Source of the DNA: Gemmatimonadaceae bacterium
GTDB taxonomy: Bacteria; Gemmatimonadota; Gemmatimonadetes; Gemmatimonadales; Gemmatimonadaceae
DNA length: 64,000 bases
Assembly: GCA_025934775.1 (NCBI GenBank)
Contig: JAICWO010000011.1
Location: 1 to 64,000, forward strand
Direction of reading: 5' to 3'
The notes under the pieces were generated by a model. The model saw only the letters and a program-made list of their open reading frames with translations. It did no database searches and was not told the DNA's origin. The position numbers were made by a program, and so were the translations under genes. Shown here piece by piece: positions 1 through 64,000 of the stretch. The number at the start of each line of letters is the position of its first letter. Position 1 is the stretch's first letter.

Positions 1-134
1 GCCCCAAGATGAATTCTCCCGGGTGTTCAACACCCCTGAAGGGCCGTCGGAGACGACGACGTCGATAGGCCGCCCGTGGACGCGGAGCAATCCGTTCCAA
101 GCGCAGCGGTCCTAATCGCCCGTGCGGCTTGACT
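1..134 (+). rRNA. 23S ribosomal RNA, 3' end (partial)
   Basis: The first ~134 bases match the 3' terminal part of bacterial 23S rRNA: the cccaagatga, gacgacgtcgatagg and cggtcctaatcgcccgtgcggctt blocks follow the order of helices at the end of domain VI. The gene begins outside the window. The 3' end is placed just after the conserved gaggcttgac-like segment and is approximate. It is followed by 5S rRNA in the usual order. Confidence 0.93.
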
Positions 135-268
135 ACTCCCAGATTCCCGCGCACCGCGGAGTCATGGAGCAAGCACTGCAAAGCACGCAACATTGAGTAA
201 ACACTGATCCGATCTACCTGAGCTTCAGCGTCTCCGAACGCCGGTCACGACCGGCGCTCGGTCATATT

Positions 269-386
269 CGCTGGCGACTAGAGCGTAGGGGCCACACTCG
301 TTCCCATTCCGAACACGATCGTTAAGCCCTACAGCGCCGATGGTACTCCGCTCGCGAGAGCGCGGGAGAGTAGGCCGTCGCCGGCA
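269..386 (+). rRNA. rrf: 5S ribosomal RNA
   Basis: About 118 nt with the 5S core cactcgttcccattccgaac, the block ttaagccctacagcgccgat, and the closing motif gggagagtagg. The terminal helix is visible: ctggcgac (271-278) pairs with gtcgccgg (377-384). It lies ~135 nt downstream of the 23S end, as in a standard rrn operon. Exact ends are estimated from the terminal helix. Confidence 0.95.
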
Positions 387-398
387 CCTCATCGCAAA

Positions 399-427
399 CG
401 CCCCAGCCCTTCCGGCTGGGGCGTTTT
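399..427 (+). terminator. Rho-independent terminator of the rRNA operon
   Basis: An 11-bp GC-rich stem (acgccccagcc / ggctggggcgt) with loop cttcc is followed by tttt, 13 nt after the 5S rRNA. Confidence 0.9.
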
Positions 428-479
428 GCATTCGTGCCTCCAACATCACCGGCCAGCCTCTTGCGATGCACAACTCGCA

Positions 480-1292
480 ATGCCGACCACCGACCGCGTC
501 TCATTGATCGGCGGCGCCGTCGCCACCGCTATGGGCGGCGCCGCGCTCGTCGTCCACGAACGCCGCACGCGCCGCAAGCTCGAGCGTCTCGCCGCCGCCG
601 CGCTCGAGACGCTTCTCAACGCGATCGAAGCCAACGACGAGCAGACCGGTCTCCACGTCCGGCGCGTCGCCGCCTACGCGCTCGTCATCGCCGACGCCCT
701 CGGCCTCAACGAACGCAAGCAGCGCGCGGTCGAACGCGTCGCGCTCTTTCACGACATCGGAAAAATTCACGAGGCGTTGTTCGACATCGTGCACGAGCGC
801 GCGCGGCTCTCGCCCGCCGAGCGCCGCGCCGTCGTCACGCATCCCGAGCGCGGCGCCGAAGTGCTCGCGCCGATGCAGCCGTTCTACCCGGAGCTCGCCG
901 CCGGCGTGATCGCGCACCACGAGCGGTGGGACGGCAGCGGCTATCCGCGCGGGCTTCGCGGTACTCGCATCCCGCTCGAGGCGCGCATCGTCGCCATCGC
1001 CGACACCTTCGACGCCGTCACGCACAGTCGGCGCTATCGCGCCGGGAGCGGATTTGAATCGGCGGCGGAGGTGATCGCGCAAGGCCGCGGCACGCAATTC
1101 GACCCGGCGCTCGCGGATCTCGCGCTACTGCCGCCGGTACTCGCGCGCCTCGAGCGCGAGCAGCTCGCGCTGCACCGGCCGCGCGGCGGACGCCGCGAGC
1201 GCGAGCGCGAACGGGCGCCGGACGTCAGCTTCCGGTGGCGTTCCGAGTCACTTCGCTCGCACCGAGTCCGCGCGCCGCACCACCGCGACTGA
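480..1292 (+). CDS. Membrane-anchored HD-GYP domain protein (probable c-di-GMP phosphodiesterase)
   Basis: 270 residues. A hydrophobic segment at ~8-26 should anchor it in the inner membrane; the rest is one HD-GYP domain. Visible residues are H91-D92 in HDIGKI, H121, the pair H146-H147 in AHHERWDGSGYP, and D175 in IADTFDAVTH, which form the metal site of active HD-GYP enzymes, together with the GYP triplet at 154-156. The family hydrolyses cyclic di-GMP. A TTG at 426 in the same frame lies inside the rRNA terminator, so the ATG at 480 is preferred. The tail is Arg-rich. Its 3' end overlaps the convergent mltG by 45 bp. No sensor domain is fused, so the input signal is unknown. Confidence 0.88.
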   Translation: MPTTDRVSLIGGAVATAMGGAALVVHERRTRRKLERLAAAALETLLNAIEANDEQTGLHVRRVAAYALVIADALGLNERKQRAVERVALFHDIGKIHEALFDIVHERARLSPAERRAVVTHPERGAEVLAPMQPFYPELAAGVIAHHERWDGSGYPRGLRGTRIPLEARIVAIADTFDAVTHSRRYRAGSGFESAAEVIAQGRGTQFDPALADLALLPPVLARLEREQLALHRPRGGRRERERERAPDVSFRWRSESLRSHRVRAPHHRD

Positions 1293-2288
1293 ATCCCACG
1301 CCCGCCGCGCTTCGGCGACGGCCTTCTCGTGCCCCGCCAGGTTGGTGCGGAACTCGTGGTGCCCGTCGGGAAACGCGACGAAATACTTGAACGGCACGTT
1401 CGCCGGATACAGCGCGGCCTCGAGGCTCGCGCGCCCGGGGGACGCGATCGGTCCCGGCGGCAGGCCGGCGTGCTTGTAGGTGTTATATGGAGAATCTATT
1501 TCCAGATCTTTGAACATGACGCGGGTGACGTGTCGGCCGAGCGCGTACTGCACGGTCGGATCGGCCTGGAGGAGCATGCCGTCGCGGAGCCGGTTCAGAT
1601 AGACGGCCGCGATCACCGGCCGCTCCTGCGACAACCTGGCCTCCTTCTCCACGATCGACGCCAGCGTCACGAGGTCGTTGCGCGAGAGATGGAGCGTATC
1701 GAGCCGCGCCGTCCACGCGGGCTGCCAGACGTGCTCGAACTGCTGCGTCATCATCCCGATTGCGGTGCGGGCCGTGGTGTGTTCCGGAAAGACGTAGGTG
1801 TCGGGAAAGACATAGCCCTCCACCGTCCCCGTCGGGATGTCGAGCGCGTGCAAGAGCGCCGTGTCGCGCACCGCCGCATCGAGCGAGTCGAGCGGCACGC
1901 CGAGGCGCGCCGCGAGCAGCGGCTCGATCTGGTAGAGCGCGAACCCCTCGGGGATCGTGACGACGTGCACGAGCCCTTTGCCGCCGCGCAGGGCGTCGAG
2001 CACGAAGCCATAGCCCGCGTCGCGGTGCAGCAGGTACGTCCCGGCCTTGATGGCCCGGTCGCGGTGCCGCAGCGATGCGTAAACTCTAAATATCCTCGGC
2101 CAGTGGATCACGCCCGCCTTGGCCAGCGAATCCGCCGCGGCGCGCATCGTCGCGTGCGTCGGGACGGTGACGCGGACCGCCGGTCCGGTGCCGCCGCCGC
2201 CGCATGCCGCCAGGGCGACGCAGGCGGCCGCGGCGGCGCCGGCGAACGCGCCGCGCAGCCGGCGCTCAGACGGGAAGGCGAAGCGCAT
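1248..2288 (-). CDS. mltG: Endolytic murein transglycosylase MltG (YceG-like)
   Basis: 346 residues, matching the family length. The N-terminus ends in a lipobox-like ALAAC (Cys29) followed by glycines, so here the protein may be a lipoprotein rather than carry the usual transmembrane anchor. Catalytic hallmarks: ASIVEKEA with the presumed Glu at ~214, LNRL at 231-234, QADPTVQYAL, and SPYNTY followed by GLPPGPIASPG. MltG cleaves nascent glycan strands in the periplasm and so limits their length. It overlaps ruvX by 23 bp; ruvX-mltG adjacency is widespread in bacteria and supports both calls. Confidence 0.93.
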   Translation of the reverse strand: MRFAFPSERRLRGAFAGAAAAACVALAACGGGGTGPAVRVTVPTHATMRAAADSLAKAGVIHWPRIFRVYASLRHRDRAIKAGTYLLHRDAGYGFVLDALRGGKGLVHVVTIPEGFALYQIEPLLAARLGVPLDSLDAAVRDTALLHALDIPTGTVEGYVFPDTYVFPEHTTARTAIGMMTQQFEHVWQPAWTARLDTLHLSRNDLVTLASIVEKEARLSQERPVIAAVYLNRLRDGMLLQADPTVQYALGRHVTRVMFKDLEIDSPYNTYKHAGLPPGPIASPGRASLEAALYPANVPFKYFVAFPDGHHEFRTNLAGHEKAVAEARRAWDSVAVVRRADSVRAK

Positions 2289-2700
2289 GCTGGAGCAGTA
2301 CCGTTGCGGCGAGGGCGTCGACGTCGCCCTTCCGTCCCCTGGTCGATCCGCCCATCTCGCGAACGGCTCGCAACGCGGCCGCCGTGGTATATCGCTCGTC
2401 GACGAGCGCGGTCGGAAGGCCGGTGCGTTCCGTCAGCGTGCTCGCGATCTTCCGCACCTCGAGCGACCGCGGCGTGTCGTTGCCGTCGCCGTCGAGCGGG
2501 AGGCCGAGCACGAAGCCGCGTGCCTCGAGCGCCTCGGCGCGGCGGATGATCTCCGCGACCGGCGGCCGTTTGCCCGCGCGCCGCACGATCACGCCGGCCG
2601 GTGAGGCGATGGTTCCCGTGGGATCACTGATCGCGAGTCCGATGCGACGTTCACCATAGTCGATCGCCAACAGCCGTCCGCGGTCGGTGGAAGGGGGCAC
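2266..2700 (-). CDS. ruvX: Putative pre-16S rRNA nuclease / Holliday junction resolvase RuvX (YqgF)
   Basis: 144 residues, the usual YqgF size, with an RNase H-like fold. Motifs in order: LLAIDYGERRIGLAIS (first catalytic Asp), VLGLPLDGDGND, ALVDERYTT (acidic residue) and GDVDALAA (final Asp). YqgF proteins act in maturation of the 16S rRNA 5' end and have been described as Holliday-junction resolvases. The gene starts 12 bp after the rho stop codon and runs into mltG, so the three are probably co-transcribed from the rho promoter. Confidence 0.92.
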   Translation of the reverse strand: MPPSTDRGRLLAIDYGERRIGLAISDPTGTIASPAGVIVRRAGKRPPVAEIIRRAEALEARGFVLGLPLDGDGNDTPRSLEVRKIASTLTERTGLPTALVDERYTTAAALRAVREMGGSTRGRKGDVDALAATVLLQHALRLPV

Positions 2701-2712
2701 CGGGTCGACGCG

Positions 2713-3963
2713 CTAACCCTGCACCATCTGCTGGAAGAACTCTTTGTTGTTCTTCGAGCGCGACATCTGCTTCAGCAGAAACTCCATCGCTTCGGCTTCG
2801 GGCATGTCCGCGAGAAAATTGCGCAGGAGATAGACGCGGTTGAGCTCCTCCTGCGTGAACAGCAGCTCTTCCTTGCGCGTGCCCGACTTGCCGATGTCGA
2901 TTGCCGGATACACCCGGCGCTCGGCGATCTTGCGCGAGAGCACGAGCTCCATGTTTCCCGTGCCCTTGAACTCCTCGAAGATCACCTCGTCCATGCGCGA
3001 GCCCGTCTCGATCAGCGCGGTCGCGATGATCGTGAGCGAACCGCCGTCCTGGATGTTGCGCGCGGCGCCAAAGAAGCGCTTCGGCTTCTCGAGTCCCTTC
3101 GCGTCCACGCCGCCCGAGAGGATCTTGCCCGACTGCGGCGTCACGGCGTTGTGGGCGCGCGCCAGCCGCGTGATCGAGTCGAGGAGAATCACGACGTCCT
3201 TGCCGCTTTCCACGAGCCGCTTCGCCTTCTCGATCACCATGTCCGACACCTGCACGTGGCGCGTCGCCTCCTCGTCGAACGTCGACGCGATCACTTCCGC
3301 ATCCACGTTGGCGATGGTGTCGGTCACTTCTTCCGGCCGCTCGTCGATCAGCAGGATGATGAGCGTGACTTCCGGATGGTTCTCGCGAATCGCGTTCGCC
3401 ATTTTCTGCAGCAGGATCGTCTTGCCCGCGCGCGGCGGCGCCACGATCAGACCGCGCTGCCCTTTGCCGATCGGCGCGATCAGATCCATGATGCGCATGC
3501 TCAGATCGCCGTCTTTCGTCTCGAGCCGAAGCCGGCCTTCGGGATATCGCGGCCGCAAGTTGTCGAACGCGATCCGTCCCTTCGCCGCTTCCGGCGGGCT
3601 GCCATTGACCGCCTCGACTTTGAGTAGCGCCAGGTAGCGCTCCCATTCCTTGGGCGGCCGGACCTGCCCCGACACGGTGTCGCCCGTGCGCAGGTCGAAT
3701 CGCTTGATCTGCGACGGCGAGACGTAGATGTCGTCGGGGCTGTAGAGATAATTCCAATCCTGGCTGCGCAGGAAACCGTAGCCCTCGGGCAGGATCTCGA
3801 GCACGCCCTCGCCGGTGAGCACGATACTCTCATCGAGCATCTTCTGCTCGATGCGAAAGATCAGATCCTGTTTGCGAAGTCCGGCGGCGTCTTCGATGGC
3901 GTACGTGTCCGCCATCGCCTGTAGCTCAGGCACGGATTTACGCTTCAGCTCGGCGATGTTCAC
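2713..3963 (-). CDS. rho: Transcription termination factor Rho
   Basis: 416 residues from a GTG start. Domains in order: Rho N-terminal helical region (1-45), OB-type RNA-binding domain (~50-120, including GYGFLRS), and the hexameric RecA-like ATPase with Walker A APPRAGKT (175-182), Walker [11 protein letters not shown] (Asp262) and the Q-loop [11 protein letters not shown]. Rho is an RNA translocase that terminates untranslated transcripts. The frame stays open upstream for 80 codons, but that part is low-complexity, starts before the predicted +1 and does not resemble Rho. The GTG gives the standard length. No clear Shine-Dalgarno precedes it. Confidence 0.96.
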
Positions 3964-4150
3964 TGACGTCGGCGTGAGACCAAACGGCGCCACCTGGCCG
4001 GAGGAGCAGGTTGGGTGCGCGGAGGCAGCGGGGAGGAAGGGGGGACGCTCGGAGATCGGGCGCGCGCCGCCGGAAGTGAGCGGGTCTGCGCGCAGCCGTC
4101 GCGAGGCGTGCGGCGGGCGAAGCGAGGAGGAGGGGCCGGATTGCATGCGA

Positions 4151-4179
4151 ATGCTATAGATGCCGCGGAGGGGGGTCAA
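4151..4179 (-). promoter_or_regulatory. Candidate sigma-70 promoter of rho-ruvX-mltG
   Basis: On the minus strand TTGACC (4174-4179), 17 bp, TAGCAT (4151-4156). The predicted start (~4144) leaves a 5' UTR of about 180 nt before the rho GTG. The UTR and the rest of 3964-4225 contain no gene. Confidence 0.6.
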
Positions 4180-4225
4180 GGGCGCCGACGTGCAGGGGTG
4201 CAATGCGCGTGCCCCGTATGAAAGC

Positions 4226-5182
4226 TCAGAATGCGATGTAGCGAAGCGGGTGTTTCTTCACGTCCACGAACAGCGAATCCATCGACGCGATCGCGCGATG
4301 TAATCCCTGCACGATTGCCGAATCGGTTTGAAGCCGGCCGATCGTGCCGTTGGGACTCGCGGCGAGCCGTTGCGCGCGCGTCAACTCGCCGCGCACCGCG
4401 GCGATCTCGCGCGTGAGCGTCGAGTCGCGGCGAAAGCGGCCGAGCGAATGCTGATTCGACGTTACCAACAAGCGCAGCGAATCCGCGGCGGCCATCGCCT
4501 GCGCCGCGCGCGCTTGCACGGCTCCCCGATTCTGGAGCGCCAACCCAACCGTCCCGCTCGAGGACGAGAGGCGGCTCATCGCGCGATCGGTGTTCGCGCG
4601 GAGTCGGCCGAGATCAGCCGTGCCCGCGAGTCCGAGCGCGCCGAGTGTGCCTTCGGTGCTTCGAAGCTGCGCGCCGATGAGCTTGACGTTGTCGATGATG
4701 GCCGGCAGTTGCTGCGCCGCGGCCGCGGCGTCCGCCGTCACGGTTTCGTAATCGGTCTGCGCCACGGAGTGAATCGTGTCGCCGTCCCGAATGCCGGCGG
4801 CGCGCGACGTGCCGCTCGTGAGATACACGACTTGATTGCCAAGCACGCTGCCGCCGCTCCGCATCGTGACGCGCGAGTCCCGGCGAATGGCGGGTCGCGC
4901 CGCCTCGAGCATCTCGAGTGAGAGGACCACTCGATCGTTCGGCGGCACGTTCGCCGTCTGAAAGTCGATCGACTGGACGAGTCCCACCTTCTTGCCGTCG
5001 AGCCAGACTTCGGTGCCGCGAATGATTCCGCGCGCTTCGTCCGTGGTCACGAAGAGGCGGAATTTCTTCCCATGGATCGAGCCGACGCGGCCGAAGACGA
5101 GAACGGCGAACGCGAGCGCGACGACGATCGCGATGGACGCGAGGCCGACGGTGAGCTCCTTCCAGCGAGTGTGCGAGGCCAT
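4226..5182 (-). CDS. MCE/MlaD-family lipid-transport protein
   Basis: 318 residues. One N-terminal transmembrane helix (about 10-31) is followed by a single MCE domain (~38-125; [22 protein letters not shown] is characteristic), then a long Ala/Ser/Arg-rich helical tail. MCE proteins form periplasmic rings or tubes that ferry phospholipids between inner and outer membrane as substrate-binding subunits of Mla-type ABC transporters. A matching ATPase (mlaF) is encoded at 37.1 kb; the permease MlaE is not in the window. It lies between tRNA-Arg(CCG) and rho on the same strand. No Shine-Dalgarno is evident before the ATG. Confidence 0.87.
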
Positions 5183-5258
5183 TGCTCAGGCGGGGATGGA
5201 CACCGGCGAGCTGAGCAAAGGACGGACCAAGCGGATGCCGACTCGCGGCACCGCTCGA

Positions 5259-5332
5259 TGCGCGCGGCGGGATTCGAACCCACGACCTTTAGCTCCGGAG
5301 GCTAACGCTCTATCCAGCTGAGCTACGCGCGC
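5259..5332 (-). tRNA. tRNA-Arg(CCG)
   Basis: 74 nt with a full cloverleaf: acceptor gcgcgcg/cgcgcgc, D-arm, anticodon stem tagc/gcta around loop CTCCGGA (anticodon CCG), and T-arm with loop ttcgaat. CCA is not encoded. It reads CGG codons. Confidence 0.96.
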
Positions 5333-5358
5333 AATGCCAGGAGCGATCCCTGAGCAGC

Positions 5359-5400
5359 GATCCCTCTGCCCGCCCGAACCTCGGAGTGAGCAGAGGGATC
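5359..5400 (-). terminator. Inverted repeat downstream of the his-M14 operon, possible terminator
   Basis: A perfect 11-bp inverted repeat, gatccctctgc (5359-5369) and gcagagggatc (5390-5400), with a 20-nt spacer, lies 28 bp past the M14 stop codon. No U-tract follows, so it may be a weak or Rho-assisted terminator or an mRNA 3'-end stabiliser. Confidence 0.4.
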
Positions 5401-5428
5401 ACACGCTAAAGATCGCACCCTGATCGGC

Positions 5429-8113
5429 TCATCTCAAGCCTGACGTCGCCGCGGTCGCGGGCGGCGTCCAGAAACCCGAGGCGCCCGCCGCGTGATCGGC
5501 GACCGCTCCCGCGAAAAAGAGGGCGTTGAAGACCGTCCGGAACGTTCCCGTCGGCTGCCCGCGCCATTCAGGCTGAAACGCGAACAGGACGACGTGTCCG
5601 CGATCGTGCTTCACGTCGAGGGCGGCCGCGTAACCCTCCATGTACTTGGCGCCATTCAAGAACCCTGAAAGCAGCGGCGTCGAATCGGAGGGATACTTGG
5701 CGATTACCGAACCAGCGAAGCCGTCTGTCGTCGTGAAGACCGGGCTGTTGAACACCATCACGTCCGCCCGCTCGGGCATCCCGGCCATGACGGGGTGCGT
5801 TGGATCGGTGATCACGCGCATGATCGATCCGCCGGTGTAGAAGTCGCGCCGGTTCACGCCAGCGACCACGTTCTTCACCGGCAGCGCGAGCGCGCTCGCC
5901 GCCGACGTCGCGCCCTGATTCCACGCGACGACCGTTCCGCCGCCGCGCACGAACTCATCGACCGCGCGCACCACGCGCGCGGCAGTGCTGTCCGATCCCG
6001 CTCCGCCACGCCCGCCTCGTCCGCCGCGGCCAGCACCGCCGCCACGTCCACCACGCGATCCGAGTGCTTGCGACGCGAGCACGATCACATCGAAGCGCGC
6101 GCCGAGATTCCCCGACTCGAGATCGCCGGGCGAGACGAGCGTGTACTTGATGTCGTGCGTGTCGAGCAGCCACTCCGTCCATCCTTCATCCATCACGCCG
6201 CCTTGCGACTTGTAGAGGGCGATGCGCGCCGGCGCTGCGTTGGATGCTGGCGCGTCGCTCACCCGCTCCGCACTGACGTACAGTTCGCTCGCCCACGCGT
6301 TCGCTTTCGCGGCATCGAGTCCGGTGATCACGTACCGCGCGCTCCGACTGGCGGTCGCGGGAGCGAACTGCAATGCGGCCCCCGCCGCGAGCGCGCGCCC
6401 GATCAACGTGAATGAATTGTTCTGCGCTGGATCGAGCAGCAGTTGATCGCCGCTCCCGGAAATGCCGCCCGGTGCCGGGATGATTCCCGCCGCCTCGGCG
6501 TTGGTCGTGAATGGCTCGCCGGGATGTGTGTGCCAGTCCACGGGCGTGCCGCGCACGGGCTGGAGCGCCGCCCGGAATTCGCTCGGCAGCGGTGAGGCCG
6601 CTTCGACGACGTTCACGTCCATCTGGGCCGGCAGCGTCCATCCCGCGGCATCGTACGGCGTGTCGTCGCCCATGTCCGGGTAATGCTGGACCTCGAACAA
6701 TTCGCGGACGAGCTGCGCGTACTCCTGATCCATCGGGATCACCCACGTCCCCTTGGGATAGGAGGCGCCGGCGTACGACGCGTCGTTCGAGAGCTGATCC
6801 ACGCGCACGCCCATGAACGCCATGCGCCGGAGCAGCTCGACGGGTGCCAGGCGATCGTGCTGCTGACGGGGGATGATGTACGCGTAGGGCGCCGATGTTG
6901 AGTATTCTCGAATGGTATTCCGGGCGGCCTGATAGCGGTTGTACAGCAGCTCGTCCTTGAATTTCGCGGCGTAGGTGAGCGTGGCGAGGTCGGCCTGCAC
7001 CATGTAGTCGACAGCATCGCGCAGACGCCACGTGCCGGCGGCCCACGGGCTCGAGTAGAGCGACGTCGGGCGGAGGTCGCGATAGCTCGCCGGCAGGCTG
7101 TCGAGGGTCGTCGTGCGCGGCGTGGCGCAATTGCCGCCCTGCGTCTCCGTCCACCACGCGGCGATGTTCTGATACATCGGCATGTAGTCGATGTACCCCG
7201 GGTACCACGCGTCGTACGTCTCGAGCTGCGACACCGCGCCCGGCATGTCGTGGGCGTCCAGCTCCTCGGCGATCCGCGTACCGATCGCGTTCACCTCGCG
7301 CGCCATGATCGGCGGCACGCGCAGCCCGACCGGATCAGCGAACGGCGGCAGCCAGATGCGCGTGGGGAATGGCGACGACTGGTGCTGCACGTAGACGATG
7401 TCCGGCTCCCAGGCTCGCCACGTGCGCTGAATGACCCGCGATTCGACCACGTTGAGCATGTACGAATCACGATTGTTGTCATGCCCGATGTACTTCTCGT
7501 ACAGCTCCATCGGCGGCGGATTCTGACCGGCATCGCGCGCCTTGCACCAGTCGACGACGATGTCCTGACCGTCGGGGTTGATCGACGGCCAGAGCACGAA
7601 GATCACGCTGTCGAGCACCGCCTTGACGTCGGGCTCGGCGGCGCGCGACAGCAAGTCGTACGCGATGAGCGGCGTGTGCTGCGATCCCGCGATCTCCGAC
7701 GCGTGCAATCCGCCGGAGATGTCGACGAACGCACGTCCCTCGCGCGCCAGCCGATGCGCCGCGCTGTCGGTCAGTCCCTCGGGATGCGCGAGCCGCATGT
7801 TGATCGCGCGGTACTGGTCGAGCTTCGCGAGATTCTCCGGCGACGAGATCACCGCGATCGTCCATGGCTTTCCGTACGCGGTCTTGCCGACCTCCATCAA
7901 CCGCACGCGATTGCTCGCCCGCGCAAGCGCTCGAAAATAGTCGATCGATTGCTCGTAGGTGAACAGCTTGTAGTCCGCGCCGACCGGAAATCCGAACGTC
8001 GACTCCGGCGTCGGAATCGCGGCGCGCGAATGTTGGGCGAGGGCCGGTGTCGCGAACGCGACGCCGCTGCACAGGGCGAAGAGCAGCGCGGATCGGCAGC
8101 GGTGGCCAATCAT
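5429..8113 (-). CDS. Secreted M14-family zinc carboxypeptidase with C-terminal GATase-like domain
   Basis: 894 residues. Signal peptide 1-26 (cleavage after TPALA). The M14 catalytic domain carries the zinc ligands H137 and E140 in GGLHASE, and H244 in YVQHQS. A distal region (~650-850) looks like a class I glutamine-amidotransferase-like fold, as in other long M14 peptidases, interrupted by a Gly/Arg-rich loop (~690-705). The predicted product acts outside the cytoplasm on peptides. Its ATG overlaps the hisIE stop codon by 4 nt (ATGA), making it the last cistron of the his operon although no role in histidine synthesis is known. It might release amino acids from external peptides; that is speculation. 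Confidence 0.87.
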
Positions 8114-8745
8114 GATCGTCCTCTGGAGTGAGCTGCACGAATGTCGAGCACCGCGCGCACTTCGTCGAGCCCCGCGCCGATCGCGCGCAACCCGACCAGC
8201 GCATGATAAATCAGGTCCGCCGCTTCATTGACGGCGCGCTCCCGATCCCCGCCCGCCAGCGCCACCGCGAGCTCGACGCTTTCCTCACCGAGCTTCTTGA
8301 GCCGCAGATTCCGGTCGCCGAGCAGCTTTCGCGTGTAGCTCGGTGAGTCTTCGCTCGCGCCGAGCCCTCGCGACGCGATCACGCCGTCGAGCGTGCTGAG
8401 AGTGTCCGCGGCGAGCGCCATCGCGCCAAAGCACGAGACGTCGCCGGTGTGGCACGCCGGCCCGGCAGGTTCGACGCGAGCGAGGACGGCATCGCCGTCG
8501 CAGTCCGCGCTCAGCGAGACGACACGCTGCGTGTTGCCGCTCGTGGCGCCTTTGTGCCACAGGCCCCGCGTGCGCGACCGATAGTGCATTTCACCCGTCG
8601 CGATCGTCCGCTCGATCGCCTCGCGATCCGCGAACGCGATCATCAGCACGGCGCCGGAACGGGCATCCTGCGCCACGACGGCGACGAGGCCGCCGCCCTT
8701 CGCGAAGTCGAGCGAGTCGACGTCGAGCCCGAATGCGCCGTTCAT
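8110..8745 (-). CDS. hisI: Bifunctional phosphoribosyl-AMP cyclohydrolase / phosphoribosyl-ATP pyrophosphatase HisIE
   Basis: 211 residues. HisI part (~1-115): [31 protein letters not shown] and [10 protein letters not shown] carry the metal and substrate residues. HisE part (~118-205): [20 protein letters not shown] and [11 protein letters not shown] form the all-alpha MazG-like pyrophosphohydrolase. The two parts catalyse steps 2 and 3 of histidine synthesis. The frame stays open upstream into hisN, but the ATG at 8745 overlaps the hisN stop as ATGA and yields a normal HisI N-terminus, so it is chosen. The stop overlaps the M14 peptidase start. Confidence 0.95.
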
Positions 8746-9530
8746 GAGGCGGCCTCGTAAGGAACGTCGAGCGCGGCTCGTGCCTCGCGCGCGAGCTGCG
8801 CGTTCGTCGCGACCGCGCTCTTGCCGAACGGCGTGGGCCGGCCGGCGCAGTCGGTGAATACCCCGCCCGCCTCGACGATCGCCGGAAAGAGCGCCGCGGC
8901 ATCCCAATCCGCGAGCACGCCGTCGAGCATCACCTCGGCGCGGCCCGTGGCGACGAGGAGATACCCGTAGCAATCACCCCAGTCCCGCGCGATGGATGCG
9001 CGTGCGGCGAGCCGCCGCCATCCCGGCTGTCGCTCGGGCGTTTGCAGGAAGCGATGATCGGTCGTGAGCACCGTCGCCTTTTCAATACTTGAAATCTGCG
9101 ATACGCGGCAGCGTGTGCCGTTCCACCAGGCGCCGCGCTCACGCGCCGCGCCGAGCATTTCGTCGAGCGCCGGAAAATACGCGGCGCCGGCGAGGACCTC
9201 GTCGCGCTCGCAGACGGCGATCAGCGTGCCCCAGAGCGGCACGCCGTGCACGAACGACTTGGTGCCGTCGATCGGATCGATGATCCAGCGGCGTGGCGCT
9301 TCGACGCGCTCGACGCCGAGCTCCTCGCCGGCGAGGCCGTCGTCGGGAAAGCGGCTCGAGATCCACTCGCGCGCGCGCCGCTCGGCGCCGCGGTCGGCGA
9401 TCGTCACCGGAGATCCGTCATGCTTCTGCTCCACTTCCATCGTCGACTTGAAGTGGCGGAGCGCCACCTGGCCGGCCGCTCGCGCCGCGTCGATGACCGC
9501 CTCGAGCAACAGGGATTGTTCGTCGCTCAC
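8742..9530 (-). CDS. hisN: Histidinol-phosphatase of the inositol-monophosphatase type (HisN)
   Basis: 262 residues from a GTG overlapping the hisF stop (GTGA). IMPase-fold motifs: GEELG (~72-76), [21 protein letters not shown] (metal site and the HisN-like extension) and ADWDAAAL (last Asp). Members of this subfamily dephosphorylate histidinol phosphate, the penultimate stage before HisD. Neither a HisB-N phosphatase nor a PHP-type HisK is present here, so this gene fills the only otherwise missing step. A general inositol-phosphatase role cannot be excluded from sequence, but the operon position argues for HisN. Confidence 0.9.
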
Positions 9531-10291
9531 GCCGCCGCCCGGGTCGCGATGTTCGCGTTCTGTAATTCCATTTTGATCATGTTTACCGTGACGCTGCCGT
9601 CGTGAACGATGCCGGCCACCAGCGCGGCGTCGGCGGCCGTGCGGAGCAGCGCGTCGCGGACGTCGGCGCCGGATCCCGCGCCGCCGGACGCGATCACGGG
9701 AACCGATACCGCGCGCGCAATGGTGTCCGTGAGCTCCAGGTCGTAGCCGCTTCGCGTGCCGTCCCGGTCGATGCTCGTGAGCAGGATTTCGCCCGCGCCG
9801 CGCTCCGAGCATTCGCGCGCCCAGGCGAGCGCGTCGAGACCCGTCGGTGTCGAGCCGCCGCGCACGTAGACCTCCCAGCCGCTCGCGCGCCGCTTCGCGT
9901 CGATGCTCGCCACCACGCACTGCGCGCCGAATTGACGACTCATCTCCGTCAGCAGCGCCGGCCGCGCCACCGCCGCCGAATTGACGCCGATCTTGTCCGC
10001 GCCGGCGCGGAGCGCAGCCGCGGCATCGCCGACCGAGCGCACGCCGCCGCCGACGGTGAGCGGGATGAACAGCGCCTCCGCCGTGCGCCGAACGCAGTCG
10101 AGCAGGGTGTTGCGCCGCTCGATGCTGGCCGACACGTCCAGAAACACGATCTCATCGGCACCCTCGGCCTCATAGCGCGCCGCGAGCACGACGGGATCGC
10201 CGACGTCTTCGAGATTGGCGAAGCGAACGCCTTTTACCACTCGGTCGCCCGTCACGTCGAGACACACGATCACGCGCCGGGTCAACGTCAC
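9527..10291 (-). CDS. hisF: Imidazole glycerol phosphate synthase cyclase subunit HisF
   Basis: 254 residues, a (beta/alpha)8 barrel. Key segments: VIVCLDVTGDRVVKG (first catalytic Asp), LTVGGGVRS and ADKIGVNSAA (phosphate site), LLTSIDRDGTRSGYDLEL (second catalytic Asp) and VIASGGAGS. Together with HisH it converts PRFAR and ammonia into IGP and AICAR. The GTG start overlaps the hisB stop by 4 nt. The hit is full length and unambiguous. Confidence 0.96.
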   Translation of the reverse strand: MTLTRRVIVCLDVTGDRVVKGVRFANLEDVGDPVVLAARYEAEGADEIVFLDVSASIERRNTLLDCVRRTAEALFIPLTVGGGVRSVGDAAAALRAGADKIGVNSAAVARPALLTEMSRQFGAQCVVASIDAKRRASGWEVYVRGGSTPTGLDALAWARECSERGAGEILLTSIDRDGTRSGYDLELTDTIARAVSVPVIASGGAGSGADVRDALLRTAADAALVAGIVHDGSVTVNMIKMELQNANIATRAAA

Positions 10292-10830
10292 GTTCGCACC
10301 TCGAGCGCGACCGAGCCCTTGGTGCTGAACACCGCGCTCCCCGTCTCGCACATCGCATCCCGCAGTGCGAGACCGAGCGCCTTGAAGGCAGCTTCCACGA
10401 TGTGGTGGCGATCGCGTCCGCGCAGCGCGCGGATGTGCAGCGTCGTGCGCGCGTTGTCGGCGAATGAACGCATCCAATGGTCGTACGTGGCGCTCGGCAG
10501 TGGTCCTTGGTAGTACGGGCGTCCGCCGGTATCGATCGCGCAGTGCACGAGCGCGTCGTCCATCGGTATCGTGCGATCGCCGTAACGCGCTGCCGTCGGC
10601 GGAACGTGCGCGGCGATCGCCGCGCCGAACGCGATCGCCACGTCTTCGCTGATGTGATGACGCAGATCGCCCGACGCGCTCACACGGAGCCCGAGGCCCG
10701 CGTACCGGCCGAGCGTCACGAGCATGTGGTCGAGGAACGGAATCGTCGTCGAGACTTCCGACACGCTCGCGTCCTTGAGCAGCTCGACGCGCACTTTCGT
10801 CTCCCGCGTTTCGCGAAGCACTTGCGTCAT
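10288..10830 (-). CDS. hisB: Imidazoleglycerol-phosphate dehydratase HisB (monofunctional)
   Basis: 180 residues, so only the dehydratase domain, without the N-terminal phosphatase of enterobacterial HisB. Both manganese-binding motifs are visible: HHISEDVAIAFG and RHHIVEAAFKALG, plus FLDHML near residue 32. The ATG at 10830 (MTQVLRET) overlaps the hisA stop (ATGA). An in-frame ATG nine codons upstream lies within hisA and is less likely. Confidence 0.95.
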   Translation of the reverse strand: MTQVLRETRETKVRVELLKDASVSEVSTTIPFLDHMLVTLGRYAGLGLRVSASGDLRHHISEDVAIAFGAAIAAHVPPTAARYGDRTIPMDDALVHCAIDTGGRPYYQGPLPSATYDHWMRSFADNARTTLHIRALRGRDRHHIVEAAFKALGLALRDAMCETGSAVFSTKGSVALEVRT

Positions 10831-11540
10831 TCGAAGAACTCCTCGGCGACGGTGCACGCGTCGAGCGCACCGGTGTAGAGAGCCATCCCGATGACCGCCG
10901 CGGCGACGCCGGCGGACTGCAATGTGCGAAGATCGTTCATGGTCGCGATTCCGCCCGACGCGATCACCGGGAACGCGGCGGCGTCCACGACCGATGTCAT
11001 CAGCGCGACGTCAGGACCAACCATCCGGCCCTCGACGTGTACCGCCGTCACGAGCAGACCGCCCAATGGCAGAGCGTTGAGCCGCTCGACCGCTTCGTCG
11101 ATGCGCAGCGACAAGCGCACCGCCCAGCCGCGCGTGACGACCTGCCGCTCGCGGACGTCGGCCGCGACGATGATGCGTCCCGGATAGCGCGAGACGACCT
11201 CGTCAAGCCAGTCGATCTCCTCGAGCGCCCGCGTACCCACGACGACGTGGTCTGCACCCGCGCCAAGCAGGTCGTCGATCCGGTCCATCGAACGTACGCC
11301 GCCGCCAACCTGGATCGAGCTGTTCGCCTCAGCGAGCAGATCATCGATGACGTCGGTGTTGTCGCCCGAGCCAAGCGCCGCGTCGAGATCGACGACGTGG
11401 ATGCGCTCGAAGCCCGCTGATTCCCACCGCTCGAGCGCGCTCGTCGGATCGGCGATTCGAATTTTCTCTTCCTCGACCGAGCCGCCGACCAACTGCACGC
11501 ATGCGCCCTCGCGAATGTCGATTGCGGGTATCGCGATCAC
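10827..11540 (-). CDS. hisA: ProFAR isomerase HisA
   Basis: 237 residues, TIM barrel paralogous to HisF. IPAIDIREGACVQLVGG carries the catalytic Asp; IQVGGGVRS, HVVVGTRAL and VIASGGIAT form the phosphate sites. It isomerises ProFAR to PRFAR. The GTG at 11540 overlaps the hisH stop (GTGA). The frame stays open for 45 codons upstream through hisH without HisA similarity. Confidence 0.95.
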   Translation of the reverse strand: MIAIPAIDIREGACVQLVGGSVEEEKIRIADPTSALERWESAGFERIHVVDLDAALGSGDNTDVIDDLLAEANSSIQVGGGVRSMDRIDDLLGAGADHVVVGTRALEEIDWLDEVVSRYPGRIIVAADVRERQVVTRGWAVRLSLRIDEAVERLNALPLGGLLVTAVHVEGRMVGPDVALMTSVVDAAAFPVIASGGIATMNDLRTLQSAGVAAAVIGMALYTGALDACTVAEEFFE

Positions 11541-12133
11541 CGAGTCGCCTCCTGAAGAAAGGCGCGCACGAATCGCACGCCGGCCGCTGAGCTCTTTTCC
11601 GGATGAAACTGTACGCCCAGCGTCTGGCCGCAACGTACCGCGGCCGGAAATCGATCCGTCTCGTGCGTGCTCCACGCTATCACGAAATCATCATCGTCCG
11701 GGCGGCACGCGAATCCGTTCGCATAGTACGCCATGGTCAACGGCGCGGTCTCGAACAACGGATCGCCCATCGCCTCGATCGAATTCCATCCGATCTGGGG
11801 CGCGCGCGCCGCGTCGAGCGCGGTGACGCGGCCCGGGATGACGCCGAGCCCGCGCCCGGGGCCCTCATCGCTCTCATCAAAGAGGAGCTGCATACCGAGA
11901 CATACGCCGAGCGTGGGCAGTCCGCTCAGAATCGCATCCCGCATCGCGTCGCGCGCTCCGGCAAGCCGCTCCGCGGCCACGGCGAAGTTGCCGACGCCCG
12001 GCAGCACGAGCACGTCGGTGTCCAGCGCGCCGAGCGGATCGGTCTCCGTGCGCAGCGCCACGCCGTCAGTCGCGAGCGCCTTCGCGAGCGAGTGCAGATT
12101 GCCGGCCCCGTAGTCGAAGATGGTGGCGCGCAT
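11537..12133 (-). CDS. hisH: Imidazole glycerol phosphate synthase glutaminase subunit HisH
   Basis: 198 residues, class I glutamine amidotransferase. FDYGAGN at the N-terminus, the oxyanion region LPGVGNF, the nucleophile in GVCLGMQLLF and the His-Glu pair in GVQFHPEKSS are all intact. It supplies ammonia to HisF. The ATG at 12133 shares one nucleotide with the hisC stop (TGATG). Confidence 0.96.
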   Translation of the reverse strand: MRATIFDYGAGNLHSLAKALATDGVALRTETDPLGALDTDVLVLPGVGNFAVAAERLAGARDAMRDAILSGLPTLGVCLGMQLLFDESDEGPGRGLGVIPGRVTALDAARAPQIGWNSIEAMGDPLFETAPLTMAYYANGFACRPDDDDFVIAWSTHETDRFPAAVRCGQTLGVQFHPEKSSAAGVRFVRAFLQEATR

Positions 12134-13212
12134 CAGCCGATTGCCTCGCGAAGCGCGCCGAGCGTCGCGTCGAGGAGCTCCCACGGGCCGACCGTGATTC
12201 TCAGCGCGTCGCCGCCGGTGGACGCGAGCGCGGTCCCGGATTGCGCCACGAGTCGCTCGAACGGTCGCACGGCGATGCCCCGCTCGCGAAGCGCCGCCGC
12301 CACGTGCACGGCGGACGGTACCGGGACGAGCACGAAGTTCGCGCTCGAGGGTAGCGCGCTCGAGCCGATACGCGCGAGCTCCGCCGCGAACCGCTTGCGA
12401 TTGCGCACAGCGCTCGCCGCGTTCGCTCGCACCCAGTCGATGTCGTCGGTGAGCGCCGCGACCGCGGCGCGCTCCGCCAACCCGCTCACCTTGTACGGTC
12501 CGCGCGATTTTTCGACCTCCTGCACCAACCGCGGCGAACCGATCGCGTACCCGATCCGCAGCCCGGCGAGACCGAATGCTTTCGACATCGTGCGCGTGAT
12601 CAGCACGCGATCGGTCCGCGCCGCGAGATCGAGGACGTTCGCATCCGCGAACTCGGCGTACGCCTCATCGATGATCACGAGCCCCGGCGCGCGATCGACG
12701 ATCGCGTCGATCGACGCCCGAGCGAGCGCCGCACCGGTTGGATTGTTCGGCGAGCAGAGATACACGATCTTCGCGCGCGCGGCGAGCATGCGGTCCACGT
12801 TCACGTCGTACTCGGACGTCAGCGGGACGAGTACCGGCTCGAGCGCGTTCATCTGTGCGAAAATCGGAATCATCGCAAACGACGGATCGGGGAGCGCGAT
12901 GCGATCGCCGGGCTCGGCAAAGGCGCGAATCGCCGAGTCGAGCACGTCATCGGAGCCGCATCCGGTCACGATGTGATCGGGAGAGACGCCCACGTAGCGC
13001 GCGAGCGCGTCCTTGAGCGTTCCCGCATAGAGCTGCGGATATCGCGTGAGCGATGGCGATGCCGCTTCCGCGATCACGCGCTGCGCGCCGGGCGGCGCGC
13101 CCCACAGGTTCGTGTTGTCGCTCAGATCGATCGCGCACGGCCGCCGGTCAGGCGCGTACAGGGTGATTCCCGCGTAGCTCGCGCGGCTCGCGAGAGGCGT
13201 CGATGCGTTCAT
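12133..13212 (-). CDS. hisC: Histidinol-phosphate aminotransferase HisC
   Basis: 359 residues, fold-type I PLP enzyme. Landmarks: LSDNTNLWGAPP, TGCGSDDVLD, LCSPNNPTGA, VIIDEAYAEF, and TMSKAFGLAGLRIGY with the PLP-binding lysine. It transaminates imidazole acetol phosphate to histidinol phosphate. The ATG overlaps the hisD stop codon by 4 nt. Full length for the family. Confidence 0.95.
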   Translation of the reverse strand: MNASTPLASRASYAGITLYAPDRRPCAIDLSDNTNLWGAPPGAQRVIAEAASPSLTRYPQLYAGTLKDALARYVGVSPDHIVTGCGSDDVLDSAIRAFAEPGDRIALPDPSFAMIPIFAQMNALEPVLVPLTSEYDVNVDRMLAARAKIVYLCSPNNPTGAALARASIDAIVDRAPGLVIIDEAYAEFADANVLDLAARTDRVLITRTMSKAFGLAGLRIGYAIGSPRLVQEVEKSRGPYKVSGLAERAAVAALTDDIDWVRANAASAVRNRKRFAAELARIGSSALPSSANFVLVPVPSAVHVAAALRERGIAVRPFERLVAQSGTALASTGGDALRITVGPWELLDATLGALREAIG

Positions 13213-14522
13213 TGTTCACCTCCGGCAACGCGAGCCGCATACGCGTGTCCGGGCAGCCCTTCCGACTCGGCGAACACGCTCACGTCGCGGGCGAGCGATT
13301 CCGCCGTTTCCGGCGACACACGCTGATACGTCGTCCAGCGGATGAAGTCGAGCACGGAAAGTCCGGAGTACGATCGGGCCAATCCGCCCGTCGGCAGGAC
13401 ATGGTTGCCGCCGGTCATGTAATCGCCGAATGCGACCGACGTCCGCGCGCCGAGAAAGATCGTTCCGGCGTTGCGCAGGCGCGGCAGCACCGCATTCGCG
13501 TCGTCGAGCGCGACGAGGAGATGCTCGGGCGCGTACGCGTTCGAGAAGGCGATCGCTTCGTCGAGCGAATCCGCGACCAGCACGCCGCCGTTGCTCGCCA
13601 ACGCTTCGGCCGCGATCGCGCGCCGCGGCTGCTCGTCGAGGGTCGATGATAGAACGTCAATTACCGAACGGGCAATGGCATCGCCGAGTACGATCGCGAC
13701 GACGCAGGCGCGCGGGTCGTGCTCCGCCTGAGCGATCAACTCCGCGGCGATCGCGCGAGGATTGGCCGATTCGTCCGCGATGAGCAGCAACTCGCTCGGG
13801 CCCGCCGGGGAGTCGATCGCGACGGCGCCCGCCACCTGGAGCTTTGCCTCGGCGACGTACGCATTGCCCGGCCCCACGATGCGGTCGACGCGCGGAACCG
13901 ACGACGTGCCGTAGGCGAGTGCCGCGATCGCGCCCGCCCCGCCGACCGCGAACACACGGTCGACGTTCGCGATGGCCGCCGCCGCGAGGATGACCGGCGA
14001 CGGCGCTCCATCGCGCTCGGGCGGAGAGCACAAGATCACCTCGCCTACACCCGCGACGCGCGCCGGCAGTGCGCCCATCAGCACGCTGCTCGGATACGCC
14101 GCCCGCCCACCCGGCGCGTAGACGCCCACCCGTCCGAGCGGATCTGGGCGCCGGCCCACGACGATGCCGGGTTCGGTCTCGCACTCCGCGGCCGACGGCA
14201 TGAACGCCTGGTGCGCCGTCACGATGTTCCTCGCCGCGCGCTCCATCGCACGTCTCAGCGCCGGCTCGAGGCCGTCGAGCGCGGCGGCGCAATGCGCACG
14301 AGGGACCTCGAGTGAATCCATATTCACATTGTCGAATCGCGCCGCGAGCTCGCGCAGCGCGGTGTCGCCGCGCATGCGCACGTCGGCTACGATCTCCGCC
14401 GTCCGTTCGCGCACCGAAGCGTCCGAGGACGTCGAGCGATCGAACAGCGCGTCGCGCTCCGCGCGCGACAGCGCCGACACGCGCCCGGTGAATCGCAGCG
14501 TGATCTTCGAACCCGCCGTCAT
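13209..14522 (-). CDS. hisD: Histidinol dehydrogenase HisD
   Basis: 437 residues, the standard length. Motifs: VGVYAPGGRAAYPSSVLM (NAD-binding region), VGPGNAYVAEAK, IDSPAGPSELLLIAD, AEHDPRA, YAPEHLLVA and GDYMTGGNHVLPT with zinc and catalytic residues. It oxidises histidinol to histidine in two NAD-dependent steps. A much longer open frame extends upstream through hisG; the ATG at 14522 is chosen because it overlaps the hisG stop (ATGA) and gives the conserved N-terminus. Confidence 0.96.
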   Translation of the reverse strand: MTAGSKITLRFTGRVSALSRAERDALFDRSTSSDASVRERTAEIVADVRMRGDTALRELAARFDNVNMDSLEVPRAHCAAALDGLEPALRRAMERAARNIVTAHQAFMPSAAECETEPGIVVGRRPDPLGRVGVYAPGGRAAYPSSVLMGALPARVAGVGEVILCSPPERDGAPSPVILAAAAIANVDRVFAVGGAGAIAALAYGTSSVPRVDRIVGPGNAYVAEAKLQVAGAVAIDSPAGPSELLLIADESANPRAIAAELIAQAEHDPRACVVAIVLGDAIARSVIDVLSSTLDEQPRRAIAAEALASNGGVLVADSLDEAIAFSNAYAPEHLLVALDDANAVLPRLRNAGTIFLGARTSVAFGDYMTGGNHVLPTGGLARSYSGLSVLDFIRWTTYQRVSPETAESLARDVSVFAESEGLPGHAYAARVAGGEQ

Positions 14523-15379
14523 GGCATCAACCTCTCGATGCGCGTGACGAGAATGCCCTCCGCCGCGAGTCCCTTGAGCTCGGCGACGATGCGATAGACG
14601 TGCGCGGCCGGCACCACGGCATGCACCGCGACGTGCGCGCCGCCGTTCATGATGTCCACCACCGTCGGTCCGTTGAGGCCCGGAAGCACGCGGCGCACGT
14701 CTTCGAGCCGATCGCGCGGCACGTTCGCCATGAGATAGCGCTGTCCGCGCGCGCGCAGCACGGACTGCAGCGCCGCGACGAGATCCGCGAGTGCGCGCAT
14801 CGATTCCGACGACGCGCGATCCTTGGCGACGACCATTCGGGCCGTTGACTCCAGGACCGTCGCGACTTCGTGCAGGCCGTTCACGCGCAACGTCGACCCG
14901 GTCGATACGAGATCGATGATGACGTCGGCGATCCCGAGATGCGGCGCGATCTCCGCGGCACCGGACACGGGCACGATCTCCACCCGGCGGTCGTTCGCTT
15001 CGAAGAACCGTCGCGCGAGGCGCGGAAAGCTCGTCGCGACCCGCGCGCCGGCCGGAATCGCGTCGAGGTCGTTGATGCCGCTGTCGTCGGTGGCCGCGAC
15101 GGCGAGCCGGCAGCGCCCGAAGCCGAGGTCGGCCAGCGTCTCGAGATCGCGGTTGCACTCGGCGATCAGATCCGCGCCGGTGATCCCTGCGTCGGCCGCG
15201 CCATCGGCGACGAACTCGGGAATGTCCTGCGCGCGAACGAAGATCGCCTCGAACATGTCGCCGAGCGAAGCGGTCAGCGCGCGCTCGCCGCGAGCGCGGA
15301 TGTCGAGCCCGGCGTCGATGAAGAGCTCGCGCGCTTCGTCGGCCAGCCGGCCTTTGTTGGGCATTGCGATGCGTAGCAT
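14519..15379 (-). CDS. hisG: ATP phosphoribosyltransferase HisG, long form
   Basis: 286 residues, the long homohexameric type: catalytic PBP-like domains (LRIAMPNKGRL, DAGITGADLIAE, DLVSTGSTLRVNGL) followed by a C-terminal ACT-like regulatory domain (~215-286) that in this class mediates feedback inhibition by histidine. No HisZ partner is therefore needed. It is the committed step and first structural gene of the operon. Upstream lie the attenuator terminator and the His-rich leader ORF. The bases before the ATG are CTCCTCC, not a Shine-Dalgarno, so how translation initiates is unclear. Confidence 0.96.
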   Translation of the reverse strand: MLRIAMPNKGRLADEARELFIDAGLDIRARGERALTASLGDMFEAIFVRAQDIPEFVADGAADAGITGADLIAECNRDLETLADLGFGRCRLAVAATDDSGINDLDAIPAGARVATSFPRLARRFFEANDRRVEIVPVSGAAEIAPHLGIADVIIDLVSTGSTLRVNGLHEVATVLESTARMVVAKDRASSESMRALADLVAALQSVLRARGQRYLMANVPRDRLEDVRRVLPGLNGPTVVDIMNGGAHVAVHAVVPAAHVYRIVAELKGLAAEGILVTRIERLMP

Positions 15380-15389
15380 GGAGGAGACG

Positions 15390-15423
15390 AAAAAAAGAAA
15401 GGCCCGTCCGACGTGGACGGTCC
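15390..15423 (-). terminator. his operon attenuator (Rho-independent terminator before hisG)
   Basis: On the minus strand a 9-bp stem, GGACCGTCC (15423-15415) with GGACGGGCC (15409-15401), one A-G mismatch, 5-nt loop, then TTTCTTTTTTT (15400-15390). It lies between the leader ORF and hisG, 11 nt before the hisG start, exactly where an attenuator must be. Confidence 0.85.
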
Positions 15424-15459
15424 GCAGCGTGACGTTCGTGTATTTAGATGCTTACTCGC

Positions 15460-15543
15460 TCATCCGCATACGCGCGCCTCGCCCCGACCCGCCGGGCCGT
15501 GGTGCCGATGCGCATGATGGTGCGTGGTGCGGTCGAGCTGCAT
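15460..15543 (-). CDS. hisL: his operon leader peptide, His-rich
   Basis: A 27-codon ORF, ATG at 15543 and TGA at 15460-15462. Residues 6-15 read TTHHHAHRHH: six histidines among eight consecutive codons (8-15). It ends 36 nt before the terminator stem and 80 nt before hisG. The layout fits the known rule for his attenuation: when charged tRNA-His is scarce the ribosome stalls at the His codons and the terminator fails to form. No Shine-Dalgarno precedes the ATG; the predicted promoter places +1 at or one base before the A, suggesting leaderless initiation. The alternative pairing (antiterminator) was not established by eye. Confidence 0.82.
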   Translation of the reverse strand: MQLDRTTHHHAHRHHGPAGRGEARVCG

Positions 15544-15550
15544 GGAGGAG

Positions 15551-15580
15551 AAGCTAATCCTCCGGCTCGTCGGATGTCAA
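15551..15580 (-). promoter_or_regulatory. Promoter of the his operon
   Basis: Minus strand: consensus TTGACA (15575-15580), 18 bp, TAGCTT (15551-15556). Seven bases separate the -10 from the leader ATG, so transcription should start at or next to the ATG. The promoter lies in the last codons of the preceding small gene, whose TAG stop is part of the -10. Confidence 0.65.
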
Positions 15581-15901
15581 ATCGCGGTCTTTCGCGCGCT
15601 TCGGCTCCTGCCTTTTCGGGGCGTCGGAGGTGAGGCCGCCGATCAATTGCCCGTCGCGCATGACGAGCTCGGATCCACCGCTGTCGTTGTAGCCCTCGGC
15701 GCCGCGATCGCCTTGCCCCCATGCCGCTGGCGTCCGGATCTCGGGGTGTTTGCCTGTCGGGGTGCCGGCCGACATCGGATACACACCGGTTGGGCCGACC
15801 TCGTCGCGACGACCCGCGCCGCCGCCGGGCTTGCCGCTCTCGCGCCGATCGGGATCGGCGTGATCCGCCGCGCGTCGTGGTTCATGAGATTTCTTTGACA
15901 T
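15554..15901 (-). CDS. Conserved hypothetical protein, small hydrophilic
   Basis: 115 residues, charged, Gly/Pro-rich and likely disordered. It has no signal peptide or membrane segment. The central part (EVGPTGVYPMSAGTPTG, then AAWGQGDRGAEGYNDSGGSEL and DGQLIGGL) recalls short uncharacterised proteins of soil bacteria, but I cannot name a family. A Shine-Dalgarno (GAGGGA, 15905-15910) precedes the ATG at a good distance. Its 3' end contains the his promoter. Function unknown. Confidence 0.7.
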   Translation of the reverse strand: MSKKSHEPRRAADHADPDRRESGKPGGGAGRRDEVGPTGVYPMSAGTPTGKHPEIRTPAAWGQGDRGAEGYNDSGGSELVMRDGQLIGGLTSDAPKRQEPKRAKDRDLTSDEPED

Positions 15902-15916
15902 GTGTCCCTCACGCGT

Positions 15917-16222
15917 TCAGGTCGAATTTCGGTGCTGCGTAGAATCGGCGCGTCCAAAGCTCCGTCGGAGCTCGTCCTTCGCGCGCTCGAGCACGCGCCG
16001 TTGTCGCGTTCCGAGATTGCTTCCCGCGCGATTGATGTAGAGCGCCAGCATCGACATCGCCGAGCGGTCCGGGCGGTGACTCGCGCGGACCACCGCCGCC
16101 GACGCTGATCCGGCCGCGGCGACGCGTCCCGCTTCGCCGACGTCTTTGTCTTTCTCTGCGTCGTGCGAGCTCGAGTTGCCACAGTCCACTCCCGCCGCTT
16201 GCGTCGCTCCGTACGAGTGCAT
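15917..16222 (-). CDS. DUF3175-like small protein, atypical N-terminus
   Basis: 101 residues from the ATG at 16222 (start uncertain; the frame is open to 16327). The C-terminal half, RSAMSMLALYINRAGSNL followed by RRVLERAKDELRRSFGR, matches what I recall of DUF3175 proteins. The N-terminal half does not show the expected family segment and is Ala/Ser/Asp-rich, so an old frameshift or divergence is possible. It sits 15 bp upstream of the preceding small gene on the same strand. Function unknown. Confidence 0.55.
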   Translation of the reverse strand: MHSYGATQAAGVDCGNSSSHDAEKDKDVGEAGRVAAAGSASAAVVRASHRPDRSAMSMLALYINRAGSNLGTRQRRVLERAKDELRRSFGRADSTQHRNST

Positions 16223-16367
16223 CAACTCTCGTTCCGGCCGCGCCGAGGAGCGCCCGAAATCTCTGTCGGGCACGCATACGTGTGGTCGAGCTCTGCTATC
16301 GATTGGCTGACGCTCGCGTTCGCACACGCGCGGACCGGCGGCGTTGTCAAAGGCCCGGTGGTTCGCC

Positions 16368-16706
16368 TCAGGTTGCGGCTTTCTTGACGAGTGCGCCGAT
16401 CCTGGCTTCTGTCGCGGGATCCAGCGACGTAAACGTCCACGCGACCGGCTGCATATGGGCGTCCTCGTCCCGCGTGGGGTTCACCGCTTCGGCGAATCCG
16501 AATGCGATGAAGTCCTTGCCCGGCTTGATGTAGCAGACGTCCTTGCCGTCCTTCAGGTAGAACGGCAGGCCCCAGCGGACGACCGCCTCCAGCGCGGGGG
16601 CACTCGCGCGCACAATGTGGTGAAGACGTTCGCCGATTTCTCGATATGGTGCTCGCGCTTCGCCCAATTTGGCAAGCACTGCCGCATCGCCCTTCTTGGT
16701 GAACAT
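16368..16706 (-). CDS. DUF1801 (YdhG-like) domain protein
   Basis: 112 residues, one DUF1801 domain with a helical N-terminus and a beta-rich core: EAVVRWGLPFYLKDGKDVCYIKP, then FIAFGF. The family is small, cytoplasmic and of largely unknown function; some members are described as iron-chaperone-like. It is followed upstream by a second, divergent DUF1801 gene 45 bp away on the same strand, so the two are probably a tandem pair. Confidence 0.8.
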   Translation of the reverse strand: MFTKKGDAAVLAKLGEARAPYREIGERLHHIVRASAPALEAVVRWGLPFYLKDGKDVCYIKPGKDFIAFGFAEAVNPTRDEDAHMQPVAWTFTSLDPATEARIGALVKKAAT

Positions 16707-16751
16707 GTGGTCTCCGTGACTCGAGTGGTGTGTGACAGGCCGTGCGCGGCC

Positions 16752-17207
16752 TCAGCCCGCCGCCTGCTTGACCAGCTTCGCGATCCTCGCCTCATCCGCC
16801 GCGGTCAGCTCCTTGAGCGCGAACGCAACGGGCCACACGTTGCCGTCGTCGAGCATCGCAACGTCGTTGAAGCCGAACATGGCGTACCGCTCCTTGAACT
16901 TCGTCGCGTTGCGGAAGTAGCAGACCACCTTGCCGTCCTTGTTGGAGTAGGCAGGCATCCCGTACCACGTCTTGGGCGTGAGGGACGGTGCAGTTCGCTG
17001 AATCATCGCATGAAGCCGCTCGCCCAGTTTGCGGTCGTGGGGCTCCATCTTCGCGAGCGCGGCGAGCACGGCGCTCTCGCCCTCTGCGGCGCTCTTCACC
17101 TCGCGGGCCCGAGCACGCACCGCCGCCTTCTCCTCGGCCGTGAACCCGTTGCCTTCCTTGCCGCCGGTTCGCGTGGCGGGTTTCCGTCTCTCGCTAGTCG
17201 TGCTCAT
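16752..17207 (-). CDS. DUF1801 domain protein with basic N-terminal extension
   Basis: 151 residues. A Lys/Arg-rich N-terminus and helical segment ([16 protein letters not shown]) precede a DUF1801 core: [32 protein letters not shown] and [10 protein letters not shown]. It resembles proteins annotated as YdhG/YjdI-type. It is co-directional with the other DUF1801 gene downstream and with the ECF sigma gene upstream (81 bp gap). The substrate or partner is unknown. Confidence 0.82.
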
Positions 17208-17288
17208 GCAATCGCCCTCTCGATGATTAGGATTGAAAGTCGTACGCGGCCGCCTTCCTCATGTTGCCGGCTATTCCCGTCCGCGTGT

Positions 17289-18188
17289 TCACGATTCGAG
17301 CATCAGCAGATCGAGCGTGGCCAGGCGTTCTCGGTCGGCGAGGATGTCGATCTGAACGATCCGGCCCCCGGTGATCGTGAAGCCCATGACCGACTGGGGG
17401 TCACCCTGCGGTGTCGTGGTCAAGAGCCCCGGCGTTCCGTTCACGAGCGCCGGACGCGAATAACGCGCGATCTGTGAGAACGCGGCGGCGAGACGCGCGA
17501 CCGCCCGAGCGCCCCTGACCACCTGCGTGGCCGGCGGCGGCAACGCGCCGCTGTCGGCGCGGAGCACGACGTCGGGAGCGAGCACCTCGAGGAGCGCTTC
17601 GAAGTTGCCCTCCCTCGAGGCGGCGAGGAACGCGGCGACAACTTCGCGCTGGCGGTCGCGATCGGGGTCTGGGGCGGGCGCCTGGCCCTGCACGCGCCGC
17701 CGGGCGCGGCTGGCGAGCTGCCGCGCCGCAGTCGGCGTGCGATCGACGATGGGCGCGATCTCCTCGAAAGAGACTCCGAAGATGTCATGCAGCACGAAGG
17801 CGAGACGCTCGGCTGGATTCAGTGTGTCGAGCACGACCTGCAGTGCCAGCCCCACCGAGTCGGCGAGCAGGGCCGCCTGCTCGGGGTCGCTCCCGGGGCC
17901 CACGCTGACGATTGGGTCGGGCACGTGCGCCAGTGACTCCTCGCGCCGAGCGTTCCGGCTCTGCAAGATGCTGAGGCAGACGCGGGCGACGACCGTCGTG
18001 AGCCACCCGGCCAGATTCTCGATGTCACCGGCCTGGGATCGACTCAGCCGAACCCAGGCCTCTTGAACAGCATCATCCGCCTCGCTCAACGACCCCAACA
18101 TCCGATAGCCGACCGCGCGCAATCGCGTGCGGTGCTCCTCGAAGCGGGCCGCGAGCCACTCGCGGTTGTCCCCGGTCATAGTCTCCAT
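17289..18188 (-). CDS. ECF sigma factor with C-terminal SnoaL-like domain (SigJ/ECF41-type)
   Basis: 299 residues from the ATG at 18188 (another at 18179). Region 2: RLRAVGYRMLGSLSEADDAVQEAWVRLSR; region 4: ERLAFVLHDIFGVSFEEIAPIVDRTPTAARQLASRARR. The remaining ~115 residues form a SnoaL-like fold that in this class binds the core sigma and tunes its activity instead of a separate anti-sigma factor. The DGGGK linker typical of ECF41 reads DSGAL here, which may indicate a related group such as ECF56. The residues upstream of 18188 in the open frame are not sigma-like and are left out. Confidence 0.87.
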   Translation of the reverse strand: METMTGDNREWLAARFEEHRTRLRAVGYRMLGSLSEADDAVQEAWVRLSRSQAGDIENLAGWLTTVVARVCLSILQSRNARREESLAHVPDPIVSVGPGSDPEQAALLADSVGLALQVVLDTLNPAERLAFVLHDIFGVSFEEIAPIVDRTPTAARQLASRARRRVQGQAPAPDPDRDRQREVVAAFLAASREGNFEALLEVLAPDVVLRADSGALPPPATQVVRGARAVARLAAAFSQIARYSRPALVNGTPGLLTTTPQGDPQSVMGFTITGGRIVQIDILADRERLATLDLLMLES

Positions 18189-18395
18189 CGCTACGGTTTC
18201 CTGGATGACCGCCGAAGTCCACGGAATGTGACCAGGCGCGGCACATTGCCCGTACGCGCCCGAGCGGCGCAGCAGATCCCCGCGCCACGATCGGCGGTCA
18301 CGACGGTCAGACGATAGTATCCCGACCCATTGCCGTTGAAGATTGGCGCCGGGCATCTATGCGCAGCGCCATGACCAGAAACCCGAAGCCCAACC

Positions 18396-19124
18396 TCACA
18401 GTAGAACGAGCGCGTCCTCGATCGGTTTTCGCCAGCGCGGCTCGGTGCGTGCATCGCGGGCAGCCCGCCCCACGGCGATCACGAGAGGAATGAGCACGTC
18501 ACGCGGAAGACCCAGTGCCCTGCGCAGCCCGACGGCGTTGAAGCCCTCCATCGGACAGGTGTCGATCCCATAGGCACATGCGGCGAGGAGAAAAGTCTGC
18601 GCCGCGAAGATCGCGTTGCGAGATGTCCAATGATGGATGCCGGCACTGCCCACCGGCAGTAGGCCCGTCGCAGGCTGTAGCGCCCGAAACAACGCCAGGA
18701 GCAGCGACCATATCGGCCAACTGCCGATCGATAGAAACCAGCGCGACGTCCTGAGCTCCGCGCGATGGTAGGCGATGCTTCGGTCGCTCAGGTCGCAATC
18801 TGTCGCAAGGTGCAGATCCCAAGCGTCCAGCGTCTCGCGCGCGAAACGCCGGCCGACCGCCAGCACCACCAACGCGCCAGCACTACGCGCCGCCGACTGA
18901 TCGTTGCACAGCGGCGCTATCGCAGCCAACCGCTTCGTGCTGCGCGCGCAGATGAACCTGTACGGTTGCGAATTTCGACTGCTCGGCGCCAGCTGCGCTT
19001 CCGCGACAATCGCGCGGAGCAGCTGATCCGGCACGCTGCTGCCGTCAAACTGCCGCACCGCGCGGCGGCGCCCGTTCAGGCCATGAAATGCTTCTACTGC
19101 GCCGACGGAAGATCGAGTGCGCAT
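18396..19124 (-). CDS. Nitroreductase-family flavoprotein
   Basis: 242 residues. RRAVRQFDGSSVPDQLLRAIVAEAQLAPSSRNSQPYRFICA is the FMN-binding N-terminal signature; AACAYGIDTCPMEGF and LGLPRDVLIPLVIAVG complete the fold. Such NAD(P)H-dependent FMN enzymes reduce nitroaromatics, quinones or similar. It is transcribed divergently from a TetR regulator 93 bp away, the usual layout of a repressor and its target. A minus-strand TATATT ends 6 nt before the ATG with no Shine-Dalgarno between, so the mRNA may be leaderless. Confidence 0.88.
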   Translation of the reverse strand: MRTRSSVGAVEAFHGLNGRRRAVRQFDGSSVPDQLLRAIVAEAQLAPSSRNSQPYRFICARSTKRLAAIAPLCNDQSAARSAGALVVLAVGRRFARETLDAWDLHLATDCDLSDRSIAYHRAELRTSRWFLSIGSWPIWSLLLALFRALQPATGLLPVGSAGIHHWTSRNAIFAAQTFLLAACAYGIDTCPMEGFNAVGLRRALGLPRDVLIPLVIAVGRAARDARTEPRWRKPIEDALVLL

Positions 19125-19217
19125 GCATTTAATATATAAGTCTTTGCTTGATTTGCTACTTGCATTCTATTTCGACTGGGGCCATTGTACTCCGCAGTCC
19201 TCAGCCGAGTGATCGCC

Positions 19218-19901
19218 ATGCGGAAGGTCCCGAAACAGTCTCGCTCTCAACACACCGTCCAGTGCATCATCGACGCAGCGGCTTACATTCTTGCCGAACG
19301 CGGACTCAAAGGTTTCACTACCAACCACATTGCCGCGCGGGCAGGCGTCAATATCGCATCGCTGTACCAATATTTTCCCGATAAGGCGGCAATCCTGGAC
19401 GCCCTCCACGCGCGACACGTCGGGAAGCCCGCGCAAGTCGACGCCGATGCCTGGAAGCGATTGCTCGAATTGCCATTGGACGAACTCCTGGTCAAGCTCG
19501 TGGATGGGGCGCTCGCCGAACACGCCGAGAACCCGACGCTCCACCGGGCTCTGCTCATGAGGCTCCCGCGTGGGATGCGTGATGTTGAGACACCGGACCG
19601 CAACGAGATGGTTTCGGCTCTATTGATGACGAAGGCGCGCGATGCGAAGCGACCCGAAATGATGGTCTTTGCGGCCCGCCACGCACTGCTTGGTGTGATC
19701 GACGAAGCGGTGTGTGCCCATCCCGATTGGCTGCGCGATCCGAACTTTCGTGATGAGCTCTTACGGTTGCTTTCGCGCTATCTGGAGAAACCTCGGCGCG
19801 AACGCCGTGAATCCCCCGGAGGCGAACGTCCCCTTCATAAGGCGAGTGGCCCAGGTGCCCGAAACGTGGTCAAGCGGGGTCGCGTGTCGACAGCGTGCTG
19901 A
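19218..19901 (+). CDS. TetR-family transcriptional regulator
   Basis: 227 residues from the ATG at 19218. The N-terminal HTH (AAAYILAERGLKGFTTNHIAARAGVNIASLYQYFPDKAAILDALH) is a textbook TetR DNA-binding domain; the C-terminal ligand domain is not recognisable. The open frame allows 11 more residues, but none are needed. It is divergent from the nitroreductase and probably controls it; no convincing palindrome was found in the 93-bp gap. Its last ~30 residues are basic and low complexity. The gene ends 129 bp before the tRNA-Pro island. Confidence 0.88.
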   Translation: MRKVPKQSRSQHTVQCIIDAAAYILAERGLKGFTTNHIAARAGVNIASLYQYFPDKAAILDALHARHVGKPAQVDADAWKRLLELPLDELLVKLVDGALAEHAENPTLHRALLMRLPRGMRDVETPDRNEMVSALLMTKARDAKRPEMMVFAARHALLGVIDEAVCAHPDWLRDPNFRDELLRLLSRYLEKPRRERRESPGGERPLHKASGPGARNVVKRGRVSTAC

Positions 19902-19977
19902 CGCGGCGAGGCTCACCGGAACCAACGTTTCCGGTAACGCGTCCATACTTCGATCAGGTGCTTCATCATCGAAAACG

Positions 19978-20024
19978 AAAACCCCTTGTCGCCGCGGAGC
20001 TTACGCTCCCGCAACAAGGGGTTT
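19978..20024 (-). terminator. Ancestral terminator of tRNA-Pro, now separated from its gene
   Basis: An inverted repeat aaccccttgt...acaaggggtt encloses a second small hairpin and is followed on the minus strand by TTCGTTTTC. It lies just beyond the CCA end of the left tRNA fragment, where the terminator of the uninterrupted tRNA-Pro gene would have been. Confidence 0.65.
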
Positions 20025-20029
20025 CAAAG

Positions 20030-20077
20030 TGGTCGGGGCGACTGGATTTGAACCAGCGACCTCCTGCTCCCGAAGCA
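20030..20077 (-). repeat. Left attachment repeat (3' half of tRNA-Pro)
   Basis: 48 bp identical to 34926-34973. It contains the tRNA-Pro 3' half on the minus strand: CCA, acceptor strand, T-arm, variable region, and the anticodon arm up to the anticodon loop. The identity stops abruptly after gca at 20077. Confidence 0.93.
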
Positions 20078-20237
20078 AGCCAGGAGACCGATCGCGGTCC
20101 GGCAGTGCAAACCCAATCCGCGTCGAGACATCCACGTATCTCGATGGGAAGTCAATTCTTAACCGTGTTCGATTCTGAGGGAGTTCCGAGCGTCGGCGCC
20201 GGACTTTCCCGGCACGGATGACCGGGTTTGCAGGGAG

Positions 20238-20259
20238 AAACTGAGGACAAACTGAGGAC
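20238..20259 (+). repeat. Tandem 11-bp repeats at the left end (candidate integrase arm sites)
   Basis: Two head-to-tail copies of AAACTGAGGAC (20238-20248, 20249-20259), preceded by GAG and followed by G. The same pair occurs at the right end (34845-34867) in the same orientation. Such short tandem repeats inside both ends of an integrated element typically bind the integrase N-terminal domain. Confidence 0.6.
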
Positions 20260-20560
20260 GGAATTGCGCGCCCTTGGTGCTGCCGTCTCGCGCGCCGTCA
20301 AACCGCCGATTGCGCAAGCGGAGGGGGTGGGGAGCCCCGAAACGCCTGTCACGCCGCCACGGCGTCGGCGCTCGGCTAATCGCGGCAAGAATGAGCTTGT
20401 CAGTGATGCAAGCCGTCGAGGTATTCATGTTTGAATATCTAAACGATTGTGGGGCAGGCTGTTGCGTGCCTTTGGCCTTCCGCGTTTGGGCTGGAAATCA
20501 TGGCTCATTGCACCGCTGCAGACTCGGCGCATAGTTCGGAGTTTGTTTTCTCTGGCGGCG
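20260..20560. other. Left-end non-coding region of the island
   Basis: About 300 bp between the arm-type repeats and the helicase promoter. Short frames on both strands overlap each other, lack recognisable products and look random. Nothing else was found here. Confidence 0.5.
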
Positions 20561-20603
20561 TTCTAAAGCGCGGCCGGGCGACATATACTAGGGTGAATTC
20601 ACC
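20561..20603 (+). promoter_or_regulatory. Candidate promoter and palindromic operator of the helicase gene
   Basis: TTCTAA (20561-20566), 17 bp, TATACT (20584-20589). The predicted +1 (~20596) falls inside the perfect 12-bp palindrome GGTGAATTCACC (20592-20603), a good position for a repressor. The helicase ATG is 21 nt further on. Confidence 0.5.
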
Positions 20604-20623
20604 AACCCGCCTACTGCACTCAG

Positions 20624-22423
20624 ATGACCACCCCGTTCCAAACGCGCCAGCCGATAGTCGACGACAACGATGGACTTCGAATCCCTCAACGCGAGGTATA
20701 TAGACGCCTTCGCGGTCACGCTATCGACGCGGGTGCAGAGCGCGAGGTGGGAATCATTCTCCCAGTGGGATGCGGCAAGTCCGGATGTATCGCGCTTGCA
20801 CCATTCGCGTTCCAAGCCAACCGTGCACTCGTCGTTGCTCCCGGCCTGACGATCGCCAGTCAGCTGCATGCCGACTTCGATCCGGCAAACACGGACATGT
20901 TCTACACGAAGTCCGGGACGCTTATGGGTGGACCATATCCCGAGCCCGTCGAGATCCGCGGCAACACGACCAACCGCGGGGATCTCGATGAAGGGCATGT
21001 CGTGATCACGAACATCCAGCAGCTGCAGGGAGAGGGTAATCGCTGGTTGCAAGGCCTTCCTGACGACTATTTCGATCTGATTCTGTTTGACGAGGGCCAC
21101 CACAACGTTGCGAGCAGCTGGGAGACGTTGAAGGCCAAGTTCCCGCGCGCAAAGATCGTGAACTTTAGCGCGACACCGCTCAGGGCTGACGGCAAGCTGA
21201 TGGCGGGCCAGGTTATCTATTCATATCCAGTTGCCAGAGCGATCCAGGAAGGCTACGTCAAACGCCTTAAGGCGGTCGTGCTCAATCCTCGGACGCTCCG
21301 CTACGTCCGTGACGAAGACGGCGTCGAGATCGACGTAACACTGGACGAAGTGAAGCGACTTGGAGAGGACGACTCCGATTTCCGCCGGAGCATCCTGACG
21401 TCTAAGGAAACGCTCGGCACCATCGTCGATGCCTCCATTCGCGAACTACAGAAACTGCGCGCAGCGGCTGGCGATAATCGGCTTAAGATCATTGCTGCCG
21501 CCCTAAACTTCGCCCACTGCGCTCAGGTCGTCGCTGCCTACCGCGAGCGGGGCCTTCGTGCCGATTTTGTCCATTCACGCGAGGACGGCGCGGCGAATCT
21601 CGCGGTCATGAGTAAGCTCGAAAATCACCAACTTGATGTCATCGTCCAAGTGCGCAAACTGGGCGAGGGATTCGACCACAAATACCTGGCTGTGGCGGCA
21701 GTCTTCAACGTCTTTAGTAATTTGTCGCCCTTTGTGCAGTTCGTCGGTCGCGTAATGCGAGTTGTCAAGCAAAACGCCCCGGGCGATCCAGCGAATAACG
21801 GAGTTGTCGTTTTTCACGCCGGAGCGAACGTTGCGAGGCGTTGGGAGGACTTTCAGCAGTACAGTGAAGCGGATCAAGGTTACTTTGATCAGCTCCTCCC
21901 GCTCGAAGGCCTGGACTTTGACAGCGCCGACGAGTTGGTGATCGAGCCGGAGATCCGTGGGCAACGGCCGTCGAATCAGGTCGAAGTGAAGAGTCAAACC
22001 GGTGTTCTTCTCGAAGAGATTCCTCTAATCGGTGACGATCCGGACGACCTTGCCCAGCTCGATCGGCTGGTTGCGAAGTACGGTGCACCTGCGCTCCAGG
22101 AGCGGATGAATGAGCTGGCACCGATTCCGGTGACGAAGGTTCGTGCCCGTCAAGCCAAACGCCTTGAGATCAGCGAGCGGGTAAAGACAAAGGCCGCTGA
22201 AATACTTGCCGATCGCGGTATCAATCCGGGAGGCAAGGATTTGGATCGCTTGCGCCTGGGTAAGACGAATCTCGTCGTGATGATGTCGTCGCTGCATCGC
22301 AACGTAAATGAGACCGTTGGCCGGAAGAGTGGCGAGCGCGACGAGTTTACTCGCCAGCAGCTTGATCAGATCGACGCCGAATGGGACATTATCGTCGAGA
22401 AGGCCGTTAAGGAGACCTTCTAA
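20624..22423 (+). CDS. SF2 DEAD/DEAH-type helicase (type III restriction/UvrB-like)
   Basis: 599 residues. Motif I PVGCGKSG (47-54), motif II DEGHH (156-160), motif III FSATP (181-185), and in the second RecA domain QVRKLGEGFDHK and FVQFVGRVMR (motifs V and VI). This is the layout of nucleic-acid translocases in restriction and repair systems. The C-terminal ~170 residues are charged and unassigned. It is the first gene of the island, behind its own promoter, and its TAA overlaps the ATG of a small Cys-rich protein. A defence role is inferred from the context only. Confidence 0.85.
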   Translation: MTTPFQTRQPIVDDNDGLRIPQREVYRRLRGHAIDAGAEREVGIILPVGCGKSGCIALAPFAFQANRALVVAPGLTIASQLHADFDPANTDMFYTKSGTLMGGPYPEPVEIRGNTTNRGDLDEGHVVITNIQQLQGEGNRWLQGLPDDYFDLILFDEGHHNVASSWETLKAKFPRAKIVNFSATPLRADGKLMAGQVIYSYPVARAIQEGYVKRLKAVVLNPRTLRYVRDEDGVEIDVTLDEVKRLGEDDSDFRRSILTSKETLGTIVDASIRELQKLRAAAGDNRLKIIAAALNFAHCAQVVAAYRERGLRADFVHSREDGAANLAVMSKLENHQLDVIVQVRKLGEGFDHKYLAVAAVFNVFSNLSPFVQFVGRVMRVVKQNAPGDPANNGVVVFHAGANVARRWEDFQQYSEADQGYFDQLLPLEGLDFDSADELVIEPEIRGQRPSNQVEVKSQTGVLLEEIPLIGDDPDDLAQLDRLVAKYGAPALQERMNELAPIPVTKVRARQAKRLEISERVKTKAAEILADRGINPGGKDLDRLRLGKTNLVVMMSSLHRNVNETVGRKSGERDEFTRQQLDQIDAEWDIIVEKAVKETF

Positions 22424-22665
22424 TGGCTTCGCTCAAGTCGTTGCTTTGTCGTATTGAAATCGACACTGCTTCCCGTAAACACAGCTGTCGGCGTAACGCA
22501 GCGCACACTGTGTTTAAGGGAGATGGTCGGTTGAAGGTCAGAGACGGCCGAAGCTGGAAGCACTATTGCTTAGCCTGTGCGACGCAGATCGTTGCAAGAG
22601 ACCTCGGGACTTTGACAACGCTTCAGTCCGAGATCGCTGTTGCTCAGCAGGCTGGCAAACAATAA
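22423..22665 (+). CDS. Small Cys-rich protein coupled to the helicase
   Basis: 80 residues. Its ATG shares one base with the helicase stop (TAATG), so it is translationally coupled. HSCRRNAAH and, ~25 residues later, HYCLACA could together form a zinc-binding knuckle. No membrane segment or signal peptide. I do not recognise a family. Coupling suggests it works with the helicase, perhaps as a nucleic-acid-binding partner or adaptor. Confidence 0.65.
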   Translation: MASLKSLLCRIEIDTASRKHSCRRNAAHTVFKGDGRLKVRDGRSWKHYCLACATQIVARDLGTLTTLQSEIAVAQQAGKQ

Positions 22666-22750
22666 TGCACCCCCACGCGGGGGCGAACGTGTATTTGGGG
22701 CTGCTCGATCATAGCTCGAACGTGCGATTCACACCGCTTTGGCGACGCTA

Positions 22751-23203
22751 GCGCAAGCGCAGCAAGTCTTGGTGCGGCCCCTCGCCACCGTCTGTGGGGT
22801 GCAAGAGGTCACAGCCGCCACGATCGTTGGTGAGCTCGGCATGCTCCATCGCTCTGCCCCCTGAAGCTCACGGGGTAAGCGGGCCGCATCCCCCGCGAGC
22901 ACTCGAGCGGGGTCGGCATTCACCGCGCGCAATCACGAAACCGGCTGGGCGTATCGCCATCGCGCGAATACGGCCAGTGGGATTCTTCGTGGGCGGCAAC
23001 ACGATCAACCCGCTCCGGGCGTCGCCGTTGCCCCCAAATCGCAACCTCCCTCTGTCCCGCGCTATCATCGATTGACCAAGTGCGGGAAACCATCCCTGGC
23101 CGTGGCAACGGTGATTGCGCGCGAACTCCTTGGGTTCGTCTGTACCATCGGCCAGTTGGTCGAACCACCGCCGACACCGGTCCGCACGCGGAGGGCTGCC
23201 TAA
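22751..23203 (+). pseudogene. Relic of an IS110-family transposase (C-terminal part)
   Basis: One reading frame, broken by a TGA at 22862-22864, still shows IS110/IS116-type landmarks: CGVQEVTAATIVGELG (the helix-hairpin-like transposase_20 region), WAYRHRANT, RYHRL and GKPSLAVATVIARELLGFV. The frame closes with TAA at 23201-23203. The N-terminal DEDD catalytic part is missing and the middle looks scrambled, so it is inactive. No terminal repeats were found; IS110 elements usually lack them. It separates the helicase pair from the methyltransferase operon. Confidence 0.6.
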
Positions 23204-24022
23204 ACGCACGATCGAAACCCATTCGCCTGGTCCGGTGGGCCGGCACGGAGAGGCACACCCGCCAAGTTCTATGCGATTCTAACTCGCGTCTCTAGTCTGC
23301 GGCTGCGCCCGATGGATCACGACCCTGCGATACGCTCCATGAGCTAACCCGCGCACAGCCGTCGAGCCCGGCGTCCCAAGGCGCCGCAGCCGAATGCTGT
23401 GTTGTATCATGCTCCGTGTAGGGCTACATCCGCGACTGCTTGACAGGTCGCTTTATATCAGAACTTTCATAGCGAGCAGTTCAGTAAGGTATTCAAGGTC
23501 GAATATCTCATTGTCGCGTAACGACTTACACGAAAATCGCTGACGTGGCGCTAGAGGGAGCCAGCTGCCTAGATCATCGGGACGAGTCATTCGGCTCCGG
23601 CCTTGAGTGTAGGGCTCATAGGTGATCTCGGACCCGAGAATACGTCGTGTGCTCAGCAGAGGTGATCGCGCGACTGGCGGCCTCTCGACCGCCTCGTAAG
23701 TACTTGGCCGCGCTTCGATTACGTATCCCGCTTATCTTGTGGCGTCGAACTGCCAGCGTTATGCTCCTCGATCTTTGTCGTCGTGTTACCAAGCAACGAC
23801 GGCGATTCATGGCTGAATCCGTGCACCCGGTTCGTCGATACCGGAGTAGTTCTTCACTGCCAGGTGGTAAACCGTACGTGAACCTGCTGTGGTCGAGACA
23901 TACAAAACGAACGTCGGTGCGGGGGCGTGCTACCCCGAAACACCCCGTACCGTTGGGCACAATCGCTAGGCTTGCGAGTAACTAGGTCCCGCACTGGACC
24001 GCTGAAACCTCATACGTCCTCG
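23204..24022. other. Non-coding or decayed DNA between the IS110 relic and the methyltransferase operon
   Basis: About 820 bp. Overlapping frames of ~112 codons exist on both strands (23616-23985), but neither has a Shine-Dalgarno, recognisable motifs or island-like codon use. Probably decayed sequence. It may contain the promoter of the downstream operon; none was convincing. Confidence 0.5.
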
Positions 24023-25351
24023 ATGAACTCTCGCCGCCTGACAAACGCATTGAACGACGCGCAAGCGGGACTGCCGATCACGCCGGCGCCAGCGCTGGCG
24101 AACGCCGTTCGGTGGATTCCCGCTGCGGAACGGCCAATTCACCGATGGTTTCGATATCGTGAGGGTTTTTCACCCGCGCTGTTCGATCATCTTAAGACCA
24201 AGGGAACTCGGCTTGATCCATTTTGCGGATGCGGGACTACACTCGTTGAGTCGGCGCGGAGTGGAGTTCGCGCATATGGCATTGACGTAAATCCTCTTGC
24301 GACTTTTATAACAACGACGAAGACGACCCCTGTCAACAAGCGCGAGTCGGTCGAGTTCAAGAGGTTGACGCATCAATCGCTAAAGTCCTATCGCCGATTC
24401 GGCCCAGCGCAAGCGCCAGCGTTTCCGTTAATAAACAAAATCTTTCTGCCTGAGAGCCTCGAAACACTTCTTCGTCTCCGGGCTTTCATTGACACAGTCA
24501 CGAGCCCAAGAGTCCGAGCGTTACTCCACCTCGCGTGGGTCAGCATACTTGAAGACTGTTCCAACGCATTCAAAGAAGGCAACGGCCTAAAGTATCGCAA
24601 CAAGCGTCGGCGTCCTGGGCGGTACGAGACTGTTCCAGACTCAACATGGATCCCTAAGTACTTCGGGATCAGCGTTCGTAGATTCGTCGAAAACCGCTGG
24701 AAGGAACAGTGTGATGCGATTGCGAGTGATCTTTCGGATCATCCACTGCCAAATTCAGCAACGACAAAAGTTGTAACCGGCTCCAGTCTCGACGCGCGAA
24801 ATCTTCGCTTTGACGAACCGGCGTCGCTCGCAGTGTTTAGCCCGCCGTATGCAAATCGGTTCGACTATTTCGAAGCATTTAAAGTCGAACTTTGGATGGG
24901 TGGATTTGTGAACGCGGCATCGGAATTGGGAGTGCTACGCAAGACGAGCATGCGTAGTCACCTCGCTGCCGCGCGTGGCGCTTCTGACTCAACATGGAGT
25001 AGGCTGAGTCCGTTCTTGAGCGCCATGGATTCCTCTGCAAGCAGCGTCAGGATGGGAATCAAGGCAGCACTGGCAGGCTACTTTGATGATACAAGAACAC
25101 TGCTGCGGGGACTTCATGCGGCGTTGGCGCCCCGAGCGACCGTCGCGGTCGTCGTCGGCAATTCTGCCTACGCGCGATCCATCATCCCAACAGACACTCT
25201 TGTTGCCCGTATCGGACAAGAGGAGGGATATGATGTCGAGAGAGTGCTAGTCGCTCGTCATCTGCATGTCAGCTCCCAGCAGCGCGCCCACCTTGGATCG
25301 TTAGATGAGTACATGCGTGAGAGCGTTGTGGTGTTGAAATCGCGCGCATGA
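24023..25351 (+). CDS. DNA methyltransferase 1 of the island (SPPY-type, N4-cytosine/N6-adenine class)
   Basis: 442 residues from the ATG at 24023 (MNSRRL); the open frame upstream has no methyltransferase features. Motif I DPFCGCGTT (65-73) and motif IV FSPPYANRFDY (272-282) show an amino-methyltransferase with SAM-binding motif before the catalytic motif. SPPY is typical of N4-cytosine enzymes, but N6-adenine cannot be excluded. The ~200 residues between the motifs could hold the target-recognition domain. The stop overlaps the start of the second methyltransferase (ATGA). Likely role: protect host DNA in the restriction-like system downstream. Confidence 0.87.
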   Translation: MNSRRLTNALNDAQAGLPITPAPALANAVRWIPAAERPIHRWFRYREGFSPALFDHLKTKGTRLDPFCGCGTTLVESARSGVRAYGIDVNPLATFITTTKTTPVNKRESVEFKRLTHQSLKSYRRFGPAQAPAFPLINKIFLPESLETLLRLRAFIDTVTSPRVRALLHLAWVSILEDCSNAFKEGNGLKYRNKRRRPGRYETVPDSTWIPKYFGISVRRFVENRWKEQCDAIASDLSDHPLPNSATTKVVTGSSLDARNLRFDEPASLAVFSPPYANRFDYFEAFKVELWMGGFVNAASELGVLRKTSMRSHLAAARGASDSTWSRLSPFLSAMDSSASSVRMGIKAALAGYFDDTRTLLRGLHAALAPRATVAVVVGNSAYARSIIPTDTLVARIGQEEGYDVERVLVARHLHVSSQQRAHLGSLDEYMRESVVVLKSRA

Positions 25352-26631
25352 GTCAGTTCAGTCTGTTTCCACAGCAATCTGCGATCGAACGGCTTCCCAC
25401 GATCATCGAGCGCGATGGTGACGCCCTGGTCATTCCTGAGGGCGTCCATACCATCCCTGCCACGCACGGCTTGCATCGGTTTCCCGGCAAGTTCATTCCA
25501 AACCTACCGCGATACCTCATCAGAGAGGTCCTGCCGCCCGATACCCGCCGCTTGATCTTCGATCCCTTTTGCGGTTCGGGCACGACGCCAGTTGAAGCGG
25601 CGCTAGAAGGTCGGCCTTTTCTCGGAACGGATATCGACGCACTCTCGGTTCTAATAGCATCGGCGAAGACTTCGCCACTTTCAGAAGGCGACCTTGACGA
25701 AATTGAACGGGCTTGGCAATTCCACGACTACGAACTGTACGCGCAGGAGCTAGTACCGAAAGTAGAGAACCTCGAACATTGGTTCTCGGACGTAGCGACA
25801 CGCCAGCTAGCAAGCATCAAACAGCGGTGCATCTCGTTTCCGGCTCATCAACGTCGGTTTTGTCTTGTGGTCATGTCGTCCATCATTCGACGCGTGTCGA
25901 ACGCGGATGATCAGACTCAGAAGACCTACGTTTCCGGGACCCTCAAGAAGCGGCCTCCCGAACCGAAGGCAATCTTTCCAGTCTTTCTCCAACGGGCCGT
26001 GCAAGGGATGCGCGAATACGCCTCTCTCCTACCTCGTGCCCCGCAGGGTGAAATAGTTCAAGCGGACTCGCGGCTCTTCCGCCCTACTTGCCCGATCGAT
26101 GACGTCGTAACATCGCCGCCGTATATCGACTCCATCGACTACATGTACAACCAGATGCTCGAATACTTCTGGCTGATGACCGAGCTGGGGCTTGCCGATC
26201 ATGATGACTACCGGAGGCTACGGCGAGTCCCCATGGGATTCCGACGTGACTCAAGCTCGGCTCATGCCTTACCTGAGGCATTGGGTGACCAGCGCGCGGT
26301 ATTCGAGGAGACCGTCTCTACCATCGGCGAGCGAAGCGTCAAGGAAGGAGATGCCGTTCGCGTGTTTTTCGCGGACTATCTTGCCCATCTCCGCAACGTG
26401 CACGGCTTTCAACGCACAGGTGGTCGGTACGTGTGCGTCGTCGGAAACAGCCTCATTCGAGACGTAATTGTTCCAACCGTCGAGTTCTTGGTTGCACTTC
26501 ATCAGGCGACTGGATATCGGCTGATTGATCGTTTTTCCTACGAGATACGACGCCACTACATGAAATTTCCGAGACGTAGCAATAGCGGAACGATCAAGAT
26601 GGATCATATTCTAGTTTTCGTACGTGAGTAA
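25348..26631 (+). CDS. DNA methyltransferase 2 of the island (SPPY-type)
   Basis: 427 residues. Motif I FDPFCGSGTT (71-80), the acidic SAM residue in FLGTDIDALS, and motif IV VTSPPYIDSIDY (254-265). It shares motif order with the first enzyme but little overall sequence, so the pair are not recent duplicates. HGLHRFPGKFIPNLP before motif I is typical of this class. Two methyltransferases encoded together often modify the two strands of an asymmetric site. It is translationally coupled to the gene upstream (4-nt overlap) and 20 bp before the next gene. Confidence 0.9.
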   Translation: MSQFSLFPQQSAIERLPTIIERDGDALVIPEGVHTIPATHGLHRFPGKFIPNLPRYLIREVLPPDTRRLIFDPFCGSGTTPVEAALEGRPFLGTDIDALSVLIASAKTSPLSEGDLDEIERAWQFHDYELYAQELVPKVENLEHWFSDVATRQLASIKQRCISFPAHQRRFCLVVMSSIIRRVSNADDQTQKTYVSGTLKKRPPEPKAIFPVFLQRAVQGMREYASLLPRAPQGEIVQADSRLFRPTCPIDDVVTSPPYIDSIDYMYNQMLEYFWLMTELGLADHDDYRRLRRVPMGFRRDSSSAHALPEALGDQRAVFEETVSTIGERSVKEGDAVRVFFADYLAHLRNVHGFQRTGGRYVCVVGNSLIRDVIVPTVEFLVALHQATGYRLIDRFSYEIRRHYMKFPRRSNSGTIKMDHILVFVRE

Positions 26632-26651
26632 ACACAAAACAAGAACTGTCT

Positions 26652-27803
26652 GTGATAGCTTCGTCAGAGGGCGAGAATCCAAGGTCGGCAAAAACGAGTG
26701 AGCCGTTCCGATGGCCGACTAGTTATGTCGGCATTGTCCACCCACTCGCCGAAGCTACAAATGGCCGTGAACGGGCGGATGAGTTTGTTCGGTTTGCCAG
26801 TGAAGCACTTGCCGGCGCCTCGTACGACGACGCGAAGGCGGCCTTCAAGGTATCGCATCAGCAGGCTGAGACCAGGAAGTCGATGCTTGAGGAAATGGGG
26901 CTGCTCTACGTCCCGCGGAATTCGAACCGCGTGATCGTGACGCCCGTCGGCAAGCAGCTCTACGACCTTCTTTCCGCAGGAACCCCGGACGATGCGCTCA
27001 CCAAGAAAAGGATCAACGCCGTCATAGCGTGGGCGCTCTCAAACTCGCAACTCAACAGGCCGCAATCGCGCGGAACACCTAGTCCCGCAACAGGTCAGTG
27101 GGAATCGTGCGACATTCGGCCGTATGCTGCCGGATGGCAGGCGATTCTCGAACTCGATGGGTGGCTGCGCCTCGACGAATTTTTTGGCGTGCTTTGGTTC
27201 ACCCACACCGTTGAGGATGTCGGCCCGGCGATTGAGGCGATTCGTGAGGCGCGTGCTATTGGTAAGGACCTCATCGATCCCAAACGGTTTGCACGCGACG
27301 GTGATCTTATGAACCCCCGTATCTATTGGGCGTCTCACCTCAGTAGCGGCGGCACGATTCTCAGGATTCCAGAGGGCACCGATCGTCTCGAGGTTCGCGA
27401 TGAGTCGCGCGAGTTGCTAGAGACGGTGCTTCGTTTTGCTGGAGGCTGCGGCATCGGCGGCAGCGAGACTTCGTTCCGCGCGCGGTCGTACAAGTCAGTT
27501 GAGGAGTATTTCGAGAGTGTTGCTGGCCGCGCGTGTCCAGAATTTTTGTTCTCTGGATCGATGCGTGTCGAGAACGTCGGCCATGAGCCAATCACGATCC
27601 TCGAAGGATACAAGACCGAGTTGAGTGGTGACGATATCATTCTGCACGGCGGGCCAGAGCTTTGCTCAATCGCGTTGAATGCGCCGTGCTACCACAAGAG
27701 TGTTCCGGGACGGCTCCTGCGACTTGCCGTTAAGGAAGAATCGCCAGACTATCAGGTCATTCTCAAGTTGCGCCGAGCACGAGTTTTTCGCGGCACGTTC
27801 TAG
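26652..27803 (+). CDS. Unrecognised protein of the methyltransferase/McrB operon, possible winged-helix N-terminus
   Basis: 383 residues from a GTG. I do not recognise the family. The first ~110 residues (ADEFVRFASEALAG, QQAETRKSMLEEMGLLYV and RVIVTPVGKQLYDLL) look like a winged helix, as in wing-containing DNA-binding domains. The remainder is mixed alpha/beta with many conserved-looking aromatic and Gly residues (LRFAGGCGIGGSETSF) but no obvious nuclease or ATPase motif. Placed between the methyltransferases and the McrB-like gene, it could be the sequence-recognition subunit; this is inference from position and the wHTH-like start. Confidence 0.75.
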   Translation: MIASSEGENPRSAKTSEPFRWPTSYVGIVHPLAEATNGRERADEFVRFASEALAGASYDDAKAAFKVSHQQAETRKSMLEEMGLLYVPRNSNRVIVTPVGKQLYDLLSAGTPDDALTKKRINAVIAWALSNSQLNRPQSRGTPSPATGQWESCDIRPYAAGWQAILELDGWLRLDEFFGVLWFTHTVEDVGPAIEAIREARAIGKDLIDPKRFARDGDLMNPRIYWASHLSSGGTILRIPEGTDRLEVRDESRELLETVLRFAGGCGIGGSETSFRARSYKSVEEYFESVAGRACPEFLFSGSMRVENVGHEPITILEGYKTELSGDDIILHGGPELCSIALNAPCYHKSVPGRLLRLAVKEESPDYQVILKLRRARVFRGTF

Positions 27804-27818
27804 TCACCTACTCGTTCG

Positions 27819-28964
27819 ATGACAAATCCCCCGAAAACGATCGCTGAACTCGAAGCTGCTGGCACTGTCACGCCTAGCGAGTTCAGCGACGTGCCAGACC
27901 GTATCGCTGAAATTGCGGACGAAGCGCTTCAAGTCCCGGCCAACTTTGTCGAAGCGATCGATCGAGTTCTCGCCGCAGGTCTCTACGATCGCGAGGACAT
28001 CGAGGAGGCGTTTGCATGCCTCGTTGGAGGACACCTTCTACTTGCCGGGCCACCGGGGACCGGAAAGACGCAATTGGCCCGCCAACTCGCGGCTGCCTTT
28101 GATTGCGCCATCGTGGAGGAAACCGCGAATCCGGAGTGGTCAGTTTACGATATCATCGGCGCCGCCGCGCTTCCCGGTAGCAGCCCGCCATACCGCGACG
28201 GGATTCTCACGAGAGCCGTGATCGGTTGTGCGAATAGAATCGTGGCGAATCTTGATACTGGTGCAGCGCCACAGAGCACTTGGCTTCTCATTGATGAGAT
28301 CAACCGTGCTGAAATTGATCGGGCGTTTGGACCCCTTTTCACGGCGCTTTCGGAAACCGATTCTGGCTCGTACACGTTGGATTATCGGCCGGCAATGCCT
28401 GTAATGGCGATTCCTCGTCGATTTCGGATCATTGCGACGATGAACTCCTTTGATACGCGTTTTGTCAACTCGATGTCCGCGGCGCTAAGGCGACGGTTCG
28501 GTCGCGTTGCGATACTCCCCCCGTCAAACTCAGGCGAAGAAAGTTCGCCGCAGGAACTCGAGCTCGCGTTGCTGCGCGCTGACGCTCTCGTCGCAGGTCG
28601 CCTTAAGCGGGCTCCCGGATCACTCCGAAACGCGGTCGACCCGTATGCCGTTAGCATGCGTGAAGCAATAGGTGCAATTCGTGCGCTGGGCGATCATGGA
28701 GGGGTTCCCGTTGGTACGGCCCAAGTCATTGACACCTGTATCCTGTTGCTGACTCTGATTGGCATGCGCGGAGTTCCGGCCGACAAGCAGGCCTTTGACG
28801 AGCTCTTTGACCGGGCCTTGAGTTCGCGAATGATTAGCGCCCTCGAATCCGATGCTGCTCGCTCGCGTTTGCGACCAACCTACGCACATGCCTTTGCTGA
28901 ACGGTTCCCCGCATTGTCTAGAGCTAACAAGCGGCTAGAGAGCTTTTTGAGTGGCAACGATTGA
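27819..28964 (+). CDS. McrB-type AAA+ ATPase/GTPase
   Basis: 381 residues. Walker A GPPGTGKT (77-84), Walker B WLLIDEINRAEIDRAFGPLF (155-174), and the sensor and arginine-finger region RIIATMNSFDTRFVNSMSAALRRRFGR (203-229), which is the McrB signature. McrB-like motors form hexamers that translocate DNA and activate a McrC-type nuclease. No N-terminal methyl-DNA-reading domain is fused, so target choice must come from another subunit. The stop overlaps the nuclease start by 14 nt. The family may use GTP or ATP; the sequence does not decide. Confidence 0.9.
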   Translation: MTNPPKTIAELEAAGTVTPSEFSDVPDRIAEIADEALQVPANFVEAIDRVLAAGLYDREDIEEAFACLVGGHLLLAGPPGTGKTQLARQLAAAFDCAIVEETANPEWSVYDIIGAAALPGSSPPYRDGILTRAVIGCANRIVANLDTGAAPQSTWLLIDEINRAEIDRAFGPLFTALSETDSGSYTLDYRPAMPVMAIPRRFRIIATMNSFDTRFVNSMSAALRRRFGRVAILPPSNSGEESSPQELELALLRADALVAGRLKRAPGSLRNAVDPYAVSMREAIGAIRALGDHGGVPVGTAQVIDTCILLLTLIGMRGVPADKQAFDELFDRALSSRMISALESDAARSRLRPTYAHAFAERFPALSRANKRLESFLSGND

Positions 28965-30192
28965 GGCGGGGCGATATTCCGCCGCGATATGGAGCGCTGC
29001 GATTCGGGAAGCCGCACAAGTCTTTTCCGCATACCTAACGCCGCTCGGCTATTCGCTTGGCAGCCATGCTGTGCGCGGTGTTCAGGATGGCGAAACGGAT
29101 TTGAGTACGGAGGTGGCGGCCCGACTTGATCTCGGCAGAGCGAATCGCGTTGGCGAGTTGCTCCGTCGGTTGGACGCCGAGCTGACGGTCGTGTATCGGC
29201 ACGAGCTCGTGTACTCGCAAGCGTTCGTCCGCGGAAAGCCTCATATCCCGCGCTACTTGCAGATGCTAGCACGTGGTGACCGACGTGGCGTACCAGTCAT
29301 CATTGCGCAACGACAGCCGACGACGCCGGAGAATCTGTTCGTTTCCGAGACGGTGCGGCTTTCACGTCTGGTCTGCAATGCCTGGATGTCGCGCGATTCG
29401 GCGGAGAGACGTTTGGCCATCGACTTGGCCGATCGTCTTGCTCGGTTCGAGTCAAGCTCTCCGTGGTCAGCCCTCCGAGCGCACCCGCGGCCTGCACTAA
29501 CCGATCTTTCAGCAATCGTCGGAGGGCGACTAATCTCCGGCGCGGTAAATGAGACCGGAGCTGTCGCTGAACTGCATCGTCTGTTCTCTCCGCGAGAACC
29601 CGAGAACGTCATTGAATTCGAGGAAGCGACAGAGGCACTGACGTTTGTGGCCTGCAACGATTCTCGATTTGAAGACAAAGTATTCGAGTTGATCGTGCTC
29701 GCTTGGCTTTTTCAAGCACTGCAAAGCCGCGCTAACGCATTTCAAATAGACCTTAGGCGGCTGAAGGGTGCGGGTGGCGAACCCGTTGCAACTGCGACGT
29801 TGGACGATGCCTCAGTTGAAGTATTTTTTCAGGCTGCAGCGTCTGTGCTTCCACCGGGCGCCTGGCAGTATCGACATTCCGGGGCTGCGTTACGTGCTAT
29901 ACCGGACATCGTCATTCGCGTCCGAAGGCAGGGAGCGCAGGATCGTATAGTGATCGTGGATGCAAAAAATCGCACGTCCGCGTCCGAGTCAGAGGTCATC
30001 TACAAGCTACTTGGGTATCGTGAGAACCTCCGGCTGACACCGTACTCTGCCGTGGGTGTTTATCCGTCGCTTGAACCCCATCCGCGCATTCTCCGATTAT
30101 CCGATGGAACGTCGCGAGTCACCCTGGTGCACGTCCCATTGCGCGGCGGTAGGCAGGTCGCAACGCGACTTGTCCGTGCGCTATCGTCCTGA
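28951..30192 (+). CDS. McrC-like/DUF2357-type PD-(D/E)xK nuclease
   Basis: 413 residues from a GTG overlapping the end of the McrB-like gene. The C-terminal part carries a PD-(D/E)xK core: IPDIVIRV (Asp319) then RIVIVDAKNR (Asp337, Lys339), followed by EVIYKLLGYRENL, as in McrC/LlaJI.R2-like nucleases. An upstream helix around FEDKVFELIVLAWLF (240-254) matches the region preceding the nuclease core in such proteins. It should be the DNA-cleaving subunit driven by the AAA+ partner. The N-terminal ~200 residues are unassigned. It is the last gene of the five-gene operon. Confidence 0.83.
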   Translation: MATIEAGRYSAAIWSAAIREAAQVFSAYLTPLGYSLGSHAVRGVQDGETDLSTEVAARLDLGRANRVGELLRRLDAELTVVYRHELVYSQAFVRGKPHIPRYLQMLARGDRRGVPVIIAQRQPTTPENLFVSETVRLSRLVCNAWMSRDSAERRLAIDLADRLARFESSSPWSALRAHPRPALTDLSAIVGGRLISGAVNETGAVAELHRLFSPREPENVIEFEEATEALTFVACNDSRFEDKVFELIVLAWLFQALQSRANAFQIDLRRLKGAGGEPVATATLDDASVEVFFQAAASVLPPGAWQYRHSGAALRAIPDIVIRVRRQGAQDRIVIVDAKNRTSASESEVIYKLLGYRENLRLTPYSAVGVYPSLEPHPRILRLSDGTSRVTLVHVPLRGGRQVATRLVRALSS

Positions 30193-30244
30193 CCCGAAGG
30201 CCCGCCTCGCTCGGTCGCAGACGGTGCATCATTGTCGTCTCGTT

Positions 30245-30508
30245 CTAGGCCTTCGGAGACGGATATGTCTGCTCCAAATATTGCACGAGCGCCAGCGCTG
30301 CCATGATAGGATCGACGTTTATGTAGCCGGTGATGTCGCCTTCGGCGAGGTCGAAGACCAACAAGACCACGCCCTGTCGCCGATCGACTCGTGTTGCTTT
30401 CACTAAGTCGACGACGTGTTTGGCCTCGCCGGAGAGTCGGTCTCGCCGAATCTTTCTTGCCTTTAAGTCGATAGCGCGACGGCGACGCCGGATATTGAGA
30501 TTCGGCAT
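30245..30508 (-). CDS. Small hypothetical protein
   Basis: 87 residues. A basic N-terminus (MPNLNIRRRRRAIDLKARKIRRDRL) precedes a segment with alternating hydrophobics (GVVLLVFDLAEGDITGYINVD) and a helical end. It begins 3 bp after the stop of a second small gene of identical length. The pair could be a two-component small module, for instance toxin-antitoxin-like, but no known family is recognised. Lower-confidence gene call. Confidence 0.45.
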   Translation of the reverse strand: MPNLNIRRRRRAIDLKARKIRRDRLSGEAKHVVDLVKATRVDRRQGVVLLVFDLAEGDITGYINVDPIMAALALVQYLEQTYPSPKA

Positions 30509-30511
30509 ACT

Positions 30512-30775
30512 TCAGCGCTCCTGAGCGACGTGAGAATCAACCGTACTGGCGACACGCCGCCCAGCAGGGAGCCATTCGGACTGCTCGTAAAAGACGAGCC
30601 TTCGCGAGTTCGCGTCGAAGTCAACGACCACAAGGCGTCCCTCTCGCGCGAGAAGCCTTACTACCGCTGCGAGGGACGCTGCATCGACTTCGGGCAGCAC
30701 TCCCGCCCCATCCAGCACGTGAATGTTGAGATGCGCGGTCTCAAGAGCGGGCGCACGACGGCGGGTGTCGTTCAC
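30512..30775 (-). CDS. Small hypothetical protein
   Basis: 87 residues with a plausible compact fold: HLNIHVLDGAGVLPEVDAASLAAVVRLLAREGRLVVVDFDANSRRLVFYEQ. No signal or membrane segment, family not recognised. It is followed 3 bp later by the other small minus-strand gene. The 236 bp upstream, to the PIN-like gene, hold no convincing ORF, so the pair may have its own promoter. Existence as a gene is likely but unproven. Confidence 0.45.
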   Translation of the reverse strand: MNDTRRRAPALETAHLNIHVLDGAGVLPEVDAASLAAVVRLLAREGRLVVVDFDANSRRLVFYEQSEWLPAGRRVASTVDSHVAQER

Positions 30776-31011
30776 GAGTCCTCGTCTGTCGGGATTCGCT
30801 TCGGCACTCTACTGACGTGTCCCACCCGGCGCAATCTCGCTGAGCCACCTCGCAGCGGCGCGTTTTCTGCGGCGCGCGCCATCGGGCAGCAGCTGCATTC
30901 TGACCGAGAACGTCTACATCGTTTTCGCGCAAAACTCTCGGCGATTTCCGCCCGGTTGCGCATCGTTGCCGTCAGCTTTCTAGTGGCTGCCTGCTGCCTG
31001 ACGGCTGACGA

Positions 31012-31581
31012 CTAGTCTTTGCCGATCCAGTCCGGCAGCGACAGGCCGCTGTGGTGCGCGACGATGCGCGCGATCTCATCGCGGTTCATAATCTTCTCTT
31101 CGACGTATGCGACGGCCTCAGTGTCGCGCATGACACGCACGCCAAATTCCCTCTGAAGAGCTACAGCGTTTCCCAGAATACCACCTGGCTGGCGACGAGA
31201 ACCGCCGTCATTCGTAACTAGAATAGCCATGTACTTTACCGCGTTGAAGACGATTTCGACGTCATTCCGCTCGCCGTCGGTTCGTGCGCCGTCGTCGAAG
31301 AGAATGTTCTCGATACGGCGCAACTCATCGCGCTCGTCCGGGGTTGTCGCCGCCGTCATGGAATAGATCATCCACGAAGCCTTTTGACTCCGCGCCACAT
31401 CTGCGCCGCGCCGCATTTCTCGAGATGCAACCTGCGAAGTAAGAAGTTCGACGACGCCATCTCGGTGCCATCGTTCGATGCGGTTCATCGCAGGCAGAGC
31501 GTTGCGGCTGTTGATTCTGTTTGTATCGATCTGAAGGCGGACGTAGACGAACCTATCCGGCATGTCGAAGGGAGATGACAT
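31012..31581 (-). CDS. PIN-like domain protein
   Basis: 189 residues from the ATG at 31581, preceded by AAGGGG as Shine-Dalgarno. FVYVRLQIDTNRINSR near the N-terminus and VKYMAILVTNDGGSRRQPGGIL then FGVRVMRDTEAVAY near the C-terminus resemble the acidic clusters of PIN-domain nucleases (DTN at the start, TND toward the end). PIN proteins are often toxins or RNases. No antitoxin is recognised beside it. It is transcribed against the defence operon. The call to PIN rests on motif likeness alone. Confidence 0.55.
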   Translation of the reverse strand: MSSPFDMPDRFVYVRLQIDTNRINSRNALPAMNRIERWHRDGVVELLTSQVASREMRRGADVARSQKASWMIYSMTAATTPDERDELRRIENILFDDGARTDGERNDVEIVFNAVKYMAILVTNDGGSRRQPGGILGNAVALQREFGVRVMRDTEAVAYVEEKIMNRDEIARIVAHHSGLSLPDWIGKD

Positions 31582-31779
31582 CTTACCCCTTGGGTTGCGG
31601 CGATCGACGGGTTCGCGCACTCATCGTGTCGTCGCGAGGCGGCGCGAACAACTTGCGTCCGAGGGGTCCACGGCGCTAATGTACGGCCCGACAACTCATA
31701 GCGCGCTGCGGAATGGCAGGCCTGCGCCACTCTTAGGTTGACCTAGCACACCCCGACTGCCATAGCGCAGCGGCCTAGG

Positions 31780-31831
31780 GCCAAGTCTTCGAATCTCGGT
31801 TCATAACCGGGGTCTGAGGCTTGGCTTTTTT
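31780..31831 (+). terminator. Structured terminator upstream of the ATPase-Xis-Int operon
   Basis: A 9-bp stem gccaagtct (31780-31788) with aggcttggc (31817-31825), one G-U pair, encloses a second hairpin ctcgg-TTCATAA-ccggg and is followed by TTTTTT (31826-31831). It lies 33 nt before the ATPase ATG. It may stop incoming transcription or act as a regulated leader of the mobility operon. The segment before it (31770 on) has tRNA-like words but no cloverleaf. Confidence 0.6.
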
Positions 31832-31864
31832 CGTCCTTGGCCCCACAGCCATTGGAACGAAGGG

Positions 31865-33130
31865 ATGAGCGATCAGCTGAGCAACAGCCCGGAATCGGGC
31901 AACCCGGAAAATGATGCAACCGCGCAATCGTCCGGTGATCTAGAACTAACGCGGCTCGCGACAGCGATCGCGCAGTTAGCGAAGTCGCCGGACATTCTCG
32001 ATTCGGTCGTGCAAGCGGTGCGCGAAATCGGCGTAGCCGGAGAAGACCGTCTCATTCGGCTGCTCTATCTCATCGGTACGAGTCGCCTCCTGAGCAAACC
32101 GGCATCCGCTGTTGTGAAAGGCCACTCAGGCGGGGGGAAGTCTTTTCTCGTAAAGAGTGTTCTCAAGCTCTTTCCACCAAGAGCCTACTGGTTGCGATCT
32201 GGTCTGTCGCCCAAGCTGATTGTGCGAACTGCCGAATCGTTCAGTCATCGCATCTTAGTCATCGAGGAAAACGCTTCGCTGAACACGGACGCCGAGACAT
32301 TCATTCGCCTACTGCTCAGCGAGGGACGTCTCGTCTACAGCACGCTTGAACCGGTCGGAAAGAACTGGGAAGAGGTCACCCTGATAAAGGAGGGGCCAGC
32401 AGGCCTGTTACTGACCACGACCAATTTGAAGGTGCACGCCGAGAACGAAACGCGAATGCTCTCGCTCTCGGTGGACGATGGTCGGGCACAAACTAAGAAC
32501 GCCCTTCTCGCGGCGGCTCGAGCGCGGGGAAAAGTGGTCGACACTACGGTTCATCAGCTATTTCAGGAATGGCTCGTCTCTCAGCCGACTGAAGTACACG
32601 TTCCGTTTCTCGAGTGTCTTGCGAAGGAGTTCGCACCCGCCGCGGTTCGGATTCGCCGCGACTTCAACCTCGTCGTCAGCCTTGTCGAGGCACATGCGCT
32701 ATTGCATCAAATGACGCGCAAGCGAGACGAGAATGGCCGAGTGATCGCGACGCTTGCGGACTACGCCGCAGTCTACGATCTGGTCGCTGACCTGATCAGC
32801 GACGGCGTTGACGCTTCTGCCCCGAGCGACGTGCGAGAAACGGTGCAGGCTGTGGAGACGTTGCTGCCGCAACATCCGCAGGGTGTGCCGTTGAAGGCTG
32901 TGACTGAAGTTCTGGGGCTCGACAAGAGCAACGTATCAAGGCGCGTTGCGAAGGCCGTTGAAGGCGGATACTTGGTCGATATCGAGGAGAAGAAGGGAAA
33001 GGCCCTGCGTCTTCAGCTCGGTGAGCCGCTTCCAAACGGCGAGGAGGTCATGCCGCATCCCGACCGAATCGCCGATTGCGCGGTTGCGCCGAATTCGATG
33101 AACGGGGAATTGAAGAGGACAGGCGAATGA
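31865..33130 (+). CDS. P-loop ATPase of the mobility module with C-terminal winged helix
   Basis: 421 residues. Walker A GHSGGGKS (86-93) is in a primase-helicase-like context (VVKGHSGGGKSFLVKSVLKLFP), with LVIEENA as the probable Walker B (around 125-131) and LLLTTTNLKVHAENETRML as sensor region. A winged helix follows (LPQHPQGVPLKAVTEVLGLDKSNVSRRVAKAVEGGYL). Related ATPases occur next to excisionase and integrase genes of integrative elements and may drive replication or DNA remodelling after excision; that role is inferred. A GAAGGG Shine-Dalgarno precedes the ATG. Its stop overlaps the Xis-like gene (ATGA). Confidence 0.72.
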   Translation: MSDQLSNSPESGNPENDATAQSSGDLELTRLATAIAQLAKSPDILDSVVQAVREIGVAGEDRLIRLLYLIGTSRLLSKPASAVVKGHSGGGKSFLVKSVLKLFPPRAYWLRSGLSPKLIVRTAESFSHRILVIEENASLNTDAETFIRLLLSEGRLVYSTLEPVGKNWEEVTLIKEGPAGLLLTTTNLKVHAENETRMLSLSVDDGRAQTKNALLAAARARGKVVDTTVHQLFQEWLVSQPTEVHVPFLECLAKEFAPAAVRIRRDFNLVVSLVEAHALLHQMTRKRDENGRVIATLADYAAVYDLVADLISDGVDASAPSDVRETVQAVETLLPQHPQGVPLKAVTEVLGLDKSNVSRRVAKAVEGGYLVDIEEKKGKALRLQLGEPLPNGEEVMPHPDRIADCAVAPNSMNGELKRTGE

Positions 33131-33483
33131 TGCGCGAGACGCTGATCGCCTCTTGGGAGCAGCGCCGGGATGCGTATGCGCGCGTCAACGCTGTTGTGGA
33201 CGGAGCGAAGCTGATCGACGAGTTGCTGTCGGACGTACGCTCCTGCGAGCCAATGGTGGCCCGGCGGGCCGTCACACTTAGAGAGGCTGCTGGTCTCACC
33301 GGCTATTCGGTTGAGCACCTCGCACGCCTCATTCGTCAAGGACGTCTACCCAACGCCGGCCGTAGGTACGCACCTCGGATTCTCGTCGGTGATTTGCCAC
33401 CACGTCGCGAGTTTGCGATAAAACGAACACGCTCTTACGATGTGAGCGCCGACGCTCGGACGCTCAGGCGCGAACGCCAGTGA
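33127..33483 (+). CDS. Excisionase-like HTH protein
   Basis: 118 residues. RAVTLREAAGLTGYSVEHLARLIRQGRLPNAGRRYAPRILVGDLP is a MerR/HTH_17-type DNA-binding motif as in excisionases and recombination directionality factors. The N-terminal ~50 residues are helical. The ATG at 33127 overlaps the ATPase stop, and the integrase starts 7 bp after its stop, so ATPase, Xis-like protein and integrase form one operon. The frame upstream of 33127 lies inside the ATPase gene. Confidence 0.75.
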   Translation: MMRETLIASWEQRRDAYARVNAVVDGAKLIDELLSDVRSCEPMVARRAVTLREAAGLTGYSVEHLARLIRQGRLPNAGRRYAPRILVGDLPPRREFAIKRTRSYDVSADARTLRRERQ

Positions 33484-33490
33484 GGTTCAT

Positions 33491-34807
33491 ATGGCGAAGC
33501 GAAAACGGCGTGATGAGTGGCGCGCCACGGCGCGCGGATGGACGCGATCCTTCGGAGAGCGAGGGCTCCGCGTCCGGCTGTTTCAAAAACGAAAGGATGG
33601 GAAGTTCTATCGGTCGGTCTGGAAAGGCGACCTCGGTCGAAGCGATGAGAAATGCATCGATACGACCGACCGCGCCGAGGCCGAGCGCATCGTGCGCGAG
33701 TTGTTGGCGAGGACGACACTCGGCGAGACGGAAGAACGTCCGTCGAATGAAGCGATCACCTTGCGGTACTTGCTCGATCGGTACTGCAAGGAGGCCGCGA
33801 CGTTCCTCGACAACAGCAAGCCGACGCGAGACGATGGAGAAACGCGCGTCAAGGTTCTCTGTGCGTACTTCGGCGAGGAATGCGACGTTCGCGAGTTACG
33901 CGAGGATGATGTCGTCGCGTACACGCGTTGGCGTCTCGCGGGCGGCGTGAAGTACGGCGTCGATTGGAAGACTGGAAAGCCGAAGCTGACTCGGGCCGTA
34001 CGCGCTCGTTCCGTCGAAGCAGACCTGAAACTGTTGTACGCGGCGCTCAGGTGGGCAACGTCGGTGCGAGTGGGGAAGGGAAAGCGCCTCCTCGATCATC
34101 ACCCCTTGCAGGGGGTGCGTCGTCCGCGAGAGAAGAATCCGAAGCGCCCTATCACGACGTGGGAACGCTTCGAGCGAGCACGGAAGGCGGCACAGGAACT
34201 GACGGCGGAAGCAGAGGCACGGATCGCTGATCCGAAGTCCGATGAAGGACGCGCCGCTGCGGAGGCTGATCGGGTGAAGTGGATACGTGCGGAATTCGCG
34301 TTGGTGCTTCTCGAAGCGACGGGTCGGCGCAGCGGCTCGATCCGTCAACTTCGGTGGGACGACATCAACCTCGCCGCGTCAGAGATCACCTGGCGCGCCG
34401 AGGCTGACAAGAAGCGTCAGCAGTGGATCACGCCGATTCCGGCCGCGTTGGTGGAAGAGATCCGCGCCTTCCGCTCGAAGCTGAGTGTCGTCGGCGGTTG
34501 GGTCTTCCCTGCGGAGAAGACTCCGAAGGAACCGATGCGCCGCGACGTATTTGCCCGCTGGATTCTCGCGTTGGAGGAGCGGGCTGGCCTCTCGAAGCTC
34601 GACGGTGGGTTGCTCCACGCATACCGCCGGAAGTGGGCCACGGAACGAAAGGACTTATCGGTGAAGGATGTGGCTGCGGCGGGCGGCTGGAAGGACGTAG
34701 GGACGCTCCTGGCGTGCTACCAGCAGGCCGACCGGCAAACCATGCTCGCGGTGATGAGCGAGCCTCGGAAGGTCACCGAAGCGACCGTGACGGGAACGAC
34801 AGGCTGA
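33491..34807 (+). CDS. int: Tyrosine recombinase (integrase) of the tRNA-Pro island
   Basis: 438 residues. N-terminal arm-binding-like region, SAM-like core-binding domain (~90-190), catalytic domain with Arg in ATGRRSGSIRQLRW (279/280), HAYRRKW (His376, Arg379) and the nucleophile Tyr410 in LLACYQQ. The full catalytic set is present, so it should be active. It lies directly beside the intact tRNA-Pro, the usual position for an integrase that uses the tRNA 3' half as attB. A 60-residue charged insertion (~225-285) precedes the first catalytic Arg. Confidence 0.92.
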   Translation: MAKRKRRDEWRATARGWTRSFGERGLRVRLFQKRKDGKFYRSVWKGDLGRSDEKCIDTTDRAEAERIVRELLARTTLGETEERPSNEAITLRYLLDRYCKEAATFLDNSKPTRDDGETRVKVLCAYFGEECDVRELREDDVVAYTRWRLAGGVKYGVDWKTGKPKLTRAVRARSVEADLKLLYAALRWATSVRVGKGKRLLDHHPLQGVRRPREKNPKRPITTWERFERARKAAQELTAEAEARIADPKSDEGRAAAEADRVKWIRAEFALVLLEATGRRSGSIRQLRWDDINLAASEITWRAEADKKRQQWITPIPAALVEEIRAFRSKLSVVGGWVFPAEKTPKEPMRRDVFARWILALEERAGLSKLDGGLLHAYRRKWATERKDLSVKDVAAAGGWKDVGTLLACYQQADRQTMLAVMSEPRKVTEATVTGTTG

Positions 34808-34844
34808 AGCAGAGTTGGGCCATCAGAGTACTCGAAAACCCGAG

Positions 34845-34867
34845 AAACTGAGGACGAAACTGAGGAC
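34845..34867 (+). repeat. Tandem 11-bp repeats at the right end (candidate integrase arm sites)
   Basis: AAACTGAGGAC at 34845-34855 and 34857-34867, separated by one base, preceded by GAG and followed by GG as in the left-end pair. Located 38 bp after the integrase stop and 58 bp from the right attachment repeat. Confidence 0.6.
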
Positions 34868-34881
34868 GGCTTCAGGGCAAC

Positions 34882-34915
34882 GAAAAAGCCCCACAACGCA
34901 AAACGTTGCAGGGCT
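34882..34915 (-). terminator. Element-borne terminator for tRNA-Pro
   Basis: On the minus strand a 12-bp stem, AGCCCTGCAACG (34915-34904) with CGTTGTGGGGCT (34898-34887), one mismatch, 5-nt loop, followed by TTTTT. It stands just past the CCA end of the restored tRNA-Pro gene and belongs to the element, replacing the terminator left behind at 19978-20024. Confidence 0.75.
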
Positions 34916-34925
34916 TGATCTTAAA

Positions 34926-34973
34926 TGGTCGGGGCGACTGGATTTGAACCAGCGACCTCCTGCTCCCGAAGCA
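34926..34973 (-). repeat. Right attachment repeat within tRNA-Pro
   Basis: 48 bp identical to 20030-20077. It is the 3' half of the intact tRNA-Pro gene, from the anticodon loop to the encoded CCA, so integration restores a functional tRNA. Confidence 0.93.
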
Positions 34974-35002
34974 GGCGCTCTACCGGGCTAAGCTACGCCC
35001 CG
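34926..35002 (-). tRNA. tRNA-Pro(CGG)
   Basis: 77 nt including an encoded CCA (34926-34928). Acceptor cggggcg/cgccccg, anticodon loop TTCGGGA (CGG), T-loop ttcaaat. It is the integration target of the island; its 3' half is duplicated at the far end. Confidence 0.96.
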
Positions 35003-35062
35003 CCGTTCTCTCGCTCGTCCTGTCTCACACGTGTCTACGCCTGCTACGCCTGCCGTGTGGAA

Positions 35063-35136
35063 CGCGCCCAGAAGGACTCGAACCTCCAACCTTCTGATCC
35101 GTAGTCAGATGCTCTATCCAATTGAGCTATGGGCGC
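35063..35136 (-). tRNA. tRNA-Arg(ACG)
   Basis: 74 nt, acceptor gcgccca/tgggcgc, anticodon stem tctga/tcaga around CTACGGA (ACG; A34 is normally edited to inosine by TadA). No encoded CCA. Co-transcribed with tRNA-Pro from the promoter at 35177-35205. Confidence 0.95.
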
Positions 35137-35176
35137 CTGCACACCACGATCGCACTGCGCTTTTCTACAGACGTGC

Positions 35177-35205
35177 AACCTATTTCTGCTCCAGAATCGC
35201 GTCAA
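35177..35205 (-). promoter_or_regulatory. Promoter of the tRNA-Arg/tRNA-Pro unit
   Basis: Minus strand TTGACG (35200-35205), 17 bp, TAGGTT (35177-35182). Predicted +1 at ~35170, about 34 nt before the tRNA-Arg 5' end. Confidence 0.65.
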
Positions 35206-35310
35206 GCTGAACGCGCTGTAATCATCGCGCTCCGCCCAGCCGATCATTACGGAACACTGAACTGACGCTGAAGCTCGCTTCACACGATCGCTTCACCCGC
35301 TCGATCATGC

Positions 35311-35370
35311 TCCTTCATTCTCCTTCATTCTCCTTCATTCTCCTTCATGCTCGCTCCGGCTCGCTCCGGA
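35311..35370. repeat. Tandem 10-bp repeats in the tRNA cluster
   Basis: Four copies of tccttcattc with the last ending tgc (35311-35350), then two copies of tcgctccgg(c/a) (35351-35370). The period is one helical turn. They lie between the terminator of the Val-Gly-Ala unit and the promoter of the Arg-Pro unit. Confidence 0.8.
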
Positions 35371-35401
35371 AAAAAATCCCCGCGGAGGTGAGTCCGCAGG
35401 G
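35370..35401 (-). terminator. Terminator of the Ala-Gly-Val tRNA unit
   Basis: Minus strand 9-bp stem CCCTGCGGA / TCCGCGGGG with a 6-nt loop and A followed by a T-run (35376-35371). It lies 3 bp past the tRNA-Val 3' end. Confidence 0.85.
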
Positions 35402-35403
35402 CA

Positions 35404-35477
35404 TGGGCGGTACAAGACTCGAACTTGTGACCTCCACGATGTCAACGTGGCGCTCTAACCAACTGAGCTAACCGCCC
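35404..35477 (-). tRNA. tRNA-Val(GAC)
   Basis: 74 nt, acceptor gggcggt/accgccc, anticodon loop TTGACAT (GAC), T-loop ttcgagt. CCA is not encoded. Confidence 0.95.
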
Positions 35478-35514
35478 GTCCATAGCGTCTAGCCTCCAAC
35501 CCCAGCCGCTACAG

Positions 35515-35587
35515 AGCGGGAAACGGGACTCGAACCCGCGACCCCAACCTTGGCAAGGTTGTGCTCTACCAACTGAGCTATTCCCGC
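35515..35587 (-). tRNA. tRNA-Gly(GCC)
   Basis: 73 nt, acceptor gcgggaa/ttcccgc, anticodon stem caacc/ggttg around TTGCCAA (GCC), T-loop ttcgagt. Discriminator U, as is usual for tRNA-Gly. Confidence 0.95.
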
Positions 35588-35685
35588 ATTGATGCTGATG
35601 TCGCCCGGAAGCCGACGCGCCGTTTGGATCCCGCGGTCGTGGCACCCCTCCGAGCACTCTGGCGCGCCGGTCGACGCTCGCGCCA

Positions 35686-35758
<73 letters not shown>

Positions 35759-35810
35759 TCGGTCCCGGCAACTTCCGTCGGAGCCCGAAGGCGGCCGCCA
35801 GGAACCACGA

Positions 35811-35839
35811 ATAATAGACCAGGGTATACCGAGTGTCAA
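35811..35839 (-). promoter_or_regulatory. Promoter of the Ala-Gly-Val tRNA unit
   Basis: Minus strand consensus-like TTGACA (35834-35839), 17 bp, TATTAT (35811-35816). Predicted +1 at ~35804, some 46 nt before tRNA-Ala. It is the strongest sigma-70-type promoter seen in the window. Confidence 0.8.
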
Positions 35840-36052
35840 CGAATTGGGACTGGCGAAAATCCTATAGGCCGGTATTTTGCAGCGCCTTTCGTGACTCGCT
35901 CCGGAAGGTCTGCGCGGTGTGGCGGTGTCGTTGTGTAGCTGCTGCTGTTGTCGCCGTGCTCAGATAGATAGCCGTAGCGATGCGGGCATGTGTGTCCGCC
36001 GCTCCATAGATGCCGACTCCAACGCGCTCCGTGCGCGAGGGTAAACCGCAAC

Positions 36053-36940
36053 ATGACCGAACTCAAGCGTCGTCGCCGCCGAGCGGCCCCCGCTGGGATC
36101 GCTCCAAACGAGCCGGAACGAGACATCCTCGATCAGTACCTGTACGAGGTCTCGACCTATCCTCTCCTCAAGGGGACCGAGGAGATCGATCTCGCCAAGA
36201 AAATTCGCGCCGGCGATCAGGATGCGCTGCAGGAGCTCGTCAAGCGCAACCTCCGCTTCGTCATCTCCGTCGCCAAGAAGTATCAGAACCGCGGACTCCC
36301 ACTCATCGATCTGATCGGCGAGGGGAACGTCGGGCTGCTCACCGCTGCCCGCAAGTTCGATCCCGACCAGGGCGTCAAGTTCATCTCGTACGCCGTGTGG
36401 TGGATTCGCCAGGCCATTCTCTCCGCGCTCGCGCGACAGGGCCGCACCGTTCGCGTGCCGCTCAACCGCACGGCCGACCTTTCGAGAATCATCAAGGCCT
36501 CGGAGATCCTCCGCCAGAAGCTCAACCGTGAGCCCAGCCCCGAAGAGCTCTCGCAGCTCACCGGTCTCTCGGTCGACGTCGTGCAGTCCCTGGCCGCGCT
36601 CAACACGAGCGACGTCCGTCTCGACGCACCCATGGATCCCGAAGGCGATCGCTCGCTCATCGAGCGCTTCGTCGCCGACGAGATGCCGGACACCGAGGAA
36701 GAGGCGATGAACCGCTTCCTCAACGACGAGATCGAGCAGGCGCTCGGCACGCTCCCGCCGCGCGACGCCAAGGTCCTTCGCCTGTACTTCGGCCTCGAAG
36801 GCGGCCGCGAGCATACGCTCGAGGAGATCGGCTCCATGCTCGGCGTCACGCGGGAACGCGTGCGTCAGCTGCGCGATCGCGCTCTCAAGCGCCTCCGCGA
36901 AGGCGACGTCGGCCGCGCGCTCGGCAGCTTCGCCGCGTAA
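36053..36940 (+). CDS. rpoD: RpoD/SigA-type RNA polymerase sigma factor, short form
   Basis: 295 residues from the ATG at 36053. Regions in order: 1.2 (ILDQYLYEVSTYPLLKGTEEIDLAKKI), 2 (NLRFVISVAKKYQNRGLPLIDLIGEGNVGLLTAARKFD, then FISYAVWWIRQAI), 3 (EPSPEELSQLTG) and 4 (LPPRDAKVLRLYFGLEG, then TLEEIGSMLGVTRERVRQLRDRAL). Region 1.1 and the non-conserved insert of E. coli RpoD are absent, as in Bacteroidetes primary sigma factors of ~290 residues. It is therefore probably the housekeeping sigma, though a group-2 paralogue remains possible. The upstream 63 nt of open frame are not conserved. A strong terminator follows. Confidence 0.88.
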   Translation: MTELKRRRRRAAPAGIAPNEPERDILDQYLYEVSTYPLLKGTEEIDLAKKIRAGDQDALQELVKRNLRFVISVAKKYQNRGLPLIDLIGEGNVGLLTAARKFDPDQGVKFISYAVWWIRQAILSALARQGRTVRVPLNRTADLSRIIKASEILRQKLNREPSPEELSQLTGLSVDVVQSLAALNTSDVRLDAPMDPEGDRSLIERFVADEMPDTEEEAMNRFLNDEIEQALGTLPPRDAKVLRLYFGLEGGREHTLEEIGSMLGVTRERVRQLRDRALKRLREGDVGRALGSFAA

Positions 36941-36960
36941 CGGTTCAGGCTACTACCAAC

Positions 36961-36990
36961 AAGGCCGGCGAGAAATCGCCGGCCTTTTTT
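36961..36990 (+). terminator. Terminator after the sigma factor gene
   Basis: aaggccggcg / cgccggcctt stem with an agaaat loop and a TTTTTT tail, 20 nt after the stop codon. Confidence 0.92.
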
Positions 36991-37093
36991 GCGTTGGCGT
37001 GACCCGCGCACTAGCGACGGACATTTCGTGGGATCACATTTCTGATACGGCGTCGACTCCCGTCGGCGCCGCGGTACTCGCTCCGCGATCGGC

Positions 37094-37849
37094 ATGATTC
37101 GGCTCATCGACGTCTACAAGTCGTTCGGACCCAAGCACGTCCTCGAGGGATTCTCGCTCGACGTCGTCGAGGGCGAGACGATGGTCATCATCGGCTACTC
37201 GGGCACCGGGAAGTCCGTCGCCATCAAGCACATCGTCGGCTTGCTCGAGCCCGACGCCGGCGACGTGATCGTCGACAACCTGCACGTGCCGAAACTCTCA
37301 CGTCGCGAGCTGTACCAGCTCCGCGCGCGCATCGGCTACGTGTTCCAGTTCGCCGCGCTCTTCGACTCGTTCACGATCGGCGAAAACGTCGCGATGGGTC
37401 TGCGCAAGCAGCAGGAGCTCACCGAGAACGAGATCGCCGAACGCGTACGCGAAGCGCTCAACCTCGTGGATCTCGAGAACGTCGAGAATCGCTTTCCCGC
37501 CGAGCTGTCCGGCGGTATGCGAAAGCGCGTCGGCATCGCACGCGCGATCGCGCTTCGCCCCAAGTACATCCTCTACGACGAGCCCACCACCGGCCTCGAT
37601 CCCGTGACCAGCGCGGTGATCGACCAGCTCATGGTGCGCATGCGCGACAAGCTCGGCGTCACCGGAATCGTGATCACCCACGACATGCGAAGCGCGTACA
37701 CCGTCGGCACGCGCATCGCGATGCTCTATCAAGGACGCGTACGCCAGGTCGGCGCGGTCGACGAGATCCGACACTCGACGGACCCGATCGTGCGGCAGTT
37801 CATCGAAGGCAAAGCCGACCTGGAGCCGGTTTCCGGGGCGAGCATCTGA
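37094..37849 (+). CDS. mlaF: ABC transporter ATPase of the Mla/MCE lipid-transport type
   Basis: 251 residues. Walker A GYSGTGKS (~34-41), Q-loop FQFAALFDSFTIGENV, signature LSGGMRKRVGIARA, Walker B ILYDEPTTGLDP and switch ITHD. AALFDSFTIGENVAM and the C-terminal DPIVRQFIEG place it in the MlaF/Mkl subfamily that energises phospholipid transport with MlaE, MlaD and MlaB. Here it is not next to mlaE or mlaD; an MCE protein is encoded 32 kb away at 4.2 kb. Its stop overlaps the ATG of the Nudix gene. Confidence 0.9.
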   Translation: MIRLIDVYKSFGPKHVLEGFSLDVVEGETMVIIGYSGTGKSVAIKHIVGLLEPDAGDVIVDNLHVPKLSRRELYQLRARIGYVFQFAALFDSFTIGENVAMGLRKQQELTENEIAERVREALNLVDLENVENRFPAELSGGMRKRVGIARAIALRPKYILYDEPTTGLDPVTSAVIDQLMVRMRDKLGVTGIVITHDMRSAYTVGTRIAMLYQGRVRQVGAVDEIRHSTDPIVRQFIEGKADLEPVSGASI

Positions 37850-38295
37850 TGGCCCGCGGCCACGCGCGCGACGAGACGTCCGCCGGCGGCGTCGTCTTTC
37901 GAGTCGACGAGGGCAGGCCGGTGTACCTCCTCATCCGCGACAGCTACCAGAATTGGGGATTCCCCAAGGGGCATCTCGAGTCGGGCGAGCTGCCGGAGGA
38001 CGCCGCGCTGCGCGAGGTCACGGAGGAAACTGGACTCGCCGACCTCGCGCTCCGGGGTGCGATCGAAACCATCGACTGGTTCTTTCGATTTCGCGGCCAG
38101 TTGATCCACAAGGTCTGTCACTTCTATTTGATGGAGACCGCGGAATCGACGACGTCGCCACAGCGCGCGGAAGGCATCACCGCCTGCCGCTGGGTAGAGT
38201 TCGGCGACGCGCAGGAGTTGATCTCCTACGCGAACGCGCGCGAGGTGCTGCGGCGGGCGCAGGAGATCGTCGTCGAATCTTCGACGTCGGCGTGA
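37849..38295 (+). CDS. Nudix hydrolase
   Basis: 148 residues. The Nudix box is intact: GHLESGELPEDAALREVTEETGL (GX5EX7REUXEEXGU). The remainder (SAGGVVFRVDEGRPVYLLIRD, then DWFFRFRGQLIHKVCHFYLME) resembles AP4A hydrolase/MutT-like proteins active on nucleoside di- or polyphosphates. The substrate cannot be assigned. Its ATG shares one base with the mlaF stop, and the next gene starts 1 bp after its own stop. Confidence 0.9.
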   Translation: MARGHARDETSAGGVVFRVDEGRPVYLLIRDSYQNWGFPKGHLESGELPEDAALREVTEETGLADLALRGAIETIDWFFRFRGQLIHKVCHFYLMETAESTTSPQRAEGITACRWVEFGDAQELISYANAREVLRRAQEIVVESSTSA

Positions 38296-38296
38296 C

Positions 38297-39124
38297 GTGA
38301 CGGTCATCGCGGGCTCCGCGGCGCCTTCGGCGTCGTACCAGCCGGGCATGCCCGTGGTCGTCGGCTACGCGCCGCGCGAGCGGGCGCGTGCGCTCATCAA
38401 GGCCGCGTTCCCGCGCCGCCGCGCTCGACTCGTGCTCACGCGCACGCTCGAAGATTTCGAGTCCGCCTTCAAGACGAATTTGATCGACGCCGCGGTCGTC
38501 GATCTCGGCAGCGCTCAGGAGGACACGTGGCGCGTGGCATCGCGAGCACGCGAATATCCCAGCGTGCCGTTCTTTGGACTCGCCGCGCTGCGCGCCGCGG
38601 AAGGACCGGCGCTCGCGCAGTGCGCGAGCTGCGAGTTCAGCGACGTGCTCGTGGAAGGCATCGACGACGCCACGGCACGCGATCTCGTGATGGAGCGCAG
38701 CTTCACGACGCGGTTCGCGCGCGCGCTGCATCGGCCTCCGCCGTCACTCGGCCTCGCGCTGCCGCTCCAAGCGGCGGCGTGGGGATTCATCGTCTCGCAC
38801 GCCGGCCGTCCCGTGCGCACCTCGACACTCGCGCAGTTTCTGAGCGTCACACGCGAGCATCTGAGCCGCTCGTTCGCCGCCGGGGGCGCACCGAATCTCA
38901 AACGGATCATCGATCTCGTTCGAATCATCGCCGCCGCCGAGCTGGCGAAGAATCCCGGCTATGATCTCCGCGACGTGGCGAACGTCCTCGGCTTCGCTTC
39001 GTCGTCGCACCTCTCGAGCACCGCGATGCGCGTCGTCGGCAGCAAGCCCACATCGCTCACGCGGCTGCGGACGGTGGACTTGATCGAGCGGTTCGTGAAG
39101 GGCCACGGGCGAAGCCGAGGGTAA
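38297..39124 (+). CDS. AraC-type HTH protein with receiver-like N-terminal region
   Basis: 275 residues from a GTG. The C-terminal ~105 residues contain two helix-turn-helix units in AraC spacing: VRTSTLAQFLSVTREHLSRSFAAG and DLRDVANVLGFASSSHLSSTAMRVVGSKP. The N-terminal part (VVGYAPRERARALIKAAFP, then AAVVDLG) resembles a pseudo-receiver fold but lacks the usual acidic pocket, so phosphorylation is doubtful. It follows the Nudix gene by 1 bp and is likely co-transcribed with mlaF. Target genes are unknown. Confidence 0.77.
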   Translation: MTVIAGSAAPSASYQPGMPVVVGYAPRERARALIKAAFPRRRARLVLTRTLEDFESAFKTNLIDAAVVDLGSAQEDTWRVASRAREYPSVPFFGLAALRAAEGPALAQCASCEFSDVLVEGIDDATARDLVMERSFTTRFARALHRPPPSLGLALPLQAAAWGFIVSHAGRPVRTSTLAQFLSVTREHLSRSFAAGGAPNLKRIIDLVRIIAAAELAKNPGYDLRDVANVLGFASSSHLSSTAMRVVGSKPTSLTRLRTVDLIERFVKGHGRSRG

Positions 39125-39144
39125 CTCGGGGTCTGGCGACTCGA

Positions 39145-39534
39145 TTATCCTTTGCCGTTCGCGCTTTCCTGCGTGAGCTGCCGCTCGAGATACACCAGGT
39201 ACCCTCCGAGCAAGCGCATCACGCTCTGGATCCGTGCGCTCAGCTCGGCGTGCACCTGCGCCGAGACCACTTCGGCCTGGCGGAGCACGGCGAGTTGGGT
39301 TTCCAGGCGCAGGAGCTCCCGTTTGGCGGCTCGATACAGTTGCCGTTGTTCCGGAGCCGTGTAACGTCCATAGCCGTCGGCGATGGTCGTGGCGGCGCTG
39401 AGCGCGGTGATCATGAGCTGGTCGGTCACGACCTTCGTTTCGCGGCGCGCACCCTGTCGGGCGGCGCGGACGACGTCGGAGGCAAGAGCGACCGCTTCCT
39501 GCCAGACTTTGAGGTCCCGAATGCTGGCTGCCAT
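39145..39534 (-). CDS. Four-helix-bundle protein (23S rRNA IVS-encoded protein family)
   Basis: 129 residues from the ATG at 39534. IRDLKVWQEAVALASDVV at the N-terminus, then helices ending in LGGYLVYLERQL, are typical of the S23/four helix bundle family, originally found in intervening sequences of 23S rRNA genes but widespread as free genes. Function unknown. It is convergent with the AraC-like gene and divergent from atpA, whose promoter lies in the intergenic space. Confidence 0.85.
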   Translation of the reverse strand: MAASIRDLKVWQEAVALASDVVRAARQGARRETKVVTDQLMITALSAATTIADGYGRYTAPEQRQLYRAAKRELLRLETQLAVLRQAEVVSAQVHAELSARIQSVMRLLGGYLVYLERQLTQESANGKG

Positions 39535-39625
39535 GGCCGCAAGATGGATACGAAGTTGCGGTCGAGCAGGACCGATTGATTGCACCCCGTGGCATTGTGC
39601 CGGGGAAGGGAATTGGAATTTCGTC

Positions 39626-39662
39626 TTGCCGAGAATCGCCTCCTTGTGATATTTTTCACAAG
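39626..39662 (+). promoter_or_regulatory. atpA promoter with overlapping CRP-type palindrome
   Basis: TTGCCG (39626-39631), 18 bp, TATTTT (39650-39655). The -10 is the exact centre of CTTGTGA-N6-TCACAAG (39643-39662), a perfect inverted repeat matching the TGTGA-N6-TCACA consensus of CRP/FNR-family regulators. Binding there would block RNA polymerase, so repression is expected. atpA starts 45 nt past the predicted +1. Confidence 0.6.
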
Positions 39663-39706
39663 CGCTACACCACCCCTACACGACGCCCCGATTTCCACCA
39701 CTCCGT

Positions 39707-41311
<1,605 letters not shown>

Positions 41312-42175
41312 ATGGCCAAGGGCCGTGAGCTGAAAGGTCGCATCAAATCCGTCGAGAACACGCGCAAGATCACGCGCACGATGGAGATGGTCGCGACGTC
41401 GAAGATGAAGCGCGCGCAGGATCGCGTGGCGGCGGCGCGTCCGTACGCGCAGGCGCTGCGCGACGTGATCGCGAGCCTGTACTCGTCGGAGTTGGCGGAG
41501 CAGTTCCCGCTGCTCCGGCAGCCCACGCACGTGCGTCGTGCGGCCGTGCTGCTCATGACGGCGAACCGCGGCCTCGCCGGCGCATTCAACGCGAATCTGA
41601 TCAAGGAAGCGCGCGCCACGCTCGCGCGGCTCGACAGCGAAGGCGTCACCGTCGATCTGCACGTGGTCGGCCGTAAGGGCGCCGGCTACTTCCGGTACGT
41701 TGGCCGCGCCGTCGCGTCGGCACGCACCGACATCGGCGACCGGCCGAGCGCCGAGGATGCGGCGTCGTTGATCAACGACCTCACCGACGCGTTCGCGCGC
41801 GGGGCGATCGATGCGGTGTACGTCATCGCGCCGAGCTTCAAGTCGGTGCTGTCGTCGCCGCCGACCACGACGCAGCTCTTGCCGGTGCAGCCGCCGGAAG
41901 CGGGAGCGCTGCAGCGCGACTACATCCTCGCGCCCGATGCGCAGGCGATCCTCGGCGCGCTGCTTCCGCTCTACGTGCGCAACGCCGTGTATCGCGCGCT
42001 CGTCGAGATGACGGCCGCGTTCTACGCGTCGCAGCGCACGGCGATGAAGAACGCCACGGACAACGCGTCAGACATGCTCAAGATTCTCGGCCGCACGTAC
42101 AATCGCGCGCGGCAAGCCACCATCACGCAGGAGATCGCCGAGATCGTCGGCGGCGCTGCGGCGTTGCAAGGATGA
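41312..42175 (+). CDS. atpG: ATP synthase F1 subunit gamma
   Basis: 287 residues. N-terminal ELKGRIKSVENTRKITRTMEMVATSKMKRAQ and C-terminal FYASQRTAMKNATDNASDMLKILGRTYNRARQATITQEIAEIVGGAAAL are the coiled-coil halves of the rotor shaft and match the family closely. The ATG follows the atpA TAA without a gap. An 83-bp repeat-rich spacer separates it from atpD. Confidence 0.96.
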   Translation: MAKGRELKGRIKSVENTRKITRTMEMVATSKMKRAQDRVAAARPYAQALRDVIASLYSSELAEQFPLLRQPTHVRRAAVLLMTANRGLAGAFNANLIKEARATLARLDSEGVTVDLHVVGRKGAGYFRYVGRAVASARTDIGDRPSAEDAASLINDLTDAFARGAIDAVYVIAPSFKSVLSSPPTTTQLLPVQPPEAGALQRDYILAPDAQAILGALLPLYVRNAVYRALVEMTAAFYASQRTAMKNATDNASDMLKILGRTYNRARQATITQEIAEIVGGAAALQG

Positions 42176-43689
<1,514 letters not shown>

Positions 43690-43700
43690 GCGGAGTCGCG

Positions 43701-43955
43701 ATGCTGAACGTCTCGGTAATATCGCCCGAAGCGGTGCTGTACGAGGGCACGACGGATTCCGTCGTCGCGCCGGCGTTCGACGGCGAGGTGGGTATCCTCA
43801 CCGGTCACGCGCCGATGATGACCCTGCTCGGCAAGGGCGTGCTGCGGCTCGGCGGCGATGGCGGGAGCGGCCAGCGGTTCAATGTCGACGGCGGCTTCCT
43901 GCAGGTGGTCGACAACACGGTTCGCGTGGTCACGGAGAAGGCGTCGGCCGCGTAA
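43701..43955 (+). CDS. atpC: ATP synthase F1 subunit epsilon, short form
   Basis: 84 residues. MLNVSVISPEAVLYEGTTDSVVAPAFDGEVGILTGHAPMMTLLGKGVLRL is the N-terminal beta-sandwich. The C-terminal two-helix domain of the usual ~135-residue subunit, which inhibits ATP hydrolysis and binds ATP, is missing; the gene stops after VVDNTVRVVTEKASAA. Short epsilon subunits occur in several phyla. Followed by a long perfect palindrome. Confidence 0.93.
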   Translation: MLNVSVISPEAVLYEGTTDSVVAPAFDGEVGILTGHAPMMTLLGKGVLRLGGDGGSGQRFNVDGGFLQVVDNTVRVVTEKASAA

Positions 43956-43971
43956 GCGAACTGGCATACTA

Positions 43972-44013
43972 GAACGCGAAACGGACCGGCGATCGCCGGT
44001 CCGTTTCGCGTTC
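43972..44013. terminator. Perfect 42-nt palindrome, bidirectional terminator
   Basis: Every base of 43972-44013 pairs with its mirror position around the central GATC. It lies between the convergent atpC and TMTC-like genes (16 and 8 bp from their stops) and must act on both. The flanks give only short T-runs. Confidence 0.75.
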
Positions 44014-44021
44014 CTGTCGTC

Positions 44022-45764
44022 TCACGGCCCGACCTGTTCGCGCTTCGGCGTCGTCGTGATCTTGAGGCGCACCGCGCCCGCGGGTGCCGCGACACGTGCG
44101 GCGCTGTCGGCCACCGCGCCGAGCTGGCGCGCGACCTCCGGTGCCATCCGACGCGCGACGGCGTCCGCGGCCTCGCGCTTGGCATCCTGGTACCGTCCGA
44201 GCGCGATGAGATCGGCGATGAGCCCGGTCTTCGCGACCGGCTGATTGGGCAGCTCGCGAAGACTCTCCTGCAGCTCCGGAAGCGCGAGCGAATCGTAGCC
44301 GTGGTCGCGAAGCTGATCGGCGAGGTCGTCGCGGATCCACTGCGGTTGGGGCGAGTACGCGATGGCGCGGCGGTACGCGGCGACGGCGGAGTCGGGCTGC
44401 CCCACCTGGAACAGAATCCATCCGAACGCGTGTTGCGCGCGATAGCTCCGCGGCGCCGCGAGCGCGGTGTGATACCAGAGCACCCAGTTGTTCTTGAAAT
44501 CCTGCTCGCGCGTCGTGGACCGCCAGAGGCCAGCCGCCACGAGTGCGAAGCACGCCGCACGAAGCGCGGGTGTCGCGAGCTTCGCGTCGGGAAGCTCGCT
44601 CGCGCACCACGCGAGCGCGCCGCCGATCGCGATGAGAAAACCGATACTCGGCAGAAAGAGCGTGCGTTCGGCGAGCACGATGCCGGTGGGCACGAGCACA
44701 TTGCTGACCGGCACGAGCGATACGGCGCACCACGCGATGCCGAACGTGATTGCCGGAGCGGCGCGACGGCTCGCCCACGCCACGGTAGCGGCTCCGCAGA
44801 GGATGAACGCGCCGAGCATCTCGCGCGCGCCGAAGTGCTTCGACGCGACGATCACATTCGGCGAGTAGTCGATCTGAAGCCGCGCCGGCCACGCGAGCAG
44901 CCGGAGCCACTCGGGAATGACCGTGAGCATGGTGAGTGCGCGCCGGCCGGCGCCAAGACCCGCGAGCGCTTCGGCCGTGAACGTGCCGCTGCCGCCGCCC
45001 GGGATGACCAACCAGCGGGCGACGAGCATGAGCGCCGCGATCGTCGCGAGCACCGAGTACCCGCGCCAGAGCGCGCGAACGCGCTCCGTCGGCGATGACT
45101 GGATGAAGCACAGCTCCGCGGCGATGAGGAGGCCCGGGAGCACGAGCCCCGTTTCCTTGAACAGAGACGCGGCGGCGTAGCTCGCCGCGATGATGATCCA
45201 GTCTCGTGGCGAGAGGCCGGCCGAGCGTCGCGCGTCGAGATACCGCACCGTCGCGAGGACGCAGAGGAGCGCGACGATCAGCTCACTCTGATTGACGGCG
45301 AGAGCAACGGCTTCGACGTGCACCGGGTGCGCGGCGAAGAGCAGCGCCATGCCGAAGGCGATCGCGGGCGGGAGGACTCGCCGGACCAGCCGCCACGCGA
45401 CGACGCACACCGCGGCGTAGAGCACGCAGCTCACGAGCCGAAAGAGGAGCGGCGTTCCGGCGCCGATGGCGTTCTCGATCGCGAAGAGCGTGGTGCTCAA
45501 CGGCCGATAGAGGTCCGCCGGCCACGGCGACGGCCAGTAGGTGCTCGTGAAAAAGCGCGGCCACGCCAGCAGCGCGTGGACGCGCGGGTCGTTCTGAATG
45601 ATCGAGATGTCGTCGTACGAGAAGTCGTTTCGGAGCCCGACGACGCAGCACGCGAGCGCCAGGCCGGCAAGCGCGAGGGCCGAGGCGGGCGACTCGAGCG
45701 GCGACGCGGCGCGGCGGCGCGGCGGGCGAGCGTCATCATCATACTTCAATTTGTGTGATGGCAT
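44022..45764 (-). CDS. Polytopic membrane protein with TPR tail, TMTC/O-mannosyltransferase-like (GT-C)
   Basis: 580 residues. About ten hydrophobic segments (first at ~28-43) followed by TPR-like helices (~430-530: RAQHAFGWILFQVGQPDSAVAAYRRAIAYSPQ). The first periplasmic loop contains NDFSYDDISIIQND, the acidic motif of GT-C enzymes such as PMT and TMTC, and FAAHPVHVEAVA and SLFKETGLVLPG are typical of TMTC proteins. It probably transfers sugars from a lipid carrier to exported proteins; acceptor and sugar are unknown. A single-gene unit facing atpC. Confidence 0.8.
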   Translation of the reverse strand: MPSHKLKYDDDARPPRRRAASPLESPASALALAGLALACCVVGLRNDFSYDDISIIQNDPRVHALLAWPRFFTSTYWPSPWPADLYRPLSTTLFAIENAIGAGTPLLFRLVSCVLYAAVCVVAWRLVRRVLPPAIAFGMALLFAAHPVHVEAVALAVNQSELIVALLCVLATVRYLDARRSAGLSPRDWIIIAASYAAASLFKETGLVLPGLLIAAELCFIQSSPTERVRALWRGYSVLATIAALMLVARWLVIPGGGSGTFTAEALAGLGAGRRALTMLTVIPEWLRLLAWPARLQIDYSPNVIVASKHFGAREMLGAFILCGAATVAWASRRAAPAITFGIAWCAVSLVPVSNVLVPTGIVLAERTLFLPSIGFLIAIGGALAWCASELPDAKLATPALRAACFALVAAGLWRSTTREQDFKNNWVLWYHTALAAPRSYRAQHAFGWILFQVGQPDSAVAAYRRAIAYSPQPQWIRDDLADQLRDHGYDSLALPELQESLRELPNQPVAKTGLIADLIALGRYQDAKREAADAVARRMAPEVARQLGAVADSAARVAAPAGAVRLKITTTPKREQVGP

Positions 45765-45818
45765 TCGACAACACTAACAGCGCCGCGCCCGCCGTGCGCG
45801 GGGCATCACACAAAGAAA

Positions 45819-45845
45819 AGGAGCACGCCCGGTCGGGCGTGCTCC
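45819..45845 (-). terminator. Terminator of the plug-like lipoprotein gene
   Basis: Minus strand stem GGAGCACGCCC / GGGCGTGCTCC with a short loop, followed by TTTTCTTTG. 23 nt after the stop codon. Confidence 0.88.
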
Positions 45846-45867
45846 CAATCATCGTGCGCCGAACGGA

Positions 45868-46290
45868 TCAGCGTTTCATCGATGTCACGATCTGAATGAC
45901 GCCGTTCAGGTTTCCGTTGCCGAAGCGCGCCTGCGCCTCGGAGGCCGAGTAGAACTTGAGCTGCATGGCCTGATTCGGCGTGAACTGCTTGAGGACCTCG
46001 AGGCCGCCCGCGTGCTGGGTATCCATGTAGACCTGGATGCTGCTGTCCGATTCGTTGCCGGTGACCGACATGCCGGTGTTGTTGCCGACGGCGCCCTGGG
46101 TGCGGGGGACGAGCCATTCCGGATGCAGCCGCTGCACGACGTCGTAGAGGGTGGAGACGTCCTGCGCGGCTTTGAGCTCGTCAATCGAGATGGTGTTCCG
46201 GTCGCGGCGCGGTGCGCTGGACGCGCTCTTCGCGGCGGGTGCACAGGCGACGGATGCGGCCGCTGTGACGAGTAGGGCGACGCGGCGCAT
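45868..46290 (-). CDS. Small lipoprotein resembling an isolated TonB-receptor plug
   Basis: 140 residues from the ATG at 46290 (MRRVALLV). Signal peptide with lipobox SVAC, Cys ~16. The mature part ends in YSASEAQARFGNGNLNGVIQIVT, closely resembling the last strand of TonB-dependent receptor plug domains (ARYG..ANGVI.I.T). No beta-barrel follows. Outer-membrane or periplasmic location is expected. The gene is divergent from susC with ~540 bp between them. Function unknown; it may engage a receptor or TonB. Confidence 0.72.
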   Translation of the reverse strand: MRRVALLVTAAASVACAPAAKSASSAPRRDRNTISIDELKAAQDVSTLYDVVQRLHPEWLVPRTQGAVGNNTGMSVTGNESDSSIQVYMDTQHAGGLEVLKQFTPNQAMQLKFYSASEAQARFGNGNLNGVIQIVTSMKR

Positions 46291-46431
46291 GGTTGCGGCG
46301 AACATAACGAGGCTCCGTGCGGGGGTGAACGATCGCGGACGATCTAATAGGATGGGACGGGAATTATCGACATCAGCGGGGGTTGGTGAGGGAAATCGCG
46401 CTTAGATCCCTGAATTTCCACAAAATTTCCC

Positions 46432-46499
46432 TTGCAACCCACCGCGCGCAATCCTACGTTGTCGCGCCCAAAACTCCAAGCGTGTGACGACTCGTCACA
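46432..46499 (+). promoter_or_regulatory. Candidate susC promoter with palindromic operator
   Basis: TTGCAA (46432-46437), 17 bp, TACGTT (46455-46460), predicted +1 ~46467. Just downstream is the 17-bp palindrome TGTGACGA-C-TCGTCACA (46483-46499), related to CRP-type sites but with a 7-nt centre between TGTGA and TCACA. It is the only operator-like element in the 540-bp gap before susC. Confidence 0.45.
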
Positions 46500-46656
46500 G
46501 GTATGCGCCGCCATCCAGTCTGGATGTGACGCGTTATCCCGCTGCGGGAGTTCAAGGCACGAACAGCAGGTCAGCGGTCATCCTCAGTTGCCATCTTCAA
46601 TGATTGCTCGGCCCGTGCCGTTTCCGGGTCGGCGCATCATCTCCATTACAGAGCTG

Positions 46657-46691
46657 TACCCGAGCATTCACCACTGGTTGATGCTCGGGTA
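46657..46691 (+). promoter_or_regulatory. Stem-loop in the susC 5' UTR
   Basis: Perfect 11-bp inverted repeat tacccgagcat / atgctcgggta with a 13-nt loop, 137 nt before the susC ATG. No U-tract follows. It could stabilise the mRNA or be a target for a regulator. Nothing else is seen in 46500-46828. Confidence 0.5.
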
Positions 46692-46828
46692 GTGTGCTGC
46701 CATTCCGGCTGGCATCTGGTGCGACGCGGTCGCGCGGAGCCGATGGAAAGGCGGTGGCTGGTCGCGACGCAGCGGTCGCGGTGCAGGTGAACGGCAGCGG
46801 TACCCATTCCTCATCTTCAGAGAGTGAG

Positions 46829-49800
46829 ATGATCAACATGACCCGTGCTCGAGCGATAGCCGGCGCGCTGTTCGGCGTATTGCTTACCGTGCCATTGGCA
46901 CGAGCCCAGGCACAGAGCGCGGTGATCACCGGTAAGGTGAACACCGAGTTCGGCCAACCCCTCGAAGGCGCGAACGTCTACATCACCACGATGAACATCT
47001 CGGTGGGGACGAACGCGCAGGGCCAGTACACGATCACCGTTCCCTCGGCGCGCGTGAGTGGCCAGCAGGTGGTCCTCAGCGTGCGGTCCTTCGGGTTCGT
47101 GCCGCAGACCAAGCCGATCACGATCCGCGCCGGATCGCAGTCGGCCGACTTCTCACTCAAGCAGGACGTCAATCGCCTGCAGGAAGTCGTCGTGACGGGC
47201 GTGTCGGCGGGTACGGAGCAGAAGAAGCTCGCGTTCACCGTGGCGCACGTCGACGACAAGGACATGCCGGTTCCCGGCCAGGATCCGCTGCAGGCGCTCC
47301 AGGGCAAGGTGCCGGGCGCGCAGATCGCGCAGACGAATGGCCGTCCGGGCGCGTCGCTGTCGATTCTGCTCCGCGGACCACAGTCGATCAACGCGCAGGG
47401 CCGCAGCCAGAACCCGCTGTTCATCGTCGACGGTGTCGAGATCAGCGGCGATCTGCCCGATCTCAATCCGCAGGACATCGAGAGCGTCGAGGTCGTGAAG
47501 GGAGCCGCCGCCGCGTCATTGTACGGGTCGCGCGCGGGCAACGGCGTCATTCAGATCACGACGAAGAGTGGTGCCAACGGCGGTGAAGGCATTCACTTCA
47601 GCGCGCGCGCGGAAGCAGGCGCCGGCGACATCGAGCATCAGTATCCGTTCGAGCAGGACCAGTTCCTGACGATGACGCCGGACGGCAAGAACTTCTGCGT
47701 CAAGCAGGGTGGCAACAGCGTCGTCGCGACCTGTCAGATCGCGATCAACTTCGGTCTCGAAGAGCAGCGCGTGAATGAGCTGGGCGGCGTGTTCGCGCTG
47801 CAGCCGGCGAACTTCGAACGCGACGGCGGCATCGCCTCGGCGCCGAACAAGATTCTGCTCCGCGGCCTGTTCGCGAATGAGCTGTGGCCCGTGACGTACA
47901 ACCCGATCTCGCAGGCGACCACGAACGCGCCGAGCCTGAACAGCACGATCGATGCGCAGGGGCACGTGGGCGGGACGACGTTCTTCACGAGCTTCAACAA
48001 CTACAATCAAGACAATCAGATGCGGTTCATGGACGGGTACAAGCGCAATTCGCTCCGCTTGAACCTCGACCAGAATGTGGGCAGCGCGTGGAGCTTCGGT
48101 CTCCGCAGCTACTACGCCGCTTCAGTCGACAACGGCTCGGCCGAAGAAGACGGCGGCAGCCTCTTCTTCCATATCACCCGTTCGCCTGCGGGTGTGAACC
48201 TGCTCGGCCGCGATCCGACGTCGGGCCTCTACTACATCCGGTCCAACCCCCTCCAGCAGGGCGGCCAGAACGACAACCCGGTGTACTGGTCGGCGAACGA
48301 GATCAGCCGCAACAACAACGAGCGGTTCCTCGGCGATTTCACCTCGAAATGGAGCCCGGTATCGTGGGGCAATCTCGAGGCGAACGTCAGCTTCGACCGC
48401 GACGGCGTGACGTACCTGTACGAGCGTGACAAGGGCTTCCGCACGACGGCCGTGTCGAGCTCGACGAACAACGGCCGCATCCAGAATCAGGAAACGCTCA
48501 ACACGTCGTACAACGGCGACCTGACGGGGACCGCGACGCACAACTTCGGCGATCTCGCCTCGCGCTTGACCGGCCGGTACATCTACGAGCAGCAGGACAA
48601 CAACAACTTCAGCGCGGCGGGCGGCCAGCTCGCGGCGCCGGGCCTCGTGACGCTGGGCGCCGTGTCGGACAACACGACGATCGGCATCGGCTCGGGCATG
48701 TCGACGATTCGCTCGATCGGCATGATGAGCGAGCTCAATCTCGAGTACAAGGATCGCTACATCGTCGACGGCTTGGTCCGTCGCGACGGCAGCTCGCTGT
48801 TTGGATCGGCGAACCGCTGGGCCAACTACGGCCGCGCCTCGGCCGCGTGGATCATGTCGGAGGAGCCGTGGTGGTCGTTCGGTGCGATCGACCAGTTCAA
48901 GCTCCGCGCGTCGTACGGCACGGCCGGCGGCCGTCCGCAGTTCTCGGCGCAATACGAGACGTTCTCGATCGGTTCGGGCGGCTCGCTCTCGGCGAACCAG
49001 CTCGGCAACAAGAACCTCCGTCCCGAGACGGTCGGCGAGGCCGAGTACGGCATCGACGCCGAGATCCTCAATCGGTACGGCTTGACGATCGACTACGCGC
49101 AGTCGACCTCGAAGGACCAGATTCTTCCGGTGCCGCCGTCGGTCTCCACGGGCTTCCAGACGCAGTGGCAGAACGCCGGCACGATGCAGAACAAGACGTG
49201 GGAAGCCTCGCTGAACGTTCCCGTGCTGCGTCGGCGGAACGGCAGTTGGTCGATGCGCTTCAACTACGACCACAACCGCGCGTACATCACGCAGCTCAAT
49301 GAGCCGCCGTTCGCGTTCGGCACGGCGGAGCAGGGCGCGGGCAACATGTTCTGGGCCGCACCGGGCGAGCGGTACGGAAACTTCTACGGTCGTGGCTTCG
49401 TGACGAGCTGCAGCCAGTTGCCGGATCCGTTCCGGTCGCAGTGCGGCGGTTCGGGCTCGCAGTTCCAGAAGAACAGCGATGGCTTCATCGTGTGGACCGG
49501 CGGCCATTCGCTCGGCGAAGGCATCACGAGCAACCTCTGGCAGTCGGGTCTCGTGTCGTGCCTGAAGAACGGCGCCGCGGTGTCGACCTGGGGTGTGAAC
49601 ACGTGCACCGCGCAGGGCGGCACCGTCAACGCGCCATGGGGCACGTCGATCAACTGGGGCACGCCGATCGTGCTGCGCGACGCCACTGGCGCGGCGAACA
49701 CGCACGTGCTGCTTGGCAACGCGCTGCCGAGCTACCGGTTGTCGAACACGCAGCAGATCAACTACAAGAAGTTCTTCGCCTACGTGCTCTTCGACGGCAG

Positions 49801-50239
49801 CTTCGGTCGCCGCGTCTTCAACGAAGGCCGTGAGTGGTCGTACGGCGACTTCCAGGTCGCGCAGACGGACCAGGTGAACAAGAGCATCGCGGATGCGAAG
49901 CCGATCGGCTACTACTGGCGCACGGGCCCGCAGGAGAGCTCGGGCATCGGCGGCTTCTACGACGCGCTGAACGCGAACAACAACACCGTGGAAGACGCCA
50001 GCTTCGTGAAGCTGCGCGAGACGAATCTTTCGTACAACATCGGCGCCGTGCGCGGCTCCGGCGACTGGACGATCTCGCTGATCGGCCGGAACCTGAAGAC
50101 CTGGACCAAGTACACGGGCTTCGATCCGGAAGTCGGCTACGGCGGCGGCACCAGCGGCTCGGCGCTGATCAACGCGCTCGACGCCTACACCTTCCCACCG
50201 CTGCGCACGTTCACCGTCGCACTCTCGACGAAATTCTAA
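46829..50239 (+). CDS. SusC/RagA-family TonB-linked outer-membrane protein
   Basis: 1136 residues from the ATG at 46829 (a second ATG at 46838). Signal peptide (PLARAQA), carboxypeptidase-regulatory-like domain (~30-110; VITGKVNTEFGQPLEGANVYI), plug (LQEVVVTGVSAGT through DIESVEVVKGAAAASLYGSRAGNGVIQITTKSG), then a long 22-strand-type barrel ending in an aromatic-Lys-Phe strand (ALSTKF). With the following SusD it forms a pedal-bin nutrient importer; the ligand is unknown (glycan or peptide). Followed 73 bp later by susD. Confidence 0.94.
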   Translation: MINMTRARAIAGALFGVLLTVPLARAQAQSAVITGKVNTEFGQPLEGANVYITTMNISVGTNAQGQYTITVPSARVSGQQVVLSVRSFGFVPQTKPITIRAGSQSADFSLKQDVNRLQEVVVTGVSAGTEQKKLAFTVAHVDDKDMPVPGQDPLQALQGKVPGAQIAQTNGRPGASLSILLRGPQSINAQGRSQNPLFIVDGVEISGDLPDLNPQDIESVEVVKGAAAASLYGSRAGNGVIQITTKSGANGGEGIHFSARAEAGAGDIEHQYPFEQDQFLTMTPDGKNFCVKQGGNSVVATCQIAINFGLEEQRVNELGGVFALQPANFERDGGIASAPNKILLRGLFANELWPVTYNPISQATTNAPSLNSTIDAQGHVGGTTFFTSFNNYNQDNQMRFMDGYKRNSLRLNLDQNVGSAWSFGLRSYYAASVDNGSAEEDGGSLFFHITRSPAGVNLLGRDPTSGLYYIRSNPLQQGGQNDNPVYWSANEISRNNNERFLGDFTSKWSPVSWGNLEANVSFDRDGVTYLYERDKGFRTTAVSSSTNNGRIQNQETLNTSYNGDLTGTATHNFGDLASRLTGRYIYEQQDNNNFSAAGGQLAAPGLVTLGAVSDNTTIGIGSGMSTIRSIGMMSELNLEYKDRYIVDGLVRRDGSSLFGSANRWANYGRASAAWIMSEEPWWSFGAIDQFKLRASYGTAGGRPQFSAQYETFSIGSGGSLSANQLGNKNLRPETVGEAEYGIDAEILNRYGLTIDYAQSTSKDQILPVPPSVSTGFQTQWQNAGTMQNKTWEASLNVPVLRRRNGSWSMRFNYDHNRAYITQLNEPPFAFGTAEQGAGNMFWAAPGERYGNFYGRGFVTSCSQLPDPFRSQCGGSGSQFQKNSDGFIVWTGGHSLGEGITSNLWQSGLVSCLKNGAAVSTWGVNTCTAQGGTVNAPWGTSINWGTPIVLRDATGAANTHVLLGNALPSYRLSNTQQINYKKFFAYVLFDGSFGRRVFNEGREWSYGDFQVAQTDQVNKSIADAKPIGYYWRTGPQESSGIGGFYDALNANNNTVEDASFVKLRETNLSYNIGAVRGSGDWTISLIGRNLKTWTKYTGFDPEVGYGGGTSGSALINALDAYTFPPLRTFTVALSTKF

Positions 50240-50312
50240 CCCACCACGCGGCGTCGGGCTCGCCTTCGGGCGAGTCCGATGCCGGTGCCTGTCTCATCGT
50301 AGAGGATATCAA

Positions 50313-51980
50313 ATGAGAAAGTTGGCAACCGGACTCGCGTGGATCGCCGCGTTGACGTCGGTCGCGTGTAAGGACACTCTGAACGCGCCCGACAACAACG
50401 CGCCGGATATCGCGCGCTCCTACTCCACCCCGGCGGTGCTCGACCAGCTCATCGCCACGGGCTATGCACAGATTCACCAGGGCGTCTTCAACTCGTCGAC
50501 GGCGCTCGATCCGCAGATGCAGGTGCTGTCATTCGAGAACTACGCCACGGTGGCGAATTTCGGCATGAACGGGCGCGAGGCGATGCCGCGCAGCCAGATC
50601 GACAACAGCCGAAACAACTTCACCTTCGCCGAAGACTTCCGCGATTTCAGCACGATGTCGCAGCAGTCGCGGTACTCGTCGAACTACGTACAGAGCCTCG
50701 ACGCGCTCACGGCCAAGGGCATTCACCTGGGCAGCCCGACGGGAAACTCGAGCGATGCCACGGTGCTGCCGGCGCAGGACCTCCGGGCGCGTTCATTCGC
50801 GTTCTTCGAGAACGGCGTCGCGCTGGGCAACCTGGCGATGGCGTACGATTCGGCGGCGATCGTGACGCCGGCGACGCCGAGCGACGCGGTGCCTCCGCTC
50901 AGCTCGCACGTCGACGTGATGAAGACCGCACTTGCGTCGTTCGACACGGCGATCGCGATCGCGAACGATCCGAAGGCTGCCGCAGGCTTCCCGCTGCCGT
51001 CGAACTACATCAATCTGGCGAGTGGGACGTACGGCAAAGACCAGTACGTGCGACTAATCCGCTCGTACAAGGCTCGGTTCCGCGCGGGCGTCTCGCGCAC
51101 GCCGGCCGAGCGCGCGGCGGTCGATTGGGCCTCGGTGATCGCCGACGCGACGAACGGCATTCAGTCGGATCTCGTGATCCAGATCAACGGCTCGGCGGGT
51201 TGGGGCTTGAACTGGCTCGGCTCACAGATGTTCGCGTCCAATAGCCAGGGCTGGCACGAGATCTCGCCGATGATCTTCGGTATGGCTGATACCTCCGGCG
51301 GTTATGCGTCGTGGATCGGTCAGGCGCTCGGTGCACGCTCGCCGTTCCTGATCAAGACGCCGGATAAGCGGTTCCCGTCCGGCGAGACGCGCGTCGATCA
51401 GCAGAACAACTCGCCGAAGACGTGGATCTACTCGAACTACCCGTACATGCGGAATCGCAGCAGCGCCGACCCGCCGGGCGACGGCTGGGGCTCGTCGTTC
51501 TACGATTTCTGGCGCTTCAAGGGCATCTTCGACAACAACGGCCAGGGGCCGTGGATCGAGATGTCGAAGGTCGAGATCGACATGCTCGCGGCCGAGGGCT
51601 ACATCCGAAAGGGTGACTACGCGAGCGCCGCGGCGCTGATCAACAAATCGCGCACGGCCGCCGGCCTCAAGCCGGTGACCGCGACGGCGGACGGTGGCAA
51701 CACCGGCAGCGCGTGCGTCCCGCTGGTGCCGAACGGCACGGGCGGTGTGAAGTGCGGCGACATCATGGAAGCCATGAAGTGGGAGAAGCGGATGGAGACG
51801 GCCTACACCGGCTACGGGCAGTGGTACTTCGATGCTCGCGGCTGGGGCGACCTGCCGGAGGGCACGGCGCTCGAGTGGCCGGTGCCGTACCAGGAGATGG
51901 ATGCGCGCGCGCATCCGTTCTACAACCTCGGCGGCGTCGGCGGATCGTCGGCCGCCGCCAAGGGCACGTACGGATTCTAA
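50313..51980 (+). CDS. SusD/RagB-family outer-membrane lipoprotein
   Basis: 555 residues. Signal peptide and lipobox TSVAC (Cys19). TPR-like helices early (RSFAFFENGVALGNLAMAYD), an Asn/Ser/Thr-rich middle and the C-terminal region EAMKWEKRMETAYTGYGQWYFDARGWGDLPEGTALEWPVPYQEM typical of RagB/SusD. It caps the SusC barrel on the cell surface and binds the substrate. Same strand and spacing as other susCD pairs. No polysaccharide-degrading enzyme is encoded nearby, so a glycan target is not supported. Confidence 0.93.
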   Translation: MRKLATGLAWIAALTSVACKDTLNAPDNNAPDIARSYSTPAVLDQLIATGYAQIHQGVFNSSTALDPQMQVLSFENYATVANFGMNGREAMPRSQIDNSRNNFTFAEDFRDFSTMSQQSRYSSNYVQSLDALTAKGIHLGSPTGNSSDATVLPAQDLRARSFAFFENGVALGNLAMAYDSAAIVTPATPSDAVPPLSSHVDVMKTALASFDTAIAIANDPKAAAGFPLPSNYINLASGTYGKDQYVRLIRSYKARFRAGVSRTPAERAAVDWASVIADATNGIQSDLVIQINGSAGWGLNWLGSQMFASNSQGWHEISPMIFGMADTSGGYASWIGQALGARSPFLIKTPDKRFPSGETRVDQQNNSPKTWIYSNYPYMRNRSSADPPGDGWGSSFYDFWRFKGIFDNNGQGPWIEMSKVEIDMLAAEGYIRKGDYASAAALINKSRTAAGLKPVTATADGGNTGSACVPLVPNGTGGVKCGDIMEAMKWEKRMETAYTGYGQWYFDARGWGDLPEGTALEWPVPYQEMDARAHPFYNLGGVGGSSAAAKGTYGF

Positions 51981-51988
51981 GGATTTGA

Positions 51989-52516
51989 ATGAGCGTTTCT
52001 GAACTACCGTCGCGGGACCGGGGCGAGCGATCGTTCCGGTTTCGCCGGCGGAGAGCCGTGGGGCTGGTGCTGGGGGCGGTGCTGGTGGTCAACGTCGGAT
52101 GCTACACGTACTCGCCGTTGATCGATACGCGGCCGCTGCCGGGCCAGCAGGTGTCGTTGGAGTTGTCCGATCAGGGACGCGCCGCGCTCGGCGGCCAGTT
52201 GGGACCGGGCGTCCTGCGGGTCGAAGGAACGCTGGAATCAGTGCAGAACGATCAGTACACCGTGAGTGTGAGCCGGGTCGCCACGATCAGCGGCGGCACG
52301 GCAAACTGGGGAGGAGAGCACGTGACCATTCCCGTGAACGATGTCGCGAGTGCCGGACTGCGCACGCTGTCGCGCGGTCGCACGGCGCTGCTGGCAGGCG
52401 CCATCGCGGTGGGAGTGGGCGCGTTCGTCGCGACCCGGGGCCTGTTTGGCGGCGGTTTTCAGCCGGCGACCGATACGGGCAGAACTCCGGTGGGTAGTGA
52501 TCGTATCCCGTATTGA
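51989..52516 (+). CDS. Predicted lipoprotein or membrane protein of the susCD operon
   Basis: 175 residues. A basic N-terminus (RSFRFRRRRAVG) leads into a hydrophobic segment ending in VVNVGCYTY, a possible lipobox with Cys38. A second hydrophobic stretch (TALLAGAIAVGVGAFVATRGLFGGGF) lies near the C-terminus. No recognised family. It begins 8 bp after susD and is probably co-transcribed. The start may be further in, at a shorter signal sequence, but the ATG chosen is the only one upstream of the hydrophobic segment. Confidence 0.7.
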   Translation: MSVSELPSRDRGERSFRFRRRRAVGLVLGAVLVVNVGCYTYSPLIDTRPLPGQQVSLELSDQGRAALGGQLGPGVLRVEGTLESVQNDQYTVSVSRVATISGGTANWGGEHVTIPVNDVASAGLRTLSRGRTALLAGAIAVGVGAFVATRGLFGGGFQPATDTGRTPVGSDRIPY

Positions 52517-52566
52517 AACGTCTTCATCTCGCTTCTTGTATGAACCTCTCGTCGGAGTCGATCAGA

Positions 52567-53409
52567 ATGAGATTGCAGCGAATCGCGCTGCTGAGCGCCG
52601 TCGGACTCGCGTTGACGGCCTGCTCCAGCGACACAGGTCCCACGGTGACGGATCTCCCGGCGGCGGCGTCCGTCCGGTATATCGAAGCCGTTCCGGACAC
52701 GAACAAGACGGATCTCAAGTTCGTCGATCAGATCAAGGGATCGCCGTACTTCGGCCAACTCGCGTTCCGCGACATTTCGGCCTACGAGCCGGTCGCGCCC
52801 GGCGCACGCCACATTCGCATCTTCGCGGTCGATCCAGCGATCGACGCCAATACCTCGAATGAGGCGAACATCAACGTCGTCTCGCAGGTCTTCGTCGACA
52901 CGACGATCACCTTCGAGGCGAACAAGTTCTACACGATCATCCACGTCGGCTACGCGCGAACCGGCTCGTCGCCGAAGCAGCATCTGGTCGTGTTGACCGA
53001 TGATCAATCGGCCGTTCCCTCGTCGTCGCAGATCGCGGTGCGCGTGATCAACACCGCGCCGACGCTTGCGAGCGCCGACGTCTACAACGGCACGTCCGCC
53101 TCGGGTGCCGCGCTCTTCACGGGCGTGGCGTTCGGCACGAGCTCGGCGTACAAGCTCCTCAGCACGGGCACGGTGACGTTCACCGCCACCGCGTCGGGTT
53201 CGTCGACGGTCGCGGCAACGGCGGCCGCGCCGGCCGGAGCACCGCCGGCTACGGTCTCGCAGAGCGCGCTGGGCGGCTACTCGATTGGCGGCAGCATGTT
53301 GACGGCCTTCATTTTCCCGGCTTCCGTGAAGGGCAGCCTCGCGGCGTCCAACACGGCCACGTCGGTGAAGTGGATGCAGGACAACTTCCCGCAGACGCCG
53401 GGCGCCTGA
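52567..53409 (+). CDS. DUF4397 lipoprotein
   Basis: 280 residues from the ATG at 52567 (MRLQRIALLSAVGLALTACSSDTG), with a textbook lipobox LTAC. SVRYIEAVPDTNKTDLKFVDQ and the repeated Ig-like segment AVRVINTAPTLASADVYNGT identify DUF4397, a beta-sandwich family common in surface lipoproteins. Probably on the outer membrane, as last gene of the susCD cluster. A TTG-initiated extension overlapping the upstream gene is not needed. Closed by a strong terminator. Confidence 0.85.
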   Translation: MRLQRIALLSAVGLALTACSSDTGPTVTDLPAAASVRYIEAVPDTNKTDLKFVDQIKGSPYFGQLAFRDISAYEPVAPGARHIRIFAVDPAIDANTSNEANINVVSQVFVDTTITFEANKFYTIIHVGYARTGSSPKQHLVVLTDDQSAVPSSSQIAVRVINTAPTLASADVYNGTSASGAALFTGVAFGTSSAYKLLSTGTVTFTATASGSSTVAATAAAPAGAPPATVSQSALGGYSIGGSMLTAFIFPASVKGSLAASNTATSVKWMQDNFPQTPGA

Positions 53410-53430
53410 GCCTCGCCTCAGCGGTATGAG

Positions 53431-53468
53431 AAAAAGGGCGTGCGCTTCGGCGCACGCCCTTTTTTTTT
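53431..53468. terminator. Bidirectional terminator between the DUF4397 gene and the convergent plug gene
   Basis: gggcgtgcgc-ttcg-gcgcacgccc stem (53436-53459) flanked by A5 on the left and an 8-9 base T-run on the right, so it works in both directions. Confidence 0.95.
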
Positions 53469-53483
53469 GGTATTAGCGAACGC

Positions 53484-54266
53484 TCAATTCGGCGTGCCGG
53501 GCACCCGGCTCCAGATCACGATCGTTCCGCACGTGTACCGCGATGACGTCTGCGCGAACTCGAGCGGCGTCGACGCCGGGCCCGAGTAAAGCTCGATTCC
53601 CTCGACGTCCGTCGCCGGGAAATCGTCGATCTCGGCATTCGTCACGCGCCGGCCATCGATCCAGTACTGCGGCGGGCAATCGATCGGCTTCGAGTTGCTG
53701 AGATCGAACCGGATGCCCTGCCGCGCCGTCCCCGCGCGGACCACCCGAATTCCCGGGAGATCGCGCAACACGTCGCTCAACGTATTGGTGTGGCGTGCTT
53801 CGATGTCCTCGCGGGTGATGAACATGCCATAGCCTTTCGAGCGGCGCCGGTAAAAGCCCTCGAGGTCCTTGTAGCGCCGCTCGAGCGAGGCGTCCGTGCG
53901 CATTGCCTCGAGGAGCGGCGCGCTCTGCGGCATGGTCACGTTCACGCTGTCGACCTCCGCGGGGTGAAGCGTGAAATCGAACTGCTGCGGCTCGAACCCG
54001 AAGCGCTTGATCTTCACCGTGATCGGGGTCGGAGCGAGCGAGCGAAGCGCGAACCACCCGCTGTCGTTCGTTCGCCCGGACGCGACGACGCGGAGGAGTT
54101 CGTGTGCCGAGGCGATCGGCGCCACGACGTCGATCTGCGCGTTGGCGACCGGAGTGCCCGACGAGTCGCGAATCCACCCGACGATCGCCGCATTGTGCTG
54201 CTGCGCGCCCGCCACGGCCGCGGCGAGCGGGATGACAGCCATCGAGCGCTTGATCAGGCGGAGCAT
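53484..54266 (-). CDS. Carboxypeptidase-regulatory-like plus plug protein without a beta-barrel
   Basis: 260 residues. Signal peptide (~1-21), Ig-like carboxypeptidase-regulatory domain (AAIVGWIRDSSGTPVANAQIDV, ~27-115) and a plug domain (ITREDIEARHTNTLSDVLRDLPGIRVVRAGTARQGIRF through VEGIELYSGPA). It ends (TIVIWSRVPGTPN) where the first barrel strand of a TonB-dependent receptor would begin. It is a natural end rather than a truncation: no barrel remnant is seen downstream in any frame, and a terminator follows. Function unknown, perhaps an accessory to a TonB receptor. Confidence 0.83.
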   Translation of the reverse strand: MLRLIKRSMAVIPLAAAVAGAQQHNAAIVGWIRDSSGTPVANAQIDVVAPIASAHELLRVVASGRTNDSGWFALRSLAPTPITVKIKRFGFEPQQFDFTLHPAEVDSVNVTMPQSAPLLEAMRTDASLERRYKDLEGFYRRRSKGYGMFITREDIEARHTNTLSDVLRDLPGIRVVRAGTARQGIRFDLSNSKPIDCPPQYWIDGRRVTNAEIDDFPATDVEGIELYSGPASTPLEFAQTSSRYTCGTIVIWSRVPGTPN

Positions 54267-54427
54267 GGGAGGCCCGTGGTGGGGTGGGCAGGCTGCACGT
54301 TGACGTTGCGGCAGAGCGCGGTCAAGTGGATCGGGCGAGCCGTACCCCCCGGCGCGGACTTTCGCGCGCCGCGATCGACGTGCACGATGCTTGCCCTCCG
54401 CTGCGCCGGCCTAGGAGGAAATCACGA

Positions 54428-55165
54428 ATGCGGACGATTGGTTTCGGCTTGGGCATCGCGGCGGCGCTCGCGACTGCCTCGCTGGGTGGTGCGATCGCGC
54501 ACGCACAGATGCCGGGTGCGCCGGTGCTCCAGAACGTCTGGGCGACGCCGGGGATCGTTGGCGCGCTGGACATCGCCGGCGGGGCGGACGGCTCCCTCTA
54601 TGCCGGCGCGGTGTCCTGGACGCCGGCGTCCGGGCGGTTTGAGGTGAGCGGGGGCGGCGGCTACCGAACGCGCACCGGCGTCACGAGCGGCGGCGTGTAC
54701 GGGCTTCGTGTCGCGATGCCGTTCGGCGGAGCGTCGAGCTCGTTCGGCTTCGCCGGTTTCGCGGGGATCGGCGGCGGGGCGGCGAGTGTGTCGCACACGC
54801 GGGTGAGCTGCGCGACGGTGCCGGGAGCGACGGGGTGTACGACGCTACCGCTGCCCGACTCCGTCACGATCGACTCCACCGCGAGCACGACGGAGGTGCC
54901 CGTGGGGGTGGCAATTGGCTGGCGACACGTCGTTGGCGCGACGCACGGGGTGTCTGTCTACGCCACACCTGCGTACGTTTTCTACAGCGGCCTTGCCAAA
55001 CGCACCGGTCTCTTCCGCGCTGCAATCGGCGCCGATTTCGGGATCACGCCGCGAATCGGCGCGACCGCGGGAATCGAGTTCGGCGCCACCCGGCCCCGCG
55101 GCTTCGGGGGGCCGAGCGGATCGGTGTACGGAGTGGGCGTCGCCTACGCGTTCGGAGCGCGGTAA
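54428..55165 (+). CDS. Outer-membrane beta-barrel protein
   Basis: 245 residues from the ATG at 54428, with a perfect AGGAGG Shine-Dalgarno (54416-54421). Signal peptide (IAHAQ). Alternating hydrophobic strands and turns rich in Gly, with a final strand GSVYGVGVAYAFGAR typical for BamA recognition. About eight to ten strands. A Cys pair (SCATVPGATGCTTL) could form a disulfide in a loop. Family is not specifically recognised. Monocistronic between divergent and downstream genes. Confidence 0.78.
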   Translation: MRTIGFGLGIAAALATASLGGAIAHAQMPGAPVLQNVWATPGIVGALDIAGGADGSLYAGAVSWTPASGRFEVSGGGGYRTRTGVTSGGVYGLRVAMPFGGASSSFGFAGFAGIGGGAASVSHTRVSCATVPGATGCTTLPLPDSVTIDSTASTTEVPVGVAIGWRHVVGATHGVSVYATPAYVFYSGLAKRTGLFRAAIGADFGITPRIGATAGIEFGATRPRGFGGPSGSVYGVGVAYAFGAR

Positions 55166-55257
55166 CTGGCTCGTGACTTGCTTTTTCCTGGCGAGATAGC
55201 GCGCAAGCCACGGGGGCGGGAAGCGCGCTCGAGTACCAGGGGACCAAAGGCAGTCCG

Positions 55258-55659
55258 ATGGCGACGAGCAAAAAACCGCCAATCATGGTGGTCGACGATA
55301 ACCAGGACAACGCCGAGATCATTCGGCAGTATCTGGAGATTCGGGGATATCCAATCACGGTCGCTCACAGCGGCGACGAGGCGCTCGCGCTGTTCGAGAC
55401 GGTGCGGCCGGCGCTCGTGCTGCTCGACGTCATGATGCCCGGCCGCGATGGCTGGGAAGTCTGCCGTCTCATGAAGCAGCATCCGACGCTCGGCCGCTCG
55501 GTGCGCATCATCATGGTCACCGCGCTCGACGAATGGCAGGACAAGCGCGAAGCCTTGCAGACGGGAGCCGACGACTACGTCGAGAAGCCGTTCGACCTGC
55601 CGACGCTCGCCGCGACGGTGCAGCGCAATCTCGACATGCAGCAGGCCAAGGCGTCGTGA
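55258..55659 (+). CDS. Response regulator, receiver domain only
   Basis: 133 residues, a single CheY-like domain: acidic pair VVDDNQDN (13-14), phosphoacceptor in LVLLDVMMPGRDGW (Asp ~58), Thr in IIMVTALD and Lys in VEKPFD (~110). No output domain. It lies 27 bp upstream of the GGDEF/EAL-type gene and probably acts with it, for example by direct binding. No histidine kinase is nearby. Confidence 0.92.
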   Translation: MATSKKPPIMVVDDNQDNAEIIRQYLEIRGYPITVAHSGDEALALFETVRPALVLLDVMMPGRDGWEVCRLMKQHPTLGRSVRIIMVTALDEWQDKREALQTGADDYVEKPFDLPTLAATVQRNLDMQQAKAS

Positions 55660-55686
55660 TCGCGCGAGACAGGAGCGGTTGATCGT

Positions 55687-57324
55687 GTGAGCGACTCGAT
55701 CCTGCTCACGGACTCCAATCATCCCTCGGTCGACGAAGCGTTGTTGCAGCTCGAAGGCTGGGAGCTTGCGCGCGTGTCCAGCGCGGAGCTCGCCGAGGCG
55801 GCTGGTACGCGCGCCGGCGTACGCGCGGTGATCGTGTCGTCCAACGATCCGGCCGTGTTACGGTCGGTCGTCGAACGCGCGCACGAGTGCGGAATCTCGG
55901 TCGTCGTCGCCTGCGACGACGACGCGGCGCGCCGCCGCGCGATCGAGCTCAAGGCCGAGGAGTGGTACCGATCGCCAGCCGTGCCGGAAGAGATCGCGCA
56001 GCGGGTGCGCGGCGCGGTGGCGCGCGGTCAGCCGATGACCGCCGCGAACGCGGACCGCGTCGAGCGCGTGGAGTACGAGCAGATGCTGCACGATTCGCTC
56101 ACCGGGTTGCCCACGCTGCCCGTGGTGATCGAGCGCTCGCGCAACCTGTTCAAGGAGCGCGGTGAGCTGGTCGTGCTCTATCTGAACTTCGTCCGCTACT
56201 CCAAGATCGAGGAGATCTACGGCTGGGAGAAGCTCGACGCCGTGCTCGAGACGACAGCGGCCGCGGTCCGCGAGTTCCTCGACGACACGGCGCTCAGCAC
56301 GTCGCGCGTGATGGTGAGCTTCACCAACGACGACGACTTCATCTTCTTCCACGTGCCCGCGGCCGGTGTCGCGGCGGCCACTGAGAACGAGATCACCGAC
56401 ATGGTGGCGCGGCTGCAGCGCCACGTCGGCGGCCGCATCGAGGCGCAGCACGGCGAAGACATCGCGGCGCTGTTCGACATCTACGTCGGACGCGCACACG
56501 TCTACTACGATCCCAAGATCCGCGTCGAGCGGTTGATCTACCGCGGCATCCGGGAGGCCGCGAACGCGTCGCGTTCGATCGAGGAGCGCGAGCGGGCGCG
56601 CCGCGTGGCGGATCTCCGATCCAGCCTGCGCGATCGCGGCGTCTACGTCGACTACCATCCAATCGTCCTCGCCGACAGCAAGGAGATCTTCGGCTACGAG
56701 GCGCTCGCGCGGGGCGTGATGCGCAGCCTGCGGAGCCCGGAGGTCATGTTCGACGTCGCCGCGGAGGCGGACCTCGTCTGGGAGTTGAGCCGGCTCTGTC
56801 GCGCGCGCGCGATCGAAGGGATGGACTCGCGGCTGCACGGCAACGAGCTGCTGTTCCTCAACGTCGATCCACACGACTTCAGCGATCCCGCGTTCAACGA
56901 GAACGAGGTGAAGACGCCCGAGCGCGTCGTCATCGAGATCACGGAGCGGACGGCGATCAAGGACTATCCGAAATTTCGCGAGCGGCTGCGCGCGTTTCGC
57001 GAGCGCGGCTTTCGGTTCGCCGTGGACGACGCGGGCAGCGGCTACGCCGGCCTGGGCTCGATCGCGAACCTCGAGCCGGACTTCATCAAGCTCGACATCT
57101 CGCTCATCAACGCGATCGATACGAACTTCATCAAGCAGAACCTGGTCGCCACGATGGTGAAGTTCGCGAACGACCACGGCGCGATGGTGATCGCCGAAGG
57201 CGTGGAGCGCGCCGAAGAGTTCAAGGCCGTTCGCGAGCTCGGCGTCCATCTCGTGCAGGGATTTTTTCTGCATCGTCCGTCGCACGGGCCGCTCCCGGCG
57301 CCGCTGGCGGCCGTGCGCCGCTGA
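55687..57324 (+). CDS. Degenerate GGDEF plus EAL domain protein (c-di-GMP phosphodiesterase)
   Basis: 545 residues from a GTG. N-terminal pseudo-receiver-like part (1-115), a GGDEF-type domain (~130-290) in which the active-site loop reads FTNDDDF, so synthesis is unlikely, and an EAL domain (~300-540) with all main residues: FGYEALARG, LFLNVDP, VIEITERT, FAVDDAGSGYAGL, FIKLDISLI, VIAEGVE and VQGFFLHRP. It should hydrolyse c-di-GMP; the defective GGDEF domain may sense GTP or mediate dimerisation. Coupled to the receiver protein upstream. Confidence 0.9.
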   Translation: MSDSILLTDSNHPSVDEALLQLEGWELARVSSAELAEAAGTRAGVRAVIVSSNDPAVLRSVVERAHECGISVVVACDDDAARRRAIELKAEEWYRSPAVPEEIAQRVRGAVARGQPMTAANADRVERVEYEQMLHDSLTGLPTLPVVIERSRNLFKERGELVVLYLNFVRYSKIEEIYGWEKLDAVLETTAAAVREFLDDTALSTSRVMVSFTNDDDFIFFHVPAAGVAAATENEITDMVARLQRHVGGRIEAQHGEDIAALFDIYVGRAHVYYDPKIRVERLIYRGIREAANASRSIEERERARRVADLRSSLRDRGVYVDYHPIVLADSKEIFGYEALARGVMRSLRSPEVMFDVAAEADLVWELSRLCRARAIEGMDSRLHGNELLFLNVDPHDFSDPAFNENEVKTPERVVIEITERTAIKDYPKFRERLRAFRERGFRFAVDDAGSGYAGLGSIANLEPDFIKLDISLINAIDTNFIKQNLVATMVKFANDHGAMVIAEGVERAEEFKAVRELGVHLVQGFFLHRPSHGPLPAPLAAVRR

Positions 57325-57327
57325 CCG

Positions 57328-58611
57328 TCAGCGCAGCAGCCGGTCCACCAGCGCGAACGACCGCTCCGCCGCCCCGATGCCGCTGCGAACGAGCGCCCGC
57401 GCGTAATCGCCGGCGTCGCGCCGCGCCGCCGGCTCGACGAGCCACTGGCGGAGGCGCCGCAGCACCTCCGCTTCGTTGCCGACCGACGCGCCGCCGCCCC
57501 GCTGCGCCAGCAGCGCGGCGTCGCGGCTGTTCTCGTGCTTCGGCCCTAAGAGCACGGGCGCGGCGAACGCCGCCGGCTCGAGCACGGAGTGCAGGCCCGC
57601 CGCATGAAAGCCGCCGCCGACGAAGGCGGCATCCGCGAGCGCATACAGGTCGCCGAGGACTCCAACCCGGTCGACGAGCACGACGTCCGCCGTACCGGAC
57701 TGCTCGTCGTCGAGGCGCGCGAGCGTCAATCTCGCGCCGCGAGCCCACTCGACGATATGCGCATTGTGCTCGGCGGTCGGTTCGTGCGGAGCTATGATGA
57801 TTCTCATATCGACGCCCTCCGCCCGGAGCGCGGCGATCGCCGGCAGCAGCACGGCTTCATCCGGGGGCCACGTGGATCCCGCGACCAGCGTGGGGCGGGC
57901 GCTCTGCAACCGCTGCATCACCGGCGAGGAACGATCGACGCGCTGCGCGCGAAGCCACACCTGGTCGTAGCGCGTATCGCCGGTCACGGTGATCACGTTG
58001 GACCGGACGCCGAGCTGCACGAGGCGGTCGGCGTCCGCGTCGTCGATCGCGCCGACGACTTCGAGCGCGGCGTACGCGTCGCGCAGCAGCGCCGACGCGG
58101 TCCGCGATCGACGCGACGAGCCGCGTGCGAGGGTCGCGCTGATCAAGCCGAGGCGTACGCCGCGCGCGCGCGCGGCGTGCGTGATGACCGGCCACACGTC
58201 GAGCTTGGAGAAGACGAGCGCCGTGGGCGCGAGCGCCACCAACGCGACGTCGGCGTCGCCCGGCGTATCGAACGGCAGGTAATCCTGAAAGTCGACGTCG
58301 AGTCCGCGCGCGAACGCCTTCGCGCTCGGCGAGTAATGCGTGTACGCGAGCTGAAGCTCGGGGCGCCGCTCGCGCGCCAGCTCGAGCACCGGTCTCGCCT
58401 GCAACCCTTCGCCGACGGACGGCGCATGCATCCAGAGCAGGGGACGCCGCGGGTCGCGCGTGGAGTGCCCCCACACGCGATATCGTTCGCGAATCCCGCG
58501 GCGCGCGCGGAGCGTGCGCAGGAGCTTGGAATCGCTATTTGGCGCGACGACCGCCGCGCCGCGCGCCAACTGCCCGAGCGCGCGGTATCCGAGTTGGACG
58601 GCGAATCGCAC
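57328..58611 (-). CDS. waaA: 3-deoxy-D-manno-octulosonic acid transferase WaaA (KdtA)
   Basis: 427 residues. MRFAVQLGYRALGQLA is a hydrophobic anchor; the glycosyltransferase-30 N-terminal domain has LLWMHAPSVGEGLQARPVLELARERRPELQLAYTHYSPSA, and the C-terminal GT-B domain has LVAGSTWPPDEAVLLPAI, RIIIAPHEPTAEH and FVGGGFHAAGLHSVLEPAAFAAPVLLGPKH. It attaches Kdo to lipid A at the cytoplasmic face of the inner membrane, evidence for LPS in this organism. It is convergent with the EAL gene (3 bp apart) and 12 bp from the DsbA-like gene on its own strand. Confidence 0.93.
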   Translation of the reverse strand: MRFAVQLGYRALGQLARGAAVVAPNSDSKLLRTLRARRGIRERYRVWGHSTRDPRRPLLWMHAPSVGEGLQARPVLELARERRPELQLAYTHYSPSAKAFARGLDVDFQDYLPFDTPGDADVALVALAPTALVFSKLDVWPVITHAARARGVRLGLISATLARGSSRRSRTASALLRDAYAALEVVGAIDDADADRLVQLGVRSNVITVTGDTRYDQVWLRAQRVDRSSPVMQRLQSARPTLVAGSTWPPDEAVLLPAIAALRAEGVDMRIIIAPHEPTAEHNAHIVEWARGARLTLARLDDEQSGTADVVLVDRVGVLGDLYALADAAFVGGGFHAAGLHSVLEPAAFAAPVLLGPKHENSRDAALLAQRGGGASVGNEAEVLRRLRQWLVEPAARRDAGDYARALVRSGIGAAERSFALVDRLLR

Positions 58612-58623
58612 GTTCGGGCGACG

Positions 58624-59346
58624 CTATTTCTTCGCGCCGCTCACCTTCGCGAGCGCCGCGTCGAGAGCCGCCGGGACGTTGGCATCAGCGCCGTCGAGCG
58701 TGGTGCTCGTGCCGCCGCCGATCACCCAGAACGTCGGCGTGGAGTTCACGCCCGTGGAGCTGGCGCGGTCGTGGTCCGCCTGCACGAGCGGTCGCGTGAG
58801 GTGCTTCGTCACGCACTCGCGCCAGAGCGGCATGTTCACGCCGGCGGCGGTGGCCAGCGAATCGAACACCGGCTGTGGACTCGGCAGCGATTCCCAGTGC
58901 GGCTGCGTCGCGAACAGCGCGTCGTGCATGGGCCAGAATTTGTTCTGGACGGAGGCGCACATCGCCGCTTCGGCCGCCGGCACCGCGTACGGATGCATGC
59001 TGAGCGGCATGTTCAGAAACGCGAGGCGCACCTTTCCCGTAGTGACGTAGTCGGCCATCACCTTGGCGAACGACGCGTCGTGCCATTGTTTACAGAATGG
59101 GCATTGGAAATCGCTCACCATGATCAGCCAGACTTTCGCGGTGCTGTCGCCGAGGATGCGGCCGCGGTCCGCGCGGTCGCTGATCGTGTCGTGCAGCGTC
59201 GAGGCCAGCGTGCCGGAGGCCGTGGCGGCCGCGGGCGCCACGGGTGCGGACTTCGTGCCGGTGTCGGATTTGGGAGCGCCATCGGCACGCGTGCATGCGG
59301 CGATCAGCGCGCCCATCGTGAAAATCTGGGCGAGTGTGTGGGGCAT
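58624..59346 (-). CDS. DsbA-like thioredoxin-fold lipoprotein
   Basis: 240 residues from the ATG at 59346. Lipobox LIAAC (Cys ~18). Thioredoxin-like domain of the DsbA/DSBA_2 type with CxxC in VSDFQCPFCKQWHD and cis-Pro region STPTFWV. It should catalyse thiol-disulfide exchange in the periplasm. Two further Cys (AMCASV and WRECV) might form a structural disulfide. An open frame continues 39 codons upstream, but the lipobox position fixes this start. Co-directional with waaA. Confidence 0.88.
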   Translation of the reverse strand: MPHTLAQIFTMGALIAACTRADGAPKSDTGTKSAPVAPAAATASGTLASTLHDTISDRADRGRILGDSTAKVWLIMVSDFQCPFCKQWHDASFAKVMADYVTTGKVRLAFLNMPLSMHPYAVPAAEAAMCASVQNKFWPMHDALFATQPHWESLPSPQPVFDSLATAAGVNMPLWRECVTKHLTRPLVQADHDRASSTGVNSTPTFWVIGGGTSTTLDGADANVPAALDAALAKVSGAKK

Positions 59347-59583
59347 TGGTCCGGAGGAATGCGTTCGGGGCCGGGGCCAGAGCTGGTTCATGGAAAGGTA
59401 CGTCCGCACCGTCGGGGTTACAAATCCTTGTGCGGCAACACGAAAGGACGAGCGCTGATGCAAACCAACACGCCGCGCGCCGCGTTAGCGGGCTCCGCAT
59501 GAGGCATACGAATTGCACCCCGCAGCGGCGGCCGTGCCGTCGCTCGCGACGCGCGGTGATCCACGCCCGGAAATCACGCCACC

Positions 59584-60204
59584 ATGCGCATGTCCGTGAC
59601 TTGGTACAGCGAGTCGGGTCCGATCATGCTGCTGCTGGCCGTGATCGGCCTGTTGGGACTGATCCTCATCGTCGAGCGGCTGTACGTGATCGTGGTTCGC
59701 TCGAAGAACAACGCTCGCCATTACATCGAGCGAACCATTCAGCTCGTGCGCAGCGGCAAGGTCGAAGAAGCGATCAAGCTGTGTGCGAGCTCGCCCGCGG
59801 CGATTCCGGACATCGGGTTGGTCATCCTGCGCAGCCGCGCGCCGGAAGAGCGCGATCTGCAAACGGTCGCCGATGCGGCCGCGCTGTTCATCCTCCCAAA
59901 GCTCACGCGGCGACTTTCGTATTTTCGTACGCTCTCCGCGGTCGCGATCATGCTCGGCCTGCTCGGCGCCTTCGGCGTCGTTCGCAAGGCGCTCACGACC
60001 AATACCGGCGCGGCGGCGCTCCCCCCGCTCGCGTATGCGTTGGATCCGCTCGCGGTCGGAGTCGCGATCGCGATCGTACTGACGCTCGCGCATGGCTATC
60101 TCGCCAGCCAGGCGGAGTCGATCACGAGCGACATCGGAGAATTTTCGGCGCGCCTGGTCAACGCGCTCTCCAATCGGCCGGACGTCCGCCTCGGGCATCG
60201 TTGA
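59584..60204 (+). CDS. MotA/TolQ/ExbB-family membrane protein
   Basis: 206 residues. Three hydrophobic segments: MLLLAVIGLLGLILIVERLYVIV (~14-36), YFRTLSAVAIMLGLLGAFGVV (~111-131) and LDPLAVGVAIAIVLTLAHGYL, in the topology of proton-channel subunits TolQ/ExbB. The core segment GLLGAFGVV replaces the common GLLGTVxG. No ExbD/TolR or TolR-like gene follows, which is unusual because these proteins work as pairs. It may be paired in trans with a partner elsewhere. It is divergent from the DsbA-like gene. Confidence 0.83.
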   Translation: MRMSVTWYSESGPIMLLLAVIGLLGLILIVERLYVIVVRSKNNARHYIERTIQLVRSGKVEEAIKLCASSPAAIPDIGLVILRSRAPEERDLQTVADAAALFILPKLTRRLSYFRTLSAVAIMLGLLGAFGVVRKALTTNTGAAALPPLAYALDPLAVGVAIAIVLTLAHGYLASQAESITSDIGEFSARLVNALSNRPDVRLGHR

Positions 60205-60268
60205 TCGCGGCGCACACGCGCTTCCGTCCAGAGGCTGTGCGACGTAGCGTTCAATCGCGGCCAGTGTA

Positions 60269-61126
60269 ATGGCCGATTCCCTCTCCCCGCTCCCGCACAC
60301 CACCGTGTCGTCCCGCGTCCTCGCGCTGCTCTCCGCGGCGCTGGTCATCGTTGCGGCGCCGCTTCACGCGCAGGGACTGCAGATCCCCGCGCCCGTCGGC
60401 TACGTCAATGATTTCGCGCACGTGATTCCGGCGGCGAACGCCGGCACGATCGGGCGCATCATCGATGACGTGCGCGAGAAATCTGGGGGCGAGATCGTCG
60501 TCGTGACGCTGCCCGATCTGGGCGGCCGGCCGATCGAAGAGGTCGGGCTCAACATCGGCCGACAGTGGAAGGTCGGCAAGAATGCGAAGCCCGGCGATCC
60601 GGCGCGCAACACGGGCGTCATCATCCTCGTCGTGCCGAAGGAGACGAGCGCGGATGGGCGCGGCCACATTCGCATCGAGACCGGCTACGGCGCGGAAGGG
60701 TTCATCACCGATGCGACAACGGGTGAGATCCGCGACGAAGTCGTTCCGTATTTCGCGCGTCGCGACTATGGCGACGGGATCGAGCTCGCGACGCTGCGCG
60801 TCGCGCAGCGGTTTGCGGGCGAATTCAATTTCCAGATCGATACGAGCTTTCAGGCGCCGCCGCCGCCGCAACCGCAGCGCGGTGGAAACAGCGGCGGCGG
60901 AGGCATTCCGCCGTTCGTGTGGCTCGTGCTCCTGTTCGTGATTCTCTCCCTGCTCGGGGGCCGGCGTCGCGGCGGCTGTCTGCCGATCTTCATTCCATTC
61001 GGGGGGGGAGGCGGGTGGGGCGGCGGAGGTTTCGGTGGCGGCGGCGGGTTTGGTGGCGGTGGCGGGTTTGGCGGCTTCGGTGGTGGCGGAGGTTTCGGCG
61101 GCGGCGGCTCCAGCGGATCTTGGTGA
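60269..61126 (+). CDS. TPM-domain (YgcG-like) secreted membrane protein with Gly-rich tail
   Basis: 285 residues. Signal peptide (APLHAQ), TPM_phosphatase domain (~40-180: PVGYVNDFAHVIPAA, GGEIVVVTLPDLGGRPIEEVGLNIGRQWKVGK, and GVIILVVPKE), one transmembrane helix (PPFVWLVLLFVILSLLGG) and a strongly Gly-rich C-terminus ending GGSSGSW. YgcG-type proteins commonly neighbour lemA, as here, and their function is poorly understood. The Gly-rich repeats are encoded by near-identical GGNGGC codons. Confidence 0.88.
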   Translation: MADSLSPLPHTTVSSRVLALLSAALVIVAAPLHAQGLQIPAPVGYVNDFAHVIPAANAGTIGRIIDDVREKSGGEIVVVTLPDLGGRPIEEVGLNIGRQWKVGKNAKPGDPARNTGVIILVVPKETSADGRGHIRIETGYGAEGFITDATTGEIRDEVVPYFARRDYGDGIELATLRVAQRFAGEFNFQIDTSFQAPPPPQPQRGGNSGGGGIPPFVWLVLLFVILSLLGGRRRGGCLPIFIPFGGGGGWGGGGFGGGGGFGGGGGFGGFGGGGGFGGGGSSGSW

Positions 61127-61130
61127 TGCC

Positions 61131-61850
61131 ATGGCACGAATGACACTCGATGATCTCGTCTCACAGCTCCGCGCCGCGTTCGGCCCGGCGCTCAGGTCCG
61201 TGGTGCTCTACGGCTCCGCGGCGGTTGGACAAACGATCGCCAAGAAGCCCGATTACAACGTGCTCGTGATCGTCGATGATCTCGACGTGACGCGGCTCAC
61301 CGCGGCCTCGGCAACGGCGCGCGCTTGGTCGGAGGCGGGCAACCCCGCGCCGCTCACGATGACGACCAATGAGTGGCGCGGCTCGTCGGACATCTTTCCG
61401 ATGGAATACGCCGACGTGCTCGATCGACACAAAGTCCTCTTCGGCGAACCGCCGTTCGACGGCATTCGCGTCGACGTGCACGACCTGCGATTGCAGCTCG
61501 AGCAGGAGGCGATGGGAAAGCTGTTGCGATTGCGGCAAGGCATTCTCGCCGCCGGCAATGACGATGGCCGCCAGCGCGAGCTGCTCGAGGCATCCGCGAG
61601 CACGATCATGGCGATCTTCCGCGCGTTCCTTCGGCTGCACGGCATCAAGCCGCCCGGCGACTCTCCGGACGTCGTTCGCGCGGTGGCGGAACGCGCCGGC
61701 TTCGAGCCGGATGCGTTCCTGCGCGTGCTCTCGCACAATCGCCGCGAGCGCGAGATCTCGAAGGGCGAGGTCGTCGACGTGCTCGCCGGCTATCTCGCGG
61801 GTATGGGACAGCTCGTTCGCTACCTGGACGGCTACGTCGTGACCGGCTGA
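61131..61850 (+). CDS. Nucleotidyltransferase-fold protein
   Basis: 239 residues from the ATG at 61131, 4 bp after the TPM gene. SVVLYGSAAVGQTIAKKPDYNVLVIVDDLD has the GS(x)nG signature of the pol-beta nucleotidyltransferase superfamily, though the second acidic position is Asn-containing (DYNVLV) where DxD is usual, so activity is uncertain. The C-terminal half is helical. Likely co-transcribed with the TPM and LemA genes. Substrate unknown. Confidence 0.75.
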   Translation: MARMTLDDLVSQLRAAFGPALRSVVLYGSAAVGQTIAKKPDYNVLVIVDDLDVTRLTAASATARAWSEAGNPAPLTMTTNEWRGSSDIFPMEYADVLDRHKVLFGEPPFDGIRVDVHDLRLQLEQEAMGKLLRLRQGILAAGNDDGRQRELLEASASTIMAIFRAFLRLHGIKPPGDSPDVVRAVAERAGFEPDAFLRVLSHNRREREISKGEVVDVLAGYLAGMGQLVRYLDGYVVTG

Positions 61851-61915
61851 CTGTCACCTTTACGGCGATTTCACGTAGTGTCATCGTCGGATCTTTCTTT
61901 TACTCGAGGATAGCC

Positions 61916-62500
61916 ATGAAACGCTGGCTCGCTCTCCTGCTGCTGCTCCCGATGACGGCGTGCGGATACAATCGCATCCAGTCGCTCGACGAGGCGGCCG
62001 CGTCCGCGCAGAGTCAGATCGAAGTGCAGCTCCAGCGCCGCGCGGATCTGATCCCGAACCTGGTGAACACGGTCAAGGGCTACGCGCGGCACGAGCAGGA
62101 CGTGCTCACGCAGGTCACGCAGGCGCGCGCGGGTCTCGTCGGCGCGATTCAGTCGCACGACGCGGAGCAGATGGCGAACGCGAACGCGCAGCTCTCGAGC
62201 ACCCTCGGCCGCCTGATGGTCACCGTCGAGGCGTACCCGAATCTGAAGGCGGATCAGAGCTTCATTCGCTTGCAGGACGAGCTCACGGGCACGGAGAATC
62301 GCATCGCGGTCTCGCGCAACGACTACAACCAGGCGGTGAACGCCTACAACGCGTACATCCGCCAGTTCCCGGTGGTGGTCACCGCGAAGGTGACGGGCGC
62401 CAAAGCGCGCAAATACTTCACCGCGACCAACGCGGCGGAGTCCGGGCCGCCGACGGTGGATTTCTCGAAACCGCCTGCGCCGGCGACGAAGAGTCCGTGA
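61916..62500 (+). CDS. lemA: LemA family protein
   Basis: 194 residues. Signal sequence with a possible lipobox MTAC (Cys16). The LemA core is evident: QSLDEAAASAQSQIEVQLQRRADLIPNLVNTVKGYARHEQDVLTQVTQAR, then ENRIAVSRNDYNQAVNAYNAYIRQFP. Helical coiled-coil protein anchored at the membrane; role unknown but usually paired with a TPM protein, here two genes upstream. A symmetrical terminator follows. Confidence 0.95.
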   Translation: MKRWLALLLLLPMTACGYNRIQSLDEAAASAQSQIEVQLQRRADLIPNLVNTVKGYARHEQDVLTQVTQARAGLVGAIQSHDAEQMANANAQLSSTLGRLMVTVEAYPNLKADQSFIRLQDELTGTENRIAVSRNDYNQAVNAYNAYIRQFPVVVTAKVTGAKARKYFTATNAAESGPPTVDFSKPPAPATKSP

Positions 62501-62520
62501 TGTAGCGGTGAGGATCTTTA

Positions 62521-62570
62521 GAAAACCCTCGGGATGCTTCAGGATCGAAGCGTCCCGAGGGTTTTTTCAA
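62521..62570. terminator. Bidirectional terminator between lemA and metG
   Basis: aaaaccctcggga and tcccgagggtttt arms enclose a second stem (gctt / aagc), with a T-run on either strand. It separates the convergent lemA and metG genes. Confidence 0.92.
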
Positions 62571-62653
62571 AATCATCATCACGTTATCTGCCGCCGTCTC
62601 CGCGCCGTTCCGCAACATCCGGCCGTTCTCCGCCGCCTGCCGTTAGTCCGCGC

Positions 62654-64000
62654 TCACGGCTTCTCCGTGGCCGGCTTCGGAAACAGTGGCGCGCCCTTCG
62701 ACACGCGCCAGCCGGTCACATCGAGTGCCGCGACGTTCGCGAAACGCTGATCGCGCACCTCGCCCGGGCCGCCGAGCTGCGCCCACAATTCCTGGCACTT
62801 GCTGGGCATGAACGGCGAGAGGTGGATCGCGTGCCGCGCGAGCTGGCGCACGATCGCGGCGAGCACGCCTTCCAGCCCCGCGCGCGCCTCCGGCATCTTC
62901 GCGAGCGCCCACGGCTGGTTCAACTGCACGTACTCATTGCCGCGTGCGACGCACATGATGACGCGTTTCACCGCGTCGTGCAGTAGGAATCCACGGGTCC
63001 CGTCGATGGCCGTGTGATACTCGACGAGATCCGCGGCATCGTCGCGATCGAGCTCGTTCGGCGCGCCGCGCGGCACCACGCCGTCGCAATACTTCTCGAC
63101 CATCGCGATCGCGCGGCTCGCGAGGTTGCCGAGCGCGTTGGCGAGGTCCGCGGTGTACCGCTCGTCGAAGCGCTCGTACGAGAAGCTCCCGTCGGCGTCG
63201 AACGGCACTTCGCGCATCAGGAAATATCGAAATGCGTCGGCGCCATAGCGGTCGATCGTCTCGTCGAGGTCGAGCCGCACGCCCGATGACTTGCTGAACC
63301 GCTCGCCGGCGAGCAGCACGAAGCCGTGCGCCCAGACTCGCTCCGGCAGCGGGATCTCTGCCGCCTGCAGCATCGCCGGCCAGATCACCGTGTGCAGCCG
63401 CGTGATGTCCTTGCCGATCACGTGCAGGTCGGCGGGCCAGAGGTCGCGATAGCCGGCCTCCGGAAAGCCGGTGGCGGTGAGATAATTGGGCAGCGCGTCG
63501 AACCAGACCCACGTGCCTTGCTGTTCACCCGAGGGCAGCCCGATCGGGAACGGAATCGCCCACGAGAGGCGGGAGCGCGTGACGGAGATGTCCTCGAGGC
63601 CCTGGTCGAGCAGCGCGAGGATCTCGTTGCGCCGGGTGTCGGGCTGGAGGAAGTCCGGCCGCTCGTCGAAGAGCGCGCGGAGGAAGCCGGCGTACCGCGT
63701 CAGCCGGAAGAACCAGTTGCGCTCCGTCGTCCACTGCAGCTCGCGCGTGGGGTGGAGCACGCATCTCCCATCGACGATCTCGTTCTCGCGCTTGAACAGC
63801 TCGCAGCCCACGCAATACCAACCCTCATATGACTGTTCGTAAAAGTCGTCGGGATGGTTCTCGTGGATGCGCTCGATCAGCGCGCGCACGCCGCGCTTGT
63901 GCGGCTCGTCGGTCGTGCGGATGAACTGGTCGTACGAGATCGACAGCCGCTGCCACATCCGCTCGAAGCCGCGCGCGATCTGATCGACGAACTCCTTCGG
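62654..64000 (-). CDS. metG: Methionyl-tRNA synthetase (N-terminal part outside the window)
   Basis: The gene runs off the window; 449 codons are visible. Class I synthetase features: WYCVGCELF and GRCVLHP supply the zinc-knuckle residues, TWVWFDALPNYLTATG, DLHVIGKDITRLHTVIWPAML, and ERFSKSSGVRLD as the KMSKS loop (a KFSKS-like variant reading RFSKS). The C-terminal anticodon-binding helices follow (GNLASRAIAMVEKY, AVKRVIMCVARGNEYVQLNQPWALAK). No C-terminal tRNA-binding (EMAP) domain is attached, as in short MetG enzymes. Confidence 0.95.
   Translation of the reverse strand, partial: PKEFVDQIARGFERMWQRLSISYDQFIRTTDEPHKRGVRALIERIHENHPDDFYEQSYEGWYCVGCELFKRENEIVDGRCVLHPTRELQWTTERNWFFRLTRYAGFLRALFDERPDFLQPDTRRNEILALLDQGLEDISVTRSRLSWAIPFPIGLPSGEQQGTWVWFDALPNYLTATGFPEAGYRDLWPADLHVIGKDITRLHTVIWPAMLQAAEIPLPERVWAHGFVLLAGERFSKSSGVRLDLDETIDRYGADAFRYFLMREVPFDADGSFSYERFDERYTADLANALGNLASRAIAMVEKYCDGVVPRGAPNELDRDDAADLVEYHTAIDGTRGFLLHDAVKRVIMCVARGNEYVQLNQPWALAKMPEARAGLEGVLAAIVRQLARHAIHLSPFMPSKCQELWAQLGGPGEVRDQRFANVAALDVTGWRVSKGAPLFPKPATEKP

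Follow-up and report, generated by a model that had tools for sequence, protein, structure and literature searches.

Barrel-less TonB plug proteins flanking a susC-susD operon belong to multi-copy families of Gemmatimonadota

The window, a stretch of 64,000 nucleotides from a Gemmatimonadaceae genome, carries a susC-susD block flanked by two genes which encode homologues of the plug domain of TonB-dependent receptors without a beta-barrel. Both proteins, designated here as type A and type B, are members of multi-copy families of Gemmatimonadota and not a local oddity. The source genome (4.88 Mb in 47 contigs) contained 11 SusC genes over cut-off as against at least 24 genes of type A and 5 of type B, and detached plugs thus outnumber SusC receptors in it. 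These proteins may be functional plug domains working in trans, tied to the Ton/SusCD machinery and tuning or assisting uptake, a reading to which we give somewhat less than an even chance.

The genes of the locus are arranged in the order atpA, atpG, atpD, atpC, a glycosyltransferase/TPR-like gene (minus strand), type B (minus), susC (plus), susD (plus), a small protein gene, a DUF4397 gene (plus) and type A (minus), followed by a protein without known family, a response regulator and other genes; the atp names and that of the response regulator were assigned by eye from the translations. Type A (53484..54266, minus strand) has 260 residues and consists of a signal peptide recognized by eye, a SusC-like N-terminal domain of the CarboxypepD_reg kind, a linker and a plug. 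Its N-terminal extension (NTE)-like domain at residues 28-112 (53931..54185, minus; PF13620, E 9.3e-13) and its Plug match at residues 150-233 (53568..53819, minus; PF07715, E 1.3e-10) both scored above the Pfam cut-off, confirming the original prediction of a 260-residue protein with regulatory domain and plug but no barrel, and this domain order is that of SusC minus the barrel. Type B, a small probable lipoprotein of 145 residues, is encoded at 45868..46305 on the minus strand. Between the two lie, all on the plus strand, susC (46829..50239, start codon approximate), a SusC/RagA receptor with plug and barrel (TIGR04056, 457.9 bits, together with Plug and CarbopepD_reg_2 matches); the gene of a SusD-like lipoprotein (50313..51980), assigned by its position after susC and a weak PF07980 match below cut-off (E 0.0041); a small gene without family (51989..52516) which has a homologue in locus L001; and the DUF4397 gene (52513..53409; PF14344, E 1.9e-20), the last of the block. 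The plug genes thus flank the susCD pair as proposed, but they do not both face it from opposite sides: with both on the minus strand, type B is transcribed away from susC and type A towards the operon.

No barrel was found beside type A or type B by a six-frame search with a SusC model, the sole local match being susC itself (46925-50236). The type A frame stops a few residues past the last plug strand, with the DUF4397 gene 74 bp further on in the opposite orientation, and the gene downstream of type B is the glycosyltransferase/TPR-like gene on the same strand. A frame-shifted barrel next to either gene, an eventuality already raised in the original prediction, was therefore rejected on the basis of the ORF ends, the neighbouring genes and the six-frame search. 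Pfam searches detected no TonB_C domain in either window plug protein, and STN (PF07660) gave no match up to E 1 in type A, type B or the window SusC.

An AlphaFold model of type A calculated from four sequences was usable (mean pLDDT 76, pTM 0.70). With this model, Foldseek retrieved mainly transthyretin-like domains, including the NTE of a SusC (9hfj); a modelled CirA receptor ranked 14th (125 columns, rmsd 2.7 A, aligned residues not given). VIA-align results, among them 9hfj with a Z of 10.8, were filled by matches to the N-terminal domain and said little about the plug. The type A family profile recovered SusC structures in the PDB.

Type B of the window gave no Pfam or NCBIfam match, and its plug-like core at residues 36-142 (45880..46200, minus strand) was recognized by hhalign to SusC plugs with 97.3% probability. 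This profile of the type B family, comprising 35 relatives, matched SusC plugs with an E of 2.3e-11 and type A plugs at 96.9%, whereas SusD and segments of the SusC barrel stayed at or below 3.8%; the SusC plug profile was built from 12 of 28 SusC proteins since the remainder failed the motif rule. A five-sequence type B profile also matched plugs within ORFs of more than 1000 residues in the 61 family genomes, and one type B paralog (on contig C3) itself showed a weak Pfam Plug match below cut-off (E 0.0023). Neither an NTE (CarboxypepD_reg, by Pfam) nor a Ton box was seen in type B. The lipobox of the window protein (ASVAC) is suboptimal; a strict lipobox-like pattern was present in 20 of 35 relatives, eight short gene calls being skipped, and type B is probably a lipidated small plug lipoprotein. 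Hence, of the 140-residue lipoprotein ending like a plug that had been predicted, the plug was borne out by the profile comparison and the extent was not, since the frame encodes 145 residues and 46290 corresponds to the next in-frame ATG. Fold prediction, named in the original prediction as a possible refutation, gave a usable model for type A; the type B model, calculated from one sequence, was too poor to use (pLDDT 46).

Within the source genome, Pfam Plug was matched at E 0.1 or better by 14 of the 24 type A proteins, 10 of them over cut-off, and the remaining genes were assigned because they resemble the window protein by profile and have motifs in common. The paralogs are diverged, with identities of 22-39% to the protein of the window, and several type A proteins carry extra CarboxypepD_reg repeats. 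Among the matches listed, with scored candidates limited to about 48 per genome, the type A profile found matches in 61 of 61 genomes across the phylum, ordinary receptors included, and type A is accordingly claimed solely for genomes whose proteins were read. The 29 best matches from 29 other genomes, which are not a random sample, were read individually and were all barrel-less; the named relatives are Gemmatimonadota MAGs. For type B, matches at E 1e-11 or better occurred in 46 of 61 family genomes among the matches listed, here with a limit of about 66 scored candidates per genome, and the family is claimed at this level; at E 0.001 the figure rose to 60 of 61, with the weak matches being largely receptor plugs. 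A tblastn search of plasmids yielded Gemmatirosa; its matches in other phyla were TonB-dependent receptors annotated as such and one unannotated Persicobacter protein, which is likewise a usual, barrel-bearing receptor, and we make no claim that the families are confined to Gemmatimonadota. In Gemmatirosa kalamazoonensis KBS708, one protein matches the type A profile at E 2.5e-60, although Pfam gives no Plug match for it. Our search of the open-access literature, with subscription papers and preprints outside its scope, revealed no account of such detached-plug families. The assignment offers a testable function for about two dozen genes of the source genome that are beyond the reach of domain searches alone.

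A link to the Ton system was suggested by relatives of type A. Of the 29 proteins read from other genomes, 7 continue past the plug with a C-terminal extension of 126-140 residues, and TonB_C scored over cut-off in all six of these seven tails that were scanned. All seven tailed proteins come from the window's own taxonomic family and represent six genera, and judged by eye the fused proteins apparently start with a cleavable signal sequence and not with an anchor. In the source genome itself, no type A gene overlaps with a TonB_C match. As scored with a loose pattern (L..[VIMTS].[VITM]) that takes some other strands and has no background rate, 42 of 53 type A proteins have a Ton-box-like strand after the NTE; SusC has LQEVVVTG and similar strands at the matching place, and the window type A has a poor version (LEAMRTDA). 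The same arrangement is described for Bt1763, with an NTE corresponding to PF13715 and the Ton box DEVVVTG after it (PMC7782687).

The neighbourhoods of 40 type B regions were compared with 40 control regions from the same genomes, 32 of which were placed on the same contig at a distance of 50 kb. The type B regions included 11 with SusC/SusD genes within 1 kb, 12 with such genes within 2.5 kb and 14 with them within 8 kb, the corresponding control counts being 0 (Fisher p 4e-4), 0 and 3 (p 0.005). These regions are the better matches on sufficiently long contigs, some genomes contributing several, and hence neither random nor independent among related genomes. Nine of the 11 close cases have the arrangement susC-susD-B on the same strand, with type B just downstream of susD, and the other two, divergent as in the window, are the window locus in relatives; altogether the 11 cases span eight genera, and the remaining 29 regions had no SusC/SusD within 1 kb. 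For type A, the association was significant at 2.5 kb (5/20 versus 0/40, p 0.003) and not at 1 kb (2/20, p 0.11) or 8 kb (5/20 versus 3/40, p 0.10); five type A genes (L023-L027) are outside the set of fetched regions. Genes were called with a simple codon-usage caller that missed some type B genes and starts, and focal positions were taken from the search instead. In the source genome, one contig (C24) has the order susC-susD-B-susC-susD-A and another (C6) susC-susD-susC-susD-A, and on C3 a tonB gene is followed directly by a type B gene on the same strand, beside susC. Of the 24 type A genes found here, however, 21 are by position over 5 kb away from the nearest SusC scoring above cut-off.

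These data bear on the possibility that the plugs are periplasmic ligand carriers, which would bind imported substrate and pass it on after SusC. Type B genes encoded behind susD would be well placed for such a task, the many diverged paralogs would suit many ligands, and an isolated FepA plug is reported to bind ferric enterobactin (PMC11658791). Nevertheless, a carrier would have no need of a fused TonB_C domain, and most type A genes of the source genome are far from SusC genes, so that we consider this reading unlikely.

The locus was then compared among relatives, and the flanking arrangement, the conservation of which had been proposed as a check, proved to be kept in a congener. In genome G081 (locus L139, of which L001 is apparently the same record), type A, DUF4397, the small gene, susD, susC and type B are all retained beside atpC, with identities to the window of 34-59% across the block. 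Among the flanking genes, atpC, the response regulator and the gene next to it reach 87-89% identity and others go down to 58%, indicating that fast change is not peculiar to the block. A further genome, G103, retained type A, DUF4397, susD and susC up to near the contig end, and G070, from another genus, has type B, susC, susD and DUF4397. In the congener G066, on the other hand, the susC/susD block is absent: atpC is followed by type B, type A, an unclassified gene and the response regulator, with both plug genes on one strand, 11 bp apart and with intact frames. The two plugs are 52% and 56% identical to those of the window in G066 and 56% and 59% in G081. With G070 as outgroup, the simpler reading is that G066 lost the block, though its absence may be an assembly fault. 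Both plugs have thus persisted where the SusCD pair is missing, and a dependence of type A and type B on the pair between them was rejected.

This persistence would also fit a reuse of the plug as a general envelope interaction or structural fold outside Ton-driven uptake, a reading with which the extra CarboxypepD_reg repeats of several type A proteins agree, as does the finding that, among the neighbourhoods seen, most type A genes of the source genome adjoin unrelated genes away from SusC. It leaves the TonB_C fusions and the enrichment near SusC/SusD without a place, and we regard it as rather improbable.

A plug acting in trans might alternatively enter or cap receptor barrels that have no plug of their own. 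Type A and type B are plug homologues and type B genes frequently accompany a SusC gene, but the SusC of the window has its own plug, and the residue before a conserved Gly differs. Eighteen of the 19 SusC plugs having the motif (28 examined) carry Lys there, a residue which we take to face the barrel. At the equivalent position, K or R occurs in only 6 of the 39 type A proteins and 4 of the 36 type B proteins that have the motif, out of 46 and 44 examined with the window type B counted twice. The plug surface there thus seems changed, and capping of barrels appears distinctly improbable.

Type A is further characterized by two conserved cysteines. The first, Cys197 in the window protein (codon 53676..53678, minus strand), was identified from alignments and counts and usually lies just before a V.DG strand; the second, Cys246 (codon 53529..53531, minus), is in the last plug strand (CG...W) and invariant in alignments A3 and A2, where it is numbered 226 in A2 because the first row is shortened. 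The cysteine of CG...W together with another cysteine in the preceding 130 residues was found in 52 of 53 type A proteins by pattern and in the 53rd by eye, as against a cysteine in the plug stretch of none of the 23 SusC proteins with a recognizable VDG motif (28 examined). Both were also present in 41 of 46 genes labelled type A in the fetched regions; the other five comprise two receptor-like genes (those in L143 and L197, which resemble full receptors by length), one with a plugless end, one cut at the region end and one without CG...W. We infer that the type A plug is probably held folded in isolation by a disulfide that replaces the support of the barrel, a staple made plausible by a review which describes the isolated FepA plug as unfolded (PMC11658791). 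That the plugs are decaying receptors which have lost their barrels is barely credible, for although truncated receptors occur, as with four Anabaena genes (PMC2771747), the best type A matches read, one from each of 29 other genomes, are open frames ending at the plug or in one kind of tail, synteny is conserved, and the intact frames and family-specific cysteines led us to reject this explanation.

How the many receptors of the outer membrane divide a limited pool of TonB is still an open question, and tuning or assisting TonB is the role that we consider likeliest. On this preferred reading, plug domains would have left a TonB-dependent receptor and would now act in trans in the periplasm. 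Type A would represent a soluble copy of the N-terminal half of SusC, with NTE, Ton-box-like strand and plug, and type B a shortened plug, probably tethered by lipid. The Ton-box-like strand or the NTE of type A could bind C-terminal domains of TonB, type B could dock near its own SusC from the periplasmic side, and both proteins would thereby tune or assist Ton-driven uptake. We put forward more tentatively a detached-plug layer in which disulfide-stapled, soluble type A proteins, some with TonB_C, and lipid-tethered type B proteins associated with some susCD pairs might arbitrate which receptor TonB serves; this specific form we think doubtful. For the suggestion that the plug proteins compete with or assist TonB-dependent receptors, gene context and the TonB_C fusions in relatives furnish circumstantial support only. 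A barrel-free plug family, fused to TonB_C in some members, would provide natural tools in the form of soluble plugs, with which the stability of the plug and its binding to TonB and to ligands could be measured free of a membrane.

Among known systems, SusC/RagA receptors (TIGR04056) share with the families described here plug homology and, in type A, the NTE-like domain and, as judged by the loose pattern, a Ton-box-like strand in many members. They differ from these receptors in that type A and type B lack a barrel, type A has the conserved cysteine pair, and type B has no NTE and is probably lipidated. SusE/F and SGBP proteins are accessory lipoproteins of Sus operons, and type B, likewise a probable small lipoprotein, is encoded on the same strand behind susD in 9 of 40 regions, but it is a plug homologue and is divergently oriented in the window. 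TonB (PF03544) is connected through the TonB_C domain fused C-terminally to type A in relatives, the window proteins themselves being without it. Four Anabaena genes combine a plug with only part of a barrel; of these, all2620 is expressed and two, including all2620, adjoin the missing barrel part (PMC2771747); like them, type A and type B bear a plug without a full barrel, whereas the families described here are multi-copy and no barrel part was found for them. Finally, the isolated FepA plug, which reportedly binds ferric enterobactin at ~5 uM though unfolded (PMC11658791), is a laboratory construct that resembles type A in being barrel-less and that binds its ligand weakly, and in contrast to this unfolded domain type A could be stabilised by its cysteine pair.

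Comparison of the window locus with its counterparts in congeners revealed that the susC, susD, small-gene and DUF4397 block is absent in the congener genome G066 (L134:7989-9223), where the type B gene, coding for the small plug-like probable lipoprotein, and the type A gene, coding for the barrel-less protein with a CarboxypepD_reg domain and a plug, adjoin on the same strand with 11 bp between them and with both frames intact. Between window positions 46829-54266 and the congener record L001, identity is 34-59% for the two plugs and for the susC/susD/DUF4397 block they flank, lower than the 88-89% of atpC and the response regulator, although certain other flanking genes had identities down to 58%.

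In three other genomes (L210, L211 and L220), a susC-susD pair is convergent with type A, as in the window. At L097:6325-7590, tonB is directly followed by type B, and a susCD pair lies upstream in divergent orientation. Type B genes also occur as a tandem run of three in L136 and as pairs in L135 (convergent) and L158.

The window additionally encodes an ExbB/MotA-family proton-channel protein (59584-60204; PF01618, E 2.3e-7); the gene called at 61035 was without a Pfam match.

Three type A-profile proteins (L084:5778-7265, L017:757-2148 and L238:5239-6657) carry two or three CarboxypepD_reg stretches preceding the plug region; Pfam reported no Plug domain in these three proteins. A C-terminal TonB_C domain is present on the barrel-less plug proteins of L041, L042, L048, L049, L054, L056 and L059, as identified by Pfam in the six scanned proteins and assigned in L042 by sequence likeness to L041.
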